From NCBI GenBank assembly GCA_002928965.1, contig PERU01000008.1:1-64000 (forward strand): 64,000 nucleotides of DNA, given 5' to 3'. Position 1 is the first letter of the stretch. Every line of letters begins with the position of its first letter. Of the stretch, positions 1-64,000 are shown piece by piece. A program made the translations under genes and the position numbers. The notes below the pieces were generated by a model. The model did no database searches and had not been told where the DNA came from. It worked only from the letters and a program-made list of their open reading frames with translations. The stretch comes from Methylomonas sp. Its GTDB lineage: Bacteria; Pseudomonadota; Gammaproteobacteria; Methylococcales; Methylomonadaceae.

Positions 1-3000
1 GCGTTCCCCGTACCCACGGGGCTGAACCGCCATCCAGCGCCGGAAAATTAACCAGCGCCGCGCGTTCCCCGTACCCACGGGGCTGAACCGCGGAAAAAAT
101 AGGGATAACAATTTTTGGCGGAGCGTTCCCCGTACCCACGGGGCTGAACCGAATTGCAAGAATTAAAGCGATTAGCGGCCTTGGCGTTCCCCGTACCCAC
201 GGGGCTGAACCGTTAAATTGACTATTTGAATAAAATGGCGTTTGGCGTTCCCCGTACCCACGGGGCTGAACCGCTTTATTGGTCACTGACGGAGAAGGGC
301 TTGCTGCGTTCCCCGTACCCACGGGGCTGAACCGCAAGCGCCCGCGCGGGAAATCGACGACCTATAGCGTTCCCCGTACCCACGGGGCTGAACCAGCAAC
401 GTGCCCACTGTCACCATGCACGAGGTGGCGTTCCCCGTACCCACGGGGCTGAACCGCAAGCCTTGCTGCTGTCGTTTTTGGTAGCAGAGCGTTCCCCGTA
501 CCCACGGGGCTGAACCGCAATCGCAATCCATGTCAACCATCAGCGCCAAGCGTTCCCCGTACCCACGGGGCTGAACCGGCAACTGTTACCCGCAAGACGG
601 TTTAATCTGGGCGTTCCCCGTACCCACGGGGCTGAACCGTAAGCTTACAATGTGACTCATGAACGATCATGGCGTTCCCCGTACCCACGGGGCTGAACCG
701 TCGCCGGTTCCGATCCGCTTCTCAAGGTGCGCGCGTTCCCCGTACCCACGGGGCTGAACCGGCGAGTAAACGGGCGTAACCATGCCGGAAATAGCGTTCC
801 CCGTACCCACGGGGCTGAACCGTCAATTTGAACAACTTTGGCTTCATCCTGACGGCGTTCCCCGTACCCACGGGGCTGAACCGCAAACGCCACGGTCAGC
901 TTGCCATCTGCGCGGGCGTTCCCCGTACCCACGGGGCTGAACCGCCGGTGTTGGGTATTTCCACAGAGCTGGAAAGGCGTTCCCCGTACCCACGGGGCTG
1001 AACCGCATTGGCAATCTAATTACATGGCTTGATGCGAGCGTTCCCCGTACCCACGGGGCTGAACCGCCATCATCCAGATGAATCACCGCCAGCGGGCCGC
1101 GTTCCCCGTACCCACGGGGCTGAACCGTATCTGTACCTTGAACCGGGTGATGCCGTTCGGCGTTCCCCGTACCCACGGGGCTGAACCGGCGTGCCGCGTC
1201 CAATTTCGGCAGATAATTGGGCGTTCCCCGTACCCACGGGGCTGAACCGCACATAATCCCCAACGGAATAACCATGCGCAACGCGTTCCCCGTACCCACG
1301 GGGCTGAACCGGTTAAGCCATCCGGCCACGTTTGTTTAAACGAGCGTTCCCCGTACCCACGGGGCTGAACCGTCCTTGCTGGATTTAACGCCGCCGATAG
1401 TCAAGCGTTCCCCGTACCCACGGGGCTGAACCGATTCCTTTTCCTTGTCGCTCAATTCCAGCATGGCGTTCCCCGTACCCACGGGGCTGAACCAGTAACG
1501 CCTTCAATACGGTATTGACCAAAGGCGCGTTCCCCGTACCCACGGGGCTGAACCGGCAAAACCCTTTCGTTCAACGTGCATGATATAGCGTTCCCCGTAC
1601 CCACGGGGCTGAACCGTTTTGTAGTGCATTCATGTTGGTTTCCTATTGGCGTTCCCCGTACCCACGGGGCTGAACCGGCTATTTGAGTCTGAGCCTGTAC
1701 AGAGTCAACCGCGTTCCCCGTACCCACGGGGCTGAACCGCCGACCAAATCATTCCGCAATACGCCGTGCAAGCGTTCCCCGTACCCACGGGGCTGAACCG
1801 CGGAGTATATGCAATGACCGCCTTAACGCTGTAGCGTTCCCCGTACCCACGGGGCTGAACCGCAATAGACCCGCCGGTACCGGTGATTTTAGTGGCGTTC
1901 CCCGTACCCACGGGGCTGAACCGGAACCTGTCATTTCGATGGCGGGACGATACGGGCGTTCCCCGTACCCACGGGGCTGAACCGACTGAATCAGCCGCCA
2001 CGTAATCCACATCATCGCGTTCCCCGTACCCACGGGGCTGAACCGATTTCAGCGACCACCGTCCAGCCGGCAGACTCGCGTTCCCCGTACCCACGGGGCT
2101 GAACCGCGTGCATCAAACACCAGGTCAATTTTATTGACGCGTTCCCCGTACCCACGGGGCTGAACCGCCGTTGGCGATTTCCTCGGTGGTCATTTGCGTG
2201 CGTTCCCCGTACCCACGGGGCTGAACCGTTGCCCAGCTTGTTTTTGTAACGGTCCACGCTGCGTTCCCCGTACCCACGGGGCTGAACCGCGCGGGTGGCG
2301 GTTGTTTCCCGCAGAAAAACCGCGTTCCCCGTACCCACGGGGCTGAACCGGCGCCACCATCGGCTATGGCCACCTGATTACGGCGTTCCCCGTACCCACG
2401 GGGCTGAACCGTATCAATCATCAAGGGCTTAGGCGACACAGCTGCGTTCCCCGTACCCACGGGGCTGAACCGGCGCGCTGGCATTGTTTAAAGCCGTCTG
2501 CAGTGCGTTCCCCGTACCCACGGGGCTGAACCGCTGGGGCGAAAATACATAGGCCATGAGCTACGGCGTTCCCCGTACCCACGGGGCTGAACCGAACGCC
2601 ATTTTAAGTGAGCCATGGCTTCGCAAGCGTTCCCCGTACCCACGGGGCTGAACCGCGTCCGGGCCTTCCGCGCCGGCTTCCCATGCTGCGTTCCCCGTAC
2701 CCACGGGGCTGAACCGGCGGCCATCTTTGCTTCTGCCAACGTTTCAACGCGTTCCCCGTACCCACGGGGCTGAACCGTTTTTGTGCCCGCCAATAATATA
2801 ACCACCAGAGCGTTCCCCGTACCCACGGGGCTGAACCGATCGACGCATTAAGCGCGGCAGCCTTGATAGCGCGTTCCCCGTACCCACGGGGCTGAACCGC
2901 TGGATTTGTTCAGCACAGCAGGCACCGAGCCGCGTTCCCCGTACCCACGGGGCTGAACCGCACATTCAGTCTCGCTGCTTGTTTTGATCCGTGCGTTCCC

Positions 3001-6000
3001 CGTACCCACGGGGCTGAACCGGCGGTAAATAAGTAGAAAGAAATTTTGCGTCGGCGTTCCCCGTACCCACGGGGCTGAACCGGGTTAAACCCGCTTCGCA
3101 AACTGCGCACGGCCGCGTTCCCCGTACCCACGGGGCTGAACCGTGCCAGTGCTTGACCATTTTTTATCGTCAGAAGCGTTCCCCGTACCCACGGGGCTGA
3201 ACCGGCAGTTATAGAGCTGGCGGACAGTATCAAGGCGCGTTCCCCGTACCCACGGGGCTGAACCGCGCGGCCTGTTCGGCCACGCTATACCCGGCCAGCG
3301 TTCCCCGTACCCACGGGGCTGAACCGAAGGGCCAGATGATTGACCCGTAATATACAAAGCGTTCCCCGTACCCACGGGGCTGAACCGTTAGTAACAACCT
3401 TTCGATTCTCTAAAAGAAAGCGTTCCCCGTACCCACGGGGCTGAACCGGTAGTATTGATTTTTTCAAGATCCGCGAGCGAGCGTTCCCCGTACCCACGGG
3501 GCTGAACCGGCCGCCCACGATCTTGTTAGACCTCAACAAACGCGTTCCCCGTACCCACGGGGCTGAACCGTTTCTAATTTCCCCATTAAAAAAGCTGATT
3601 TCGCGTTCCCCGTACCCACGGGGCTGAACCGATTGCCACATCCAGGACATTTAACAATATGTCGCGTTCCCCGTACCCACGGGGCTGAACCGTGCCTAAT
3701 CTCAACCCTGCACCAAAAACAGCAGCGTTCCCCGTACCCACGGGGCTGAACCGGCGCGGCCGTTCATTTCGCCACGGCGAATAGGGCGTTCCCCGTACCC
3801 ACGGGGCTGAACCGAACAACCACGTACCGGAATAGACAAATAAAGGGCGTTCCCCGTACCCACGGGGCTGAACCGCGTGACGATTTTCCCGCACCGCGCG
3901 GGTATTAGCGTTCCCCGTACCCACGGGGCTGAACCAGGGCAGGTATGGACATTCTAGCCGCCTATGACGCGTTCCCCGTACCCACGGGGCTGAACCAGAC
4001 AATATCCGGTTCGCGTCCAGATTCATCAAGCGTTCCCCGTACCCACGGGGCTGAACCGCCTCATTCAATCAAACGGAGTTAAAAAAATGCGCGTTCCCCG
4101 TACCCACGGGGCTGAACCGGCAAGCCCGCAAGCCGCAGCCCCGCAGGGGAAGCGTTCCCCGTACCCACGGGGCTGAACCGCCAACACCACAGGCCACAAC
4201 GAAGCACGCTCCGCGTTCCCCGTACCCACGGGGCTGAACCGTTTGACCTGTTGGACAAGTGGGTACTATTTGGGCGTTCCCCGTACCCACGGGGCTGAAC
4301 CGATTCACAAATATTTTGTTGGTTCCTAATTTGAGCGTTCCCCGTACCCACGGGGCTGAACCGAGATTACAAAACCGGCTCCTAGATACTGAGCGGCGTT
4401 CCCCGTACCCACGGGGCTGAACCGCGCGGCAGATTGTGAGCAACCGGCACCGGCATGCGTTCCCCGTACCCACGGGGCTGTACCGTATTTCCTAGTCATT
4501 ATAGCAAGTGTATAACCGGCGTTCCCCGTACCCACGGGGCTGAACCGATGGTATCGACAAAAACGATATTGATGACGGTGCGTTCCCCGTACCCACGGGG
4601 CTGAACCGCTGATTCTGATTCTGATGGTGTGGGTGATATGGCGTTCCCCGTACCCACGGGGCTGAACCGTTCTTCCGATCTTCTGCAAACTCAAACCGTT
4701 GGCGTTCCCCGTACCCACGGGGCTGAACCGCCAGGGCTAGTTTTTCTGAATGCTGGACGCGCGCGTTCCCCGTACCCACGGGGCTGAACCGGCGGCTGAG
4801 GTTGAATCTTTAAAACGTAACGTGCGTTCCCCGTACCCACGGGGCTGAACCGCACTGGAAGAAAAGCGCACAATAGTTACAAACGCGTTCCCCGTACCCA
4901 CGGGGCTGAACCGGTACGCATCAGAATCACTTTTAGCCAGATAAGGCGTTCCCCGTACCCACGGGGCTGAACCGGTTATTAGTCGTATCTAGTAACGTTA
5001 CAAAAAGCGTTCCCCGTACCCACGGGGCTGAACCGCCGTTTCAGCGTATTTACTGGCTAGTGTCCGTGCGTTCCCCGTACCCACGGGGCTGAACCGGTAG
5101 GTTGCAAGCTGCTTACCACCCATCCATGGCGTTCCCCGTACCCACGGGGCTGAACCGACGGCCCACGCGCCACCCACCGGAGAGCGTCAGCGTTCCCCGT
5201 ACCCACGGGGCTGAACCGGCTGCAACCGGTACCGCGCATGCTGTTGGCGAGCGTTCCCCGTACCCACGGGGCTGAACCGGCTGGAGCATTGCGCCGCCAG
5301 TGCATAGCAAAGCGTTCCCCGTACCCACGGGGCTGAACCGGCGATGGCATCCAGTATGCCTTCGCACAAATAGCGTTCCCCGTACCCACGGGGCTGAACC
5401 GCCGAGCCTTTGCCCATGCCTCCAAGATTAAAGGCGTTCCCCGTACCCACGGGGCTGAACCGTTAGGCAGTCAACTGGATCTAGGCCTTGGGGTGCGTTC
5501 CCCGTACCCACGGGGCTGAACCGCCATGACCCAATTTGGCACCACCATGAACCAAGCGTTCCCCGTACCCACGGGGCTGAACCGGCCAGCGAGGCATTGT
5601 CACGGGTGCGGCTGGGGCGTTCCCCGTACCCACGGGGCTGAACCGGCAAATACTGGCACCCGCACGGCGACAAAGGCGCGTTCCCCGTACCCACGGGGCT
5701 GAACCGACGACCGCAAGGTTAGCGAATGGCTGCGGCATGCGTTCCCCGTACCCACGGGGCTGAACCGACCTGGATCAAATGGAGGCCGCATGACTGTGCG
5801 CGTTCCCCGTACCCACGGGGCTGAACCGTCACTTTCACGCTAAAACCTCCTCAAGTTTTGGCGTTCCCCGTACCCACGGGGCTGAACCGAAATTATTGAA
5901 GATCAGGATAAAGTGATAGAAGCGTTCCCCGTACCCACGGGGCTGAACCGGTTGCAAGTGGCATGGCTGCGCACAAACAATGGCGTTCCCCGTACCCACG

Positions 6001-9000
6001 GGGCTGAACCCAAGCCGGGCGGCTGCCACCACAAGCCTTTAAAGCGTTCCCCGTACCCACGGGGCTGAACCGCCGGCGCAACCAGAAACCCCGATTGTTC
6101 CGCCGCGTTCCCCGTACCCACGGGGCTGAACCGCGCCCCGCAAAACCAGAAACCAAAAATACTGCGCGTTCCCCGTACCCACGGGGTTGAACCGGCGGCT
6201 ATGTAGACCACCCTGCAGAGCATGGCGCGTTCCCCGTACCCACGGGGCTGAACCGGACTCGTCAGAAAAAACGACAGCCAGCGGGAATGCGTTCCCCGTA
6301 CCCACGGGGCTGAACCGCCTGAGAACGTTACGAAGCCAAGTCCAAGAGAGCGTTCCCCGTACCCACGGGGCTGAACCGTAGCAACGGCAGCATGTGCACC
6401 AGTTGAAACAGCGTTCCCCGTACCCACGGGGCTGAACCGTATCAAGTTGGAAAGGCCGCACCATGTACGATGCGTTCCCCGTACCCACGGGGCTGAACCG
6501 AAAGTTCCAACTGCACTTCCTTAATGGTGGTCGCGTTCCCCGTACCCACGGGGCTGAACCGTTACTAAAGGGAAATTTCGGTTCTATTAAAATGCGTTCC
6601 CCGTACCCACGGGGCTGAACCGTTTGCATAGGTGTTAATAGATATAGCTCCCAGGCGTTCCCCGTACCCACGGGGCTGAACCGTAGACAAAAATTTAGCG
6701 TCTGGTGAATCTTGAGCGTTCCCCGTACCCACGGGGCTGAACCGGTTGAAATTGTTGATTACCTGCGAATGATACAGCGTTCCCCGTACCCACGGGGCTG
6801 AACCGTTTTCTCGAGCATCATAAGCAGATAGCGCATAGCGTTCCCCGTACCCACGGGGCTGAACCGGTGTGGGTGATGAAAACGCCTTCGATCGGCAGGC
6901 GTTCCCCGTACCCACGGGGCTGAACCGCCAACCAATAAAGCCGATGGCGAAAGCGTCGCGCGTTCCCCGTACCCACGGGGCTGAACCGCCAACCAATAAA
7001 GCCGATGGCGAAAGCGTCGCGCGTTCCCCGTACCCACGGGGCTGAACCGAGATAACGCAGCTTCAGAAATCATAGGCGGGTGCGTTCCCCGTACCCACGG
7101 GGCTGAACCGCGTATTGAAGCAGAACTGGCAAAGACTGAGCCGCGTTCCCCGTACCCACGGGGCTGAACCGGCATTGAAAGAGCCGGGGGATGTGGGTTT
7201 GTCGCGTTCCCCGTACCCACGGGGCTGAACCGCCGGTGCTCTTTTCCGTGAATTTGTAGCCGTTGCGTTCCCCGTACCCACGGGGCTGAACCGGATTGTA
7301 ATCAGGTCGGCACGGTTCGCGCTCTGCGTTCCCCGTACCCACGGGGCTGAACCGCACCCTTACCAGTTGCCCTTGCTTCTGTTTCGGCGTTCCCCGTACC
7401 CACGGGGCTGAACCGTATTGTTGAAAATTTATAGTGATTTTGTATGGGCGTTCCCCGTACCCACGGGGCTGAACCGCCTTTGAGTGAGCAGCCGCAGAGC
7501 ATCCGAGAGCGTTCCCCGTACCCACGGGGCTGAACCGCGCGGCTCTTTCGTTTGGCGTATGCACTGGCAGCGTTCCCCGTACCCACGGGGCTGAACCGCA
7601 GTTCACGATGAATGGCTTGGTTAAAAACCTGGCGTTCCCCGTACCCACGGGGCTGAACCGGGTTTTGCGATATGCAAACGCACGACCGGCACGCGTTCCC
7701 CGTACCCACGGGGCTGAACCGTGCGCCCGCTTGTTTGTCGCCTTCGATGTAATGCGTTCCCCGTACCCACGGGGCTGAACCGCGTACAAGGCGGTTACTG
7801 CATACGCTGGGAATGCGTTCCCCGTACCCACGGGGCTGAACCGACGCCTTGATGACGCTGTTAAGCGGCGCACGTGCGTTCCCCGTACCCACGGGGCTGA
7901 ACCGAACATAGCCAGATCGTTAAATATCCCTGTGATGCGTTCCCCGTACCCACGGGGCTGAACCGCAATAAAACCTAAGCGCCGAGTTATCGAGGCGGCG
8001 TTCCCCGTACCCACGGGGCTGAACCGGCGTTTGACCTGTTTGTGGGTTTGGGGCAGGGGCGTTCCCCGTACCCACGGGGCTGAACCGCAGGGCAGGGGGT
8101 CAACCATGCTTAATCATAAGCGTTCCCCGTACCCACGGGGCTGAACCGTGAAACCGTAAAAACCATCGGGCCGGTCAAATGCGTTCCCCGTACCCACGGG
8201 GCTGAACCGCCGTTTCCGCTGCCTCTGCTGCTGCCACGTTTAGCGTTCCCCGTACCCACGGGGCTGAACCTAAGCAGGTAAAGCCTGCGGGGGAAAATAA
8301 TGCGCGTTCCCCGTACCCACGGGGCTGAACCGAACTGACATTTTGAAACCCCTTTTTGTTAGGTGCGTTCCCCGTACCCACGGGGCTGAACCGCAACCCA
8401 TCATTATCGTTATCCCATTGACAACGCGTTCCCCGTACCCACGGGGCTGAACCGTGCAGCAGGGGCAACATATCAAAAGTTAGGGAGCGTTCCCCGTACC
8501 CACGGGGCTGAACCGACAGATACAAATTCACGGAAAAGTGCGCCCGAGCGTTCCCCGTACCCACGGGGCTGAACCGTTGCCAAATCTGGCTTGATAGTAG
8601 ATAGAACAGCGTTCCCCGTACCCACGGGGCTGAACCGAATATTACCGCCATTCATAACGTAATGACTGGGCGTTCCCCGTACCCACGGGGCTGAACCGTT
8701 CCGTTTGTGCAAGACGATATAATTAGTTGAGCGTTCCCCGTACCCACGGGGCTGAACCGGAATAAAATGCCTTATCAATATAAAGGATATTGCGTTCCCC
8801 GTACCCACGGGGCTGAACCGCCATACAAACGCCACATCAGACAGCATTACATGCGTTCCCCGTACCCACGGGGCTGAACCGGGGCTTTCAGGAACAACAG
8901 CCAACTTTATAAAGCGTTCCCCGTACCCACGGGGCTGAACCGATTGCCGCCGAAACGGAAGCCATCACCCTCAAGCGTTCCCCGTACCCACGGGGCTGAA

Positions 9001-9430
9001 CCGGTTGACACGATACGCGGTGAAGTTAGGCCAGAGCGTTCCCCGTACCCACGGGGCTGAACCGACCCGTTGTGGTAACCGGGTCAGGCTCAGTAGGCGT
9101 TCCCCGTACCCACGGGGCTGAACCTCGGCCCGATAGGATTGAGGCAAGGTCAGCCGCGCGTTCCCCGTACCCACGGGGCTGAACCGAAATGAAATTGACG
9201 TTTGACATCGTGCAAACCGCGTTCCCCGTACCCACGGGGCTGAACCGGATGATAACAACGATTTGACAAAACAAAAGCCGCGTTCCCCGTACCCACGGGG
9301 CTGAACCGGCAGCGGCAACATGCCGACTGCCCCGGCAAACGCGTTCCCCGTACCCACGGGGCTGAACCGCGGCGAGGTTGATGTGGGATGGGTGTGAATA
9401 AGTGTTCCCCGTACCCACGGGGCTGAACCG
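1..9430 (+). CRISPR. Very large type I-E-like CRISPR array (155 repeats in window, left end open)
   Basis: A 29-bp repeat beginning GCGTTCCCCG and ending CTGAACCG recurs every 61 or 62 bp. The first starts at base 1 and the last of the block is at 9402-9430. The span of 9401 bp equals 154 intervals of 61 plus seven extra bases, giving 155 repeats and 154 spacers of 32-33 nt. Each repeat folds into CCCCGT-ACCC-ACGGGG. The form and orientation match the E. coli-type I-E repeat, so transcription is inferred rightward, with Cas6e expected to leave the handle CTGAACCG. The last repeat of the block starts GTG instead of GCG, which fits a leader-distal end. A few repeats vary: the final base near 419, 1491, 6010, 8270 and 9124, an internal A-to-T at 4457-4485, and a C-to-T at 6166-6194. 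Leader and cas genes are not in the window. Confidence 0.98.
6899..7020 (+). repeat. Tandemly duplicated repeat-spacer unit in the array
   Basis: Two consecutive 61-bp units (6899-6959 and 6960-7020) are identical, including the 32-nt spacer that begins CCAACCAATAAAG. Spacer acquisition normally yields unique neighbours, so this is best read as a replication or recombination duplication of one unit inside the array. Confidence 0.95.
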
Positions 9431-9431
9431 C

Positions 9432-9563
9432 CGGTTGGCTGTGCGATTTGGTCGTCTTAAGTCAGATGGCGTGGCAGTGCTCGATACAGCGACGGTATTT
9501 CACACCGCAAAAGCGCAGTTTGATGACTATTTGCGTCGAGGACGTTATAAAAAAATCAGGTAG
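9432..9563 (+). pseudogene. C-terminal fragment of an unrecognised protein
   Basis: Directly after the degenerate repeat an open frame of 43 codons runs to TAG at 9561-9563. It has no start codon of its own, so it looks like the tail of a longer gene. The peptide is basic at its end (about residues 33-43 are rich in R and K, ending GRYKKIR) and contains AKAQFDDYLRR. I do not recognise the family. A phage structural gene is possible, but that rests only on the likely phage origin of captured DNA. It could equally be chance, since 43 codons is short. Confidence 0.35.
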
Positions 9564-9647
9564 ACAGTCCCCGGATTCGAACTGGGAGAGGCGAAAGCAT
9601 CTGCTAACGGCGGCACACCATGCGCCCGCACACAAACTGTCTACCTG
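9557..9647 (+). ncRNA. Candidate four-way-junction structured RNA
   Basis: A perfect 12-bp inverted repeat (CAGGTAGACAGT at 9557-9568, ACTGTCTACCTG at 9636-9647) closes a 67-nt interior that can form three more stems on the plus strand. One is CCC/GGG around a TTCGAA-containing loop. The second is AGAGGC-GAAA-GCATCT, with a GNRA tetraloop. The third is a GC-rich stem GGC(g)GCA-CACCA-TGCGCC. Read on the minus strand, the first arm resembles a tRNA T-arm (CCCAG-TTCGAAT-CCGGG with one mismatch) followed by an acceptor-like helix, but no canonical D or anticodon arm is visible. The 3' arm ends ten bases before the Shine-Dalgarno of the next ORF, so it may be a leader RNA. Strand and function are undetermined. 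Confidence 0.5.
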
Positions 9648-9667
9648 TCATTAGTATAGGAGTAACT

Positions 9668-9766
9668 ATGATTGAAATCGAGTTTGATTTAACGGGCATG
9701 CATAATGAGTTTGATGACATGCTCAGGCGCGTTCCCCGTACCCACGGGGCTGAACCGCGGGTTTAG
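9668..9766 (+). CDS. Short ORF (32 aa) with strong SD that reads into the CRISPR repeat
   Basis: ATG at 9668 is preceded by TAGGAG at 9657-9662, an optimal ribosome site. The first 20 codons (MIEIEFDLTGMHNEFDDMLR) look like a real protein start. The frame then runs through the repeat at 9729-9757 and stops at TAG 9764-9766. The acidic start MIEIEFDL resembles that of phage HK97-gp10-like proteins, but only as a general impression. Either this is the 5' end of a gene cut off by the CRISPR repeat, or a genuine small peptide gene whose tail is encoded by the repeat. Confidence 0.4.
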   Translation: MIEIEFDLTGMHNEFDDMLRRVPRTHGAEPRV

Positions 9767-9818
9767 CCTTCGACTCCGCTCAGGCTCCGGTGTTCACCGT
9801 ACCTACGGGCCTGAACCG
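9729..9818 (+). CRISPR. Detached terminal unit: repeat, 32-nt spacer, decayed repeat
   Basis: A perfect repeat (9729-9757) is followed by a 32-nt spacer (9758-9789) and a decayed 29-bp repeat (9790-9818) with four substitutions relative to the consensus. This is the true leader-distal end of the array if the 298-bp segment is an insertion. The spacer contains AGCCT...AGGCT, which can pair into a hairpin around TTCGACTCCGCTC. Confidence 0.9.
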
Positions 9819-9935
9819 CACACTTTTGGCCTATACCGGATATACGGCTTCAGGCCTTCCGGTGCAATACATCTAGTCACAGGAAACCACTACTCGAGAA
9901 AAGCTTTGCGCCAAACGGCTAATCTCCCCCCAATC

Positions 9936-9963
9936 GCCATGCATCATGGCTTCTTTCTTTTTT
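9936..9963 (+). terminator. Probable intrinsic terminator downstream of the CRISPR array
   Basis: GCCATG-CAT-CATGGC (9936-9950) forms a 6-bp hairpin followed directly by a pyrimidine tract with long T runs (9951-9963). Its place after the last decayed repeat fits termination of the array transcript. The remainder of 9819-10246 shows no convincing gene. An ORF crossing this stretch reads through CRISPR repeats and is rejected. Confidence 0.6.
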
Positions 9964-10246
9964 CGACCCCAACCCTTTATCTGCCGCTCTGCTGCCAAAG
10001 CCTTATTCCAAATAGCGGTTCGATGCTTTTAATTCGCCTGCGCCCATTCAAAACCTGTCCGTTTCACACAAACATCATAATTCGTTAACACAACCTTCAC
10101 AGATTTGTAATTTAGAGCTGACACACTGCCCTTGCTGTATTGACTAATTCGTCATTTTACGAGGGCATCATGTCACCAATCGTTCTGCATTGTTTTCCAA
10201 GAATTTCAGATGGTGGCTTGATCCCGACCTGTTGCCTGGAGAACGC

Positions 10247-11269
10247 ATGAAACCCCTATTTAAAAAATTCGCTTTGCTGAGCGTGATGTGCACAGTTGGT
10301 TTGGGCCAGAACGTCTGTGCCGGGCCTGAACACCAAAGTCCCAAGGGATACGGCAAGTTTGAATTTGCCTTGATTGGCGATGTTCCCTACGCACCGGCCG
10401 ATTTTTGGAAGCTGGATAATGTTATCGACGAAATCAATGCCGACAAACAAATCAAGTGGGTATTGCATGCCGGTGACATCAAAAACGGTTCGACGTTATG
10501 CTCGGATGAGATGTTTATCGATCGTTTACAACGCTTTCAACGCTTTCAGCGGCCTTTTATTCTGACCCCAGGCGATAACGAATGGACCGACTGTCACCGC
10601 GCCAACAACGGCAGTTACTTGCCATTGGAACGTCTGGATAAGTTGCGCGAAGTGCTTTATCCGCAAGCGGGTCGTAGTTTGGGCCAAAAAACCCTGCGAC
10701 TCGAGACTCAGGCACACGACCCCGCGCATGCCGAGTTCGTTGAAAACACCCGTTGGATGGAACAGCATGTGATGTTTGCCGCAGTCCATATCGTCGGCAG
10801 CAACAATGCTCTGGCGCCTTTTGCCACCCGCACGGTAGAAGACGATGCCGAGGTGGATCGGCGGATTGCCGCGGCCCAGGCTTGGATCGCGGAAACTTTT
10901 GCCAAAGCCAAGGCGGAAAATGCCCGTGGCGTACTGTTGATGTTCCAGGCTAACCCCGGTTTTGAACTGCCCAAAGGCAGCCGTGATCGTCAAGGCTTTG
11001 AAGACATTATCGCCGATCTGGAACGGGAAACCGTCGAGTTCAAAAAGCCCGTGGCACTGGTTCACGGCGACTCCCACTACTTCCGCGTGGATAAACCCAT
11101 GCTGGGCACTATCAGCAAACGTCGCATCGAAAACGCCACCCGCATCGAAACCTTCGGCGCTGATGATGTGCATTGGCTACGGGTGGTTGTCGATCCGAAT
11201 TCCGACCAAGTATTCAGTGTGCATCAGCAAATCGTTGACGCCAATCTGCAACAGCATCCACAACCCTAA
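10247..11269 (+). CDS. Secreted calcineurin-like metallophosphoesterase
   Basis: A 340-aa protein with an N-terminal signal peptide (KK followed by a hydrophobic stretch, cleavage near NVCA-G). Metallophosphoesterase signatures appear in order: ALIGDVPY, HAGDIKNG, TPGDNEW and VHGDSHYF. Together they resemble the D/GD/GDNE/GDSH metal-ligand blocks of the calcineurin-like superfamily. The ATG at 10247 is preferred over an in-frame start at 10190 because GGAGAAC sits just before it and it begins a clean signal peptide. It lies 84 bp upstream of a PhoX-type phosphatase, suggesting joint phosphate scavenging in the periplasm. The substrate is unknown. I saw no convincing Pho box in the upstream region. 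Confidence 0.85.
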   Translation: MKPLFKKFALLSVMCTVGLGQNVCAGPEHQSPKGYGKFEFALIGDVPYAPADFWKLDNVIDEINADKQIKWVLHAGDIKNGSTLCSDEMFIDRLQRFQRFQRPFILTPGDNEWTDCHRANNGSYLPLERLDKLREVLYPQAGRSLGQKTLRLETQAHDPAHAEFVENTRWMEQHVMFAAVHIVGSNNALAPFATRTVEDDAEVDRRIAAAQAWIAETFAKAKAENARGVLLMFQANPGFELPKGSRDRQGFEDIIADLERETVEFKKPVALVHGDSHYFRVDKPMLGTISKRRIENATRIETFGADDVHWLRVVVDPNSDQVFSVHQQIVDANLQQHPQP

Positions 11270-11353
11270 ATCCCGAATGCACCACACCGTTGATGGGCCC
11301 CGTCATAAGTGGTCCACAACATTTTTATCAACGAGAGAAACAGAGGTAATGCA

Positions 11354-13423
11354 ATGAGCGAAAACAACCTGATTGAGATCGACTCCGGCGATGAGCCGAT
11401 GAGCAACCATTCCGACAACCCGCATTTTTCTAATATTTTGGAAAAGCGTTTGTCTCGCCGCGACATGTTGACCGGTAGCTTGACGGCTGCTGTAGCCGGT
11501 ATGTTCGGTGCTTCCAGTATGGGCAATCTGGCTGAAGCAGCCGTGGCCGGTGCAGGTTTCCTGCCGCCGCAAGTCGGCAAACCGCCATTTGCATTGAACC
11601 CAACACTGGGTTTTAGCGCAGTACCGGCGACCCGCTCCGATACAGCCACTTTACCCGTTGGTTACAAAGCTCAAACTTTGGCGCCTTGGGGAGCACCGTT
11701 AACTGACAGTTATCCTGCTTACAAAGCGGATGGTAGCAATACCGGCGCCGAACAAGAGCAACAAGTAGGTTCGCATCATGACGGCTTACATTATTTCCCA
11801 ATGGCCAGCAATCCAAACTCACATGGCTTGTTGTGTATCAATCACGAGTATGTCGATCAGTTCAATCTGCATGCGGGTGGCGCCATCAACACCAGCCCGC
11901 GTCCAACTGACCAAGTCAGAAAAGAGATTGCTGCTCATGGCGTCAGCGTCATTGAAGTGAAAAAAGATGCGCTAAGCGGCGAATGGGATGTGATGAACGG
12001 TAACTACAATCGCCGTATCACCGCCAATACACCGATGGAAATCCGTGGCCCGGTTCGTGGCAGCGATTTTGTTAAAACCGTGTACAGCCCGGATGGCACC
12101 ATGACACGCGGCACCATCAACAACTGCGGCCATGGCTACACCCCATGGGGCACTTATCTGACTTGCGAAGAAAACTGGGCCGGTTATTTTGTCAACCGTA
12201 CAGGCCGCCCTCGCGAACACGCCCGCTACGGCGTCAGCACGAGCAATGGACGTTATCGCTGGGAAACTGCCGCTAGCGGTGAAGACCAATACCTGCGTTT
12301 TGATGCGTCGGTAAAAGCAACCAGTGCTGAAGGCGACTACCGTAACGAACCTAATGGTCAAGGCTGGATTGTCGAAATCGACCCTTTCAACCCCAACAGT
12401 GTGCCTAAAAAACGCACAGCGATGGGTCGTTTCGCTCACGAAGGCTGCTGGGTGGCACCACCGCAATTGGGTCAACCGGTTGTGTTTTACTCCGGTGACG
12501 ATTCGCAAAACGAATATGTGTATAAATTCGTGACCAAAGGCCGTTACAGCAAAAACGTCAATGGCGACATCCTGGATCAAGGCGTTTTATACGTAGCGCG
12601 TTTCAACGAAGACGGCACCGGTGACTGGTTGGCGTTGGACATCAACAACCCGGCATTCGTGGCGGCGGCTTTGGTCAAAGGCGTGACATTCGCTGATCAA
12701 GCGGATGTGTTGGTCAATACCCGTTTGGCAGCCGATGTGGTTGGCGCCACTAAAATGGACAGACCGGAGTGGGGCACTGTGCACCCGCAAACTCGCGAAG
12801 TCTATATGACCATGACCAACAGCAGCAGTCGAAATGCCGGCAACATTGATGCGGCCAATCCGCGCGGCCCGAATCCTTATGGCCATATCATTCGCTGGCG
12901 CGAGCAAGGCAACCGTTCTTGGGCCGTCAAATTCGAGTGGGATTTGTTCTTGTTGTCCGGTACCGAAACCGACAGCCAAATGCTGCCGGAACAAGGCGGT
13001 CCTGCGCTGACCCAAGACAGCATCCACGCCAGCCCAGACGGCTTGTGGATGGATCAATTCGGTATTTTGTGGATCCAGACCGACATGAGTGGTTCGCAGC
13101 AAGCCAGTGGCCCATTCGGTGCCAACGCGATGTTGGCGGCCAACCCGGTTACAGGGGAAATCAAGCGTTTTCTGGTAGGTCCGAACGATCAGGAAACCAC
13201 CGGTGTTGTCTCAACGCCTGATGGCACATCGATGTTCGTCAACTTCCAGCATCCTGGTGATAGATCCAGTGCTTCCGCCGGATTTACCAGCAACTGGCCT
13301 GATCATGGTGCGGTTTACCGTCATCCTGGTGATGCGGCAGTGGTTGCTAATCCAACCGGCTCACGTCCACGTTCGTCAACCATCGTCATCACCCGTGAAG
13401 ACGGCGGCATCGTAGGCTTGTAA
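11354..13423 (+). CDS. PhoX-family (DUF839) Tat-exported phosphatase
   Basis: A 689-aa protein with a twin-arginine signal around residue 34 (RLSRRDMLTG) and a following hydrophobic stretch, so export folded through Tat is expected. The body has features of the PhoX/DUF839 family: LLCINHEYVD, GHGYTPWGTYLTCEENW, RFAHEGCWV and SPDGLWMDQFG. PhoX enzymes are Ca/Fe-dependent phosphomonoesterases of the periplasm. The start at ATG 11354 follows AGAGGT; an in-frame GTG at 11309 lacks one. It is probably co-transcribed with the phosphoesterase upstream. A GGAGAACA/TGTTCTCC hairpin lies 30 bp after the stop. Confidence 0.88.
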   Translation: MSENNLIEIDSGDEPMSNHSDNPHFSNILEKRLSRRDMLTGSLTAAVAGMFGASSMGNLAEAAVAGAGFLPPQVGKPPFALNPTLGFSAVPATRSDTATLPVGYKAQTLAPWGAPLTDSYPAYKADGSNTGAEQEQQVGSHHDGLHYFPMASNPNSHGLLCINHEYVDQFNLHAGGAINTSPRPTDQVRKEIAAHGVSVIEVKKDALSGEWDVMNGNYNRRITANTPMEIRGPVRGSDFVKTVYSPDGTMTRGTINNCGHGYTPWGTYLTCEENWAGYFVNRTGRPREHARYGVSTSNGRYRWETAASGEDQYLRFDASVKATSAEGDYRNEPNGQGWIVEIDPFNPNSVPKKRTAMGRFAHEGCWVAPPQLGQPVVFYSGDDSQNEYVYKFVTKGRYSKNVNGDILDQGVLYVARFNEDGTGDWLALDINNPAFVAAALVKGVTFADQADVLVNTRLAADVVGATKMDRPEWGTVHPQTREVYMTMTNSSSRNAGNIDAANPRGPNPYGHIIRWREQGNRSWAVKFEWDLFLLSGTETDSQMLPEQGGPALTQDSIHASPDGLWMDQFGILWIQTDMSGSQQASGPFGANAMLAANPVTGEIKRFLVGPNDQETTGVVSTPDGTSMFVNFQHPGDRSSASAGFTSNWPDHGAVYRHPGDAAVVANPTGSRPRSSTIVITREDGGIVGL

Positions 13424-13811
13424 GCCTAGTCAAATAAGGAAAGCATGGCTCCGGAGAACAAGGATGTTCTCCAATCCTGCCCAATCCGTCCAGCGATTGA
13501 GCGACGATTAGGCAATCAATCCACTCCAATCGTCCCTTTCATCCTAAAAATTCCACTTCATCAAGAACAGACTTGATTGCGCGGATAAAAATCAAGCGCC
13601 TCAATTAATCTAGCGATCATGAAAACTCGAAATCATCCCAGCCCAATGAAAGTTGGAGCGATGATAGTCGCGATGCCATGACCTTCGGTTGGACAACATA
13701 TACAATACACAGGCCTGGAAGCCGGCTTGCTCGATTTCGATCGCTAAGACATTTGTGAAAATTTTACCTGTCGCGTTGTAATTTCAACGTTTGGCAATGA
13801 TTGTTTGATAT
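13424..13811. other. Gene-free stretch with one strong hairpin
   Basis: No credible ORF. A perfect 8-bp hairpin (13453-13460 with 13465-13472, loop AGGA) follows the phosphatase gene but lacks a T tract, so termination there is uncertain. Around 13612-13645 the string CGATCATGAA-ACTCGAAATCA recurs with few changes near 18944-18975, a short dispersed motif of unknown meaning. Confidence 0.5.
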
Positions 13812-13970
13812 AAGGATATGGTCATAAATAACTTCCCGGAATTCTGCTTATTCCGAATTACACGATTCTTGCTCCCCTCTTTGATAAAGAGGGGTTGGGG
13901 CGAGATTTTTTAATAAATCCCCCTCGATCCCCCTTTTTCAAAGGGGGAAGTTATTTGTAGCGAAATCCTA
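13812..13970 (+). repeat. Dispersed repeat family A, copy 1 (MITE-like)
   Basis: About 158 bp with imperfect terminal inverted repeats (AAGGATATGGTCATAAATAA at the left; the right end reads TAGGATTTCGCTACAAATAA on the other strand). It has two internal hairpins, CCCCTCTTT-GAT-AAAGAGGGG and CCCCCTTTTTC-AAAGGGGG. Two further near-identical copies lie at 25338-25498 (inverted) and 26930-27090. It is non-coding. This copy ends 12 bp before the start of the MCE permease gene, so it lies in that operon's promoter region. Confidence 0.9.
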
Positions 13971-13982
13971 AACCGGCACAAT

Positions 13983-15146
13983 GTGAATGGTATGAACGAC
14001 GACAGCTTAACTTCACCTGCTATTTTAGAAGGTTATCTACAGATTAAGGTTACCGAGGCGTCCACTATTGTGGAAGTCAGTGGTCATTGGTTGCGTAATG
14101 CGCGCGTCAGAGCTGTAGAAACGGTATTAACCGAACTGGCCGGGCAACCCATCAAGCAGTTATCGTTTCAGGCAACGGAGTTGACGGCATGGGATAGTCG
14201 CCTGCCCAGTTATCTGTTGAAAATTGCGGATTATTGCAACAGTCATGCAATCGATATGGACACCAGCGCCTTACCCGGCGGCGTACAAAGTCTGATGAAT
14301 CTGGCACAGGCAGTGCCGGAACGCAGTGGTGCGCGACGCTCGGCTCAAAATACCCGTCTGGTGGAAAGGGTCGGCAATGCCACGCTCGGTTTTATCAACG
14401 GTGTTCATGAACGGATTGTGTTTGTCGGCGAACTGATACTGGCTGGCTGGGCATTGATATGCGGTAAGGCCCGTTTCCGGGCCATTGATTTGCTCATCTT
14501 TATTCAGGATGCCGGCCCCAATGGTTTTCCAATCGTGTCGTTGATCAGTTTGCTGGTGGGTTTGATTCTGGCTTTTGTCGGTGCTTTACAGTTGGCCATG
14601 TTTGGCGCGCAGATTTATATCGCCGATTTGGTGGCATTGGGGACCGTGCGGGAAATGGGGCCATTGATGACTGCGATTATCATGTCCGGCCGCACCGGTG
14701 CCGCTTATGCTGCCCAACTCGGCACCATGAATGTGAATAGCGAGATTGATGCATTGCGTACCATGGGCATTTCACCGATGGAATTTTTAGTCTTACCGCG
14801 CATGTTGGCCTTGGTTTTGATGATGCCATTATTGACTTTGTATGCGGATTTGATGGGGATTTTAGGCGGCGGGTTGGTCAGCTATAGCGCCTTTGACATC
14901 AGCTTCATTCAGTATTATCACGAAATCACCAAAGCCGTCGATCTGACGGACTTTATGGTGGGTTTTTTCAAAAGTATCGTATTTGCGGTATTGATTGCCG
15001 TTGCCGGTTGTATGCGTGGCATGGCCTGCGGTCGCAGTGCTTCAGCAGTGGGCGATGCAGCCACGGCCGCTGTGGTGGATAGCATTGTGTATCTGGTGGT
15101 GTCGGATTCTATCCTGACCTTGATTTGCAACCAGCTGAATATTTAG
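13983..15146 (+). CDS. MlaE-type ABC permease with N-terminal STAS-like domain
   Basis: A 387-aa inner-membrane permease. Residues about 15-105 resemble a STAS-type fold (…LEGYLQIKVTEASTIVEVSG…). Residues about 130-385 are the MlaE/YrbE domain with several transmembrane segments and the family signature GTVREMGPLMTAIIMSGRTG plus EIDALRTMGISP. In MCE systems two such subunits sit with the ATPase and the MCE ring and move phospholipids between the membranes. The first gene of a tight four-gene operon. The start is uncertain: GTG 13983 or ATG 13992; neither has a clear Shine-Dalgarno, and the repeat element just upstream may have replaced native sequence. Confidence 0.87.
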   Translation: MNGMNDDSLTSPAILEGYLQIKVTEASTIVEVSGHWLRNARVRAVETVLTELAGQPIKQLSFQATELTAWDSRLPSYLLKIADYCNSHAIDMDTSALPGGVQSLMNLAQAVPERSGARRSAQNTRLVERVGNATLGFINGVHERIVFVGELILAGWALICGKARFRAIDLLIFIQDAGPNGFPIVSLISLLVGLILAFVGALQLAMFGAQIYIADLVALGTVREMGPLMTAIIMSGRTGAAYAAQLGTMNVNSEIDALRTMGISPMEFLVLPRMLALVLMMPLLTLYADLMGILGGGLVSYSAFDISFIQYYHEITKAVDLTDFMVGFFKSIVFAVLIAVAGCMRGMACGRSASAVGDAATAAVVDSIVYLVVSDSILTLICNQLNI

Positions 15147-15162
15147 CAGGACAGAGTAGTTC

Positions 15163-15945
15163 ATGAGCAATCCCCACATCACCGTAAAAGACCTCACCAT
15201 GGCCTATGGCGATTTTGTGATTCAACGCGATTTGAATTTCACTATCGATCACGGCGATGTGTTTATTGTCATGGGTGGCAGTGGTTGTGGTAAAAGCACC
15301 TTGTTAAAACATTTAATTGGTTTGCAAAAACCCGCCAAGGGTGATGTCTTTTATGATGATCAAAGTTTCTGGCAGGCCGCAGCCGAGGAGCGTGTCAAGG
15401 TGATGCGCAGGATCGGTGTGTTATACCAAAGCGGTGCTTTATTCAGTTCCTTGACGTTGGCGGAAAATATCGCCTTGCCTTTGGGTGAGTTTACGACCTT
15501 AACCCAGTCGGAAATTGCCGACTTGGTGTCTTATAAATTGGCATTGGTAGGATTGGCAGGCTTTGAGGCGTATTACCCCTCTGAAATCAGTGGCGGCATG
15601 CAGAAGCGTGCAGGTTTGGCCAGAGCCATGGCGCTGGATCCGGAAATTTTGTTTTTCGACGAACCCTCGGCCGGTCTGGATCCGGTCAGCGCTCGCTTGC
15701 TGGATGATTTGATTATCAGTTTATGTGAAACTTTGGGCACCACGATTGTGGTAGTGACGCATGAATTGGCCAGTATTTTTGCGATTGGCACCAATTCGGT
15801 ATTTCTCGATCCCGAAAGCAAGACCATGCTGGCAACCGGGAATCCCAAAACCCTGTTGGCGGAATCCAGCGATTCACGCATTATTCAATTTTTAACCCGC
15901 GGTGAAGGCCGTAGCGCACCGTCTGGTCAAGCAGGAGACTTTTAG
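15163..15945 (+). CDS. MCE/Mla-type ABC transporter ATPase
   Basis: A 260-aa ATPase. The Walker A motif is GGSGCGKST (about residues 38-46), the signature is SGGMQKRAGLARAMA and the Walker B region is ILFFDEPSAGLD, with a following switch histidine (VVTHEL). The phrase GLARAMALDPEILFFDEPSAGLDP is typical of MlaF/Ttg2A ATPases serving MlaE permeases. It follows the permease by 16 bp and precedes the MCE gene by 3 bp, so stoichiometric translation is likely. It energises lipid transfer at the inner membrane. Confidence 0.92.
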   Translation: MSNPHITVKDLTMAYGDFVIQRDLNFTIDHGDVFIVMGGSGCGKSTLLKHLIGLQKPAKGDVFYDDQSFWQAAAEERVKVMRRIGVLYQSGALFSSLTLAENIALPLGEFTTLTQSEIADLVSYKLALVGLAGFEAYYPSEISGGMQKRAGLARAMALDPEILFFDEPSAGLDPVSARLLDDLIISLCETLGTTIVVVTHELASIFAIGTNSVFLDPESKTMLATGNPKTLLAESSDSRIIQFLTRGEGRSAPSGQAGDF

Positions 15946-15948
15946 AAG

Positions 15949-16974
15949 ATGAGTAAACCGGTTAATCCCGCACTGATTGGTGGTTTCACCCTGGGGGCAT
16001 TGGCGCTGCTGGTTATTGGCTTGCTGATATTTGGCGCTGGGCAGGAGTTCAACAGCAACAAAATCCGTTATGTGGTGTTTTTTGATTCCTCGTTAAACGG
16101 TCTGGAAATTGGCGCGCCGGTGAAAATGCAGGGAGTCAAAATTGGTCAGGTTACGGAAATAACGTTGCAACTCGACCCCAAGGGCGGCAAAATCTACAAA
16201 CCGGTGGTATTGGAAATTGACCGTGGAAGTTTAACCGGCACGGGCGGTCGGAGTTTGGCGGTAGCTGATAATGCCGAGGAAATGAAGGAAAGTCGTGACA
16301 ATCTGGTGAAACAGGGGATGCGCGCCAGACTGGAAACCCAAAGCCTGTTAACCGGATTACTGTTTGTGGATCTTAATTTCTATCCTGACAGACCACCGGT
16401 TTTTGCCAGTCTGGAATATAAAGAACTTCTGGAAATACCCGGCTTACCGACTACCACCGATGAACTGCGAAGCACAGCAGAACAGGTAGCACAAAAATTA
16501 CGCGCTTTGCCGCTGGATGAAATTGTCCAGGATTTTGCCGACAGTCTACGGGAAATCAAAGCCCTGTTAGCCTCGGAAGATGTCAAAAAAACCCAGGCGG
16601 CGTTGAAGGGGACATTGGAAGAACTCAACAAAGCCACCAAAACACTCAATACCAATCTTGAACCCATTTTATTGAACACAGATAAAGCCATCCTCACCAG
16701 TCATGAATTGGCTAAAGACACCCACGCGATGGTACTGGAACTCAAACAAAGTTTGCCTGGGTTAGTGACAAATACGGATAAAACCCTGGAATCAGCCATC
16801 TTGGCACTTAAACAGGCTGAACATTCATTAAAGCAAGTCGATAGTGCAGTCGGGCCTGAATCGACCTTAACCGATACCCTGCAGGCAGTCAAACAGGCTG
16901 CCCGCGCCGTCCGTGATCTGGGCGATTATTTGCAGCGACATCCGGAAGCAGTATTGTCAGGAAAAGACCCATAA
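15949..16974 (+). CDS. MCE-domain (MlaD-like) substrate-binding protein
   Basis: A 341-aa protein with one N-terminal membrane anchor (IGGFTLGALALLVIGLLIFG, about residues 10-29). A single MCE domain follows (YVVFFDSSLNGLEIGAPVKM, then GVKIGQVTEI). The remainder is a long, largely helical tail (about residues 170-335), longer than E. coli MlaD and typical of MCE proteins that build needle-like channels. MCE proteins form hexameric rings in the periplasm carrying lipids. The gene is embedded between the ATPase and the lipoprotein gene. Confidence 0.9.
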   Translation: MSKPVNPALIGGFTLGALALLVIGLLIFGAGQEFNSNKIRYVVFFDSSLNGLEIGAPVKMQGVKIGQVTEITLQLDPKGGKIYKPVVLEIDRGSLTGTGGRSLAVADNAEEMKESRDNLVKQGMRARLETQSLLTGLLFVDLNFYPDRPPVFASLEYKELLEIPGLPTTTDELRSTAEQVAQKLRALPLDEIVQDFADSLREIKALLASEDVKKTQAALKGTLEELNKATKTLNTNLEPILLNTDKAILTSHELAKDTHAMVLELKQSLPGLVTNTDKTLESAILALKQAEHSLKQVDSAVGPESTLTDTLQAVKQAARAVRDLGDYLQRHPEAVLSGKDP

Positions 16975-16983
16975 GGAGAGAAC

Positions 16984-17571
16984 ATGGTTTTACCCAAAGT
17001 CGTCATTCAAACAGCAAGTACCTGCCTGATTTTGGTGCTGACGGCCTGTGTTGGAACAAGTCCTCCAGCGCAGTTTTACTTGCTGGAGCCTTTAACGGTA
17101 GCCGAGGGCATCGGCAGTGTAGCGTCGGATAAGCCGACGCTGGCCTTGGCGCCGGTGCGCATTCCGCAGTATCTGGAACGCGCCCAACTGGTTACAGCCA
17201 GCGGAAAAAACACCTATCAATTAGACGAGTTAAATCGCTGGGCAGAAAGCCTGGAAGACAATATCACTCGGGTGATGTTGCAGGAATTGAGCAGCTTGGT
17301 GCCGGCGGATGTAGTGTTAACTGGCAGTCAACGCGCCAAACAGGCTAAATTGCGACTGGTCGTGACCATTCTTGAATTTCATATCGATCCGCAAGGTCAA
17401 GCCAAATTAGCCGCGCAATGGCAAGTCAGCAGAGGAGAGGAGGTGATTGTCAGTAAACAAAGCGCATTTCAAATATTCGCCAGTAGTCACGATGCGCAAT
17501 TGAAAGTACAGGGCTTAAATCAGTGTCTTAATCGGCTGAATCAAGAAATGGCGGCAGCGCTGGTTTTTTGA
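16984..17571 (+). CDS. ABC-type transport auxiliary lipoprotein (PqiC-like)
   Basis: A 195-aa protein with a lipoprotein signal peptide ending in the lipobox LTAC (Cys near residue 21), then the start typical of this family (PPAQFYLLEPL, later LALAPVRIPQYLERAQLV and LDELNRWAESLEDNITRVM). This is the ABC_trans_aux/PqiC family, an outer-membrane lipoprotein partnering MCE channels. It is the last gene of the operon, 9 bp after the MCE gene with GGAGAG in the gap. The set permease-ATPase-MCE-lipoprotein lacks the separate periplasmic carrier MlaC, so it is closer to the Pqi/Let arrangement than to the full E. coli mla operon. Confidence 0.88.
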   Translation: MVLPKVVIQTASTCLILVLTACVGTSPPAQFYLLEPLTVAEGIGSVASDKPTLALAPVRIPQYLERAQLVTASGKNTYQLDELNRWAESLEDNITRVMLQELSSLVPADVVLTGSQRAKQAKLRLVVTILEFHIDPQGQAKLAAQWQVSRGEEVIVSKQSAFQIFASSHDAQLKVQGLNQCLNRLNQEMAAALVF

Positions 17572-17703
17572 GGGAGCGTTTAAATAGTATTTCACCCCAC
17601 CCGCCCGGAGCATGGCAATTATCAGGCGTTAGTTTTTAAAATTATGGCTATGATCGCAGCTAAAGATTGTATGCCCGAACCATTCATTTGTTGTGATAAG
17701 AAC

Positions 17704-18759
17704 ATGAATAAAATCAGATTGATACAGAATTCTGTGGTGATAACCGTGATGCTGTTCTGCCAGTCAGTATTGGCTCAGGAGACCCCGACACCGCTACAGG
17801 CTTTGCAAAACTTTGGGATTGCCGAGGCGCAAATTGCTCAATTAGAACGTGGCGAGATCGTCAGTTACGATGTAAGCGAAACCAGTCAAAAGGAACTGGC
17901 CATCGGTGTGGCAATGATTTTGCCCACAGCACTGCCTCATATTGTCAATTACATTAAAAAAGGCCATCTGACTTCGATCCATAGCGACATCATCGCAACT
18001 GCCCATTTGCCGGCAAATGCCAGCGTGGATAGCTTCAAAAAATTCGCTTTTTCGGATAAACACGCCGATGAGGCCAGCGCTTTTCTGGACGCTGAACCGG
18101 GCGACGAATTTAATCTGTCCAAACAGGAGTTTGAGCACCTAAAAACCCTGAAACAGGGGCTTGACGATATGGATAAGAAAACCCTGCTGCAAACCGCCAA
18201 TCGTACCTATCGCGAGTTTTTACTGCAGCGTTTGCAGGCCTATCGCAAAAGCGGGCTGGCAGGGATTGCGGCTTATAGCCGGGGTAGCGGAACTGCCGAT
18301 CCTGCCGTGGAATTACGCACCGATGCCAATGCCAGTAAAGCCTGGGCGAAATATTTTCCAGAACTGCAGCAGGGATGGTTGAATTATCCCAATGGTCTGC
18401 CTGCCAATGCTCACGAACAATACGTGTTGATGAATCAACGGGTCGAAGATCGGCCCACTGCGATACTCAATCACCGGATCATGCTGGCGGGCGATACTGG
18501 CGGCATCATTCTGACGCGGCAGTTTTACGTCGGGCACTCTTACAATTCAACCAGCGTCGTAGCCGGTGGTTTGCCCTACAAAGAGGGCACACTGGTGTTT
18601 TATGCAACCCGCAGTTCCACTGATCAGGTTGCCGGGATTGGCAGTAGTCTGAAACATTCCATTGGCCGTGAGCAGTTGAAAAAAACCATGATCAAACGCC
18701 TGCAACGCCTAAACAAAGATCTGAAACTGAAACCGGCAAAGGTTGCTGAGGAAAACTAG
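17704..18759 (+). CDS. Exported conserved protein of unknown function
   Basis: 351 aa from ATG 17704, which starts a clear signal peptide (MNKIRLIQNSVVITVMLFCQ, cleavage near VLAQ-E). An in-frame start at 17644 would bury it. I do not recognise a domain. The mature protein is soluble-looking and mixed alpha/beta, with charged helices around residues 110-180. The last bases are odd: the stop TAG at 18757-18759 lies inside the CTAG end of a family B repeat, so the native C-terminus has been replaced at the insertion point. The gene follows the MCE operon by 132 bp and may or may not be part of it. Confidence 0.75.
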   Translation: MNKIRLIQNSVVITVMLFCQSVLAQETPTPLQALQNFGIAEAQIAQLERGEIVSYDVSETSQKELAIGVAMILPTALPHIVNYIKKGHLTSIHSDIIATAHLPANASVDSFKKFAFSDKHADEASAFLDAEPGDEFNLSKQEFEHLKTLKQGLDDMDKKTLLQTANRTYREFLLQRLQAYRKSGLAGIAAYSRGSGTADPAVELRTDANASKAWAKYFPELQQGWLNYPNGLPANAHEQYVLMNQRVEDRPTAILNHRIMLAGDTGGIILTRQFYVGHSYNSTSVVAGGLPYKEGTLVFYATRSSTDQVAGIGSSLKHSIGREQLKKTMIKRLQRLNKDLKLKPAKVAEEN

Positions 18760-18921
18760 GAACTTGTCCGAGAATAGGAATCGTCGCGAGGGAAAGCAAT
18801 TTTGAGTCAGATTTGTTGATCATTTGAGGCGAATAGTGGTTCTATTTAACGAAAATGAGCGGGAAATCTGGCCAACAGGGCTTTTCCGTAGCAGGTTCAC
18901 TATTCTCGGACAGGCTCCTAG
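18757..18921 (+). repeat. Dispersed repeat family B, copy 1 (MITE-like)
   Basis: About 165 bp bounded by CTAGGAACTTGTCCGAGAAT and, inverted at the other end, ATTCTCGGACAGGCTCCTAG. The interior (…GAGTCAGATTTGTTGATCAT…) is shared with copies at 25596-25761 and 35702-35867. The ends carry CTAG, matching the YTAR target preference of IS5-group transposases, so mobilisation in trans by such an element is inferred. It contains no ORF of its own. It supplies the stop codon of the gene to its left. Confidence 0.9.
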
Positions 18922-19027
18922 CTCTGCTTTAAGCTTTTTCCTAACGATCATGAACACTCGAAATCAACCCGGCAGATGAAAATTTTCTGTGGGATCTTAG
19001 GGTTATCAGTACATCGGATGTTCTCGA

Positions 19028-19804
19028 TCAATCCATGCTGTTTCTAAGATCAAGCATTACTTTATCCACAGAATCGATGCGAATCAGTCCCAGACGCGGA
19101 TATTCGAGATCAAGTATCACGTAAAACGTGCCGGCGGTGATCAGGGCAAAGGCGAATAGATGCACCCGATTTTGCGTCAATGAGCCCGAACAAGCATACC
19201 CTGCCAAACAGGCACTGATCATAGCCAGACTCAACAACATCATAAAAATGATTTGCGGAGGATGTAACTCGGTCCTAACCGTATTGCGATAGGTGGCGAG
19301 GTCAAACATATCATTCAGCGCAGCCAGTAACAGGGTGGTAGTCGGCACCGAGCCTGAGTCCTGGCAGGCTTTCACGGCCACCGGCCAGATTTGATCCTGC
19401 AAGTGACTGGCCAATGCGCCAGAGACTGCAGCCGCCTGGATGTCCGGCAACTTGCTGCTCATCTCCAGCCGTGCATCGACGTAGCGCCGGAACAAGTCAC
19501 GCAAAGGTAACTGTGCTTCGGCAGGCAAAAGATCCAATCGCAAATAGGCGGTGCCAATGGCATTGGCTTCGTTAATCACCAAAATCCGCCTATCATCGAA
19601 GCGTGATGCCGCACCGGAAAAGGTGAAGGCAATCAACAAGCCCATCAGCGCGTAGATGGCACTATCCAGCATGCTTGTCGAACCACTATCTATTTTGGCC
19701 AGAGAAGGCCAGCGTTTAGCTATCCAGCCACCCAAAAAATAAGACAGTACGATGCCGAAAAACAGTCCTGTTGAAGCGATTATGGCCAGGAAAGTATGAC
19801 TCAT
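19028..19804 (-). CDS. DUF4239-type (bestrophin-like) membrane protein
   Basis: 258 aa from ATG 19804. Transmembrane segments lie near residues 4-24, 47-65, 185-205 and 212-232. The middle is soluble and carries DDRRILVINEANAIGTAYLR, the recognisable DUF4239 signature (N-E-A-N-x-I-G-x-x-x-L-R). Function is unknown. The start at 19804 is chosen because GGAG precedes it; the longer frame to 19882 adds a non-hydrophobic leader. It is transcribed toward the exported-protein gene and away from the PAS-like gene. Confidence 0.75.
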   Translation of the reverse strand: MSHTFLAIIASTGLFFGIVLSYFLGGWIAKRWPSLAKIDSGSTSMLDSAIYALMGLLIAFTFSGAASRFDDRRILVINEANAIGTAYLRLDLLPAEAQLPLRDLFRRYVDARLEMSSKLPDIQAAAVSGALASHLQDQIWPVAVKACQDSGSVPTTTLLLAALNDMFDLATYRNTVRTELHPPQIIFMMLLSLAMISACLAGYACSGSLTQNRVHLFAFALITAGTFYVILDLEYPRLGLIRIDSVDKVMLDLRNSMD

Positions 19805-20056
19805 ATGCAAGTGACTCCGTGGTATGTGGCTTTGAAGTGGCTGAGCCGGTTGTTGATAAACCCTTAAATATCCGTTGAGCATTGCAAATCCCGTTCACCC
19901 TGTCAAAGGGTGTGCCGCTATTCGCTCTGACAAGCGTAGCGGAACGGGAAACGTGTGATAAATATGGACGGGATAATCGTTTTAGCTATTTCAGCCTTTT
20001 GTAAACCAATTAAATAAAGGTATATTCCAGAATAAACCAAGTATTTCGGTAGGTAA

Positions 20057-20620
20057 ATGAAGCATACGCTAAGTTATTGGATAGATTCCGTCAACGTTAT
20101 CCGCAGAGTGGATGAGGATTGGGATCGCTCCATGGATCCTGACAGTTGGACCGACCGCGCTGCAAGCAATGGTATCATCGGAAAATCGCTGTTCGATTTT
20201 ATCAGCGACGATGTGACCCGAATGTATATTGCGGCTATGGTGGAATCGGTCAGGGTGCTGCCTAAGACATTGTTTCGTCCGTATCGATGCGATACGCCCG
20301 AGCTTAAGCGCTTCATGATGATGACAGTTACCCCTGAGGACGATGGCCTGATCAGGGTATCTCATGCATTGCTGCGCAGTGAACCTATGGCAAAAAAAGC
20401 TTTTTTTCAAGCCCTGAGCTATGCGGAGTCCAGCAAATCGACTGCATTTCAAAGCAAAATGGCTATTTTGGGCATTGGCTTCATTCGTTGCAGTCTTTGC
20501 AATCGGATTTGCCAAGTAGGCCATAATGATTGGCTGGAAGCAGACGCATTGGCTGTTACCAATGAGGCAATTCGAGTCGTTTACGGCCTCTGCCCCGATT
20601 GTTTGAGTTGCTCGTTTTGA
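20057..20620 (+). CDS. Small PAS-like protein with C-terminal cysteine motifs
   Basis: 187 aa. The first two thirds look like a PAS-type sensor core (SYWIDSVNVIRRVDEDWDR, GKSLFDFISDD, then LFRPYRCDTPELKRFM). The C-terminal part has CSLCNRIC and CPDCLSC, two clustered cysteine motifs that could bind zinc or a redox cofactor. It has no signal peptide and no output domain. It sits 109 bp before the giant CheB-CheR-GGDEF-EAL gene in the same direction, so an input partner for that protein is a reasonable guess, not shown by the sequence. It has no clear Shine-Dalgarno. Confidence 0.6.
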   Translation: MKHTLSYWIDSVNVIRRVDEDWDRSMDPDSWTDRAASNGIIGKSLFDFISDDVTRMYIAAMVESVRVLPKTLFRPYRCDTPELKRFMMMTVTPEDDGLIRVSHALLRSEPMAKKAFFQALSYAESSKSTAFQSKMAILGIGFIRCSLCNRICQVGHNDWLEADALAVTNEAIRVVYGLCPDCLSCSF

Positions 20621-20729
20621 GGGTATGGATGGACTTGGTTGACTCGTTTGAGTTGGACAAGAGAATACCTATTGCTACTTGTCGCCAGCGTTTTGCGATT
20701 CCATATCAATATTTTAACTAGTGCCCACT

Positions 20730-23700
20730 ATGAACATCATTCAAGCAGCCGCTGATGGAGCAGAAGTACCGCAGGTTAATTCCCCAAGACCCTATATAGT
20801 GGGAATTGGCTCATCAGCCGGAGGCCTGGAAGCCTTGTCGGCTTTAATTGCTGCCTTGCCCAGTAATTTAGGTATTTCTTATGTGATTATTCAGCATTTG
20901 TCGCCTACCCATAAAAGCATGTTGGTGCAGTTATTAGGTCGGGAAACCCCGATGGCCGTGGTCGAAATTCAAGACAACATGCTACCGGAGCCCGATGTGA
21001 TTTATGTGGCACCGGCAAGCCGCAATACCATAGTTCAGGACGGTTGTTTTAAACTGTTGGAAACCAAGCGGGAAGCATTGCCCAAACCGTCGGTCAATGT
21101 GTTCTTGTCGTCCATGGCGGCTGAAAAAACCGAAGACGCCATTGGCGTCATATTGTCCGGTACAGGCAGCGACGGCACCGCAGGCCTTCGGGAAGTCAAA
21201 TTGAACGGTGGCTTCACCTTTGCTCAAGAACCCAATAGCGCAAAATACACCGGTATGCCGCAGTCGGCCATCGATTCAGGCTGCGTGGACTGGATTTTGA
21301 CGCCGGAAAACATCGCCGTCGAGATTACCAGCATTGTCCGAAACCGGCCAACTTTTCCCGGTCATTTGGAAGCTGTCCAACCACAGTCGGTTGCTACCCA
21401 GTTAAAAAAGCTGCTGATCAATGTCAAGCATAAAACCCGTATCGATTTCGGCGGTTACAAAGAAGGCACTTTATGGCGGCGAATCGAACGCAGAATGGCT
21501 GCCAACCATTTGATCAACTTTGAAGATTATTTGCAATTTACCGATGACCATCCGGAGGAACTGGATCGTCTGAGCAAAGACATTCTGATTTCGGTGACGG
21601 CTTTTTTTCGCGACAAGGAAGCGTTTGAAAAATTAAGAAAAACTCTTGAAACCATCGTCAGCAGCAAGCAACCGGGCGATGAAATTCGAATTTGGGTGCC
21701 TGCCTGTGCGACCGGTGAAGAAGCCTATAGCATCGCCATTTTGTTGGCCGAAACCATTGGCAGTGAATTATCCCACTTTAAAGTACAAATTTTTGCCACC
21801 GACATCGATCAGGACGCCATGGCGATTGCTCGCAAAGGCATTTATCTGGAAGCCGCCTTGGCGGAACAAGAGCCGGAAATGCTGGCCCGCTTTTTCATCA
21901 ATATGCATGGTCAATACGAAATCAACCGTACCATCCGGGATATGGTGGTGTTTGCGCGTCAGGATTTAATCCTGGATCCGCCTTTTTTAAGGCTGGATCT
22001 GGTCAGTTGCCGCAATGTACTGATTTATTTCCATACCGATATCCAATCTAAAATTCTGGCCACTTTTCACTATGGTTTGGCCGAGGGTGGCTATCTTTTC
22101 CTGGGTAAATCCGAGAGCGTTTTTCAGCAGGACAGCCTTTTCGATGACATTGACAAAACCCATCGAATTTATCGGCGCCACACCAAAGACAGCCTGATTC
22201 CATTGGCAGTTTATCAATTGCCCTACGTCAACACGGACGTTACCAAATATCCGCCGAAAAAAAACAATGCAGAACAAAAACTGATGGAAACTGCGGTGCG
22301 GGTGTATGTGCCGCCCACCGTTCTGGTAAACCACAGTTTGGACATTCAGCATATGTTCGGGGATGTCAGTAATTTTCTATCGATTTCTGCCGGTAAGCCG
22401 AGCATGAATTTGATGCATCTGATTAAGCGCGAACTGCGTCCGGACCTGCAACTGCTGCAACATCAGGTCGAGCGGCAATTGGACTCTGTCATCGGCAGAA
22501 CCCGCAAACTCCGCCTAGGCGGCAGCTTCAGAAATATTCGGCTTGCCATTCATCCCACCGAGAAAAATATTGCCGGTGCATTTTTTCTGGTCAGTTTTGA
22601 AACCTCAACCGAGAAAAGTTTGCAACCCAATCAAAGCCGGGAAAATTTGCTGGAATTGGATGCGGATACCCAATTAAATTTCCGTGAACTGGAAGATGAA
22701 CTGATCATGACGCGGGAGCGTTTGCAAACAGTCATTGAAGAGTTGGAAACCTCCAACGAAGAACTGCAAGCCTTGAATGAGGAAGTGCAATCAGCGAATG
22801 AAGAATTGCAATCCGCCAACGAGGAACTGGAAGCTACCAACGAAGAGTTGCAATCAACCAACGAGGAACTGACGACCGTCAATGAAGAGCTACAGATCAG
22901 GACCAATGAGCTCGCTGAAGCGCTTAACGAACTGGAAAGCATCCAAAACAGCGTCGGCTACCCGATTCTTGCCGTTAACGAACAGCTGAAAATACTGCGC
23001 TTTAATGCGCCTGCCGCCACCTTGTTCTTGTTAAATCAGTCGTCACTGGGTCAACATTTTGCCAATTTGCGGCTGCCGGTCGGCATGAAAGGCTTTACGC
23101 ATCATATTGAAACTGCCATGCGTAACGGGGAAGTCGTTGAGGACGCGATTCCTTCGGTAGAACGCCACTATCTGCTGCATGTTTCCCCCTACAAGTCCTC
23201 TCATGCTAATGCTCGTGGAGCCATCGTTACCTTGGTTGACGATACTGAGCGCCGAGCCAGCGAGGAAGCCGTCAAAAGCAATCGGGAAAAGTTATTGGCG
23301 ATCATGAATAATTCAACGGCCATCATTACGCTGAAAGACATTGCCGGTCGCTATGAATTTGTTAACCGGCAATTTGAAAAAATCTTTGCCATCAAAGCCG
23401 AGGACATCCTGGGTAAAACCGATAGCCAATTCCTACCGGAAGCGATTGCCGACGATTTCCGTACCAAGGAATTGGAAGTCATTCGCAAATTGCAAACCAT
23501 CGAAAGCGAAGACCACTTAAAGCATAGCGATTTTGATTTGCACATGTTGTCGATCCGTTTTCCGCTGATCGGCTCGGATAATTTGCCTTATGGTGTTTGC
23601 ACCCAATCCTCGGATATCACCGCCAGAGTGCAAGCGGAAAGCCAATTGCGGCTGGCGGCCAGGGTGTTCGATCGTTCATCAGAAGGCATTGTGGTCACCG

Positions 23701-25304
23701 ACCCGAAAAAGCAGATCCTCACCGTCAACGAAGCCTTCAGCAATATCACCGGATACAACGCTGAAGAAGTCATTGGCAAAGTGCCGACGTTTTTATCGTC
23801 AGGTTTACAAGATAATGCGTTCTATGACGTGATGTGGAGCAGTATTCACAGCCAGGGCTGGTGGCAGGGCGAAATTCTGAATCGTCGAAAAAGCGGTGAC
23901 ATTTATCCCGAATGGCTGACCATCAATGCCATTTTGGATCATAACGGCAAAACCGCGAATTACGTGGCCATTTTTAGCGACATTACCATTGTCAAAGAAT
24001 CGCAGCGACGCATCGAATTTTTAGCCACTCACGATCCCTTGACCGAATTGCCCAATCGCTTGCTGTTTTTGGATCGGGTACGTCAGGCCATCGCGCGCGG
24101 CGAGCGCGGCAACTATTTGTTCGCTGTGGTATTCATCGATTTGGATGACTTTAAAGTTGTCAACGATTCCTTAGGTCACGCAGCCGGCGATGCGCTGCTG
24201 AAAGAAGTGGCTAAACTACTGCGTAGCCTAGTTAGAGCGGTCGATACCGTCGCCCGTTTTGGCGGTGACGAGTTTGCGCTATTGATCGAGAATACCAGCA
24301 TCACCGAAGTGGAAAGTACCGCCCGGCGCTTGTGTGCCGCCATCAGTCGTTCGATTTATCTGGGTGATCAAATGGCTCATGTCGGTGCCAGTGTCGGCAT
24401 TGCTGTGTTTCCGGAAGACAGCAAAGATGCGGAAATCTTGCTGAAACATGCCGATACCGCCATGTATGAAGCCAAAGCCAAAGGAAAAAGCGCCTATCAA
24501 TTTTTTACCAAGCGCATGATGGAACAGGCCGATCAGCGTCTGCGTATGGAAAACGGTTTGCGGCTGGCCCTGGATAAAAACGAGCTGGCTTTGGTATTTC
24601 AACCGCAAATCGATTTATCGACTGGACGTTTAATCGGGGTCGAAGCCTTATGCCGCTGGTCGGATCCTGAATTGGGCGACATTGCACCGGCACTGTTTAT
24701 TCCGCTGGCGGAAAAATGCGGCTTGATCGAGAAACTGGGCGAATGGGTGGCTAACTGCGCCTGCCTGCAAATGAAACGCTGGCTGGATAACGGTTTTTTC
24801 CTGTCCCATGTATCCATAAACGTCTCCATCGAACAATTCAGGCGCGGCAACGTGTTGAGTATGATGCAGCGGCTGGTTGAGCTTTACCAATTGCCGCCGG
24901 GAAAAATTATCCTGGAAATTACCGAAAGTACCTTGGCCGATGATAATCAACTGCTGAAGGAGAGCTTTTTGAGCTTGAAGGACATGGGGTTGAAAATATC
25001 AATCGATGATTTCGGCACCGGCTATTCCTCACTGGCGCGCCTGAAAAGTTATCCGATTGACGAAGTTAAAATCGACCGCAGCTTCGTCGATGATATAACC
25101 GAACAAGGCCAGGATCGGGTAATCGCCCAAACCATCATTGCCATGAGCAGAACCCTCGGCTTTTCAGTGGTTGCGGAAGGCGTGGAAACTGAAGAACAAC
25201 TGGATATTTTGCGGGAATTAAATTGCGATATCGTGCAAGGCTATTTAATTTCCAAACCGCTTTCAGCCGACGAACTGCTTGAAAAATTCGCCGATAAAAT
25301 ATAA
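20730..25304 (+). CDS. CheB-CheR-PAS-GGDEF-EAL fusion signalling protein
   Basis: A very long soluble protein (1524 aa from ATG 20730; a GTG at 20721 is also possible). Domains in order: CheB methylesterase (about 25-200; GIGSSAGG, IIQHLSPTH, GTGSDGTAG give the Ser/His/Asp triad); CheR methyltransferase (about 215-480; WVPACATGEEAYS); a coiled coil of SNEELQ/TNEELQ heptads (about 655-740); three PAS-like domains (about 745-1095); GGDEF (motif GGDEF near 1180 with an RxxD inhibitory site just upstream); and EAL (EAL near 1306, DDFGTGYSSL near 1428). Both c-di-GMP motifs look intact, so synthesis and hydrolysis are both possible. No transmembrane segment. It couples chemotaxis-style methylation chemistry to c-di-GMP turnover. 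Confidence 0.93.
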   Translation: MNIIQAAADGAEVPQVNSPRPYIVGIGSSAGGLEALSALIAALPSNLGISYVIIQHLSPTHKSMLVQLLGRETPMAVVEIQDNMLPEPDVIYVAPASRNTIVQDGCFKLLETKREALPKPSVNVFLSSMAAEKTEDAIGVILSGTGSDGTAGLREVKLNGGFTFAQEPNSAKYTGMPQSAIDSGCVDWILTPENIAVEITSIVRNRPTFPGHLEAVQPQSVATQLKKLLINVKHKTRIDFGGYKEGTLWRRIERRMAANHLINFEDYLQFTDDHPEELDRLSKDILISVTAFFRDKEAFEKLRKTLETIVSSKQPGDEIRIWVPACATGEEAYSIAILLAETIGSELSHFKVQIFATDIDQDAMAIARKGIYLEAALAEQEPEMLARFFINMHGQYEINRTIRDMVVFARQDLILDPPFLRLDLVSCRNVLIYFHTDIQSKILATFHYGLAEGGYLFLGKSESVFQQDSLFDDIDKTHRIYRRHTKDSLIPLAVYQLPYVNTDVTKYPPKKNNAEQKLMETAVRVYVPPTVLVNHSLDIQHMFGDVSNFLSISAGKPSMNLMHLIKRELRPDLQLLQHQVERQLDSVIGRTRKLRLGGSFRNIRLAIHPTEKNIAGAFFLVSFETSTEKSLQPNQSRENLLELDADTQLNFRELEDELIMTRERLQTVIEELETSNEELQALNEEVQSANEELQSANEELEATNEELQSTNEELTTVNEELQIRTNELAEALNELESIQNSVGYPILAVNEQLKILRFNAPAATLFLLNQSSLGQHFANLRLPVGMKGFTHHIETAMRNGEVVEDAIPSVERHYLLHVSPYKSSHANARGAIVTLVDDTERRASEEAVKSNREKLLAIMNNSTAIITLKDIAGRYEFVNRQFEKIFAIKAEDILGKTDSQFLPEAIADDFRTKELEVIRKLQTIESEDHLKHSDFDLHMLSIRFPLIGSDNLPYGVCTQSSDITARVQAESQLRLAARVFDRSSEGIVVTDPKKQILTVNEAFSNITGYNAEEVIGKVPTFLSSGLQDNAFYDVMWSSIHSQGWWQGEILNRRKSGDIYPEWLTINAILDHNGKTANYVAIFSDITIVKESQRRIEFLATHDPLTELPNRLLFLDRVRQAIARGERGNYLFAVVFIDLDDFKVVNDSLGHAAGDALLKEVAKLLRSLVRAVDTVARFGGDEFALLIENTSITEVESTARRLCAAISRSIYLGDQMAHVGASVGIAVFPEDSKDAEILLKHADTAMYEAKAKGKSAYQFFTKRMMEQADQRLRMENGLRLALDKNELALVFQPQIDLSTGRLIGVEALCRWSDPELGDIAPALFIPLAEKCGLIEKLGEWVANCACLQMKRWLDNGFFLSHVSINVSIEQFRRGNVLSMMQRLVELYQLPPGKIILEITESTLADDNQLLKESFLSLKDMGLKISIDDFGTGYSSLARLKSYPIDEVKIDRSFVDDITEQGQDRVIAQTIIAMSRTLGFSVVAEGVETEEQLDILRELNCDIVQGYLISKPLSADELLEKFADKI

Positions 25305-25337
25305 TTGATCGATGCAGGCAGTCACGTTATATAGGAC

Positions 25338-25498
25338 TTAGGATTTCGCTACAAATAACTTCCCCCTTTGAAAAAGGGGGATCGAGGGGGATTTATTAAA
25401 AAATCTCCCCCCCACACCTCTTTATCAAAGAGGGGAGCAAGAATCGTGTGATTCGGAATAAGCAGCATTCCGGGAAGTTATTTATGACCATATCCTTA
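25338..25498 (-). repeat. Dispersed repeat family A, copy 2 (inverted)
   Basis: The inverted copy of the element at 13812-13970, with the same ends and hairpin blocks (AAAAAGGGGGATC, CTCTTTATCAAAGAGGGG). It begins 34 bp after the stop of the signalling-fusion gene, where its GC-rich hairpins could act as a terminator. A further decayed piece (GACAAAGAGGGGCTGGAGAT) lies at 25558-25580. Confidence 0.9.
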
Positions 25499-25595
25499 GT
25501 TGAAAATACCGTCCAGACAGTCTGATCTTAGCAACCCACGGTTTACTCGTGCCTGTTTGACAAAGAGGGGCTGGAGATTCTAAAAACAAATCTCT

Positions 25596-25761
25596 CTAGG
25601 AGCCTGTCCGAGACTAGGCATTGTCGTGAAGGAAAGCCATTTTGAGTCAGATTTGTTGATCATTTGAGGCGAATAGTGGTGCTATTTAACGAAAATGAGC
25701 GGGAAATCTGGCCAACAGGGTTTTTCCGTAGCAGGTTCTCTATTCGCGGACAGGCTCCTAG
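25596..25761 (+). repeat. Dispersed repeat family B, copy 2
   Basis: Bounded by CTAGGAGCCTGTCCGAGA and its inverse TCGCGGACAGGCTCCTAG, with the same interior as copies 1 and 3. It sits directly beside a family A copy and a family C copy, so 25.3-26.0 kb is a nest of non-coding elements. Confidence 0.9.
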
Positions 25762-25803
25762 CCCTCCGGCTCCGGGAGAGGGAATCAAAAATCCAAAATT
25801 TGA

Positions 25804-25958
25804 CCTGATTATAAAGATGCTTCAGCTGCACTCATTCCGGCATACCCTCTGGGGAACAAGTGGATTGCCGGAATCCAGTCCATATGGATGTTTTACCTGT
25901 GTGCCATCCCTGCCGAGATGACGATTTCTGACTTGGCTGAAGGATCTTTATAATCAGG
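25804..25958 (+). repeat. Dispersed repeat family C, copy 1
   Basis: Terminal inverted repeats CCTGATTATAAAGATGCTTC and, inverted, GGATCTTTATAATCAGG enclose about 110 bp containing TTGCCGGAATCCAG and GCCATCCCTGCCGAGATGA. A decayed copy with the same internal strings lies at 41091-41254. The interior is of the REP/intergenic type (GCCGGAATCCAG also appears near 32908). No coding content. Confidence 0.75.
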
Positions 25959-26119
25959 AAATTTGAAGAGCGATGACTATATTTTTGGCGAAATCCATGG
26001 TATTTCCAGACTACAGACTGAAACGGGCTTAATCCGGTCAATGATTGGATTCGAAACTGACAAGCCTCTCATAGGTTAATTGGCACTTATGGGAGGCGTT
26101 ACAACAGTGAGGTTAACAA

Positions 26120-26914
26120 ATGGGCATACAAGAGCGAGACTATTACTGGAAAAAGCATCAGCAAGCGCGCAACTCTTCCAACAATGGCTTCAACTACGAT
26201 ACGTATCGTCACAAACCCACCCATCGCAACGCCGGAAGCCTAAAATACCTTTTGGCACCGGCGCTGATGCTGTTCGGTCTCTGGCTGGGCGCCGATAGAT
26301 TGCTGAAACAACGAACTACACACCAATCATCACTGGCCTTGTCGGTTCCCGGAGCATCCAAATCTGTTTCTACGCCTATTTCAGGCGGTCTTGAACTAAC
26401 GGCAGACCGGCAAGGACATTTCCGAGGTACTGTCTTGATCAATAATGTACCCATGCCTTTTTTGATTGATACGGGTGCGACCGTAACCTCCATTCCCGCC
26501 AAATTAGCCCAAGCAGCCAAGCTGCCTGTGGGTATTCCAGTCAATTCAAAAACCGCAGGCGGGAAAGTCATCGATCGGCTTACCCGAATAACCAGCCTGA
26601 AAATAGGTAATGCAGAAATCAAAAACCTCGATGCCACCATCAACCAGCATCTGGAAGAAGTGCTGATTGGCATGAACACCTTGAAATACTTCACCACTAC
26701 CCAAAACAGCAATACCATGACACTGGTGGCCAATGGCTCCTTACCTGAACACATTGTCAGAGCCACGGTTATTTCGCCGACGCCCATGCAGCCAAACACC
26801 CTGACTACTGATCAACCGATTTCAACACCACCAATCAAGCAACCAACGACTATAAAAAGAACGGTATCCTGCGATGCCAACCATGTCTGTACCACGAAAT
26901 ACAGTGATCGTTAA
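26120..26914 (+). CDS. Membrane-anchored retroviral-type aspartic protease
   Basis: 264 aa. The N-terminal 40 residues are cytoplasmic and polar, followed by one transmembrane segment (YLLAPALMLFGLWLG, about residues 43-57). A clan AA aspartic protease domain spans about 90-215, with catalytic motif FLIDTGATVTSIP and the flap-like GGKVIDRLTRI. This matches the TIGR02281 group of single-lobe bacterial aspartic proteases, active as dimers and facing the periplasm. The C-terminus (about 225-264) is Pro/Thr rich and ends with a short CDANHVC loop. No linked substrate is evident. Confidence 0.82.
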   Translation: MGIQERDYYWKKHQQARNSSNNGFNYDTYRHKPTHRNAGSLKYLLAPALMLFGLWLGADRLLKQRTTHQSSLALSVPGASKSVSTPISGGLELTADRQGHFRGTVLINNVPMPFLIDTGATVTSIPAKLAQAAKLPVGIPVNSKTAGGKVIDRLTRITSLKIGNAEIKNLDATINQHLEEVLIGMNTLKYFTTTQNSNTMTLVANGSLPEHIVRATVISPTPMQPNTLTTDQPISTPPIKQPTTIKRTVSCDANHVCTTKYSDR

Positions 26915-26929
26915 ATACTGTTTTCGCTC

Positions 26930-27090
26930 TTAGGATATGGTCATAAATAACTTCCCGGAATTCTGCTTATTCCGAATCACACGATTCTTGCTCCCCTCTT
27001 TGATAAAGAGGGGTTGGGGGGAGATTTTTTAATAAATCCCCCTTGATCCCCCTTTTTCAAAGGGGGAAGTTATTTGTAGCGAAATCCTTA
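26930..27090 (+). repeat. Dispersed repeat family A, copy 3
   Basis: The same orientation and nearly the same sequence as copy 1, from TTAGGATATGGTCATAAATA to GTAGCGAAATCCTTAG. It begins 16 bp after the protease stop codon. Confidence 0.9.
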
Positions 27091-27120
27091 GTCTATTAAA
27101 GGGTTGGCATAACAGGGTTC

Positions 27121-27154
27121 CTAGGAGCCTGTCCGAGAATAGAGAACCTGCTAC
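27121..27154 (-). repeat. Dispersed repeat family B, truncated remnant
   Basis: CTAGGAGCCTGTCCGAGAAT continues into AGAGAACCTGCTAC, which is the reverse complement of the right end of the family B elements. Only about 34 bp of one end remains, in inverted orientation. Confidence 0.8.
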
Positions 27155-27245
27155 TCTCTCCTCGGCAGATAGACCCAGCAAAATTTGACAACCAAATCGA
27201 AAACCCGACTATTTGTTTACAACTTTAAAATTTTGGACAATTACT

Positions 27246-27572
27246 ATGACTTATTTAAAGCGTTTTTCTGTTTTAGCGTTGTTTTCTCTGATAACAACAC
27301 CAGCTTGGTCCGCAAATGTCGACTTTTGCAAAGTTAAAAAAACCTATGACAACAGTATCAAGATTGTTCCGCCTGTCGTGACTTATGAGACTTGTTCCGG
27401 TAAGGCGTTTTATGATTACGCAAAAGACTTTGTCAAAGCCGCTTGCTGGGAGGGTGCTACCGATCTGCTTGAGGGGAAATGCAAGGAATCTGAGAGTGCC
27501 GATACGTCATCAGTTACGGCTGATACTGCCAGCGGCGGAACGGAAGGTACGCCGTTAGATATTACCCAGTGA
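27246..27572 (+). CDS. Small exported protein of unknown function
   Basis: 108 aa from ATG 27246. It has a standard signal peptide (MTYLKRFSVLALFSLITTPA, cleavage near WSA-N). The mature part of about 85 aa has four cysteines (DFCKVKKT, YETCSGK, AACWEG, EGKCKE), enough for two disulfides, then a disordered S/T/G-rich tail. No family recognised. It stands alone between repeat remnants and the LuxR gene, which is convergent. Confidence 0.65.
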   Translation: MTYLKRFSVLALFSLITTPAWSANVDFCKVKKTYDNSIKIVPPVVTYETCSGKAFYDYAKDFVKAACWEGATDLLEGKCKESESADTSSVTADTASGGTEGTPLDITQ

Positions 27573-27661
27573 AGACATTGCCATGGATGGCGATTTTTAA
27601 AGTTAATCTGAAAGGTTCGTAGTCTATTTTCTAAATAAAAGTGGTGTTTGCTATTAGCTGA

Positions 27662-28780
27662 TCAGTCTAGTAAAGGTGGTACCCTGCTCAAAACAGCCAC
27701 CAGTTCGGCTTGTCTGCAGGTGTCGGTTTTTCTGAACAGATTTTTCAACTGACTACGAACAGTATTCAGTGTCACATTCGCTTCCTGGGCATATTCTTCC
27801 GGTGACTTTCCTGCCAATAATGCCGATGCTATCCGCAGCTCAGCAGGGGATAAGTCATATAGCTTGCCCAATATTTGCAGTGGTGACACAACTTTGCCAG
27901 CTTCGATAACCAAAACTAAGGCCAGAGGTATTTGCCAATCTTGATTAAACGGCGACGCAGCCGGTAATGGTGTCACAAACAATTGTCGAGGCTTTGCGCC
28001 GCTCAGAAACATCCCTCCACCGATGGCAGGAGAATGCGTAGCATCGCAAATCAAAGCTGAAAGTCTGTTTTTGTTGGCTGGATGCGTGGCAGATAAACGC
28101 CCAGACTTGTAATTTAGTTCGCAAGTCGGGCTTCTTAGCAATTGTTCAGCGGCGGTGTTCAAATGCTGGATCGTGCCAGTAGCATCGACAATCAGCATCG
28201 CCAAAGACATGGCTTCAATGGCCCTGGCACCTAATTCGGCTTTCGATTGTAAACTGCGGGTGTGTGTTTGCAGTCGTAAGGCTCGTTGAATATGTCCACT
28301 GAAGCGTTGGGCAGCCATACGTTCCGTATCACCAAATAGAGGCTGATCTACTCTTCGGTGCAAACCAATTAACGTATGATGAGTGTCACTATCATCAACC
28401 CATGCACCCATTGAATAGCGTCCGCCTGCGGGGATCAAAAAATCCTGATAAAACTCGTTGGTGTTGACAAATTTTTTATTCAAATAGACATGACAAAATC
28501 GATATTCATGAACGGCCGCACCGTCCATCATGTTTGAGGTCATGCGCGGGTCGATCGACATGTAGTAATCGACATAGCCACTTTCGTTTTCCAAGGTAGC
28601 AAAGTCGCCGCCTGCTGCAGAAAAAATCGGCTGATTCAGGCGTTTATCGAAGGTCAACATGTGACCAAGAATACCGCCGGTAAACCGAGCACAAAGCTCC
28701 ATAGCCTCACTCCAGAGACTTTGATCTAATGCTGTCTCGTAAAGTATCCCGATTAAATAATCCAGCTGTTCATCATCCAT
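27662..28780 (-). CDS. LuxR-family regulator with PAS-like sensor
   Basis: A 372-aa cytoplasmic regulator. The N-terminal 170 residues are an unrecognised sensory region. Residues about 185-290 look PAS-like (AMLIVDATGTIQHLNTAAEQLL). The C-terminus (about 305-365) is a LuxR-type helix-turn-helix (LSPAELRIASALLAGKSPEE, VTLNTVRSQLKNLFRKT). It lacks a receiver aspartate, so control by ligand or protein contact is more likely than phosphorylation. It is divergent from four VPLPA-CTERM genes across a 352-bp gap with a perfect 26-bp palindrome, so it is inferred to control itself and/or that cluster. Confidence 0.85.
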   Translation of the reverse strand: MDDEQLDYLIGILYETALDQSLWSEAMELCARFTGGILGHMLTFDKRLNQPIFSAAGGDFATLENESGYVDYYMSIDPRMTSNMMDGAAVHEYRFCHVYLNKKFVNTNEFYQDFLIPAGGRYSMGAWVDDSDTHHTLIGLHRRVDQPLFGDTERMAAQRFSGHIQRALRLQTHTRSLQSKAELGARAIEAMSLAMLIVDATGTIQHLNTAAEQLLRSPTCELNYKSGRLSATHPANKNRLSALICDATHSPAIGGGMFLSGAKPRQLFVTPLPAASPFNQDWQIPLALVLVIEAGKVVSPLQILGKLYDLSPAELRIASALLAGKSPEEYAQEANVTLNTVRSQLKNLFRKTDTCRQAELVAVLSRVPPLLD

Positions 28781-28877
28781 AATGTTACTGCTCCCAGATT
28801 ATTGATGTTAGAGCAACTTTATAAGCGGGAGTGGGGTAAGTCAATATCGCCCAACAAACTGTCACTAAACGTTATTG

Positions 28878-28903
28878 TGTAATCACCCATATGGGTGATT
28901 ACA
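28878..28903. promoter_or_regulatory. Perfect 26-bp palindrome, probable operator
   Basis: TGTAATCACCCAT is followed directly by its exact reverse complement ATGGGTGATTACA. It lies 98 bp upstream of the LuxR-type gene and 229 bp upstream of the first VPLPA-CTERM gene. A dimeric helix-turn-helix regulator bound between divergent units is the natural reading. A second inverted repeat, AACTCAC (28908-28914) with GTGAGTT (28935-28941), follows closely. The rest of 28781-29132 shows no ORF. Confidence 0.65.
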
Positions 28904-29132
28904 GCGCTAACTCACCTGAGGTAAAGTCCGAAAACGTGAGTTATCTCACAAGTTAAAACGAACCACAGCAGATAAGTGAACGCTGAATGACTCAGTATTT
29001 TCCGAATAAAGCGGGTATGTCTGCAGTTTTAGATGAGTGGCGATTGGCGGATTGTGTTCACCAACGATGGTTGTCTTAGTTGTTGTTTTCATTTGGTATT
29101 TCGAAGTTAAGTTTTTTTAAAAAGGAGTTTTT

Positions 29133-29918
29133 ATGCAATTTGAAGATAAAAATGTGCTATTGGTCGCGAGCCTGCTACTGAGTTTAACCACCCTCAATGC
29201 CGAGGCGTCTTTAACCCCTTACACGTCAGACGGTAAAGCGGTGGTGTACAGCAGCGTCAGCAACATCACATGGACCGCCGATGCCAACCTGCTGGGCACC
29301 ATGATCAGCAATCAAGGCTTTAACAGCGTGGTCAATGCCATCATCGCCGCCAGTCCGGTGATTTACGACACGCCGAATTTTTACGATGGCTCATATAACA
29401 ACTACGCCAGTTATTCCGGCCAATACAGCTTGTCCGTAAATGACTTTAATAGCATCGGCCAGACTAACTGGTTTGGTGCCCAAGGCTTCGTCGGCTACCT
29501 CAACAGCATCCACTACGGCGGTTCTAGCTTATGGGTTTTGCCTAGCGCCGGTGCCAACCTGCTAGATGATTACAACAACTACGGTCAATTGTATTATTAC
29601 GGCGGTCAATTCGGCGAGTTGTATTACTACGAATTAGGCGGCACAACGAGCGGCAACATTCCCAACACCACGACCTTTAGCAACGAGCGAGTCTATGCGT
29701 ACTGGTTGGCTACGGAGTACACGCCCAATCCTTTCCACGCGTGGAACTTCGATACCTACAATGGCAACCAGAACGACGTCAGTAAGGTCACCCAGTTTTT
29801 TGCATGGGCAGTTAGCCCCGGACGAGTGGCTGCTGTGCCATTACCAAGTGCTGCTTGGCTATTTGGTAGTGGTTTAATCGGTTTTATGGGAGCGAGCTTA
29901 AAGCGGAAGTTGCGCTAA
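29133..29918 (+). CDS. VPLPA-CTERM surface protein with DUF1566-like domain
   Basis: 261 aa, preceded by AAGGAG. It has a signal peptide (about residues 1-26, ending NAEA-S). The mature region ends with a DUF1566-like block (YWLATEYTPNPFHAWNFDT, then FFAWAVSPGR). The C-terminus has the sorting tail VPLPSAAWLFGSGLIGFMG followed by KRK. Such tails are recognised by exosortases, which move the protein to the cell surface. It is rich in Y, N, S and G with repeated YYYG motifs. First of four tandem genes of this class. Confidence 0.9.
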   Translation: MQFEDKNVLLVASLLLSLTTLNAEASLTPYTSDGKAVVYSSVSNITWTADANLLGTMISNQGFNSVVNAIIAASPVIYDTPNFYDGSYNNYASYSGQYSLSVNDFNSIGQTNWFGAQGFVGYLNSIHYGGSSLWVLPSAGANLLDDYNNYGQLYYYGGQFGELYYYELGGTTSGNIPNTTTFSNERVYAYWLATEYTPNPFHAWNFDTYNGNQNDVSKVTQFFAWAVSPGRVAAVPLPSAAWLFGSGLIGFMGASLKRKLR

Positions 29919-29960
29919 GCAGTTAATTTCAAAATTCAAAGTTACGTCAAAGGAGTAGGT

Positions 29961-31142
29961 ATGAATATAAAAAACATCGTGTTACTGCCGTTAATTCTTG
30001 CGTCAATTAACGCCCATGCCACCCAGCAGATTTCCTACAGCGGTCAGCTAATTTTTAGCCAAGGTAGCGTAGCCAGTGCCGGCGATTTATTCTCTGGGCA
30101 ATTCACGTTCAATCCCGACCAACCAGATGGCAGCCAATTTGCCCCGGTTAATCCGCCTTATACCGAATGGGAAGGCGGTTATTGGAACAGTACCTATCTA
30201 TCCACGGCCATTCAAAACAAGTTTTCGTTTGTCAGCGATAAGGGAATTTCGTTTGTTTTTCAAGATAACCGGAACATCACTCAGGCCGAAATTGATTTGA
30301 ACGGATTTAACGGCCATGTCAATCAGGGCAATTATGATGTCGTTTCGTTTGAAGCCATTAATCTTGGCAATAACGAACAAACAATCACCGGCACCGAGTT
30401 TTCGATTACCGCTTTATTCGATCCGTCGCAGTTTAGTCTTGCTTCATTTCAATACGATGATCTGCAAAGCGTATTTCAGACTCAACCCGTTAAATTTGGT
30501 TACGAGATCAATAAAGTCACCAACGGTTTATTGGATTTTCACATCACCGGCTTGATCGATAGCTTTAATATCAGTAATTCTTCGACTTCGGTGGCGCTGC
30601 CTTCAGCGCCAGTGTTGCCAACACCTGACAATGGCGGTGGTAGTGGCGGCTTCGATTTCGCATCACCGCCTGCAACGGTATTTGATAATAACGGCAACCC
30701 AATGCCTGGTAACTTTTACGACCCAGATGTGGCGGTGGCTTATACCTATGAAGCTGCGAATCTGGAAACACGGTTTGGCAATGTGATGATTCCCAACCAA
30801 TATGGTGATGGCAAATTCGCTTTACTGATTTGGGATGAAGCCAGTGGGGAATACATCGATAGCGGCATTCAATTGCTGGCTGGCGTTTGGTTTAACTTCG
30901 TCGATCTGGGCTTTCAAAACGGCATCGGTAAATTCCGGATTGCCGGCATCGAAACCTCAGCGATGATTGATCCCAGCGATCCACAGGGCTTTGTCACAGG
31001 TTTGACGTTTACCGGTAACGGTAGCGCCTTCAGGATGACACCGTCAACGGCTCCTGTTCCATTACCCGGTACAGCTTGGCTGTTTGCTAGTAGCGTGATA
31101 GGTCTTTTCGGCTTTAAACGCCGTAATAATTACCGGGGATAA
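29961..31142 (+). CDS. VPLPA/PEP-CTERM surface protein
   Basis: 393 aa, with AAAGGAG before the ATG. Signal peptide MNIKNIVLLPLILASINAHA. The first half (about 25-205) is a beta-rich domain beginning QQISYSGQLIFSQGSVASAG; the second half (about 240-350) looks like a separate repeat unit after a G-rich linker (DNGGGSGGFDF). The tail is VPLPGTAWLFASSVIGLFGF followed by KRR, an exosortase sorting signal. The next gene begins 3 bp after the stop, so the two are translated together. Confidence 0.88.
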   Translation: MNIKNIVLLPLILASINAHATQQISYSGQLIFSQGSVASAGDLFSGQFTFNPDQPDGSQFAPVNPPYTEWEGGYWNSTYLSTAIQNKFSFVSDKGISFVFQDNRNITQAEIDLNGFNGHVNQGNYDVVSFEAINLGNNEQTITGTEFSITALFDPSQFSLASFQYDDLQSVFQTQPVKFGYEINKVTNGLLDFHITGLIDSFNISNSSTSVALPSAPVLPTPDNGGGSGGFDFASPPATVFDNNGNPMPGNFYDPDVAVAYTYEAANLETRFGNVMIPNQYGDGKFALLIWDEASGEYIDSGIQLLAGVWFNFVDLGFQNGIGKFRIAGIETSAMIDPSDPQGFVTGLTFTGNGSAFRMTPSTAPVPLPGTAWLFASSVIGLFGFKRRNNYRG

Positions 31143-31145
31143 TAA

Positions 31146-31859
31146 ATGCTTACAAAAAATCATATTGCAACCAGCTTTATGCTGATCACCACATTATTTG
31201 CTACGGCAACCCAAGCTAACAGCATACTTACCGGCGCAACGGTGCAGTTAGATCGAATCCAACATTATCAAGTGTTTAGAGATAGTGTTTATCAAGGCGA
31301 TGTAGTCAATCAGCACAGTTATAGTTTCGTTGAATCCGATCCCGTCGTTGAAATACCTCGTTTTGATGAGTATCTAGGCTGGACCGTCGATTTTGTGTCT
31401 GACCCTGGGGCAACGGATTTGGATATATTAAACGGCTCGCAGAGCATTCTATTGAATGGCAACGCCTTGTTTATTAACTGGAAAGACTGTTGCTATACCG
31501 GCAATGGAATTACAACAGATGCCAACTATTTTGGGCGTGGACAAGCCGCTCAATTTGTAATGATTTTTGAGGGCTATGAATTTACCTTTACACCACCCGA
31601 TACTTTTCAAAACTATCTATTTACTAACGTAATAAATCATTCCAGTTGGCTACCAGATAATCGTATTTCGGTTGCTGGCAACAAAATCAGCATTGATCTT
31701 AAGGATGGCGTTCACTATGGATCGAGTTACGGTGCCCTCGAACTGACATTTGATGTGTCAGTTACCACTGTGCCAATACCCGCGACACTTTGGTTGATGT
31801 CAACTGCTTTGGCCTTTATTGGTCTTCTGGGGCGAGGATCTCGCAGATTTCGATTGTAG
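31146..31859 (+). CDS. Exported protein with divergent VPxPA-CTERM tail
   Basis: 237 aa. A signal peptide covers residues 1-24 (ATQA-N). The mature region is beta-rich with no recognised domain; it contains KDCCYTG with adjacent cysteines. The C-terminal tail VPIPATLWLMSTALAFIGLL then RGSRRFRL has the layout of a VPLPA-CTERM signal (short motif, hydrophobic helix, basic end) but lacks the usual FGSG, so it is a divergent or weakened sorting signal. Translationally coupled to the preceding gene. Confidence 0.8.
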   Translation: MLTKNHIATSFMLITTLFATATQANSILTGATVQLDRIQHYQVFRDSVYQGDVVNQHSYSFVESDPVVEIPRFDEYLGWTVDFVSDPGATDLDILNGSQSILLNGNALFINWKDCCYTGNGITTDANYFGRGQAAQFVMIFEGYEFTFTPPDTFQNYLFTNVINHSSWLPDNRISVAGNKISIDLKDGVHYGSSYGALELTFDVSVTTVPIPATLWLMSTALAFIGLLGRGSRRFRL

Positions 31860-31984
31860 ATATTTTGAACAACAAATCGCTGTAAGCTGAATTACCGTCA
31901 TCTATCCATCTCTTGATGGCTAAGATGGCTTTAGATTGATTTTTTGCTTTGCTATCAACAGTGACAAACTAGGAGATGATTTCT

Positions 31985-32875
31985 ATGAAACACACAAAAT
32001 CTTTAATAGCTGTTAGTTTACTGCTCAATTTTAACTTAGCCATTGCACAAGCAGACGTTTGGACTCCCTTTACAGTTGTAGAGGTCACGACTGATGAATC
32101 CCTTTCACCGTTTGATCCTAGCATCGTAATTCTGCCTTATGAGCGCCAAGTTGATTCTCAATTCGCGCAAGTGGGTTCCAATCCTGGCTTATTTGCCAAG
32201 GGCCGCGCCCTATTCGGAGAAACCGGTTCTTATGCTATCGCTACAGGGCAACCCTCTAACGTCGGCGCCTTTGCTGAAACTAGCTGGAGCGATGCCTTTA
32301 CCATTTTGGGTGGAACCGGGAACGGCATATTGTCTGTGAGTGTCCGAGTTGACGGGGTATTAACTGGCGGCGGCTCTGTGTCGAGCTACCGGTTATTTGT
32401 CAGTGATACGCCTATCACACTTGGAGCGGAGGGGCTTGGTGGAATCTTGGGTTATGACGACAATGACAACCATTTGACTAATCGGGGACCGGATGACAGT
32501 GATATTGTCATTCAGGCTTATGGCGTGAGTCCTGATATTTTGGCGCATTTAAGTCAGGAAGAACTGGAAATTCTGAATCAATCGCCAATCATCCATTCAG
32601 GCTCGAATCTTTTTACTGCCGAGATTCCATTTACCTATGGTGTTACGTTTTACATCGCCAGTAAATTGAATGCAGAAGTGATGGGTGACGGTGCTGCCGA
32701 TTTCTTTAATTCTTCACATTTCGGTGCAACTACACCAGACGGTTTAGCTGTGGCAGGAGCATCCGGTACCGTTTATCAACAGGCTGCTGTTGTACCTGTG
32801 CCTAGTGCGATTTGGCTTTTTGGTAGTGGTGTATTGGGATTGATGGGTTTTAAGCGGCGTAACTTTGTTCGCTAA
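31985..32875 (+). CDS. VPLPA-CTERM surface protein
   Basis: 296 aa from ATG 31985, nine bases after AGGAG; the in-frame ATG 31976 directly abuts that site and is rejected. Signal peptide MKHTKSLIAVSLLLNFNLAI (cleavage near AQA-D). The mature part is beta-rich with an acidic loop (GYDDNDNHLTNRGPDDSD). The tail VPVPSAIWLFGSGVLGLMGF then KRR is a canonical VPLPA-CTERM signal. It has its own 116-bp upstream gap. The fourth member of the cluster. Confidence 0.88.
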   Translation: MKHTKSLIAVSLLLNFNLAIAQADVWTPFTVVEVTTDESLSPFDPSIVILPYERQVDSQFAQVGSNPGLFAKGRALFGETGSYAIATGQPSNVGAFAETSWSDAFTILGGTGNGILSVSVRVDGVLTGGGSVSSYRLFVSDTPITLGAEGLGGILGYDDNDNHLTNRGPDDSDIVIQAYGVSPDILAHLSQEELEILNQSPIIHSGSNLFTAEIPFTYGVTFYIASKLNAEVMGDGAADFFNSSHFGATTPDGLAVAGASGTVYQQAAVVPVPSAIWLFGSGVLGLMGFKRRNFVR

Positions 32876-33025
32876 CTATTAACCCGGTTTTGTCTAAGTC
32901 ATTCCCGCAAAAGCCGGAATCCAGCATCAAAAATGAGCTCCTGTTTGCACGGGAGCGATGGTATTTAAGGATTGAGTTAATATTTCTGGCTTGATTTTTA
33001 TAGTCTTAATATTTCTAGCAGCGAC

Positions 33026-35680
33026 CTAGCTAAAAAACCCTTTAATCTCCGCCAAACAAGAGCCGCAGTTGGTGCCGGCTTTTAAACAGTCGCCTACTTC
33101 TTTGACCGTTTTCAGGTTTTGTTTGAGGATTTCCGCGCGTATGGTTTTTTCGCCGACATTAAAACAGGCGCAGACGATGTTGCCGACGTCTGCTTTACCC
33201 TGCGGTGCCCTACCGGTCAGCAACGCTTTGCGGGTTTGGGTATCTAATTCGCCTTTGTCAAACAGACTGGCTAGCCAGTGACGGTCAGGCAGGGTAGGGG
33301 AATTGGCGATAAAGATCACGCTGTCCAGACAGCTATCGACGATACAGGCCGCGCGATAACTGCCAACTGCTGTATCCTGATATTCCAGCCAATCGGCTGG
33401 CTGTTCCTGGTCAGCCAGTTTGGCTTGCAGCCAATCTTGTAGATTAACGGGTAACGCTTCGCTGGCAAGTTCATACCGATAATATCGGTCACCTTTGCTG
33501 ACTAGCCAGTAGTCAAGGTCTTTGAATGCCAATTCCCGCCGTGATAGTGCAAAACCATACCAGCTTGCTGGATAGGGTTTAATGCTGACCGGGGTGTGTT
33601 TGCTTTCGGGTTGTCTGGAAATCGGATCCAGCACCGGGTTAACCAAAGCCCCCATTCGCCCAAGACTGGCGAATTGTGCTGTCCAGTGCATAGGAACAAA
33701 CAGATTACCCGGTTGCACCTCGTCGTTTAGTTGTACCCGTGCCAGCATTTTGCCCCAACGGCTTTCCAATAATGCCAGCGTTTTGGCTGCCAGCCCATAC
33801 CGTGCGGCATCCTGCGGATGGATGTCAACATAGGCTTCCGGTTTGTGCTGATTCAGTTTGGCGGCCAGCGCGGTGCGGGTCATGGTGTGCCATTGATCGC
33901 GCAAGCGGCCGGTATTCAGGATGAATGGATAATTGTCATCCGGCTTATTGAATGGCAGCCTTGGCGTGATGGCAATCAGTTGCGCTTTAGCGGACGGGGT
34001 AAAGTATTGGCCGTCTTCAAAAAGCCGGATTCTGCCCTGTGGGTACTGCGTATTCACTGGCCATTGCGTCGGTTGCAGGTTTTGATACTCTTTGGCTGTG
34101 ATGTTCTGGTAAGCAGAAATGTCAAAGTCACGTAAGCCATGCTCTGTGTCGTTTTCAAACCCGGACAGCGCGGCATGTTCACGAAAAATATCCACCGGGC
34201 TTTGGTAAGCAAAGGCTTCGGCAAAACCCAAACGCTGGGCAACTTGGCTCACAATCCACCAATCCGGTTTGGCATCGCCGGATGCCGCGAACAATGCTCG
34301 TTGCCTGGAAATGCGGCGTTCGGAATTGGTTACCGTGCCGTCTTTTTCACTCCAGCCCAGAGCGGGTAGCAAGACATGGGCAAAGGCTGTGGTGTCGGTG
34401 TATTCCATGCAATCGGAGACCACCACAAAGCTGCATTTGCCTAATGCCTGTTTGACTTTGTCTGCATTGGGCAGGCTGACCACCGGATTGGTACCCATGA
34501 TCCACACGGCTTTGACCTGTCCGGCATCGATGGCATCAAACAGTTCCACGGCAGGCAGACCGGATCTGCTGGCAATGTTCGATGTATTCCAAAACCGTGC
34601 GACGCGCTCGATGTCAGCCGGATTGGAAAAATCCATGTGCGCCGCCAATTGATGCGCCAGTCCGCCCACTTCACGGCCACCCATGGCATTGGGTTGGCCG
34701 GTCAGCGAAAAAGGACCCATGCCGGGTTTGCCAATACGGCCTGTGGCCAGATGACAATTGATGATGCTGTTGACTTTGTCCGTGCCCGAGGAGGATTGGT
34801 TGATGCCTTGGCTGTAAAGACTCATGACCTTGTTGTGCGAACCAAACCAGTCATAAAACAACCGCAGATCGGCGGGCTGTAATTGACAGTGTTGCGCGAC
34901 GTTTTGCAGGTTAGCGTTGCCGGCACTGTAAAGGGCCGCGGCAAAGCCTTCGGTATGGTTTTGAATATAGTCATCATCCAGCAAATGCTGTTGATGCAAA
35001 AAATGCAGCAAGCCGTTGAATAGCCAGGCATCGCTGCCACTGGCCAGCGGCAAATGCAGGTCGGCAATGTCACAGCTAGGCGTTTTACGCGGATCGATCA
35101 CCACAATTTTTAATCCTGGATTGCTGATTTTGGCGGCGCGGATACGTTGAAAACTGACCGGGTGGCACCAAGCCGCATTGGAGCCGATCAATACGATCAT
35201 GTCGGCCATTTCCAAATCCTGATAGCAACCCGGCACGGTATCTGATCCAAAGGCGCGTTTGTGACCGGCCACCGATGACGACATGCACAAGCGACTGTTG
35301 GTGTCGATATTGGCGCTGCCGATAAAGCCTTTCATCAGCTTGTTGGCGACATAATAATCCTCGGTCAGCAATTGTCCGGAGCCATAAATGGCCACGGCAT
35401 CCGGGCCGTGCTGGTCGATGATTTGGCGAAACCTGTCAGCCACCGTATCCAGCGCGTCTGTCCAACTGGTTGGCTGGCCGAATAGTTTAGGCTGCAATAA
35501 GCGACCTTTTAGCTCGACGGTTTCACCTAATGCCAAACCTTTTGAGCATAATCGACCAAAATTGGCCGGGTGCGTTTGATCGCCGCGAATCAACACATGG
35601 TGCTGTAGCCGGTCGGGCGTGGCTTCAATGCCGCAGCCAACGCCGCAGTATGGGCAAGTAGTTTTTATGCTGTCATTCAC
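33026..35680 (-). CDS. nasA: Assimilatory nitrate reductase, catalytic subunit
   Basis: 884 aa. An N-terminal [4Fe-4S] motif (CPYCGVGCGIEATPD … CSKG) is followed by the Mo-bisMGD oxidoreductase domains (YGSGQLLTEDYYVANKL, GSNAAWCHP, MGTNPVVSLPNAD) and a C-terminal molybdopterin-dinucleotide binding fold. The last 55 residues form a BFD-like [2Fe-2S] domain (CACFNVGEKT … CGSC) found in cytoplasmic Nas enzymes. No Tat signal, so cytoplasmic: it reduces nitrate to nitrite. It is the last gene of the leftward nitrogen operon but is separated from it by a family B repeat, and only a distant AGGA precedes its start. Confidence 0.93.
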   Translation of the reverse strand: MNDSIKTTCPYCGVGCGIEATPDRLQHHVLIRGDQTHPANFGRLCSKGLALGETVELKGRLLQPKLFGQPTSWTDALDTVADRFRQIIDQHGPDAVAIYGSGQLLTEDYYVANKLMKGFIGSANIDTNSRLCMSSSVAGHKRAFGSDTVPGCYQDLEMADMIVLIGSNAAWCHPVSFQRIRAAKISNPGLKIVVIDPRKTPSCDIADLHLPLASGSDAWLFNGLLHFLHQQHLLDDDYIQNHTEGFAAALYSAGNANLQNVAQHCQLQPADLRLFYDWFGSHNKVMSLYSQGINQSSSGTDKVNSIINCHLATGRIGKPGMGPFSLTGQPNAMGGREVGGLAHQLAAHMDFSNPADIERVARFWNTSNIASRSGLPAVELFDAIDAGQVKAVWIMGTNPVVSLPNADKVKQALGKCSFVVVSDCMEYTDTTAFAHVLLPALGWSEKDGTVTNSERRISRQRALFAASGDAKPDWWIVSQVAQRLGFAEAFAYQSPVDIFREHAALSGFENDTEHGLRDFDISAYQNITAKEYQNLQPTQWPVNTQYPQGRIRLFEDGQYFTPSAKAQLIAITPRLPFNKPDDNYPFILNTGRLRDQWHTMTRTALAAKLNQHKPEAYVDIHPQDAARYGLAAKTLALLESRWGKMLARVQLNDEVQPGNLFVPMHWTAQFASLGRMGALVNPVLDPISRQPESKHTPVSIKPYPASWYGFALSRRELAFKDLDYWLVSKGDRYYRYELASEALPVNLQDWLQAKLADQEQPADWLEYQDTAVGSYRAACIVDSCLDSVIFIANSPTLPDRHWLASLFDKGELDTQTRKALLTGRAPQGKADVGNIVCACFNVGEKTIRAEILKQNLKTVKEVGDCLKAGTNCGSCLAEIKGFFS

Positions 35681-35701
35681 TGGCGATGTCCTGGCTGATC
35701 G

Positions 35702-35867
35702 CTAGGAGTCTGTCCGAGAATAGGAGTCGTCGCAAGGGATAGCCATTTTGAGTCAGATTTTTTAATCATTTGAGGCGAATAGTGGCGCTATTTAACGAAA
35801 ATGAGCGGAAAATCTGACCAAAAGGCCTTTTCCATAGCAGGTTCTCCATTCTCGGACAGGCTCCTAG
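35702..35867 (+). repeat. Dispersed repeat family B, copy 3
   Basis: Bounded by CTAGGAGTCTGTCCGAGAAT and ATTCTCGGACAGGCTCCTAG, interior as in copies 1 and 2. It lies between the FAD-reductase gene and nasA, 21 bp from the nasA start. Its CTAG end provides the TAG stop (35864-35866, minus strand) of the FAD-reductase gene. Confidence 0.9.
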
Positions 35868-37099
35868 GTAGTCTGAGCCGAAGTAATAGCGAATTGCTGT
35901 CCGAAAATCAACGACTCTCTGATGTCGGCAATGTTCTTTGCCTGCTCCATCAGTTGCTGATACCAAACCCCATCGCCGGTATCGCCATAGAGTACCGCAC
36001 CGCAAATCGTGTTGTTTTTAATCACCAGTTTTTTATATACACCTTGTACTGCATCAATGAAGCGAATCTCTGAGCTTTGTGTGTCGCCGAGAAAATCGCC
36101 CACGGAAAACAATTGGATGCCGGTGACCTTGAGTTTGGTGGCCGTCGGCAGCGTTACGTATTCGGCAACGCCATGGGCACTCAAATGGTTGGCGCAGACT
36201 TTGGCCTGCTCAAATATCGGTGCGACCAGTCCAAAGGTGGCGCCGCGATGCTGGATACATTCACCGACCGCATATACGCAGGGATCGTAACTTTGCAGGG
36301 TATCGTTGACCACAATCCCGCGTTCGCAATACAAACCGGCTTGCTTGGCCAAGGTGATATTGGGACGAACGCCAATCGCCATCACCAATAAATCACAAGC
36401 CAATTCGCTGCCGTCTTCAAAACGTACGGTCTGAATATGGCCGTTTTTATCGCCCAGCAAGGCCTTGGTTTGGGCCGCCATTTTGAATTTTAACCCGCGG
36501 CGTTCCAGTTCGGCCTGCAGCATTTGTCCGGCTTGTTTATCCATTTGTCGGTTCAGCAGCACGGGGTTATTGTGAATGACCGTGACATTCATACCGCGTT
36601 GCAGCAAGCCATTGGCGGCTTCCAGGCCCAGTAAACCGCCACCTAATACTACGGCATGTTGATGGCTGTGACTATAATTCAGCATGGTATTGACATCCAT
36701 AATATCCCGAAAGCCAATCACCCCCGCCAAATCCTTACCCGGCAAATCGGCAACCACCGGTTGAGAACCCGTGGCAATCAACAATCGGTCATAATCCGCC
36801 ACTGTGCCGTCTTTGGCGATGACTTTACGCAAACCGCGCTCGATTCGACACACGGCTTTATCCGCCCCGGCATGTAAAGTGATGTTGCGATCCTGATACC
36901 ATTGCCGGTCGTTGATGACAATGTCTTCGATGGCCTTTTCGCCGCACAGCACCGCCGACAGCATGATGCGGTTGTAATTGCCGTAGGGTTCGGCGCCGAA
37001 TACGGTAATCTCATAATGGTCCGGTGCAGACAACAGCAATTCTTCCACGGTACGCATGCCGGCCATGCCGTTACCAATCACTACCAGTCGCTGTTTCAT
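35864..37099 (-). CDS. nasB: FAD/NAD(P)-dependent reductase, electron donor for nitrate reductase
   Basis: 411 aa of the pyridine-nucleotide disulfide oxidoreductase fold. Signatures: N-terminal FAD-binding VIGNGMAGMRTVEELL, NAD-binding VVLGGGLLGLEAANGLLQRG, and FAD-binding VYAVGECIQHRG. It is similar in plan to the N-terminal part of NirB and to reductases that feed NasA. It starts inside the end of phzF (4-bp overlap). The terminal codons and TAG stop come from the CTAG end of the adjacent family B repeat, so the native last residues are probably altered. The symbol is by role; it could also be called a NirB-like reductase. Confidence 0.82.
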   Translation of the reverse strand: MKQRLVVIGNGMAGMRTVEELLLSAPDHYEITVFGAEPYGNYNRIMLSAVLCGEKAIEDIVINDRQWYQDRNITLHAGADKAVCRIERGLRKVIAKDGTVADYDRLLIATGSQPVVADLPGKDLAGVIGFRDIMDVNTMLNYSHSHQHAVVLGGGLLGLEAANGLLQRGMNVTVIHNNPVLLNRQMDKQAGQMLQAELERRGLKFKMAAQTKALLGDKNGHIQTVRFEDGSELACDLLVMAIGVRPNITLAKQAGLYCERGIVVNDTLQSYDPCVYAVGECIQHRGATFGLVAPIFEQAKVCANHLSAHGVAEYVTLPTATKLKVTGIQLFSVGDFLGDTQSSEIRFIDAVQGVYKKLVIKNNTICGAVLYGDTGDGVWYQQLMEQAKNIADIRESLIFGQQFAITSAQTT

Positions 37100-38019
37100 G
37101 GCTGTATCGCAATTTGCATAGTGCCTTCTGCCACCAGCACCGCATGACCACCGATGCGAATGGTCAGCGATTCCTCTCGCTTGTTATCCATTTCCAGACT
37201 GATCACACTGCGACGGCTGTATTCATCGCCGCGGTCGACGCTGAATACATGGGTGCCTTTTTGGGTGTGTTCGAATGAACATAAATAACTGCAAAAGGCC
37301 GGCATGGCGCTGCCCACTGGTGGGTCGTCATGCAAACCAATTCTCGGACCAAGCAACCTGACATTGAAGTCGGCATCCTGGAATGGTGATTTGGGCGCGA
37401 ACAGCAGAATTTCCTGTGCTGCGGTTTGCGGGGCGATGGACTGGCTCCAGGCAGCATAATTAAAACAGGCCTTTCTGACCGATTCATAATGCCACACCGG
37501 CACCACCAGATACGGAAACCCGCAGGACACCAGTCTTGGCGAATATTTCTTATGATCCAGTTCTGATTGAGCAATGCCCAGAAATTGTGCTAGTTCTTCA
37601 TCAGTAGGTGCAAAGCGGTCGACCAGCGGCTTGACCTTGCTCGAGAATTGCACAAAACTGGGGTTACCGTTTTCGCTAGTAATATTGGCCTCGATGACGC
37701 CGGCATTTTGCTCGAAAACAATCGGTGTAATGGGCGCTGTTAATTCCACATCACCGCAATGCCCCAGTACATAACCGGCAGCAATCAGCGGATGACCGGC
37801 AAAGTCCTCCTCTGCCAGCGGTGAAAAAATCCGCATTCGCCGCCGATTTCCGCCATCGATATGATGAAAAATGAATACGGTTTCAGATAGATTTAATTCG
37901 CGGGCAATCAAGGCCATGTTCTCGGCATTCAAGCCGTCGGCATGCGGAAACACAGCAATCTGCGCGCCGTTGAAAATCTGCTGGGTAAAGACATCGGCAA
38001 TGTAATAGCTGTATTTCAT
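37096..38019 (-). CDS. PhzF-family isomerase-like protein
   Basis: 307 aa of the PhzF/diaminopimelate-epimerase-like fold. Signatures: DVFTQQIFNGAQIAVFP, the acidic active-site segment RELNLSETVFIF, RRMRIFSPLAEEDFAGHPLIAAG, and in the second half GPRIGLHDDPPVGSAMPAF. Family members isomerise small metabolites, but the substrate here is unknown. It is firmly inside the nitrite/nitrate operon: 3 bp after nirD and overlapping the reductase gene by 4 bp. No known role in nitrogen assimilation. Confidence 0.85.
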   Translation of the reverse strand: MKYSYYIADVFTQQIFNGAQIAVFPHADGLNAENMALIARELNLSETVFIFHHIDGGNRRRMRIFSPLAEEDFAGHPLIAAGYVLGHCGDVELTAPITPIVFEQNAGVIEANITSENGNPSFVQFSSKVKPLVDRFAPTDEELAQFLGIAQSELDHKKYSPRLVSCGFPYLVVPVWHYESVRKACFNYAAWSQSIAPQTAAQEILLFAPKSPFQDADFNVRLLGPRIGLHDDPPVGSAMPAFCSYLCSFEHTQKGTHVFSVDRGDEYSRRSVISLEMDNKREESLTIRIGGHAVLVAEGTMQIAIQP

Positions 38020-38022
38020 AAA

Positions 38023-38358
38023 TTACTCCGCACCCAGTTTTATGGCGACGCGGTTATTGTCGATGCGCACCGGATAGGTTTGCAATGTGATGTCGGCATA
38101 TTCAAAACAGACACCGGTTTTCAGACTGTAATGCTGCTTGTACAACGGTGAGGCCAGCATGGGTTCGCCGCCCAGATCGCCAATCATGGCCCGAGACAAC
38201 ACATTGGCCTTGCCGATCGGATCAAAATTGCTCACCGCAAAAATCTGTTGGGTTTTGCTCAGATAAAACAGCGCGATTTGTTGACCGGCTACCAAAGCAC
38301 AGACGCCGGAATCCGCTTGTAAGTCTTCAACCGCGCAGACATCGATCCAGGCGCTCAT
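38023..38358 (-). CDS. nirD: Nitrite reductase [NAD(P)H] small subunit
   Basis: 111 aa with the Rieske-like fold of NirD (WIDVCAVEDL, QQIALFYL, IFAVSNFDPIGKANVLSRAM, ASPLYKQHYSLKTGVCFE). As usual in NirD, the Cys/His cluster ligands of true Rieske proteins are absent. It partners NirB in the cytoplasmic six-electron reduction of nitrite to ammonium. It overlaps the end of nirB by 4 bp (ATGA). Confidence 0.93.
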   Translation of the reverse strand: MSAWIDVCAVEDLQADSGVCALVAGQQIALFYLSKTQQIFAVSNFDPIGKANVLSRAMIGDLGGEPMLASPLYKQHYSLKTGVCFEYADITLQTYPVRIDNNRVAIKLGAE

Positions 38359-40895
38359 GCGACCTCCTCAAGCAATTGAAAGTGGCGACGCTCGTTTTCA
38401 TTGGCCGGGCGCACTTGGCCGCGTTCTTCGACAAACACAATGTTGTCATCGGCTTGATCGCTGTTGATGAAATGGCGGAAGCGTTTGAGCTTGCTGTCAT
38501 CCTGCAAGGTGGTTTTCCATTCGCATTGATAGGTTGCAATGACGTGTTGCATTTGTTGCTCTAGGTCTTCGCATAAGCCCAGCTTGTCGTCGATCACCAC
38601 GCTTTTTAGATAATCCAAACCGCCTTCCATATTCTCCATCCACACCGAAGTCCGCTGCATGCGGTCGGCGGTGCGCACGTAAAAAAACAACACCCGGTCG
38701 ATCAGTTTGATCAGCGTGTCTTTGTCCAGATTGGTGGCGAATAAATCGGCGTGGCGCGGTTTCATGCCGCCGTTACCGCAGACGTACAAATTCCAGCCGC
38801 CTTCGGTGGCGATGATGCCGATATCCTTGCTTTGCGCTTCGGCGCACTCGCGAGTACAGCCGGATACCGCAAATTTGATTTTGTGCGGCGCGCGCAGGCC
38901 TTTGTAACGATTTTCCAGCTCAATCGCCAAGCCTACACTGTCGTCAACGCCATAACGGCACCAACTGCTGCCGACACAGGATTTGACGGTGCGCAATGAC
39001 TTGCCGTAAGCGTGGCCGGATTCGAAACCGGCGTCGATCAATTCTTTCCAGATCAACGGCAATTGTTCAACCCGAGCGCCGAACAAATCCACCCGCTGAC
39101 CGCCGGTGATTTTGGTGTACAGGCCGTATTTTTTCGCCACCTGTCCCAGCACAATCAGGCCGTCCGGGGTGATTTCACCTCCGGTGACGCGCGGTACCAC
39201 CGAATAGGTGCCGTCTTTTTGCATGTTGGCCAGGAAGGTGTCGTTGGTGTCCTGTAAACCGATGTGAGGTTTTTCCAGGATGTAATCGTTCCAGTGCGAG
39301 GCTAAAATCGAACCCACAGCCTGCTTGCAGACTTCGCAGCCCAGCCCTTGGCCGTGTTTGTCCAGCAATTCATCAAAGGTTTTGATTTGGCCCACCCGGA
39401 TCAGGTTGTATAAATCTTGGCGGGTATGTGGAAAGTGCTCACAAATGTCGGTGTTGACTTCGACGCCGGCTTTTTTCAACTCGCAATCCAGTACCGATTT
39501 CAATAAGGCCGCGCAGCCGCCGCAACCGGTGGCGGCTTGAGTTTCGGCTTTCAACGCCGGCACCGTGCAGCAACCGCCGGCGATGGCAGCACAAATGTCG
39601 CCTTTGCTGACGGCATAACAGGAACAGATTTGCGCGGAATCGGGGAGGGCATCCGGCCCCAGGCCCACTGATTGATCGGAGCGCGGCGGTAAAATCAACG
39701 AATCGGGATTTTCCGGCAGTTCGATACCGTTCAAACAGTATTGCAGTAAGGTGCTGTAGCCGTTGGCATCGCCGACTAAAACTGCACCGTACAGTTGTTT
39801 ATTATCGGGGCTGACCACCAGTCGTTTGTAGATTTCCGCCCGGCCGTCCTGATAGGTGTAGACCAAAGCGCCCGGCGTTTTAGCATGGGCATCGCCGATG
39901 CTGGCCACATCGACGCCCATCAGTTTGAGTTTGGTGCTCATGTCGGCGCCGGTAAAGCTTGCGGTTTCCGCAGACAAATCGGCAACCACGGTGCGAGCCA
40001 TGGTGTAACCGGGTGCCACCAATCCGAAAATCTGCCCGTTCCATAAGGCGCATTCGCCGATGGCGTAAATATCCGGGTCGGAGGTACGGCATTGATTGTC
40101 GATGACAATGCCGCCGCGTGGACCGACATCCAGGCCGCAACTACGGGCAATATCATCACGGGGACGAATACCGGCCGAGAATAAAATCAAATCAGTCTCC
40201 AGTGCTTCGCCGTCGGCAAAATTCATTTTATGCCGGCAGTGCTCGCCGTCGTCGATCAGCGTGGTGTTTTTGTTTAGATGCACACTGACGCCCAACGCTT
40301 CTATCTTGCGCCTCAGCATGGCGCCGCCGCCGTCATCCAATTGCACCGCCATCAAGCGCGGCGCAAATTCGACCACATGGGTTTGTAAACCCAAATCCTT
40401 CAAGGCTTTGGCGGCTTCCAAACCCAGCAAACCACCACCAACCACCACGCCGACTTTGGAAACATCTGCTGCGGCCTGAATCAAATCCAGATCTTCGATG
40501 GTGCGATACACCAGACAATGCGGTCTGTCATGTCCTGGCACTGGCGGTACAAAAGGAAAGGAGCCGGTCGCCAGCACCAGTTTGTGGTATTGAATGATAT
40601 GACCTTGGGCAGAGGTGACGTGTTTACGCTCACGGTCAATGGCAACAGCTTTATCGCCTAAATGAAGAGTGATGTCGTGTTCAGCGAAGAAATCCGCCGG
40701 CACCAGCGATAAGTCTTCAGCAGTCTTGCCGGCAAAATATTCGGATAAATGCACCCGGTCATAGGCCGGCCTAGGTTCCTCGCAGAAGGTGACGATCTGG
40801 TAGTGTTGGTAGGCCGCGCTGTTCACCAGACTGGCCAAAAACTGTTGACCCACCATACCGTTGCCGATCACCACCAGGGTTTGCTTGCTGTTCAT
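38355..40895 (-). CDS. nirB: Nitrite reductase [NAD(P)H] large subunit
   Basis: 846 aa. The N-terminal FAD/NAD(P)H module (VVIGNGMVGQQFLASL, VVGGGLLGLEAAKALKDLG) is followed by BFD-like [2Fe-2S] segments (ICSCYAVSKGDI, GLGCEVCKQAVGS). A sulfite/nitrite reductase core then carries the siroheme/[4Fe-4S] ligands (CVGSSWC … SGCTRECAEAQ). GAGGTGA precedes the ATG at 40895. First gene of the leftward operon nirB-nirD-phzF-reductase-nasA, controlled by a sigma-54-type promoter and an antitermination leader. Siroheme would come from the CysG encoded at 50.7-52.1 kb. Confidence 0.95.
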   Translation of the reverse strand: MNSKQTLVVIGNGMVGQQFLASLVNSAAYQHYQIVTFCEEPRPAYDRVHLSEYFAGKTAEDLSLVPADFFAEHDITLHLGDKAVAIDRERKHVTSAQGHIIQYHKLVLATGSFPFVPPVPGHDRPHCLVYRTIEDLDLIQAAADVSKVGVVVGGGLLGLEAAKALKDLGLQTHVVEFAPRLMAVQLDDGGGAMLRRKIEALGVSVHLNKNTTLIDDGEHCRHKMNFADGEALETDLILFSAGIRPRDDIARSCGLDVGPRGGIVIDNQCRTSDPDIYAIGECALWNGQIFGLVAPGYTMARTVVADLSAETASFTGADMSTKLKLMGVDVASIGDAHAKTPGALVYTYQDGRAEIYKRLVVSPDNKQLYGAVLVGDANGYSTLLQYCLNGIELPENPDSLILPPRSDQSVGLGPDALPDSAQICSCYAVSKGDICAAIAGGCCTVPALKAETQAATGCGGCAALLKSVLDCELKKAGVEVNTDICEHFPHTRQDLYNLIRVGQIKTFDELLDKHGQGLGCEVCKQAVGSILASHWNDYILEKPHIGLQDTNDTFLANMQKDGTYSVVPRVTGGEITPDGLIVLGQVAKKYGLYTKITGGQRVDLFGARVEQLPLIWKELIDAGFESGHAYGKSLRTVKSCVGSSWCRYGVDDSVGLAIELENRYKGLRAPHKIKFAVSGCTRECAEAQSKDIGIIATEGGWNLYVCGNGGMKPRHADLFATNLDKDTLIKLIDRVLFFYVRTADRMQRTSVWMENMEGGLDYLKSVVIDDKLGLCEDLEQQMQHVIATYQCEWKTTLQDDSKLKRFRHFINSDQADDNIVFVEERGQVRPANENERRHFQLLEEVA

Positions 40896-40958
40896 AATTC
40901 ACCTCAATCACGTAATAACTGATGACGCCTGATTGCCTGCCCGGACATTTCTTCAGGC

Positions 40959-41009
40959 AAAAAAAAGGCGCCCTGAATTGAAATGAAAAAATCATTCAAT
41001 CAGGACACC
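40959..41009 (-). terminator. Intrinsic terminator in the nirB leader
   Basis: On the minus strand the arm GGTGTCCTGATTGAA (41009-40995) pairs with TTCAATTCAGGGCGCC (40982-40967), about 15 pairs with two G-U and one bulge, followed by eight U (40966-40959). It lies within the 5' untranslated region, 64 bp before the nirB start, so it must be bypassed for expression. Confidence 0.85.
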
Positions 41010-41016
41010 TTTGTCC
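41003..41016 (-). promoter_or_regulatory. ANTAR-type antitermination hairpin upstream of nirB
   Basis: On the minus strand GGAC-AAAGGT-GTCC forms a 4-bp stem with a six-base loop having A at position 1 and G at position 4, the hallmark of RNA hairpins bound by ANTAR regulators (NasR, NasT). Its loop and 3' arm (GGTGTCC) are the same bases that start the terminator, so hairpin and terminator exclude each other, as an antiterminator requires. I could not assign the usual partner hairpin P1 with confidence. No ANTAR protein is encoded in the window. Confidence 0.72.
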
Positions 41017-41065
41017 AAACACCCACGCAGGCCAAATCAACAGGAGACTCTTAACGATATTTAGT

Positions 41066-41083
41066 AAAGCAATATAAATGCCA
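41066..41083 (-). promoter_or_regulatory. Sigma-54 (-24/-12) promoter of the nirB operon
   Basis: On the minus strand TTGGCATTTATATTGCTTT has GG (41082-41081) and GC (41070-41069) separated by exactly ten bases, the invariant spacing of sigma-54 promoters (TGGCA-N-TTGCT). Transcription would start near 41057, giving a leader of about 160 nt that contains the hairpin and terminator. Sigma-54 control implies NtrC-type nitrogen regulation. Confidence 0.75.
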
Positions 41084-41090
41084 AAAAAAT

Positions 41091-41254
41091 CCTAATTAGA
41101 AAGATGCTTCAACAACAGCGTCTTTCCGGCAGGCTTTGCCGGAATCACGACCGCCAAGATGTGTCCGGCGTTAGCCATCCATGGCTTCTAAATCGCGGCC
41201 ATCCCTGCCGAGATGATGAATTTTGAATTAGCGGGTTGGTTTTATGATCAGAAA
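41091..41254 (+). repeat. Dispersed repeat family C, decayed copy 2
   Basis: CTAATTAGAAAGATGCTTCA at the left and GGTTTTATGATCAGAA at the right resemble the ends of the 25804-25958 element. GCCGGAATC and GCCATCCCTGCCGAGATGA occur inside in the same order. Non-coding. It lies just upstream of the nirB sigma-54 promoter. Confidence 0.6.
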
Positions 41255-41507
41255 AACGTTTGGCTATGCATAGGCTGACAGCGCTGGATTTTTTTCAGAG
41301 TTTTCACCAAACAGTGGATTATTTGCACTGTTTTGGTTCATGGGCTGGGTTGGCCGCACCAAATTATCACTATTTGCTGCATAGGCTGGCTGCCGCATGA
41401 AATTCACACAGTTCTGAAAATTTGCTAAACCTGCCACAACCACACTTATATACAAACACGAATGTTTCGAGGCCATACGCTCGATCTTCGACAGTCAAAA
41501 AGCATAC
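41255..41507. other. Gene-free stretch between divergent nitrogen promoters
   Basis: No convincing gene; overlapping short frames on both strands lack ribosome sites. An inverted repeat CCAAACAGTG / CACTGTTTTGG (41309-41339) could be a regulator site, and GCATAGGCTG occurs twice (near 41270 and 41383). Confidence 0.45.
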
Positions 41508-41523
41508 TGGCATAAACCATGCT
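41508..41523 (+). promoter_or_regulatory. Sigma-54 promoter of the formate/nitrite channel gene
   Basis: TGGCATAAACCATGCT has GG (41509-41510) and GC (41521-41522) ten bases apart, matching the -24/-12 elements. Start of transcription near 41533 leaves a leader of about 225 nt before the gene at 41758. The leader contains an 18-bp perfect palindrome and TGGCT/AGCCA stem potential. Confidence 0.65.
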
Positions 41524-41681
41524 TTAGATATTACCGGTGCAATGGCGCACCTACTGTTTCCTTCAACAACGGCGTTGAAATGGCTGATATTACTTAGCCA
41601 ATCGTTTACTCGTCTGTTGTTCCTGCCTGAATCATTGTTTGAACACCTTACGAGTAAGACGCCCGTTTTCTGGGAAGCCGT

Positions 41682-41699
41682 AGCTTGTGTACACAAGCT
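41682..41699. promoter_or_regulatory. Perfect 18-bp palindrome in the channel-gene leader
   Basis: AGCTTGTGT followed by its exact reverse complement ACACAAGCT, 58 bp before the ATG. It may be an operator for a dimeric regulator or an RNA hairpin. Confidence 0.5.
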
Positions 41700-41757
41700 T
41701 AATCAAGCGAATGGGGTGTTTCTCATTCCTGTTGTTTCCAACCCTTAAAGGTGAGTT

Positions 41758-42567
41758 ATGTCTTATTTGATTCCTTCAGAATTTGTCACAAAGATGGTTG
41801 ATGCGGGTGAATCCAAAATCTTCATGTCCACCCGCGATACCTTGATCAGAGCCTATATGGCCGGTGCAATTCTGGCGCTGGCAGCGGTGTTTGCCGTCAG
41901 TATTACGGTGCAGACCGGTTCACCCATATTTGGGGCGATTTTGTTTCCGGTCGGGTTTTGTATGCTGTATTTGTTGGGCTTTGACTTGTTAACCGGGGTG
42001 TTTGTATTGACCCCGTTGGCCTGGATCGACAAACGCGCCGGCGTCAGTTTTAGCGGCATCTTAAGAAACTGGGGGTTGGTGTTTTTAGGTAATTTTCTGG
42101 GGGCGTTGACGGTGGCGCTAATGATGTCGATGGTATTCACCTATGGTTTCTCGGTAGAACCCGACGCCGTCGGCAAAAAACTGGCCGGCATCGGCGAAGC
42201 GCGCACCCTGGGCTATGCCAAATATGGTGTTGCCGGCTGGTTTACCATTTTTATTCGCGGCATGCTGTGTAACTGGATGGTCTCCACCGGCGTGGTTGGG
42301 GCGATGATTTCCACGTCGGTCAGCGGCAAGGTTATCGCTATGTGGATGCCGATCATGCTGTTTTTCGGCATGACCTTCGAGCATTCGGTGGTGAATATGT
42401 TTCTGTTTCCGTCCGGGCTGATCATGGGCGGTAATTTCTCGATTGCGGATTATTTCATCTGGAACGAAATTCCGACCGTACTGGGTAATCTGGTCGGCGG
42501 CTTGGCGTTTACCGGTCTGACGCTGTATTCCACCCATGTCAGAACCGCGCCTAAACGTTCATATTGA
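41758..42567 (+). CDS. Formate/nitrite transporter (FNT) family channel, nitrite type
   Basis: 269 aa with six predicted transmembrane helices. FNT marks include the N-terminal amphipathic start, LLGFDLLTGVFVLTPLAW, the slot segment NWGLVFLGNFLGALTV, RGMLCNWMVSTGVV and GMTFEHSVVNMFLFPSGLIMG. The family includes NirC (nitrite) and FocA (formate). Placement divergent from nirB, upstream of cyanase and behind its own sigma-54-type promoter favours nitrite import. AAAGGTGAG precedes the ATG. Confidence 0.88.
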   Translation: MSYLIPSEFVTKMVDAGESKIFMSTRDTLIRAYMAGAILALAAVFAVSITVQTGSPIFGAILFPVGFCMLYLLGFDLLTGVFVLTPLAWIDKRAGVSFSGILRNWGLVFLGNFLGALTVALMMSMVFTYGFSVEPDAVGKKLAGIGEARTLGYAKYGVAGWFTIFIRGMLCNWMVSTGVVGAMISTSVSGKVIAMWMPIMLFFGMTFEHSVVNMFLFPSGLIMGGNFSIADYFIWNEIPTVLGNLVGGLAFTGLTLYSTHVRTAPKRSY

Positions 42568-42635
42568 TTCATGCATACTACGACCTCGGCTGAAAATCGG
42601 GGTTTTTAAAAATTTAATCTTTATCGGAGCCAATC

Positions 42636-43079
42636 ATGACCCGTCACGAAGTCACTGAATTAATCGTCACCCAAAAACTGCGCAAACAATTAAGCTGGCC
42701 GCAGCTGGCGGAAGCCATTGGCCAGAGCAAAGAATGGACTACCGCAGCGTTATTGGGGCAGATGACCTTGAATGCCGAGCAGGCTGCAGCCATTGGTGTG
42801 CTGCTGGAACTGCCGGCCGAGGCCGTTGAGCAATTGCAAGTGGTGCCTTACAAAGGCTCGCTGCCGTCTGCCGTGCCCACTGACCCCTTGATTTATCGCT
42901 TTTACGAATTGGTGAACGTCTATGGCACTACTTTTAAAGCCTTGATTCATGAAGAGTTTGGCGACGGCATCATGAGTGCTATCGACTTCAGTATGGACCT
43001 GCAGCGCGAAGCCGACCCGAAAGGCGACCGGGTCAAAATCGTCATGAGCGGTAAGTTTCTGCCTTACAAAAGTTATTGA
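42636..43079 (+). CDS. cynS: Cyanate hydratase (cyanase)
   Basis: 147 aa, the usual cyanase length. An N-terminal helical DNA-binding-like domain (SWPQLAEAIGQSKEWTTAALLGQ) is followed by the catalytic C-terminal domain YRFYELVNVYGTTFKALIHEEFGDGIMSAIDF, which carries the Arg/Glu/Ser residues of the decamer active site. It converts cyanate plus bicarbonate to ammonia and CO2, a nitrogen-supply role matching its neighbours. It lies 68 bp after the channel gene with a good site (ATCGGAG) before the ATG, so co-transcription under sigma-54 is likely. Confidence 0.93.
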   Translation: MTRHEVTELIVTQKLRKQLSWPQLAEAIGQSKEWTTAALLGQMTLNAEQAAAIGVLLELPAEAVEQLQVVPYKGSLPSAVPTDPLIYRFYELVNVYGTTFKALIHEEFGDGIMSAIDFSMDLQREADPKGDRVKIVMSGKFLPYKSY

Positions 43080-43096
43080 TCCTAAAAAATCGGCAC

Positions 43097-44887
43097 ATGT
43101 CCGGGCATTTACAAGTCGCTGTCGGTCAGGCGTCTGACAAAGGCCGCAAGCCTGTCAATCAGGACTTTCACGGGGTGTATATTCCGCATGAACCACAGTT
43201 GAGTTCAAAAGGCATTGCGGTGGCGATGGCGGATGGCATCAGCAGTAGCGATGTCAGCCATATCGCCAGCCAGGCGGCGGTCACGGGGTTTTTGGAAGAT
43301 TATTTTTGTACCTCCGAAGCCTGGTCGGTGAAAAAATCGGTGCAGCGAGTGCTGACCGCCACCAATGCTTGGTTGTACGCGCAAGCCCGGCAAGGCCGTG
43401 ATTATTACGACAAAGATCGCGGCTATGTCTGCACACTGAGTGCGCTAGTGATCAAATCCACCACCGCCCATCTGTTTCATGTCGGCGATACGCGCATCTA
43501 TCGCATACGCGATCAGGAACTGGAGCAACTCACCCACGATCATCGGCTGTGGATTTCCGCCGAGAAAAGCTATCTGAGTCGGGCCATGGGCATCGATTCG
43601 CATCTGGAACTGGATTATCGCTGCATGGCCGTGGCCAAAGGTGATGTGTTTGTGTTGGCTACCGACGGCGTGTATGAGTTTGTCAGCTCGCGTTGCTTCA
43701 TTGATCGTATTGGTCAAAGCGGCACAGATTTGGATGCCACGGCTGGAGAGATTATCGTGGAAGCTTTACGGCAGGGCAGCGATGATAATCTGAGCGTACA
43801 AATCATTCGCATCGACGATCTGCCGACAGCCCAGGCCAGTGAACTGTTGGTGACCTTGACCGAGCTACCGTTTCCACCGTTATTGGAAGCGCGTATGCAA
43901 TTTGATGGTTACAGCATCATCAGACCTTTACATGCCAGCAGTCGTAGCCACCTCTATCTGGCAGTGGATAACGACACTGACATGCAGGTCGTGATTAAAA
44001 TTCCCTCCATCGATCTGCGCGGCGACTCGGCCTATCTGGAGCGATTCATGATGGAAGACTGGATTGCCCGCCGCATCAACAACGCTCATGTCCTGAAACC
44101 TTGTTCACACACCCGCAGACGCAATTATGTGTATGTGGTCAGTGAATTTATTGACGGCCAGACCCTGACCCAGTGGATGATCGATCATCCCAAACCGGCA
44201 TTGGAAACCGTGCGCGGCATCGTCGAACAGATCGGCAAGGGCCTACGGGCGTTTCATCGTCTAGAAATGTTGCATCAGGATCTACGTCCTGAAAACATCA
44301 TGATAGACCCTACAGGCACGGTGAAAATCATTGATTTTGGCTCGACCCGGGTAGCGGGAGTGATGGACATGATGCCAGTCGGTACAGCAAATCAGCTGCT
44401 CGGCACAGCCCAATACTCCGCGCCGGAATATTTTTTGGGTGGAGCCGGTACGCCGCGTTCGGATTTATTTTCACTGGCGGTCATCACCTATCAGATGCTG
44501 ACCGGTCGGCTGCCTTACGGTGCCAAAGTGGCCCAGTGCAAGACTCTCGCCGAGCAAAACCGCTTGCGCTATGACGATATGCACTACGATCATCCGGCGA
44601 TACCGGTCTGGGTCGATGATGCCGTGCGCAAAGCCGTGCATTGCAATCCGCACAAACGCTATGAAGATGTGGCGGAGTTTTTATACGACCTGCGCCAGCC
44701 CAACCAAAAATTTATAAACCAATCCCGCCCGCCACTGCTGGAACGCAATCCGTTATTGTTCTGGAAAGTCGTTTCAAGCATGCTGGCGATTACAGTGCTG
44801 GCGCTATTGATAAAAATCAATCAGTCGTCGCAAATCGTAAAGCCCTTACAGGCGCCAGTGAGGACAGATTCCCCAGTGCAGAGTTGA
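43097..44887 (+). CDS. PP2C phosphatase / Ser-Thr protein kinase fusion, membrane anchored
   Basis: 596 aa from ATG 43097 (a TTG at 43076 would overlap cynS). The PP2C-type phosphatase (about 1-235) has QDFHGVY, MADGISSSDVSHIAS, VGDTRIYRIRD, ATDGVYEF and DDNLS. The Hanks-type kinase (about 270-530) has the ATP lysine in VVIKIPS, catalytic loop HQDLRPENIMI, DFGSTRV and APEYFLG. A single transmembrane helix (about 553-575) is followed by a short tail. The His-Gln-Asp in place of His-Arg-Asp suggests a non-RD kinase. Bifunctional kinase/phosphatases of this plan recur in nitrate-assimilation clusters; the target is unknown. Confidence 0.9.
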   Translation: MSGHLQVAVGQASDKGRKPVNQDFHGVYIPHEPQLSSKGIAVAMADGISSSDVSHIASQAAVTGFLEDYFCTSEAWSVKKSVQRVLTATNAWLYAQARQGRDYYDKDRGYVCTLSALVIKSTTAHLFHVGDTRIYRIRDQELEQLTHDHRLWISAEKSYLSRAMGIDSHLELDYRCMAVAKGDVFVLATDGVYEFVSSRCFIDRIGQSGTDLDATAGEIIVEALRQGSDDNLSVQIIRIDDLPTAQASELLVTLTELPFPPLLEARMQFDGYSIIRPLHASSRSHLYLAVDNDTDMQVVIKIPSIDLRGDSAYLERFMMEDWIARRINNAHVLKPCSHTRRRNYVYVVSEFIDGQTLTQWMIDHPKPALETVRGIVEQIGKGLRAFHRLEMLHQDLRPENIMIDPTGTVKIIDFGSTRVAGVMDMMPVGTANQLLGTAQYSAPEYFLGGAGTPRSDLFSLAVITYQMLTGRLPYGAKVAQCKTLAEQNRLRYDDMHYDHPAIPVWVDDAVRKAVHCNPHKRYEDVAEFLYDLRQPNQKFINQSRPPLLERNPLLFWKVVSSMLAITVLALLIKINQSSQIVKPLQAPVRTDSPVQS

Positions 44888-45377
44888 CTGTTTTCAGCTA
44901 TTCGGAATTGAGTGTTGGAGCGTAAACGTTTGGCTAATTCGAAAGCGTTGATTTATGGTTGAAACCAATCAAAATCCCATTTTCAACTTTGTTAAACAAG
45001 GCATTACAAGCTGAGGTGAGAGGTATATTGGTTGGGCGAAAAATTTAATCTCAGACTGTTTGGCGCATTTTAGAGTCATTTCAGGCTATGCGACGAGAAA
45101 CATCATGGGTGTAGTACTCATTTAATGTGCTCTACGGAATTTTTTCTTGGTGAAGTGCTGGGGTATCTGTTGGAAGTTATTCAGGCTTCGTGCTGGAGTG
45201 TATTTTCTTTTAAAGGGTGTAATGATGGCAAATGACGCTCATTTTCTAAAAATAGTGTGTTAATTAACATAGTCTAATAATATTTCTTGATGTCAGCCCT
45301 GGATTACCTAGTGGCAATAAATGGCCCAATTCATGCTAATAAGCTAATGTTGACTTTTGTGTCAATGTAACAGGTAA
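44888..45377. other. Gene-free stretch before the GEMM-like RNA
   Basis: AT-rich, with no credible ORF, terminator or known repeat. It probably holds the promoter of the VPLPA-CTERM gene at 45533, but I could not assign -35/-10 elements with confidence. Confidence 0.4.
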
Positions 45378-45460
45378 TGAAAAAGCCACGCCCATCGTGA
45401 GATGGAGTCGGAAAGCGTTAGGTCTTGCCTCAAGACTGTAGCGCCGCCATTCCTGGGGAC
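45378..45460 (+). ncRNA. GEMM-like (c-di-GMP-I-type) structured RNA candidate
   Basis: This 5' region can form CCATC-GTGA-GATGG (45392-45405; a GNRA tetraloop), then GTCGGAAAGCG, then a second stem GGTCTT-GCCT-CAAGACT (45421-45437) and a closing CGCC. This order resembles the class I c-di-GMP riboswitch: GNRA-capped P2, GACGCAAAGC linker and P3 with GGTCT. The conserved GGCAAACC and GACGCAAAGC blocks are altered here, so it may be a divergent variant, a decayed copy, or an unrelated RNA. It lies about 75 bp upstream of a VPLPA-CTERM surface-protein gene. Confidence 0.42.
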
Positions 45461-45532
45461 TTATTACGACGTGCAACACAACTTTCAATGTAATGCCGCG
45501 TCAAATCAATAAAAAAATGAGGTATTTAACTT

Positions 45533-46519
45533 ATGATGAAAACAAAATTAGCTCGTGCAATTACTTTGACTCTAGCGGGTGGCTCTCTGACTTTGGGCGC
45601 AGTGTCCAGCGCATCGGCTGCAGCGTCCGTATATTACAATAATGGCTCACAGACGCGAGTTACTGGCACATACAGTACTGTAACAAGCACTGACGGTTTT
45701 GTTTGGGGTGGCGTGGGTTGGAGGGTTTTAAGCGGTAACAATGTCGGCTTCGTTAATCCGAACTGGGCCGGTACACACCCACTTGATGTGAACGGTAATC
45801 CGCTAACTGTTGGTTCGGCAAACTTTACCGGTTTGGCGGCCGGCCAAACCCCGTTTGGCTATCAAGGTTCATCGCATCTGAACTGGGCGGTAAATCTACA
45901 AAATATCGGTGACACTGCCACCGTGTCCAAAGCTAACGCAGTGAGCACTTACGGCGCAGCTAATTCCACAAACGTCGAAGTCGACACTGGGGCCGGCGCT
46001 TGGCAGGATAACGGTACTACTATACAAGGCTGGAGACACCAAACCGATATCGGTTTGATTCGGGTTGACAACGACATGACGCTGAAGATCAACATTGCGC
46101 GGGTATCCGATCCGCAGAACGGTACTTTGACCAACGACAACTTCGGTGTAACGGTCTTTACCGGCATGGATACTAATACAGGCACATATAGCCATCATGG
46201 CTCTTGGAACTGTCCGTCCTGTGCAGCACCCACAGCTTCCTATACACACGACAACCCATTTGGAACAACTGGTTTGACTCATTTAACATTTGATCCAACA
46301 GTCGACACGGTCAACAGCATTTACTTCAATGCAGTCGCAGGCCAAGTCTATTCGATCTATGTGGGCGGTGCGGGCGTCGGTACTTGGAGTACCAATGTTT
46401 CAGACTATGCTTTGACCGTTCAGGCAGTCCCAGTCCCAGGTGCAGTCTGGCTGTTCGGTAGTGCGATGGCCGGTATGGTCGGTTTCAGTCGCCGCCGTAA
46501 AGCAGCTATCGCAGCTTAA
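45533..46519 (+). CDS. VPLPA-CTERM surface protein
   Basis: 328 aa. Double ATG (45533/45536) ten bases after GAGG. The signal peptide covers about residues 1-30 (LTLGAVSSASA-A). The mature part is a beta-rich, N/T/G-rich domain with one disulfide candidate (WNCPSCAAP). The tail VPVPGAVWLFGSAMAGMVGF then SRRRK is an exosortase sorting signal. It is isolated from the 29-33 kb cluster and preceded by a possible riboswitch. Confidence 0.88.
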   Translation: MMKTKLARAITLTLAGGSLTLGAVSSASAAASVYYNNGSQTRVTGTYSTVTSTDGFVWGGVGWRVLSGNNVGFVNPNWAGTHPLDVNGNPLTVGSANFTGLAAGQTPFGYQGSSHLNWAVNLQNIGDTATVSKANAVSTYGAANSTNVEVDTGAGAWQDNGTTIQGWRHQTDIGLIRVDNDMTLKINIARVSDPQNGTLTNDNFGVTVFTGMDTNTGTYSHHGSWNCPSCAAPTASYTHDNPFGTTGLTHLTFDPTVDTVNSIYFNAVAGQVYSIYVGGAGVGTWSTNVSDYALTVQAVPVPGAVWLFGSAMAGMVGFSRRRKAAIAA

Positions 46520-46740
46520 ACAGGTTTATAACTGTTGAACACCTTTTGGTTGTTCGGAACATAGCTTTCAGGATACGTCAGGATGACTGCCAAGGATGGC
46601 GCACCTTTCTCCAGGCGGTTATAAAACCGCTCACAGCAGTAAATCCATTCAGCTCATCACCCCGTTTTTTCAGGCAGATTTCGTCTGACCCGGATCACTA
46701 TAGGCTTTGATATACTTTCAAGCTTGTCTTGGAGAGGTCA

Positions 46741-48009
46741 ATGATGGTTGCCCGTCGGTGTTATACCCTGTTGTTCTATATCGGTTTGCCGGTTGTTTTG
46801 TTAAGGCTGTATTGGCGAGGTTTAAAAGCGCCTGCTTACAAACTGCGCTGGCAGGAGCGTTTGGGTATTTACAAATCGCCTTCCAAACAGCATTCAATCT
46901 GGTTTCATTGTGTTTCGGTGGGGGAGGCGGAAGCCGCGTTTTCACTGATCCGTTTGATGCAGGCCGAACAGCCTGCGCAACGGTTTTTAGTGACCACCAC
47001 TACGCCAACCGGTTCTGCCAGAGTCAAGGCGGTGTTGGCTGATCAAGTTGAGCATGTTTATCTGCCATATGACTTGCCCGTTATCCTCAAGCGGTTTTTT
47101 GCGCATTTTCAGCCCAGAATGGCCATTTTCATGGAAAAGGAAATTTGGCCAAATACTTTTGCAGCCTGTGCAGTTCAGAATATTCCATTGTTTGTCATCA
47201 GTGCCCGCTTATCCGCGCGTTCAGCTCAAGCGTATAAAAAAATTCCTTATCTGGTAAAGCCGGCTCTGCAATCTGTGACGTTGATTGCAGCCCAAACTGA
47301 AGCAGATGCCAAACGCTTAATCGAGATTGGTGCACAGCCTGAGCACGTCAAGGTATTGGGCAATATCAAATTTGATCTATCTATTGAGGATAACGTGCTG
47401 GAAGCAGGGCAAGCCTTAAAGCAACAGGTCTTTGACGGTCGATTTGTTTGGATATGGGCGAGTACTCATCACGACGAAGAGTCGCAGATGTTGTCGGTTT
47501 ACCCACAACTAAAAAATCAGATTCCAAATTTGTTAGTGATTATTGCGCCACGGCATCCAGAACGTTTTGAAAGTGTGAAAAAATTATGTCAGCAGCAGGG
47601 CTTGAATACGGTCATGCGTAGTGAAGCGGCGGGTGTTTCGCAAGCTACCGATATTTATGTGGCAGACAGTATGGGTGAGTTGAAGATGCTCTATGCCTCA
47701 GCGGATGTGGCGTTTGTGGGCGGTAGTTTGGTGGCTGTGGGTGGGCATAATGTGCTTGAGCCGGCTTTGATCGGCACGCCGATTCTGTTTGGGTCGCAGA
47801 TGTTTAACTTCAAGGAAATTGCCGAACGCATTTTGGCTGAACAGGCGGCGGTGCAATGTGAGAATGTTGATGAAATTGCCGCAGCCGTGACAAAAATTCA
47901 CGCAGATCAGAATTACAAAAATATGTTGGTAGCTAGGGCAAAAGCGTTTGTGTTGCGTAATCAAGGTGCTACGCGGCGAACAGCCGATATGTTGTCGCAA
48001 CGTCTGTAA
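46741..48009 (+). CDS. waaA: 3-deoxy-D-manno-octulosonic acid (Kdo) transferase
   Basis: 422 aa. An N-terminal membrane-proximal region (YTLLFYIGLPVVLLRLYWRG) is followed by a GT-B fold with WFHCVSVGEAEAAFSLI, TTTTPTGSARV, PRMAIFMEKEIWPN and GGSLVAVGGHNVLEPA, all signatures of KdtA/WaaA. It adds Kdo from CMP-Kdo to lipid A precursor on the inner face of the inner membrane. ATG 46741 follows GGAGAGG; an upstream TTG at 46729 is not needed. Confidence 0.94.
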   Translation: MMVARRCYTLLFYIGLPVVLLRLYWRGLKAPAYKLRWQERLGIYKSPSKQHSIWFHCVSVGEAEAAFSLIRLMQAEQPAQRFLVTTTTPTGSARVKAVLADQVEHVYLPYDLPVILKRFFAHFQPRMAIFMEKEIWPNTFAACAVQNIPLFVISARLSARSAQAYKKIPYLVKPALQSVTLIAAQTEADAKRLIEIGAQPEHVKVLGNIKFDLSIEDNVLEAGQALKQQVFDGRFVWIWASTHHDEESQMLSVYPQLKNQIPNLLVIIAPRHPERFESVKKLCQQQGLNTVMRSEAAGVSQATDIYVADSMGELKMLYASADVAFVGGSLVAVGGHNVLEPALIGTPILFGSQMFNFKEIAERILAEQAAVQCENVDEIAAAVTKIHADQNYKNMLVARAKAFVLRNQGATRRTADMLSQRL

Positions 48010-48060
48010 ATCGGTCGGTTAAGTTGCTGGCAGATTGCGGAAACGCGGGATGAATTCCGT

Positions 48061-48066
48061 TATAAT
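48061..48066 (+). promoter_or_regulatory. Probable -10 element of argG
   Basis: A consensus TATAAT lies 40 bp before the argG start. The best -35 candidate (TTGCGG, 48035-48040) has a 20-bp spacer, longer than ideal, so only the -10 is offered. Confidence 0.4.
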
Positions 48067-48105
48067 CGCCTCAATTTTTAATCGTCTAAAGGTGTGAAGC
48101 ACATT

Positions 48106-49314
48106 ATGTCGGAAGTCAAAAAAGTCGTATTAGCCTATTCAGGCGGTCTGGATACCTCGGTTATTCTCAAGTGGTTGCAAGATGTTTATCAATGTGAAGT
48201 GGTGACCTTTACGGCGGACGTTGGGCAGGGTGAAGAGTTGGAGCCTGCACGTTCGAAAGCGACTGCTGCAGGTATCAAGGAAATTTACATCGACGATTTG
48301 CGTGAAGAATTTGCCCGCGATTTTATCTTCCCGATGTTTCGCGCCAACACCATCTATGAAGGCGAATACTTGTTGGGCACATCAATTGCCCGGCCTTTGA
48401 TTGCCAAACGACTGATCGAAATTGCCAATGAAACCGGCGCTGATGCGATTTCGCATGGCGCCACCGGAAAAGGCAACGACCAGGTGCGTTTTGAACTGGG
48501 TGCTTATGCATTGCGTCCGGATATTAAAGTCATTGCGCCATGGCGTGAATGGGATTTGACTTCTCGTCAAAAATTGCTGGATTACGCGGATACACACGGC
48601 ATTCCAGTCGAAATGAAAAAAGGGAAAGCCTCGCCTTATTCGATGGACGCCAATTCGCTGCATATTTCCTATGAAGGCCGCGTTCTGGAAGATCCGTGGA
48701 ACGAGCCGGAAGAAGACATGTGGCGCTGGACAGTTTCTCCGGAAAATGCGCCAGACGAAGCAGCCTATATCGAGCTGAGTTTTCAAAACGGCGACATCGT
48801 TGCCATTGATGGCGTGCCACATACCCCTCATCAGGTGATGGATAGGCTGAATAAAGTCGCAGGTGCCAACGGCATCGGTCGACTGGATATTGTTGAAAAC
48901 CGCTACGTGGGCATGAAGTCCAGAGGTTGCTATGAAACGCCTGCCGGCACGGTGATGTTAAAAGCCCACCGCGCTATCGAATCACTGACTTTGGATCGGG
49001 AAGTGGCGCATTTGAAAGATGAATTAATGCCGCGTTATGCATCCTTGATTTACAACGGTTATTGGTGGAGCCCAGAGCGAAGCATGCTGCAAACCATGAT
49101 TGACGCTTCTCAAGTTCATGTGAACGGTAAAGTGCGGGTGAAATTGTATAAAGGCAATGTGGTCGTTGTTGGGCGTTCATCGGATAATAGCTTGTTTGAT
49201 GAAAATATCGCTACGTTTGAAGAAGATGGCGGCGCTTACAACCAAAAAGACGCTGAAGGCTTTATCAAATTAAATGCCTTGAGAATGCGGATTGCGGCTA
49301 AAAAAGGCCGTTGA
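48106..49314 (+). CDS. argG: Argininosuccinate synthase
   Basis: 402 aa. The ATP pyrophosphatase signature [15 protein letters not shown] is at the N-terminus, followed by [44 protein letters not shown] and [11 protein letters not shown]-like [10 protein letters not shown]. It joins citrulline and aspartate in arginine synthesis. The start ATG 48106 follows AAGGTG; a GTG at 48094 in the same frame is less likely. The partner argH lies 8 kb away and argA beside it, so the pathway is dispersed within this window. Confidence 0.96.
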
Positions 49315-49466
49315 GTTTTTCTTGTTGCCATAAAGCAGGACATTTTCAGTGAAGCTTGTATAATGGATTATTATGGTCGTGGCTGGCTTTGCAAAAGCAA
49401 AATTGTCTTTTTCAGTGATGCCAATGCCTTGATCGATAGCTTCCTGATTAGCAAACTACAACAATA

Positions 49467-50087
49467 ATGAGCACTATGCCTGAGATTAATCTGGATGATG
49501 CCAACAGTGATTCGCGCGCGCTAGCCCTGATACAGGCTGTGCAAAAACATCATGCCTTGGTGAAAGCTAATAGGTATTTGTTGGCGCTGGTATTTATGTT
49601 GATGATTGCTGTTTTTGTAATGGGTGTCTTAATAATGCCCAAACAAAAATCCTTGAATGAATTGAAGTCCAATCAGGCGGAAGTGGCTGCCTATGCACTG
49701 CATAATCCAGTCATTTCCGCAGAAATTAATGTGCTGAAAGGGCAGTTATTTGGATTGGTGAGTGGCTCAATTGAAAGCAAGTTACGTTCGCTGGAAGAAA
49801 ATATCAAACGTGGCAGCGTGGTAGATTCTTTGAACACACTGCAAGATTTAAAAAGTGACGTAAAAGTATTAAGCACATATTCTAATGTGCCCCAAGCCGA
49901 GAATAAGGGGTTGGTTGCTAATCAACAATTGATTAAGGAACTGACCGATTTAAAAGATCTGGTTTACATGACCTTTATATCTTGCGGGCTCATGATTGCC
50001 GGTTTGGCAGGTGTGTGGCTACGACACCGTTATCGCTTGACCCATCATAGAAAAAACACACTGTATTTGCGCAATCGGCTGGATTAA
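49467..50087 (+). CDS. Two-helix membrane protein with coiled-coil middle
   Basis: 206 aa with a transmembrane helix near residues 38-58 (YLLALVFMLMIAVFVMGVLI) and another near 168-188 (MTFISCGLMIAGLAGVWL). The roughly 100 residues between are charged and helical (KLRSLEENIKRG, LNTLQDLKSDVKVL), probably coiled coil in the periplasm. No family recognised. It lies 150 bp after argG and is followed by a bidirectional terminator. Confidence 0.65.
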   Translation: MSTMPEINLDDANSDSRALALIQAVQKHHALVKANRYLLALVFMLMIAVFVMGVLIMPKQKSLNELKSNQAEVAAYALHNPVISAEINVLKGQLFGLVSGSIESKLRSLEENIKRGSVVDSLNTLQDLKSDVKVLSTYSNVPQAENKGLVANQQLIKELTDLKDLVYMTFISCGLMIAGLAGVWLRHRYRLTHHRKNTLYLRNRLD

Positions 50088-50133
50088 ATATCTGCTGCTT
50101 GAAAAAATAACAGTTTCAAATTCAGACGTGCAT

Positions 50134-50169
50134 AAAAAAGCCGCCACACAATCTGTGTGGCGGCTTTTT
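50134..50169. terminator. Bidirectional intrinsic terminator
   Basis: AAAAAAGCCGCCACACA and TGTGTGGCGGCTTTTT form an 11-bp GC-rich stem (loop ATC) with A and T tracts on both sides. It serves both the membrane-protein gene from the left and the cytochrome gene from the right. Confidence 0.93.
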
Positions 50170-50187
50170 GTGTTCTAGCGGATGACT

Positions 50188-50523
50188 TTATTTGCTCAAG
50201 TAGCTATAAATTGCGTCGATCGCTTGGTCTTCGGTCATGTTAGCTTTTTTCACAGGACCAACTTCCATGATAGCTGCGGTTGCTTTAGGCATACCGTTTT
50301 TGCCTTCTTTCAAAACTTTGGCGAATTGATCTTTAGGCAGTTTGCCGGCTTTGATCAGTTCTTTCAATTGTGGGTTAGAAGCGATGTCATGGCAAGCGCC
50401 GCAACCACGGCCAAAAGCACGCTCATAAATTTTCGCGCCTACTTCTTCTGCTTCGTTAGCTGCTACTTGACCGCTGATGGCAATCAGAGCTGCGCCTACC
50501 AATAAACCAAATGATTTTTTCAT
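50188..50523 (-). CDS. Small periplasmic c-type cytochrome
   Basis: 111 aa with a signal peptide (MKKSFGLLVGAALIAISGQV, cleavage near AANA-type site VAAN-E) and one heme motif CGACH near residue 41. The distal methionine ligand is probably in KNGMPKATAAIM. The size and layout fit the cytochrome c5/class I group of single-heme electron carriers. GAGAGAAC precedes the ATG. Redox partners are not evident from the neighbours. Confidence 0.85.
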   Translation of the reverse strand: MKKSFGLLVGAALIAISGQVAANEAEEVGAKIYERAFGRGCGACHDIASNPQLKELIKAGKLPKDQFAKVLKEGKNGMPKATAAIMEVGPVKKANMTEDQAIDAIYSYLSK

Positions 50524-50725
50524 TATTATGTTCTCTCGTTGTGATTAAAAAAAGACTATGAACCACTGTAGTAACTCATAGACCAATGGAAAAAGTCAGG
50601 AAAGCATAGGGAATTTTAGAGAAAAATTCAATCGATTTTCACTAAAACAGGACGATTTCACTGGCTTGCGACTACATTGTTTCCAATAAAGCTTAAAGTT
50701 TTCTGAATCGATACAATCATTAAAA

Positions 50726-52120
50726 TTAAGCGTGTTGCGAAGATTGAAACCAACTCAGTTTTTCATGTAACAGCACCACCGTGCCCACGATAATTAAAGT
50801 GGGTGGTTTGATGTGTTCATGTTCGACACGTTGGGGCATATCGGACAGTGTGCCTGTTAGCACCCGCTGCTGTGGGGTAGTACCTTGTTGCACGATGGCG
50901 ATAGGATGATCTGCCGGGCAGCCGTTATCGATGAGTGCCTGACAAATGCTCTGCAAGCCTACCAGCCCCATATAGATGACGATGGTTTGATTGGGTACCG
51001 CCAGTTGCTTCCAGTTTAGATTGACGTTGCCGTCCTTCAAATGACCGGTTACAAACGTACAGGACTGGGCATGATCGCGATGGGTTAGCGGAATGCCGGC
51101 ATAGCTGGCGCAACCAGCAGCTGCAGTGATGCCGGGTACGACTTGAAAATCGATACCTTGCTGCATCAAGGTTTCAATTTCTTCGCCGCCTCGGCCAAAA
51201 ATAAACGGATCACCGCCTTTTAAACGCGCCACGCGTTTACCGGACAAAGCCAATTCTGCCAGCAGTTCGTTAATCGATTCTTGCGGTAGGCTGTGATTGC
51301 TGCGTTGCTTGCCGACATAGATTTTTTCCGCGTCGCGTCTGGCCATTTCCAAAACGCCATCCGATACCAAACGATCGTAAACAATCACATCCGCCTGCTG
51401 CATCAGCCGCAAGGCACGAAAGGTCAGCAAATCCGGATCACCGGGACCGGCACCGATTAAGTACACTTCGCCTTTATTAGCTGTTTTTGAAGCCAGCGCC
51501 AGACTGGATTTAAGTTCAGATTCTGCTTCCTGGATTTTACCGGCGAAAACCAGTTCCGCTACCCGGCCTTGCAGCATGTTTTCCCAAAAGATACGCCGTA
51601 ATGGCGGCTCTTTGATGGTTTGCTTGACCAGCAGTCTGAAATCTTCGGCAAACTGCCCCAGTCGGCCATAGGCTGCCGGTATGGTGCTTTCAATTTTTGA
51701 CCGCAAAATCCGTGCTAAAACCGGTGAAACACCGCCGGATGAAATCGCTGCTATCAAGGGCGAACGATCGACGATGGCTGGAAAAATAAAACTGCACAGA
51801 TCCGGGTTGTCGACCACATTGACGGGAATGTTGTGTTTATCCGCTGTTGCAGCAATCAGTTCGTTGGTTGCTCTTTGGTTGGTGGCTGAAACCACCAAGC
51901 GCATACCAATGACATCATCCTCAGTAAATCGCTGTTGACGGATAGTCAGGTTGAAGCGGGATTGCATATTCTGTACCTGTTCACTGACATGTTCGGCAAC
52001 AACACTGATTTGGGCGCCAGTTCTGCCCAATAAATCAATTTTACGCGCGGCTATTTCGCCTGCGCCAACAACCAGACAAGGTTGATCTTTGAGTTTGATA
52101 AAAAGCGGGAAGTAATCCAT
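50726..52120 (-). CDS. cysG: Siroheme synthase (three-activity)
   Basis: 464 aa. The N-terminal precorrin-2 dehydrogenase/ferrochelatase half has MDYFPLFIKLKDQPCLVVGA, GEIAARKIDLL and SSGGVSPVLARILRSKIE. The C-terminal uroporphyrinogen-III methyltransferase half has VYLIGAGPGDPDLLTFRALR, YDRLVSDGVL, RLKGGDPFIFGRGGEE and PGITAAAGCASYAGIPLTHR. It makes siroheme, the cofactor of the NirB encoded in this window. Start ATG 52120 is chosen because a longer frame to 52237 would overlap the divergent tusA-like gene and adds no conserved residues. Confidence 0.95.
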   Translation of the reverse strand: MDYFPLFIKLKDQPCLVVGAGEIAARKIDLLGRTGAQISVVAEHVSEQVQNMQSRFNLTIRQQRFTEDDVIGMRLVVSATNQRATNELIAATADKHNIPVNVVDNPDLCSFIFPAIVDRSPLIAAISSGGVSPVLARILRSKIESTIPAAYGRLGQFAEDFRLLVKQTIKEPPLRRIFWENMLQGRVAELVFAGKIQEAESELKSSLALASKTANKGEVYLIGAGPGDPDLLTFRALRLMQQADVIVYDRLVSDGVLEMARRDAEKIYVGKQRSNHSLPQESINELLAELALSGKRVARLKGGDPFIFGRGGEEIETLMQQGIDFQVVPGITAAAGCASYAGIPLTHRDHAQSCTFVTGHLKDGNVNLNWKQLAVPNQTIVIYMGLVGLQSICQALIDNGCPADHPIAIVQQGTTPQQRVLTGTLSDMPQRVEHEHIKPPTLIIVGTVVLLHEKLSWFQSSQHA

Positions 52121-52195
52121 CGGTGCTTGATTTTCGAAGGCTGGGGTTGGTGTTATGATGAAAGCGTCTATCGTAAACGGTGAGTAAGCAAAAAA

Positions 52196-52426
52196 ATGAT
52201 CGAATTTGATTTGGAAGTTGATGCCAGCGGTCTGCAATGTCCGTTACCGCTGTTGCGACTCAAAAAAGCCATCATGGAAATTGACAGTGGCAAAGTGGTA
52301 AAAGTGATTGCCACTGATCCAGCCGCGCATCTGGATTTCGGCGTCTATATCGATCAAGCGGGACATATTCCGCTGAAAATTCTCAAGGAAGCCGACAAAC
52401 AGATTTTCTTTATACAGAAAAAGTAG
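52196..52426 (+). CDS. TusA/SirA-family sulfur carrier protein
   Basis: 76 aa with the family signature DASGLQCPLPLLRLKKAI; the single Cys in CPLP carries sulfur as a persulfide. TusA proteins relay sulfur for tRNA thiolation, molybdenum cofactor or other pathways. The gene is divergent from cysG with a 75-bp gap. Which pathway it serves cannot be told from the sequence. Confidence 0.9.
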   Translation: MIEFDLEVDASGLQCPLPLLRLKKAIMEIDSGKVVKVIATDPAAHLDFGVYIDQAGHIPLKILKEADKQIFFIQKK

Positions 52427-52480
52427 AATCGATTCAATACTATATTTTTAATTGTTCAGTCAATACAATCTGTTTTTCAT

Positions 52481-53137
52481 TCAGTCTCGGAAACTTATGA
52501 TCGGCCAACCCGATTCCTGGGCGGCCAGTCGTAATTTATCGTCCGGATCGACGGCGACAGGATGGTCGACCAGTTTAAGCAGTGGCAAGTCATTGTGTGA
52601 GTCACTGTAAAAATAGCTGCCAGCCATGGTTTCACCTGAACTGGCTAACCATTCTTCCAGCAAGGTGACTTTGCCTTGCTGGAAGCAGGGCGTGCCGATA
52701 AATTTACCTGTGTATTGATCGTCTTCCATTTCCGGTGTTGTGGCCAGCAAAATACCAATGCCGTAAAGTTTGACGATGGGTTCGGTGACAAAACGATTGG
52801 TGGCGGTAATAACCATCAGGGTATCGCCGGCGGCACGATGTTTTTCTACCTGCGCATGCGCAGCAGGCAGTGTGATGGGCTTAATTACGGTTTCCACGAA
52901 TTGTTCGCGCCAGCGATACAATTGCTCGGCATCGTGCATAGCCAGCGGTTTTAGGGAGAAATCCAGAAACGCCACTATATCCAGCGTGCCATGTTTGTAG
53001 TCTTCGTAAAACTTGGCGTTGGCTGCTTCATAATAATCTTTGTCGACAATGCCGTGATCGACTAAAAATTGGCCCCATAAAAAATCGCTGTCATTGGCAA
53101 TCAGTGTGTTATCCAAATCAAAAATCGCTAAGCTCAC
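52481..53137 (-). CDS. HAD-IB family phosphatase (SerB-like)
   Basis: 218 aa. HAD motif I is FDLDNTLI, motif II lies in VITATN, and motif III/IV is in [15 protein letters not shown] helical cap (about 25-85) places it in subfamily IB with SerB-like phosphatases. The substrate is unknown. A homologous HAD-IB gene next to rppH is common in gammaproteobacteria. It is divergent from rppH. Confidence 0.87.
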
Positions 53138-53287
53138 AATAAACCTGTCAGATTAAATAAAACTAAAGCGGCTTATGGCTTCCGCCGCATATTTGTGGAA
53201 CAATTGCGCCATTCAATTAATGGTCTGCCCGAGTACGATTTTAGCATTCAGTCGTTACTGCAGGCGGCAAATAATACAGGTTTTTAC

Positions 53288-53812
53288 ATGATAGACTCGA
53301 AAGGATACCGGCCTAATGTCGGCATTATCCTTTGCAATAACGAGGGTCGTCTGTTTTGGGCAAAGCGCAAAGGCGCTAATTCGTGGCAATTTCCGCAAGG
53401 CGGAATCGATTGCAACGAAGATCCTGAAACCGCGATGTATCGTGAATTGTGGGAGGAGACAGGCTTGCGTGCGGAGCACGTGCAGATGTTGGGGCGCACC
53501 CGCTACTGGCTGCGTTACAAATTGCCTGAGCGGTATATTCGTAAGAATTCGTTACCGTTGTGTATTGGTCAGAAGCAAATCTGGTTTATGTTGCGACTGG
53601 TCAGCGATGAGTCAGTGGTACGTTTCGATTGCGGCCAAAAGCAGGAGTTTGATAACTTCCGCTGGGTCGAATACTGGTATCCGCTGCAGGATGTGGTCTA
53701 TTTCAAACGCCGCGTGTATCGAAAAGCCATGGATGAGTTGGGCTGTTTGTTAACCGCTGACGATGTCGAGGTTGATCCAGCCGGTTACCTCTGTGGACCC
53801 AAGGACGATTAA
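53288..53812 (+). CDS. rppH: RNA pyrophosphohydrolase
   Basis: 174 aa from ATG 53288 ([20 protein letters not shown], the canonical RppH start); the frame runs open to 53195 but without family support. The Nudix box [23 protein letters not shown] is complete. It removes pyrophosphate from mRNA 5' ends to trigger decay. Its 3' end overlaps the convergent cpdA gene by 4 bp. Confidence 0.95.
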
Positions 53813-54597
53813 TATTCGTGGGCCTGCCGGTCCAAAGCATGCATCGTGATCGGCAGTCGATATACTTCTGACTGAAAACTGCCATCCTGATGCAGACAAA
53901 AGACCCGATAGCCAGGCGGCGTCTCGGCAATGCTGAATTCAGTTGAATTGGGCGTAAACTGAAAGCAACTGGCTGGTGTGGCGAAAAAAGTGATGTGATT
54001 AATCTGCCTAAAATACGCCTGATGCACATGTCCGCATGTCACTGCTTTAACTTGCGGATATTTGTTAAGCAGTGATAAAAACGCCGCGCTGTTTTCGATT
54101 TGCATGGTATCCAGCCAGTTTGAACCAATAGCAAAGCAAGGATGATGTAATGCTACCAAGGTGGGTAAATCTTGGTGTGACTGCAATGCCTGTTCCAAAA
54201 ACGCCAGTTCATTGTCTGCCAGTTGTCCAACCGGGCTTTGTGGTTTTTGGCTGTTCAACAACACAAGCTGCCAGTTATCCAGGATTAGTTGCTTATTACA
54301 GCTGACCTTGCCGACCTGCAAATTGCGCAGCATCAAATCAAAATCATCATGGTTACCGGGCAGGCAAAGACAAGGAACGGCATAGAGATGTAAATGCTGT
54401 TGGATGCGATGATAACTGTCTTCGCAAGGGTCCTGTGCCAAGTCGCCCGTCAGCAGGATTAAATCAAACGGACCGTGCTGGTCATGCGCATGTCTTAGGG
54501 TTTGCTGGAAAAAATCTTCGGTATCCAGACCCAGCATTAAATCGCCGGCATGCGGGGTGATATGCAGATCGGTGAGTTGCAAAATGTTTAGCATCAA
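53809..54597 (-). CDS. cpdA: CpdA-like 3',5'-cyclic-AMP phosphodiesterase
   Basis: 262 aa class III phosphodiesterase with all metallophosphoesterase blocks: [31 protein letters not shown] and CGHVHQAYF. The family hydrolyses cAMP, lowering CRP activity. The order argA-cpdA, both leftward with a 27-bp gap, suggests one transcript. Specificity for cAMP is inferred from overall similarity. Confidence 0.87.
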
Positions 54598-54624
54598 AGC
54601 CCGTCCATAATGGGTTGTAATAAT

Positions 54625-55941
54625 TTAAAGTACGTCTTTAAACAACACCTTGGATTTACGCTCATGGTTATAGGCATTCTGCATGACTTCGGGTAAATCT
54701 TCGATGCTACAGGGTGTAAAACCACGCTCTATAAACCAATGTACGGTTTGGGTGGATCGCACGTAAAGTCTTTTAATCCGGCAGGATTTGGCGTTATCCG
54801 TTAAATAGTCCAATAGCCGATTGCCACGAGCGCCTTTTTGATAATCGCCATGAACAGCCAGACAGGCTATTTCGGCGTTTTGCTTATCGGTCAGTACATG
54901 AAAAGCAGTGCAACCGATGATCAAGCCATCGCGTTCGATGACTATGTAGTCATTGATCTCCATTTCCAGTTTTTCACGCGAGCGTTTAACCAGAATGCCT
55001 TGTTGTTCCAGTGGTTTGATCAACTCCATGATGCCCCCAATATCCTCCAGCGTGGCAGGGCGGATGGATTCGAATTCGGCAGAACTGATCAAAGTGCCTA
55101 TGCCATCGCGGGTAAATAATTCCAGCAACAAGGCGCCATCCTGGTGACGGTTGATCAAATGTGCACGTCTGACGCCTTGTTGGCAGCTTTGTATGGCGGC
55201 GTTTAAAGACAGTATTACCGCAACGGGCATCTCAGCGTTGCTGTTTAACAGTTCACTGGCTTGCTCTGCAGTGAGTTGCTGAATCGGTTGTTGATCAGAC
55301 GGCGACAGACAGGGTTGGTCCATCAGCAAAATCAGTTTCTCCGCTTGCAAGGCAATTGCAACTTCAGTGGCGACTTCTTCAGCAGATAAATTAAATACCT
55401 CACCGCTGGGCGAATAGCCGATGGGCGAAATCAGCACCACATTGTTTTGATCCAATTGTTGGTGGATGGCTTGAATGTCGATACGACGCACTGTGCCGGT
55501 GTAGCAATAATCAATGCCATCCAATACGCCCAAGGGTTTTGCAGTAACAAAGTTACCGGAAGCGACTCTGATTTTAGCGCCGGCCATGGGCGAGCCTGAT
55601 ACCCCCATCGACAGCAATGCTTCAATTTCAACTCGGACAAGGCCTGCGGCCTGTTTCACGTATTGCAAGGTGGTGGTATCGGTGATGCGTAAATGATGAT
55701 GAAATTTTGGGGTGTCGCCTTGCTGCAGCAGTCTTTCATCAATTTGTGGGCGTATGCCATGCACCAGTACCAGTCTGACCCCCAGGCTTTTCAGCAGGGC
55801 AAAATCATGTATCAGATTGTCAAACTCCGGTTCGGTCACGGCAGCGCCACTGAAAAAAATCACAAAGGTGCGATTGCGATGCGCGTGAATGTAAGGCGAT
55901 GAGTTTCTGAACCAATTGACGAAAGCGCTGGCTTGTTGCAT
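54625..55941 (-). CDS. argA: Amino-acid N-acetyltransferase (N-acetylglutamate synthase)
   Basis: 438 aa, the classical ArgA fusion. The amino-acid-kinase-like domain (about 20-280) has FVIFFSGAAVTEPEFDNLIHD, LVLVHGIRPQID and ISPIGYSPSGEVFNL. The GNAT acetyltransferase domain (about 295-435) has RPATLEDIGGIMELI, IACLAVHGDYQKGARGNRLL and FIERGFTPC. It catalyses the first step of arginine synthesis and is feedback-inhibited by arginine in the family. It is divergent from argH across 182 bp. Confidence 0.95.
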   Translation of the reverse strand: MQQASAFVNWFRNSSPYIHAHRNRTFVIFFSGAAVTEPEFDNLIHDFALLKSLGVRLVLVHGIRPQIDERLLQQGDTPKFHHHLRITDTTTLQYVKQAAGLVRVEIEALLSMGVSGSPMAGAKIRVASGNFVTAKPLGVLDGIDYCYTGTVRRIDIQAIHQQLDQNNVVLISPIGYSPSGEVFNLSAEEVATEVAIALQAEKLILLMDQPCLSPSDQQPIQQLTAEQASELLNSNAEMPVAVILSLNAAIQSCQQGVRRAHLINRHQDGALLLELFTRDGIGTLISSAEFESIRPATLEDIGGIMELIKPLEQQGILVKRSREKLEMEINDYIVIERDGLIIGCTAFHVLTDKQNAEIACLAVHGDYQKGARGNRLLDYLTDNAKSCRIKRLYVRSTQTVHWFIERGFTPCSIEDLPEVMQNAYNHERKSKVLFKDVL

Positions 55942-56123
55942 GTAAATGTGTACTTGAACGGGAGATGTTGCTGAGCATGTTAGTCAGCAGTGCCATGAAA
56001 GTCCAGTTTGGCCGGCAATGGAGTGTCGCCATCGGTGAATGTCCGGCAATGAACCAAGCAATATCGCCCGCAAATCCGGCCTGCACAGGTATAATTCAGG
56101 TTTATTTTTACTGTTGACCGGAT

Positions 56124-57515
56124 ATGAGTACTGTTAATACCGAAAAATTGTCCAGCGCACGATTTGCTGAAGCTACCGATGCCTTTGTCGAAGAATTTAC
56201 CGCGTCAGTGGGGTTTGATCAGCGTATGGCGCAACAGGATATTCAAGGTTCTTTGGCGCACGCCGCCATGCTTTGCAAGATCGGGATTTTGACTGAGCAG
56301 GATCTGGCCGACATTCAGCGAGGACTGGCGCAAATCAGCGGCGAAATCGAGCGCGGCGAGTTTGTCTGGTCCATCAAGCAGGAAGATGTGCATATGAACA
56401 TCGAAGCACGTCTGACCGATCTGATTGGCATTGCCGGTAAAAAACTCCACACCGGCCGCTCACGTAACGATCAGGTAGCCACGGATATTCGCTTGTATCT
56501 ACGCGACGATATTGCCACGATTTTGGGGCAGCTAAAACGCTTGCAACTGGCGTTGCTGGATAAAGCTGAACAGGAAGCCGAAACCATCATGCCCGGCTTT
56601 ACGCATTTACAAGTCGCCCAGCCGGTGACCTTTGGTCATCATTTGATGGCCTGGTTTGAAATGCTCTGCCGTGATCAGGAGCGGCTGCAGGATTGCCTGA
56701 AACGCATCAATATCATGCCATTGGGTGCTGCCGCTTTGGCGGGTACCAGTTATCCGATAGACAGGCATTTGACGGCGGAACTATTGGGTTTCTCAAGACC
56801 GTCTTTTAATTCGCTGGATTCGGTCAGCGATCGGGATTTTGCCATCGAATTTGCTGCTACGGGCAGTCTGATCATGATGCATTTGTCGCGCTTCTCGGAA
56901 GAATTGGTGTTGTGGGCCAGTGCCCAATTTGATTTTATCGATATTCCCGATGCGTTCTGCACCGGTTCATCCATCATGCCCCAAAAGAAAAATCCGGATG
57001 TACCTGAGCTGGTGCGCGGCAAATCCGGTCGCGTTACCGGGCATTTGATGTCGTTGCTAATGCTGATGAAAAGTCAGCCTTTGGCGTATAACAAGGATAA
57101 TCAGGAAGACAAAGAGCCTTTGTTCGACACGGCAGATACCTTGATCAATTGCCTGCGGGCCTTTGCGGATATGATGCCGCACGTGAAAGCCAAACGCCAA
57201 AACATGTATCAATCGGCCAAACGCGGCTTTGCCACGGCGACCGACTTGGCGGATTATCTGGTACGAAAAGGCATGGCTTTCCGCGATGCGCACGAAGTGG
57301 TAGGTTTGGCAGTGCGCTTGGGGCTGGAAAGCGGTCGTGATTTATCCGAACTGAGTCTGGCGGAGTTGCAAGACTTTTCGTCCACCATCAGCGCTGACGT
57401 GTTTGATATTTTGAAACTGGAAGGTTCTGTGGCGGCGCGCAATCATATCGGCGGCACGGCACCGGCACAGGTCAAACAAGCTGTCGCTGCAGGTCGGTTA
57501 TTGTTGGCGTGCTAA
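56124..57515 (+). CDS. argH: Argininosuccinate lyase
   Basis: 463 aa. Fumarase-superfamily signatures: [48 protein letters not shown] and the flexible loop [12 protein letters not shown] with its catalytic serine. It releases arginine and fumarate, completing the pathway with argG at 48.1 kb. TATAAT lies at 56090-56095, 29 bp before the start. Confidence 0.96.
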
Positions 57516-57611
57516 GTTGGTTGGGAGCCTGCTGAAGCTTCCCTGTTAAGCCAGTCTTTTAATCAATCGTCACACTCAAACTGTAATGGTCAACAAAAAC
57601 CGGACATCTAT

Positions 57612-58439
57612 TTAGGCAGCGTTTCTATAAAATTCCCGTTCGAATTCGAGCGGGGATAGATAACCCAATGTTGAGTGTGATCGGCGGCCGTTGTAAAAAG
57701 CCAAATAATCGATCACGCTCAGTTTTGCTGCGGCTTGGGTTTTGAATTTTTCGTAATTGAGTTGCTCATGCTTCAAGCTACGAAAAAATCGTTCGGTCGG
57801 CGAATTGTCCCAGCAATTACCTTTGCGGCTCATACTCTGTTCCATCTTCATCACCGCTAAATGCTGGCGATATTCCCGACTTGCATACTGGCTGCCACGA
57901 TCTGAATGATGCAACAGGCCAGGTGGCGGTTTACGGCGCCAGAAGGCCATTTGCAATGCCCGCACGCAGAGCGAGGTGCGCATGTGATCGTCAATGGCCC
58001 AGCCCACCACTTGGCGGGAAAACAGATCGATCACCACTGCGACATACAGCCAGCCTTGCAGGGTCCACACGTAGGTAATATCGGTCGTCCATACTTGATT
58101 GGGCTTGGCCACTTGGAATTGCCGATTTAATCGGTTGGGCGAAATGGCCTCGTTATGGTTACTATCGGTCGTGATTTTAAATCGCTTGGGATAGCGAACC
58201 TGCAATTTTAAATCTCGCATGATGCGCCTCGTTTTAAAGCGGCCAACGGCAAAGCCTTGCTTTTGTAATCGATCCGCTAAACGACGCGAACCAAAGCTCT
58301 GCTTATTGTCGACGAAAATCTGCTTGGCTTTTTCGGCAACTTTTTGATCTAGTTGATCTTTGTCGCTGCCCTGCGGGGCCTTTAACCATTCATAATACGC
58401 ACTGGTGCTCACCTGCATCACTCGACAAAGCGCGGTCAC
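57612..58439 (-). CDS. IS3-family transposase OrfB (DDE integrase)
   Basis: 275 aa as an isolated frame. It has an HTH_21 region (KQSFGSRRLADRLQKQGFAV) and an rve integrase core with the catalytic DDE residues in VWTTDITYVWTLQG, LLHHSDRGSQYASREY and CWDNSPTERFFRSLKHE. It is normally made as an OrfAB fusion: slipping back one base at 58511-58517 continues orfA into this frame (…LLCERSRIKYGFIQAQQ) and through its first codon. The GTG at 58439 may be only the frame's first start codon and not a true start. Confidence 0.93.
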   Translation of the reverse strand: MTALCRVMQVSTSAYYEWLKAPQGSDKDQLDQKVAEKAKQIFVDNKQSFGSRRLADRLQKQGFAVGRFKTRRIMRDLKLQVRYPKRFKITTDSNHNEAISPNRLNRQFQVAKPNQVWTTDITYVWTLQGWLYVAVVIDLFSRQVVGWAIDDHMRTSLCVRALQMAFWRRKPPPGLLHHSDRGSQYASREYRQHLAVMKMEQSMSRKGNCWDNSPTERFFRSLKHEQLNYEKFKTQAAAKLSVIDYLAFYNGRRSHSTLGYLSPLEFEREFYRNAA

Positions 58440-58477
58440 TGGATATGTCTTCTGTTGCGCCTGAATAAACCCGTATT

Positions 58478-58798
58478 TTATTCGGCTTCTTTCGCAAAGA
58501 AGACCGCGGCCTTTTTTAATATCTCGCGCTCCATTCGCAACTGTTCATTTTCCTTGCGCAAGCGAATCAATTCATCGTGATCCCCTAGACTCAAGCTTGG
58601 CTTTTTCGTCGCCGAGCCATTGGTAGAAGGCTTGCTCTCCGCTCGAACCCAGCGTCCCAGGGCACTTAATGATATACCTAGATGATCGGCAGCTTGTTGC
58701 TGGCTGTAGCCTTTTTCAAGAACCAGCTTGGCGGCATCTTGCTTAAATTCCAAACTGTATTTGGGCCGCTTGTGTGTTTTCTCGTTTGTCATGGTCAC
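58478..58798 (-). CDS. IS3-family transposase OrfA
   Basis: 106 aa helix-turn-helix protein (YSLEFKQDAAKLVLEKGYSQ, QAADHLGISLSALGRWVRAE) with a leucine-zipper-like C-terminus (LIRLRKENEQLRMEREILKK). It ends KKAAVFFAKEAE after the slippery A_AAA_AAG, the standard place for the -1 shift into orfB. GAGGTGAC precedes the ATG. Confidence 0.93.
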   Translation of the reverse strand: MTMTNEKTHKRPKYSLEFKQDAAKLVLEKGYSQQQAADHLGISLSALGRWVRAESKPSTNGSATKKPSLSLGDHDELIRLRKENEQLRMEREILKKAAVFFAKEAE

Positions 58799-58851
58799 CT
58801 CTACTGACAGTATAAAGTCTGCCTTTTGAAGTGTCCGGGATCATTAAACCA

Positions 58852-59295
58852 TTACAAACGAGGCTGTTGCGGCAGTGGAACAGGGCGGTTGGTTGCGCCA
58901 GGTAAAACGTAAATCGGCCGATTATTCTGACGATTTTGTTTTTCCAGTGCCTCTGCCTGTCTGCGCTGCGCATCGGCTTGTTCTTGTTGGGCAATGACAT
59001 TTCGGCGGGCAATTTCCAGTTCAGCGGTGGCACGCTGTTGTTCGGCAAGCTCTTTATCGATTTTCTCTTTCTCGGTCTTGCGGGTGTCATATTCGTCTTG
59101 TATGGCGCCCAGTTTGGCTTTGGCAGCGGCCTCTTTTTCGGGGTCGGATTTAATCTCCAGTTGTTGTTCTTTAGCCGACTGATTGCATGGCTTGGCTTGG
59201 TAACTGGTTTTGCCAAATTTTTCGACGCATTTAAAGACTTCGGCATGGGCGCTAAGCGATGCAAAAGTCAGTATTAGTAAAGCACCATAATGCAT
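58852..59295 (-). CDS. DUF4124-domain exported protein, C-terminus cut by the IS
   Basis: 147 aa with a signal peptide (MHYGALLILTFASLSAHA-E), a DUF4124 start (VFKCVEKFGKTSYQAKPCNQ), a long charged coiled coil (about 45-115) and a Pro-rich end. GAGGG precedes the ATG. Its stop TAA (58852-58854) lies in the IS3 terminal repeat. Joining the flanks and removing one AAC restores …QPRL-SVTID-stop, so the insertion removed only five residues. The protein is probably still functional; its function is unknown. Confidence 0.8.
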   Translation of the reverse strand: MHYGALLILTFASLSAHAEVFKCVEKFGKTSYQAKPCNQSAKEQQLEIKSDPEKEAAAKAKLGAIQDEYDTRKTEKEKIDKELAEQQRATAELEIARRNVIAQQEQADAQRRQAEALEKQNRQNNRPIYVLPGATNRPVPLPQQPRL

Positions 59296-59451
59296 ATTGC
59301 CCTCTCTAAAATGATCGTGTCGGCGGTTACTGGTTTAAGGGATGCTCTGATTATGTCCTTTGAAAGGCTTTGGAGGAACGGTAACCGAGAGCTCCCTAAA
59401 GTGTAGCAGTACTATCAAATGTCAAATTGTTGCCTAATGGCATGGCGTTTT

Positions 59452-60714
59452 TTAAGGTTGGTATAAAGGCAAGCCGTCAATACGTTTGTCAATTTCTTTG
59501 ATAGTGTCTTGATAAGCCTTGCTCTCGGTACTGCCATAGCGCGATCTGAATGATTGTTCATCCATGTGTTCCGGCAAGTCTTGTGGGTCCGGAATGATGG
59601 TTGTGTAATCTTTGGCTTCTGACAGGGTGCGCTGCAGCTGGCGGGCTTGTTTAGGCGAGGCAATCGCCAGCTGACCAAAACGGGTGCCGGCCCGGTCAGC
59701 GGTCAAATCAATAAAACTAAAACCACTGCCTTGTTCCGCATCCCCTAATTCCTTATCCACCCCCAATTGTTCACCGAGTAGCGAAGCATCGACTGTAGCA
59801 AACAGCGCCGAGGCGATAAAGTGTTGAGGAATGTCAATGCGCTTGTATGCAAATACCGGATATTCCTTGCTATACACCAAACCCAACGGCAAATAGCGGC
59901 GCAATTCGTGTTTGAAAATATAACTGCCCACGGCAATGATGACGGCCCGATTTTCCTGAATGGCTGTGTCTTCATTTGAACGTTGATAAGCGGATAAAAA
60001 CAAAGGCTGTAACAAGTTCATCAGGGACAGGCGCCAAGCGGGGTCATGCTGGCTGACAATGTCGTTGATTTGCTGTTGATAGACGTGCAGATTGGGGTAT
60101 TCGCGATGTTTTTGAACCGCCAGATGCTTGGCCTGATCGACAATCGCGCCCAGATAACTGACTTGAATGCCTTCTGAGGTGAAGCTTATGTCTTTGATAT
60201 AAGTCTCGCCTAAATGCCAGTATTTAGTCATGGGCGTGGAATGCATAAGGATAGCGATGAGATAATTTGCAGCGGGATCAGGGATGGAAATTTCACCAAT
60301 TTTCAACGATTTGATCTTAATGATCTTTTCCTTTTGAATCAGTTTGAAACTGAAATCCAGATAACGCCCCCAAATCGATTTGGGGACAAAAACCGCGATT
60401 TGCGAATAAACCATATCCTGACTCAAATTAATCTGTACCGTGTTTTCAACGAAATGATTCAGCAAATAATTGACCGCAATATTGAGGTCTTTTTGGTTTA
60501 AAACGATAGTTTTGGTGGTCTCGCGTTCTTCCGGTGTTGTCAATAAAATCTGTTTGGCGCGTTGAATGTCTTCACGATTCAAACCCTGATGCATCTTCAA
60601 TAATGGCGTATCGTCAATGGCAAATAACATCAGTACGTTGAACAACATACCCAGCACCAAGCAGGTATAGAGAAAATACTTGATGGGTCTTGGCAGGGTA
60701 AACGCTCTCAACAT
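59452..60714 (-). CDS. Membrane-anchored protein of unknown function
   Basis: 420 aa. One N-terminal transmembrane helix (IKYFLYTCLVLGMLFNVLML, about residues 11-30); the rest is predicted periplasmic. A well-formed globular protein with no motif I recognise; it includes AVIIAVGSYIFKHELRRYLP and a charged, proline-rich end. It is transcribed with the Ppx/GppA gene, whose stop is 3 bp upstream of its ATG, so a linked role with polyphosphate or (p)ppGpp metabolism is possible but unproven. Confidence 0.7.
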   Translation of the reverse strand: MLRAFTLPRPIKYFLYTCLVLGMLFNVLMLFAIDDTPLLKMHQGLNREDIQRAKQILLTTPEERETTKTIVLNQKDLNIAVNYLLNHFVENTVQINLSQDMVYSQIAVFVPKSIWGRYLDFSFKLIQKEKIIKIKSLKIGEISIPDPAANYLIAILMHSTPMTKYWHLGETYIKDISFTSEGIQVSYLGAIVDQAKHLAVQKHREYPNLHVYQQQINDIVSQHDPAWRLSLMNLLQPLFLSAYQRSNEDTAIQENRAVIIAVGSYIFKHELRRYLPLGLVYSKEYPVFAYKRIDIPQHFIASALFATVDASLLGEQLGVDKELGDAEQGSGFSFIDLTADRAGTRFGQLAIASPKQARQLQRTLSEAKDYTTIIPDPQDLPEHMDEQSFRSRYGSTESKAYQDTIKEIDKRIDGLPLYQP

Positions 60715-60717
60715 ACG

Positions 60718-62211
60718 TTAAAAAGACAGATTGAAGCGGGCTTCTTTTAAGTATTGGGCTTCTTGCTTGAGGTCTGCCTGGGTCAGTGGTGATTGCTCCA
60801 ACCACTGTTCTGCAAAGCATAGGGCTATATTGGTACCTTCAATGCTGATTGTAAAGTCAGGGCGGATACTATGCCGGTTTCGGTGCAGAACTGTCGCCAG
60901 TCTGAACACGATACTCATAATGGGGGTAAACCGCCGCCATGGCGCAGGCAAATCATCAAAACGTGACAAACTGAATTTCTTGCGATGGCTTCGCACCAAA
61001 CTGGATAAAATCATTTGGTCTTGTTTGGAAAAACCGGCCAAATCGGCATTTTCGATGATATATGCACTGTGCTTGTGGTATTGGCTATGGGCGATCTCAA
61101 AGCCAATTTCATGTAGTTCAGCCGCCCATTCCAGATATTGCAGGCTGGCAGGGTTATCGTTGAAACAAATCTGGTCATCCAGTTGTTCTACCATGTAACG
61201 AATGGTTGCCTTGATTTGCTCGGCATGGCGTGTGTCGGTGTGATACCGGATAGCGATGGTCTGGCTGGTTTGCGAGCGGATGTCGTGATCGTAAATGCGC
61301 CCCAGCAGGTCATGGACCAAACCTTCTCGTAAGGCTCCATCCGAGACAGTCATTTGCCTAATGTTCAGGGTTTTGAAAGTGGCATAGACAATCGCCACTG
61401 CACCGATGAACACCGGGCGACGTTCTATGCTGAGTGCCGGAAAATGAATTTTGTCGACATGATCCAGCGTCAGTAGATGCGCAACCAATAGTTCCATGCC
61501 TGCCAGGGTTATGCCGTTGCTGCTAAAGCCTGAAGTTAGCAACACATTGCTGATGGCTTTCAAGCTACCGGATGCGCCGATCGCTTCGTCGTAATGCTGG
61601 CTGTTGAAGGTGTCCTGAAATGGCTCTAACTGTTGTTCAACAAACAGGGTGGCTTTTTTGAAAGCCTTTTTGCTGATATGACCATTTTTGAAAAAATTCT
61701 GGCTAACTGTCACGCAACCCATATTCAAACTTTCTTTGGTATGGGCCGTGTCGTGTTGACCAATGATGTATTCAGTACTACTGCCGCCAATGTCCATCAC
61801 AAAACGGTTATTGGCGGTACTGGCCAGACTATGTGCAACGCCTTGATAGATCAGCCTCGCCTCTTCGATACCTGAGATGATATGAATCGGGTGGCCGAGG
61901 GCGCGTTCGGCTTTGTGGATGAATTGATCGGCATTGCGAGCTTGACGCAAGGTGTTGGTGCCGACGATACGCACACTGTTCGCTGGAAAATTGCTGATGC
62001 GTTGCCCAAAGCGTTCCAGACAGGCAAGAGCTTTGTCCTGGGTGGCATGGTCCAGGGTTTTATTTTCATCCAACCCAGCCGCCAAACGCACCATTTCCTT
62101 TAATCGATCGATGGTTTGTAATTTGCCGTCTTGCAAACTGCAAATGATCATATGAAAGCTGTTGGAACCTAAATCAACGGCGGCGACATTGGTGGGGATT
62201 ACATGTGGCAA
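60718..62211 (-). CDS. Ppx/GppA family exopolyphosphatase / pppGpp phosphatase
   Basis: 497 aa. The actin-like ATPase fold has phosphate-binding segments AAVDLGSNSFHMIIC and VMDIGGSSTEYIIG, plus RIVGTNTLRQARNADQFI and the acidic SGIEEARLIY, all hallmarks of Ppx/GppA. A C-terminal HD-like domain (about 320-497; AAELHEIGFEIAHSQYHKHS) fits the longer Ppx type. It removes terminal phosphate from polyphosphate or pppGpp; which one cannot be told here. First gene of a two-gene unit. Confidence 0.92.
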   Translation of the reverse strand: MPHVIPTNVAAVDLGSNSFHMIICSLQDGKLQTIDRLKEMVRLAAGLDENKTLDHATQDKALACLERFGQRISNFPANSVRIVGTNTLRQARNADQFIHKAERALGHPIHIISGIEEARLIYQGVAHSLASTANNRFVMDIGGSSTEYIIGQHDTAHTKESLNMGCVTVSQNFFKNGHISKKAFKKATLFVEQQLEPFQDTFNSQHYDEAIGASGSLKAISNVLLTSGFSSNGITLAGMELLVAHLLTLDHVDKIHFPALSIERRPVFIGAVAIVYATFKTLNIRQMTVSDGALREGLVHDLLGRIYDHDIRSQTSQTIAIRYHTDTRHAEQIKATIRYMVEQLDDQICFNDNPASLQYLEWAAELHEIGFEIAHSQYHKHSAYIIENADLAGFSKQDQMILSSLVRSHRKKFSLSRFDDLPAPWRRFTPIMSIVFRLATVLHRNRHSIRPDFTISIEGTNIALCFAEQWLEQSPLTQADLKQEAQYLKEARFNLSF

Positions 62212-62327
62212 AGTGTTCTTCCTGTTTAGGCTGAGGCGGCATGGGGAATTCTGTTAAAATTCGCCGTTTTAGGCGGTGTCCTCGAATATCGCACCTGTTT
62301 TTAGTCAAAGGCATTATAAACCACCCC

Positions 62328-63233
62328 ATGAAGGCTTTATCCATTCAAAATCTTAAAAAGACCTACAACAACGGCTTTCAAGCTTTGAAAGGTGTTGATC
62401 TTGAGGTGGATAGCGGCGATTTTTTTGCCTTGCTGGGTCCCAACGGGGCCGGTAAATCGACCATAATAGGTATCATCAGTTCCCTGGTGACTAAAAGTAG
62501 TGGCTCAGTGACTGTTTTTGGTCACGATCTGGACAAAGCCAGTGGTCAAGCCAAATGCTGCATCGGTTTGGTGCCGCAGGAAGTCAATTTCAATCAATTT
62601 GAAACCGTTAAAAATGTGGTGTTGATTCAGGCTGGCTATTACGGCATCCCGCGTAAACAGGCCATGGCGCAAGCCGAGCATTGTCTGAAACAAATGGATT
62701 TATGGGATAAACGCGATACCGTGTCGCGGCGTTTGTCGGGCGGCATGAAACGCCGACTGATGATCGCCCGGGCCATGGTGCATCAGCCACGTTTGCTGAT
62801 TCTGGACGAACCTACTGCCGGGGTGGACATCGAAATTCGTCGCTCCATGTGGCAAATGATGCAGGAGGTGAATCAGCAGGGCACCACCATCATACTGACT
62901 ACTCATTATCTGGAAGAAGCTGAAAGTCTGTGCCGGAACATTGCCATTATTAACGATGGTCAGATTATCGAAAAATCCGCCATGAATAGTCTATTGAATC
63001 GGATACATATCGATCATTTTGTGTTGGATATTGCGCAACCGCTGGCTGTAGCACCGGTAATTGAGGGGTTTGGCATCGAACTGGTGGATTCGCACTGGCT
63101 GCATGTGGCGGTGCCCAAAAGCCAGGGCCTGAATCGCCTGTTTGAAGAATTATCCCGGTTGGGCATTAGCGTAATGAGTCTGAAAAATAAATCCAACCGT
63201 CTGGAACAACTTTTTATCGATCTGGTGCAATGA
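62328..63233 (+). CDS. ABC-2 exporter ATP-binding protein (YadG-like)
   Basis: 301 aa from ATG 62328, which begins the usual ABC start MKALSIQNLKKTYNNGFQAL; the frame is open upstream but not ABC-like. Walker A GPNGAGKST, Q-loop GLVPQEVNF, signature RLSGGMKRRLMIARAM, Walker B LLILDEPTAGVD and switch TTHYLEE. It pairs with the permease that overlaps its last 4 bp. The substrate is unknown. Confidence 0.92.
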   Translation: MKALSIQNLKKTYNNGFQALKGVDLEVDSGDFFALLGPNGAGKSTIIGIISSLVTKSSGSVTVFGHDLDKASGQAKCCIGLVPQEVNFNQFETVKNVVLIQAGYYGIPRKQAMAQAEHCLKQMDLWDKRDTVSRRLSGGMKRRLMIARAMVHQPRLLILDEPTAGVDIEIRRSMWQMMQEVNQQGTTIILTTHYLEEAESLCRNIAIINDGQIIEKSAMNSLLNRIHIDHFVLDIAQPLAVAPVIEGFGIELVDSHWLHVAVPKSQGLNRLFEELSRLGISVMSLKNKSNRLEQLFIDLVQ

Positions 63234-63994
63234 ACAATTCTGTCGCTTTTCGGACCATTCTGTATAAGGAAATCCGCCGCTTCACTCGCATCTGGCCACA
63301 GACTTTGCTGCCACCGGCGATTACCACCGCGCTGTATTTCCTGATTTTCGGCAAATTGATCGGTGAGCGGATTGGCGCGGTGCATGGGGTCAGTTACATG
63401 GATTACATCGTGCCGGGGGTGATTTTAATGTCGGTGATCAGTCATTCTTATTCGAATGTGGTGTCATCATTTTATTCCACTAAATTTCAGCATCACATTG
63501 AAGAATTGCTGGTATCGCCAGTGCCGAACTGGGTGATTTTGAGCGGTTATGTGTGTGGCGGCATTGCCAGAGGCGTGATGGTTGGGGCTGTGGTAGCGGC
63601 GATTTCCATGCTGTTTACGCAGGTGACGGTACTTAATTGGCCTATTACCTTGACGGTATTGATATTAACTTCAACCCTGTTTGCTTTGGCTGGGTTTATC
63701 AATGCAGTGTTTGCCGACAGTTTTGATGATATTTCCATCATCCCCAATTTCGTACTCACCCCGCTAAGTTATCTGGGCGGGGTGTTTTATTCGCTGGCCA
63801 TGCTGCCGCCGATTTGGCAAATCATCGCTCAGGGGAATCCGATTCTGTATATGATCAACGCCTTTCGCTTTGGTTTGATCGGGGTGACGGACGTGGATAT
63901 TGCTCTGGCCTTTCAGATGACTGCGGGTTTTATCTTGTTTTTGAGCGGACTCAGTTTGTTTTTGCTGCATAAAGGTATAGGCATCAAAAACTGA
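63230..63994 (+). CDS. ABC-2 type permease (YadH-like)
   Basis: 254 aa with six predicted transmembrane helices and the ABC-2 pattern: an N-terminal amphipathic start (ILYKEIRRFTRIWPQTLLPP), YMDYIVPGVILMSVISHSYS, EELLVSPVPNWVILSGYVCG and the C-terminal LTPLSYLGGVFYSLAMLPPIW. It starts inside the stop of the ATPase gene (ATGA overlap), so the two are translationally coupled. The gene ends 6 bp before the window edge. Confidence 0.92.
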   Translation: MNNSVAFRTILYKEIRRFTRIWPQTLLPPAITTALYFLIFGKLIGERIGAVHGVSYMDYIVPGVILMSVISHSYSNVVSSFYSTKFQHHIEELLVSPVPNWVILSGYVCGGIARGVMVGAVVAAISMLFTQVTVLNWPITLTVLILTSTLFALAGFINAVFADSFDDISIIPNFVLTPLSYLGGVFYSLAMLPPIWQIIAQGNPILYMINAFRFGLIGVTDVDIALAFQMTAGFILFLSGLSLFLLHKGIGIKN

Positions 63995-64000
63995 TCGTAA

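Follow-up and report, generated by a model that had tools for sequence, protein, structure and literature searches.

Near the end of a type I-E CRISPR array in Methylomonas sp., the place of an ordinary spacer is taken by a 298-bp segment of phage-like DNA. We think it probable, with moderate confidence, that this segment is an oversized spacer acquired by Cas1-Cas2 in a single capture, its source being a Mu-like phage of methanotrophs akin to the host. The sequence-only reading that drew attention to the segment had offered a giant captured fragment as one of its explanations, and this is the one that the comparisons bear out: the DNA is that of a Mu-like phage, and in both phage relatives a type I-E PAM borders its 5′ edge.

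The window, by which we mean the whole 64,000-nt stretch of contig PERU01000008.1 analyzed here, starts inside the array, which occupies positions 1–9818 on the (+) strand and has 157 repeats in the window, the degenerate terminal one included. Its 156 spacers in the window comprise 148 of 32 nt, seven of 33 nt and the giant spacer of 298 nt (9431–9728, (+) strand), which is the next-to-last interval of the array and begins CCGGTTGG after the preceding repeat. That repeat, on the PAM side (9402–9430, (+) strand), is a GTGTTCC variant with 28 of 29 consensus bases, and the repeat on the far side (9729–9757, (+) strand) has all 29. The interval reported earlier in place of a 32-nt spacer is exactly 298 bp long between these two near-identical repeats; the giant spacer is flanked by repeats on both sides, as a type I-E spacer is, and its length lies outside the 32 or 33 nt of such spacers. 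The terminal repeat (9790–9818, (+) strand) is degenerate, with four mismatches. The genome encodes Cas1e and Cas2e in an eight-gene type I-E operon that is complete; the type I-E genes cse1, cse2, cas7, cas5, cas6, cas1 and cas2 scored above the NCBIfam cut-offs; cas3 scored above the cut-offs of the core and HD models and below that of the full-length model. One more repeat is carried at the end of another contig, C2, right after cas2 and a short leader-like stretch. From this repeat beside the cas operon, and from the degenerate last repeat, we infer that C2 joins the contig of the window (C8) at the array and that the giant spacer is leader-distal. Elsewhere in the array, an identical 32-nt spacer is found in two consecutive copies (6928–6959 and 6989–7020). 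The terminal spacer (9758–9789) contains CCTTCGACTCCGCTCAGG, and because this sequence recurs in the genome, with two exact copies and one with one mismatch, the spacer may be derived from a host repeat.

When 151 genomes were searched, the full 298 bp aligned without gaps in two of them, G067 (254 of 298 bases identical, 85%; E = 6.7e-94) and G020 (244 of 298, 82%; E = 1.2e-80). These are the full-length copies among the 150 other genomes, the remaining listed matches being short; the genome of the window gave the segment itself and one 17-nt match, with no second copy. G020 is assigned to the genus of the window’s genome and G067 to its family, and both belong to what we take to be one methanotroph family, Methylomonadaceae. 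Both copies sit within phage genes and outside any array, so that elsewhere the sequence of the giant spacer is found as mobile-element DNA in a non-array setting. A blastn search of the 298 bp against phage and plasmid collections returned no match. Nowhere in the 151 genomes searched did the 298 bp appear as chromosomal DNA joining two arrays, an arrangement that the earlier reading had also raised; we set aside chromosomal DNA between two arrays as a source.

The segment is colinear with the phage, running from the end of a MuF-like gene through an intergenic element to the start of a virion-morphogenesis gene. Its first part (9432–9563, (+) strand) holds the last 43 codons and the stop of a MuF-like minor head gene whose phage homologue matches phrog_220. 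The frame is open from 9432 to 9560 and ends with TAG at 9561–9563; what had been described as a gene-end-like frame is the tail of this phage gene, although the 43-aa piece by itself matched no family. At the other end, the Shine-Dalgarno sequence and ATG recognized earlier are present as AGGAG (9658–9662, (+) strand) and as the ATG at 9668 that opens the phage virion-morphogenesis gene, of which the segment holds the first 20 codons (9668–9728, (+) strand; PF05069 in the homologue). No reading frame is broken in the window copy. Coding changes placed on one branch are silent in 9 of 15 cases for the window, 5 of 9 for G067 and 9 of 16 for G020; with the small numbers and the unrooted comparison, this pattern fits evolution as phage before capture.

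Mu-like head genes are found in the order known from Mu (terminase, portal, MuF, virion morphogenesis), and it is from the head genes only that the label ‘Mu-like’ is taken. A partial viral contig, L060, encodes a virion-morphogenesis protein 100% identical to that of G067 and contains the intergenic element; its genes include terminase, portal, minor head and endolysin families, with an integrase family at one end. The MuF-like protein matched 126 phage records, 120 of them named Pseudomonas (for example JBD26, with 32% identity), and a scan of viral contigs with this protein gave nothing beyond the contig already known.

The main PAM of type I-E systems is AAG, whose G becomes the final base of the repeat. 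The bases that precede the segment are GAAAG in both G067 and G020, which places an AAG PAM, in type I-E orientation, beside the end where the segment meets the 3′ end of the repeat before it; this PAM was read from two phage relatives at 82–85% identity and not from the donor phage. Among the trinucleotides of the phage contig AAG accounts for 1.4% and AGG for 1.1%, together 2.5%, and this rarity, combined with the GAAAG flank in both relatives, is why the 5′ edge of the giant spacer looks chosen by the integrase. The array's other spacers bear this out in part: ten of them have targets (at least 25 matching bases, in fetched loci), preceded by AGG in four cases, by AAG in one and by something else in five; one of these last five, spacer s51, has five targets that differ from one another. 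Seven repeats in the window have A, T or C in place of a final G (395, 1494, 3936, 3997, 6011, 8271 and 9125). For the spacer at 6012 the target in genome G035 likewise has a C ahead of the protospacer, and a PAM origin of the final repeat base would lead one to expect a C in both places. One study, of a type I-F system, likewise describes the first spacer nucleotide as deriving from the PAM (PMC5059440).

The edges of the segment also bear on whether it might be an assembly artefact. The contig ends within the array, and repeats are hard to assemble; both flanks, however, join exactly at repeat boundaries, the assembly contains no further copy of the phage piece that could cause a chimaera, and a PAM edge is unexpected from a random join. 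We regard an artefact as very improbable.

The right end of the segment looks different from the left. Directly ahead of the last 32 nt stands GGG or GGA, ahead of the last 33 CGG, and neither AAG nor AGG is found before the last 31–34 nt in the window, in G067 or in G020, which makes it unlikely, as judged from these flanks, that two spacers were simply fused. A related explanation is that two ordinary spacers from the same phage, with starts 266 bp apart, were bridged by gene conversion with phage DNA that erased the repeat or repeats between them. It would account for the colinearity of the segment with phage DNA, but the same lack of AAG or AGG at the second start, in the window and in either relative, speaks against it. 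This lack is no proof, since five of the ten other spacers are also without AAG or AGG, and we hold such bridging to be improbable.

The right junction itself falls on the first base of a complete repeat. Here the phage continues GCAT and the repeat begins GCGTT, so that two nucleotides (GC) are common to both. This overlap, together with the PAM end, could be explained by a two-step route in which a normal 32-nt spacer with an AAG PAM was acquired, the phage recombined in through that spacer, and a deletion at the 2-nt microhomology left 266 bp extra. Such a route, however, would require the phage to recombine through 32 bp, the cell to survive self-targeting, and the deletion to end by chance on the first base of a complete repeat. 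We give it a modest chance, well below that of capture in one step, which is the simplest account and more economical than the two-step route. Several points nonetheless weigh against one-step capture. The length errors named in the type I-F studies discussed below are small, and the PAM is that of phage relatives. The 2-nt microhomology at the right junction is compatible with end joining too, and half of the comparison spacers (five of ten) lack AAG or AGG. A description of array detection places insertions and deletions above all at the 3′ ends of arrays (PMC4869251), near which this next-to-last interval lies, and odd spacer lengths have been attributed also to array rearrangement, in a study of a type I-F1 system (PMC7296934).

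We compared the giant spacer with other spacers of this array and of related ones. Searched against relatives, the array spacers matched at least 7 of 121 genomes, the own genome included; because only two candidates were scored per genome, these counts of targets are minimum values. Compared with the phage collection, the stretch made up of the array's first 7990 bases gave one marginal hit (E = 0.7). Six spacers (at 2351, 5341, 5585, 5646, 5829 and 6012) match a single 40-kb stretch of genome G035 (G035:C1:2310001-2350000; L089-L090) at 26 to 31 of 32 bases, and this stretch is likely a prophage. Array matches were present in 11 of 37 genomes of the genus, the own genome included. As a length control we used ten array stretches from seven sister genomes (G018, G006, G024, G025, G028, G013 and G031), a set that omits the matching arrays of G011, G026 and G036. 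Within it, 332 of 337 intervals are 31–33 nt long, one is 50 nt, and four (373, 27, 20 and 20 nt) lie in one part of a G031 array. The 373-nt stretch of G031 was not counted as an insert, as it contains decayed repeats when judged by eye. The 50-nt spacer, in the sister array of G028 (L112, 1434–1484), consists of a GGAACA repeat.

Between the two phage gene fragments lies the intergenic element (9557–9647, assigned to the (−) strand, on which the two relatives weakly match tRNA-Sec). The 12-bp closing helix that had been called perfect is so (9557–9568 paired with 9636–9647), and the 91-nt fold has a predicted energy of −36.5 kcal/mol on the (+) strand (z = −4.27) and −37.6 kcal/mol on the (−) strand (z = −2.60). 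A 30-bp stretch (9608–9637, no strand assigned) is identical in all three copies and is their longest invariant run. The GNRA-capped arm proposed earlier fared less evenly: it is present in the window (GGCGAAAGC), and the GNRA loop is kept in form in G020 (GTCGGAAGC), but G067 (GTCAAAAGC) is without GNRA, and neither relative retains the second pair of the arm. Covariation in the stems is minimal in the three sequences: a single pair differs on both sides, and in the arm to which it belongs the window copy has one broken pair.

On the antisense strand, the elements of the two relatives gave full-length weak matches to tRNA-Sec (RF01852), with 22.4 and 19.6 bits, both below the gathering score of 47 bits; the window copy had no Rfam match on that strand. 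On the window, Rfam gave two matches that look like chance, one of which spans 9665 to 9732. ARAGORN predicted no tRNA in the window, nor at the element in loci L003 and L004, the two loci in which the antisense element aligns weakly with the whole tRNA-Sec model. Drawn as GGTAGAC/GTCTACC, the stem is not followed by CCA; in the G020 copy these three letters overlap the end of the stem. A run of six T follows the antisense element on that strand in the Mu-like methanotroph phages. A consensus scan of L003 from 600 to 950 found no promoter, and the two terminator-like sites that it gave lie in the next gene and not at the element. A tRNA-like phage RNA is at this stage a lead.

The element lies between the MuF-like and virion-morphogenesis genes in L003 (702–797, (−) strand), L004 (1578–1673, (+) strand) and L060 (2877–2972, (+) strand). 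A covariance model built from three sequences gave strong matches only to the window, G067, G020 and the viral contig L060; the scan also detected the G067 copy in L015, and nothing in L100. In the scan of 151 genomes, G016 gave a weak hit (26.6 bits; E = 0.0019 for this genome alone), which we set aside as chance-like. The best covariance score was 15.1 bits among 41 further viral loci that encode a relative of the virion-morphogenesis protein, and 14.1 bits in six more loci (L116 and L084-L088). The annotation of phage JBD26 has the two genes overlapping by one base, which leaves no room for the element there. As far as searched, the element appears confined to a small phage group.

These data also bear on whether a mobile structured RNA, as the sequence-only reading had suggested, or a small transposon was inserted inside a spacer. 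The perfect 12-bp terminal inverted repeat and the strong fold are what such an element might show; yet it occupies the same site between the same two genes in both phage relatives, and the phage coding sequence flanking it on both sides belongs to the segment. It is single-copy in the own genome, its core pattern is found in 3 of 151 genomes (the own included) with one occurrence each, and no copies at unrelated sites were found in the own genome or the 151 genomes. That the element moved into the spacer by itself is therefore extremely unlikely; the shared site and the coding flanks contradict it. The folded RNA is an older phage feature, which entered the array within the captured DNA. The third of the earlier readings, a functional cassette retained by the array, found no support, and none of the results points to a role of the fold in the array.

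In a one-step capture, the PAM end of the phage fragment would have been recognized and cut normally by Cas1-Cas2, while the PAM-distal end would have been left untrimmed and not cut to 32–33 nt. A fragment about nine times too long would then have been joined to the repeat at both ends, repair would have duplicated the repeat as in a normal capture, and the tRNA-like fold would have been carried in as a passenger. If transcribed, the giant spacer would be freed by Cas6 as a giant crRNA, with a normal PAM-adjacent guide in its first 32 nt; these 32 nt match the phage at 31 of 32 bases in G020 and at 29 of 32 in G067. The more far-reaching proposal, that type I-E Cas1-Cas2 completes both integrations of a duplex of about 300 bp by measuring the PAM end only, and that the product is transcribed, loaded as an extended Cascade guide and targets the phage, is in our view rather unlikely as a whole.

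By the view set out in one type I-F study (PMC5059440), a fixed ruler sets the length of the spacers that the type I-E integrase takes up. That a PAM sits at the right end of a spacer nine times too long suggests that, in nature, recognition of the PAM can be uncoupled from the measuring of length, and that an array tolerates an oversized spacer. Array finders may mishandle such a case; CRISPRDetect, as described in PMC4869251, has a default limit of 125 nt for the distance between repeats in extending an array.

Among known systems, the closest are the ordinary type I-E spacers of the same array, which the giant spacer resembles in its flanking repeats, in the PAM on the side of the preceding repeat and in the phage-like targets that several of them have, and from which it differs in being 298 nt long instead of 32 or 33 nt. 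A search of open-licence papers by titles and abstract starts found none on natural giant spacers. Spacers of the wrong length are described for type I-F systems: a natural type I-F1 array has spacers of 31, 33 and 56 bp beside those of 32 (PMC7296934), and in another type I-F system fewer than 1% of spacers are other than 32 or 33 nt (PMC5059440). In what these two papers describe, such spacers mostly keep a canonical PAM end and have the PAM-distal end displaced, as here, whereas the lengths they name deviate by at most 24 bp, compared with 266 bp in our case, which is type I-E. Long guides can be loaded as well: type I-F1 spacers of up to 176 nt have been made, Cascade with a 176-nt spacer has been purified, and the extended complexes impeded phage like the normal one (PMC7296934). 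Those complexes were engineered, with shorter spacers and in another subtype, whereas the giant spacer described here is natural and known from its sequence alone. The passenger element, finally, resembles tRNA-Sec (RF01852) in the weak antisense match of both phage relatives to the whole model, and differs from it in their scores below the gathering cut-off, in the negative ARAGORN result and in the unmatched window copy.
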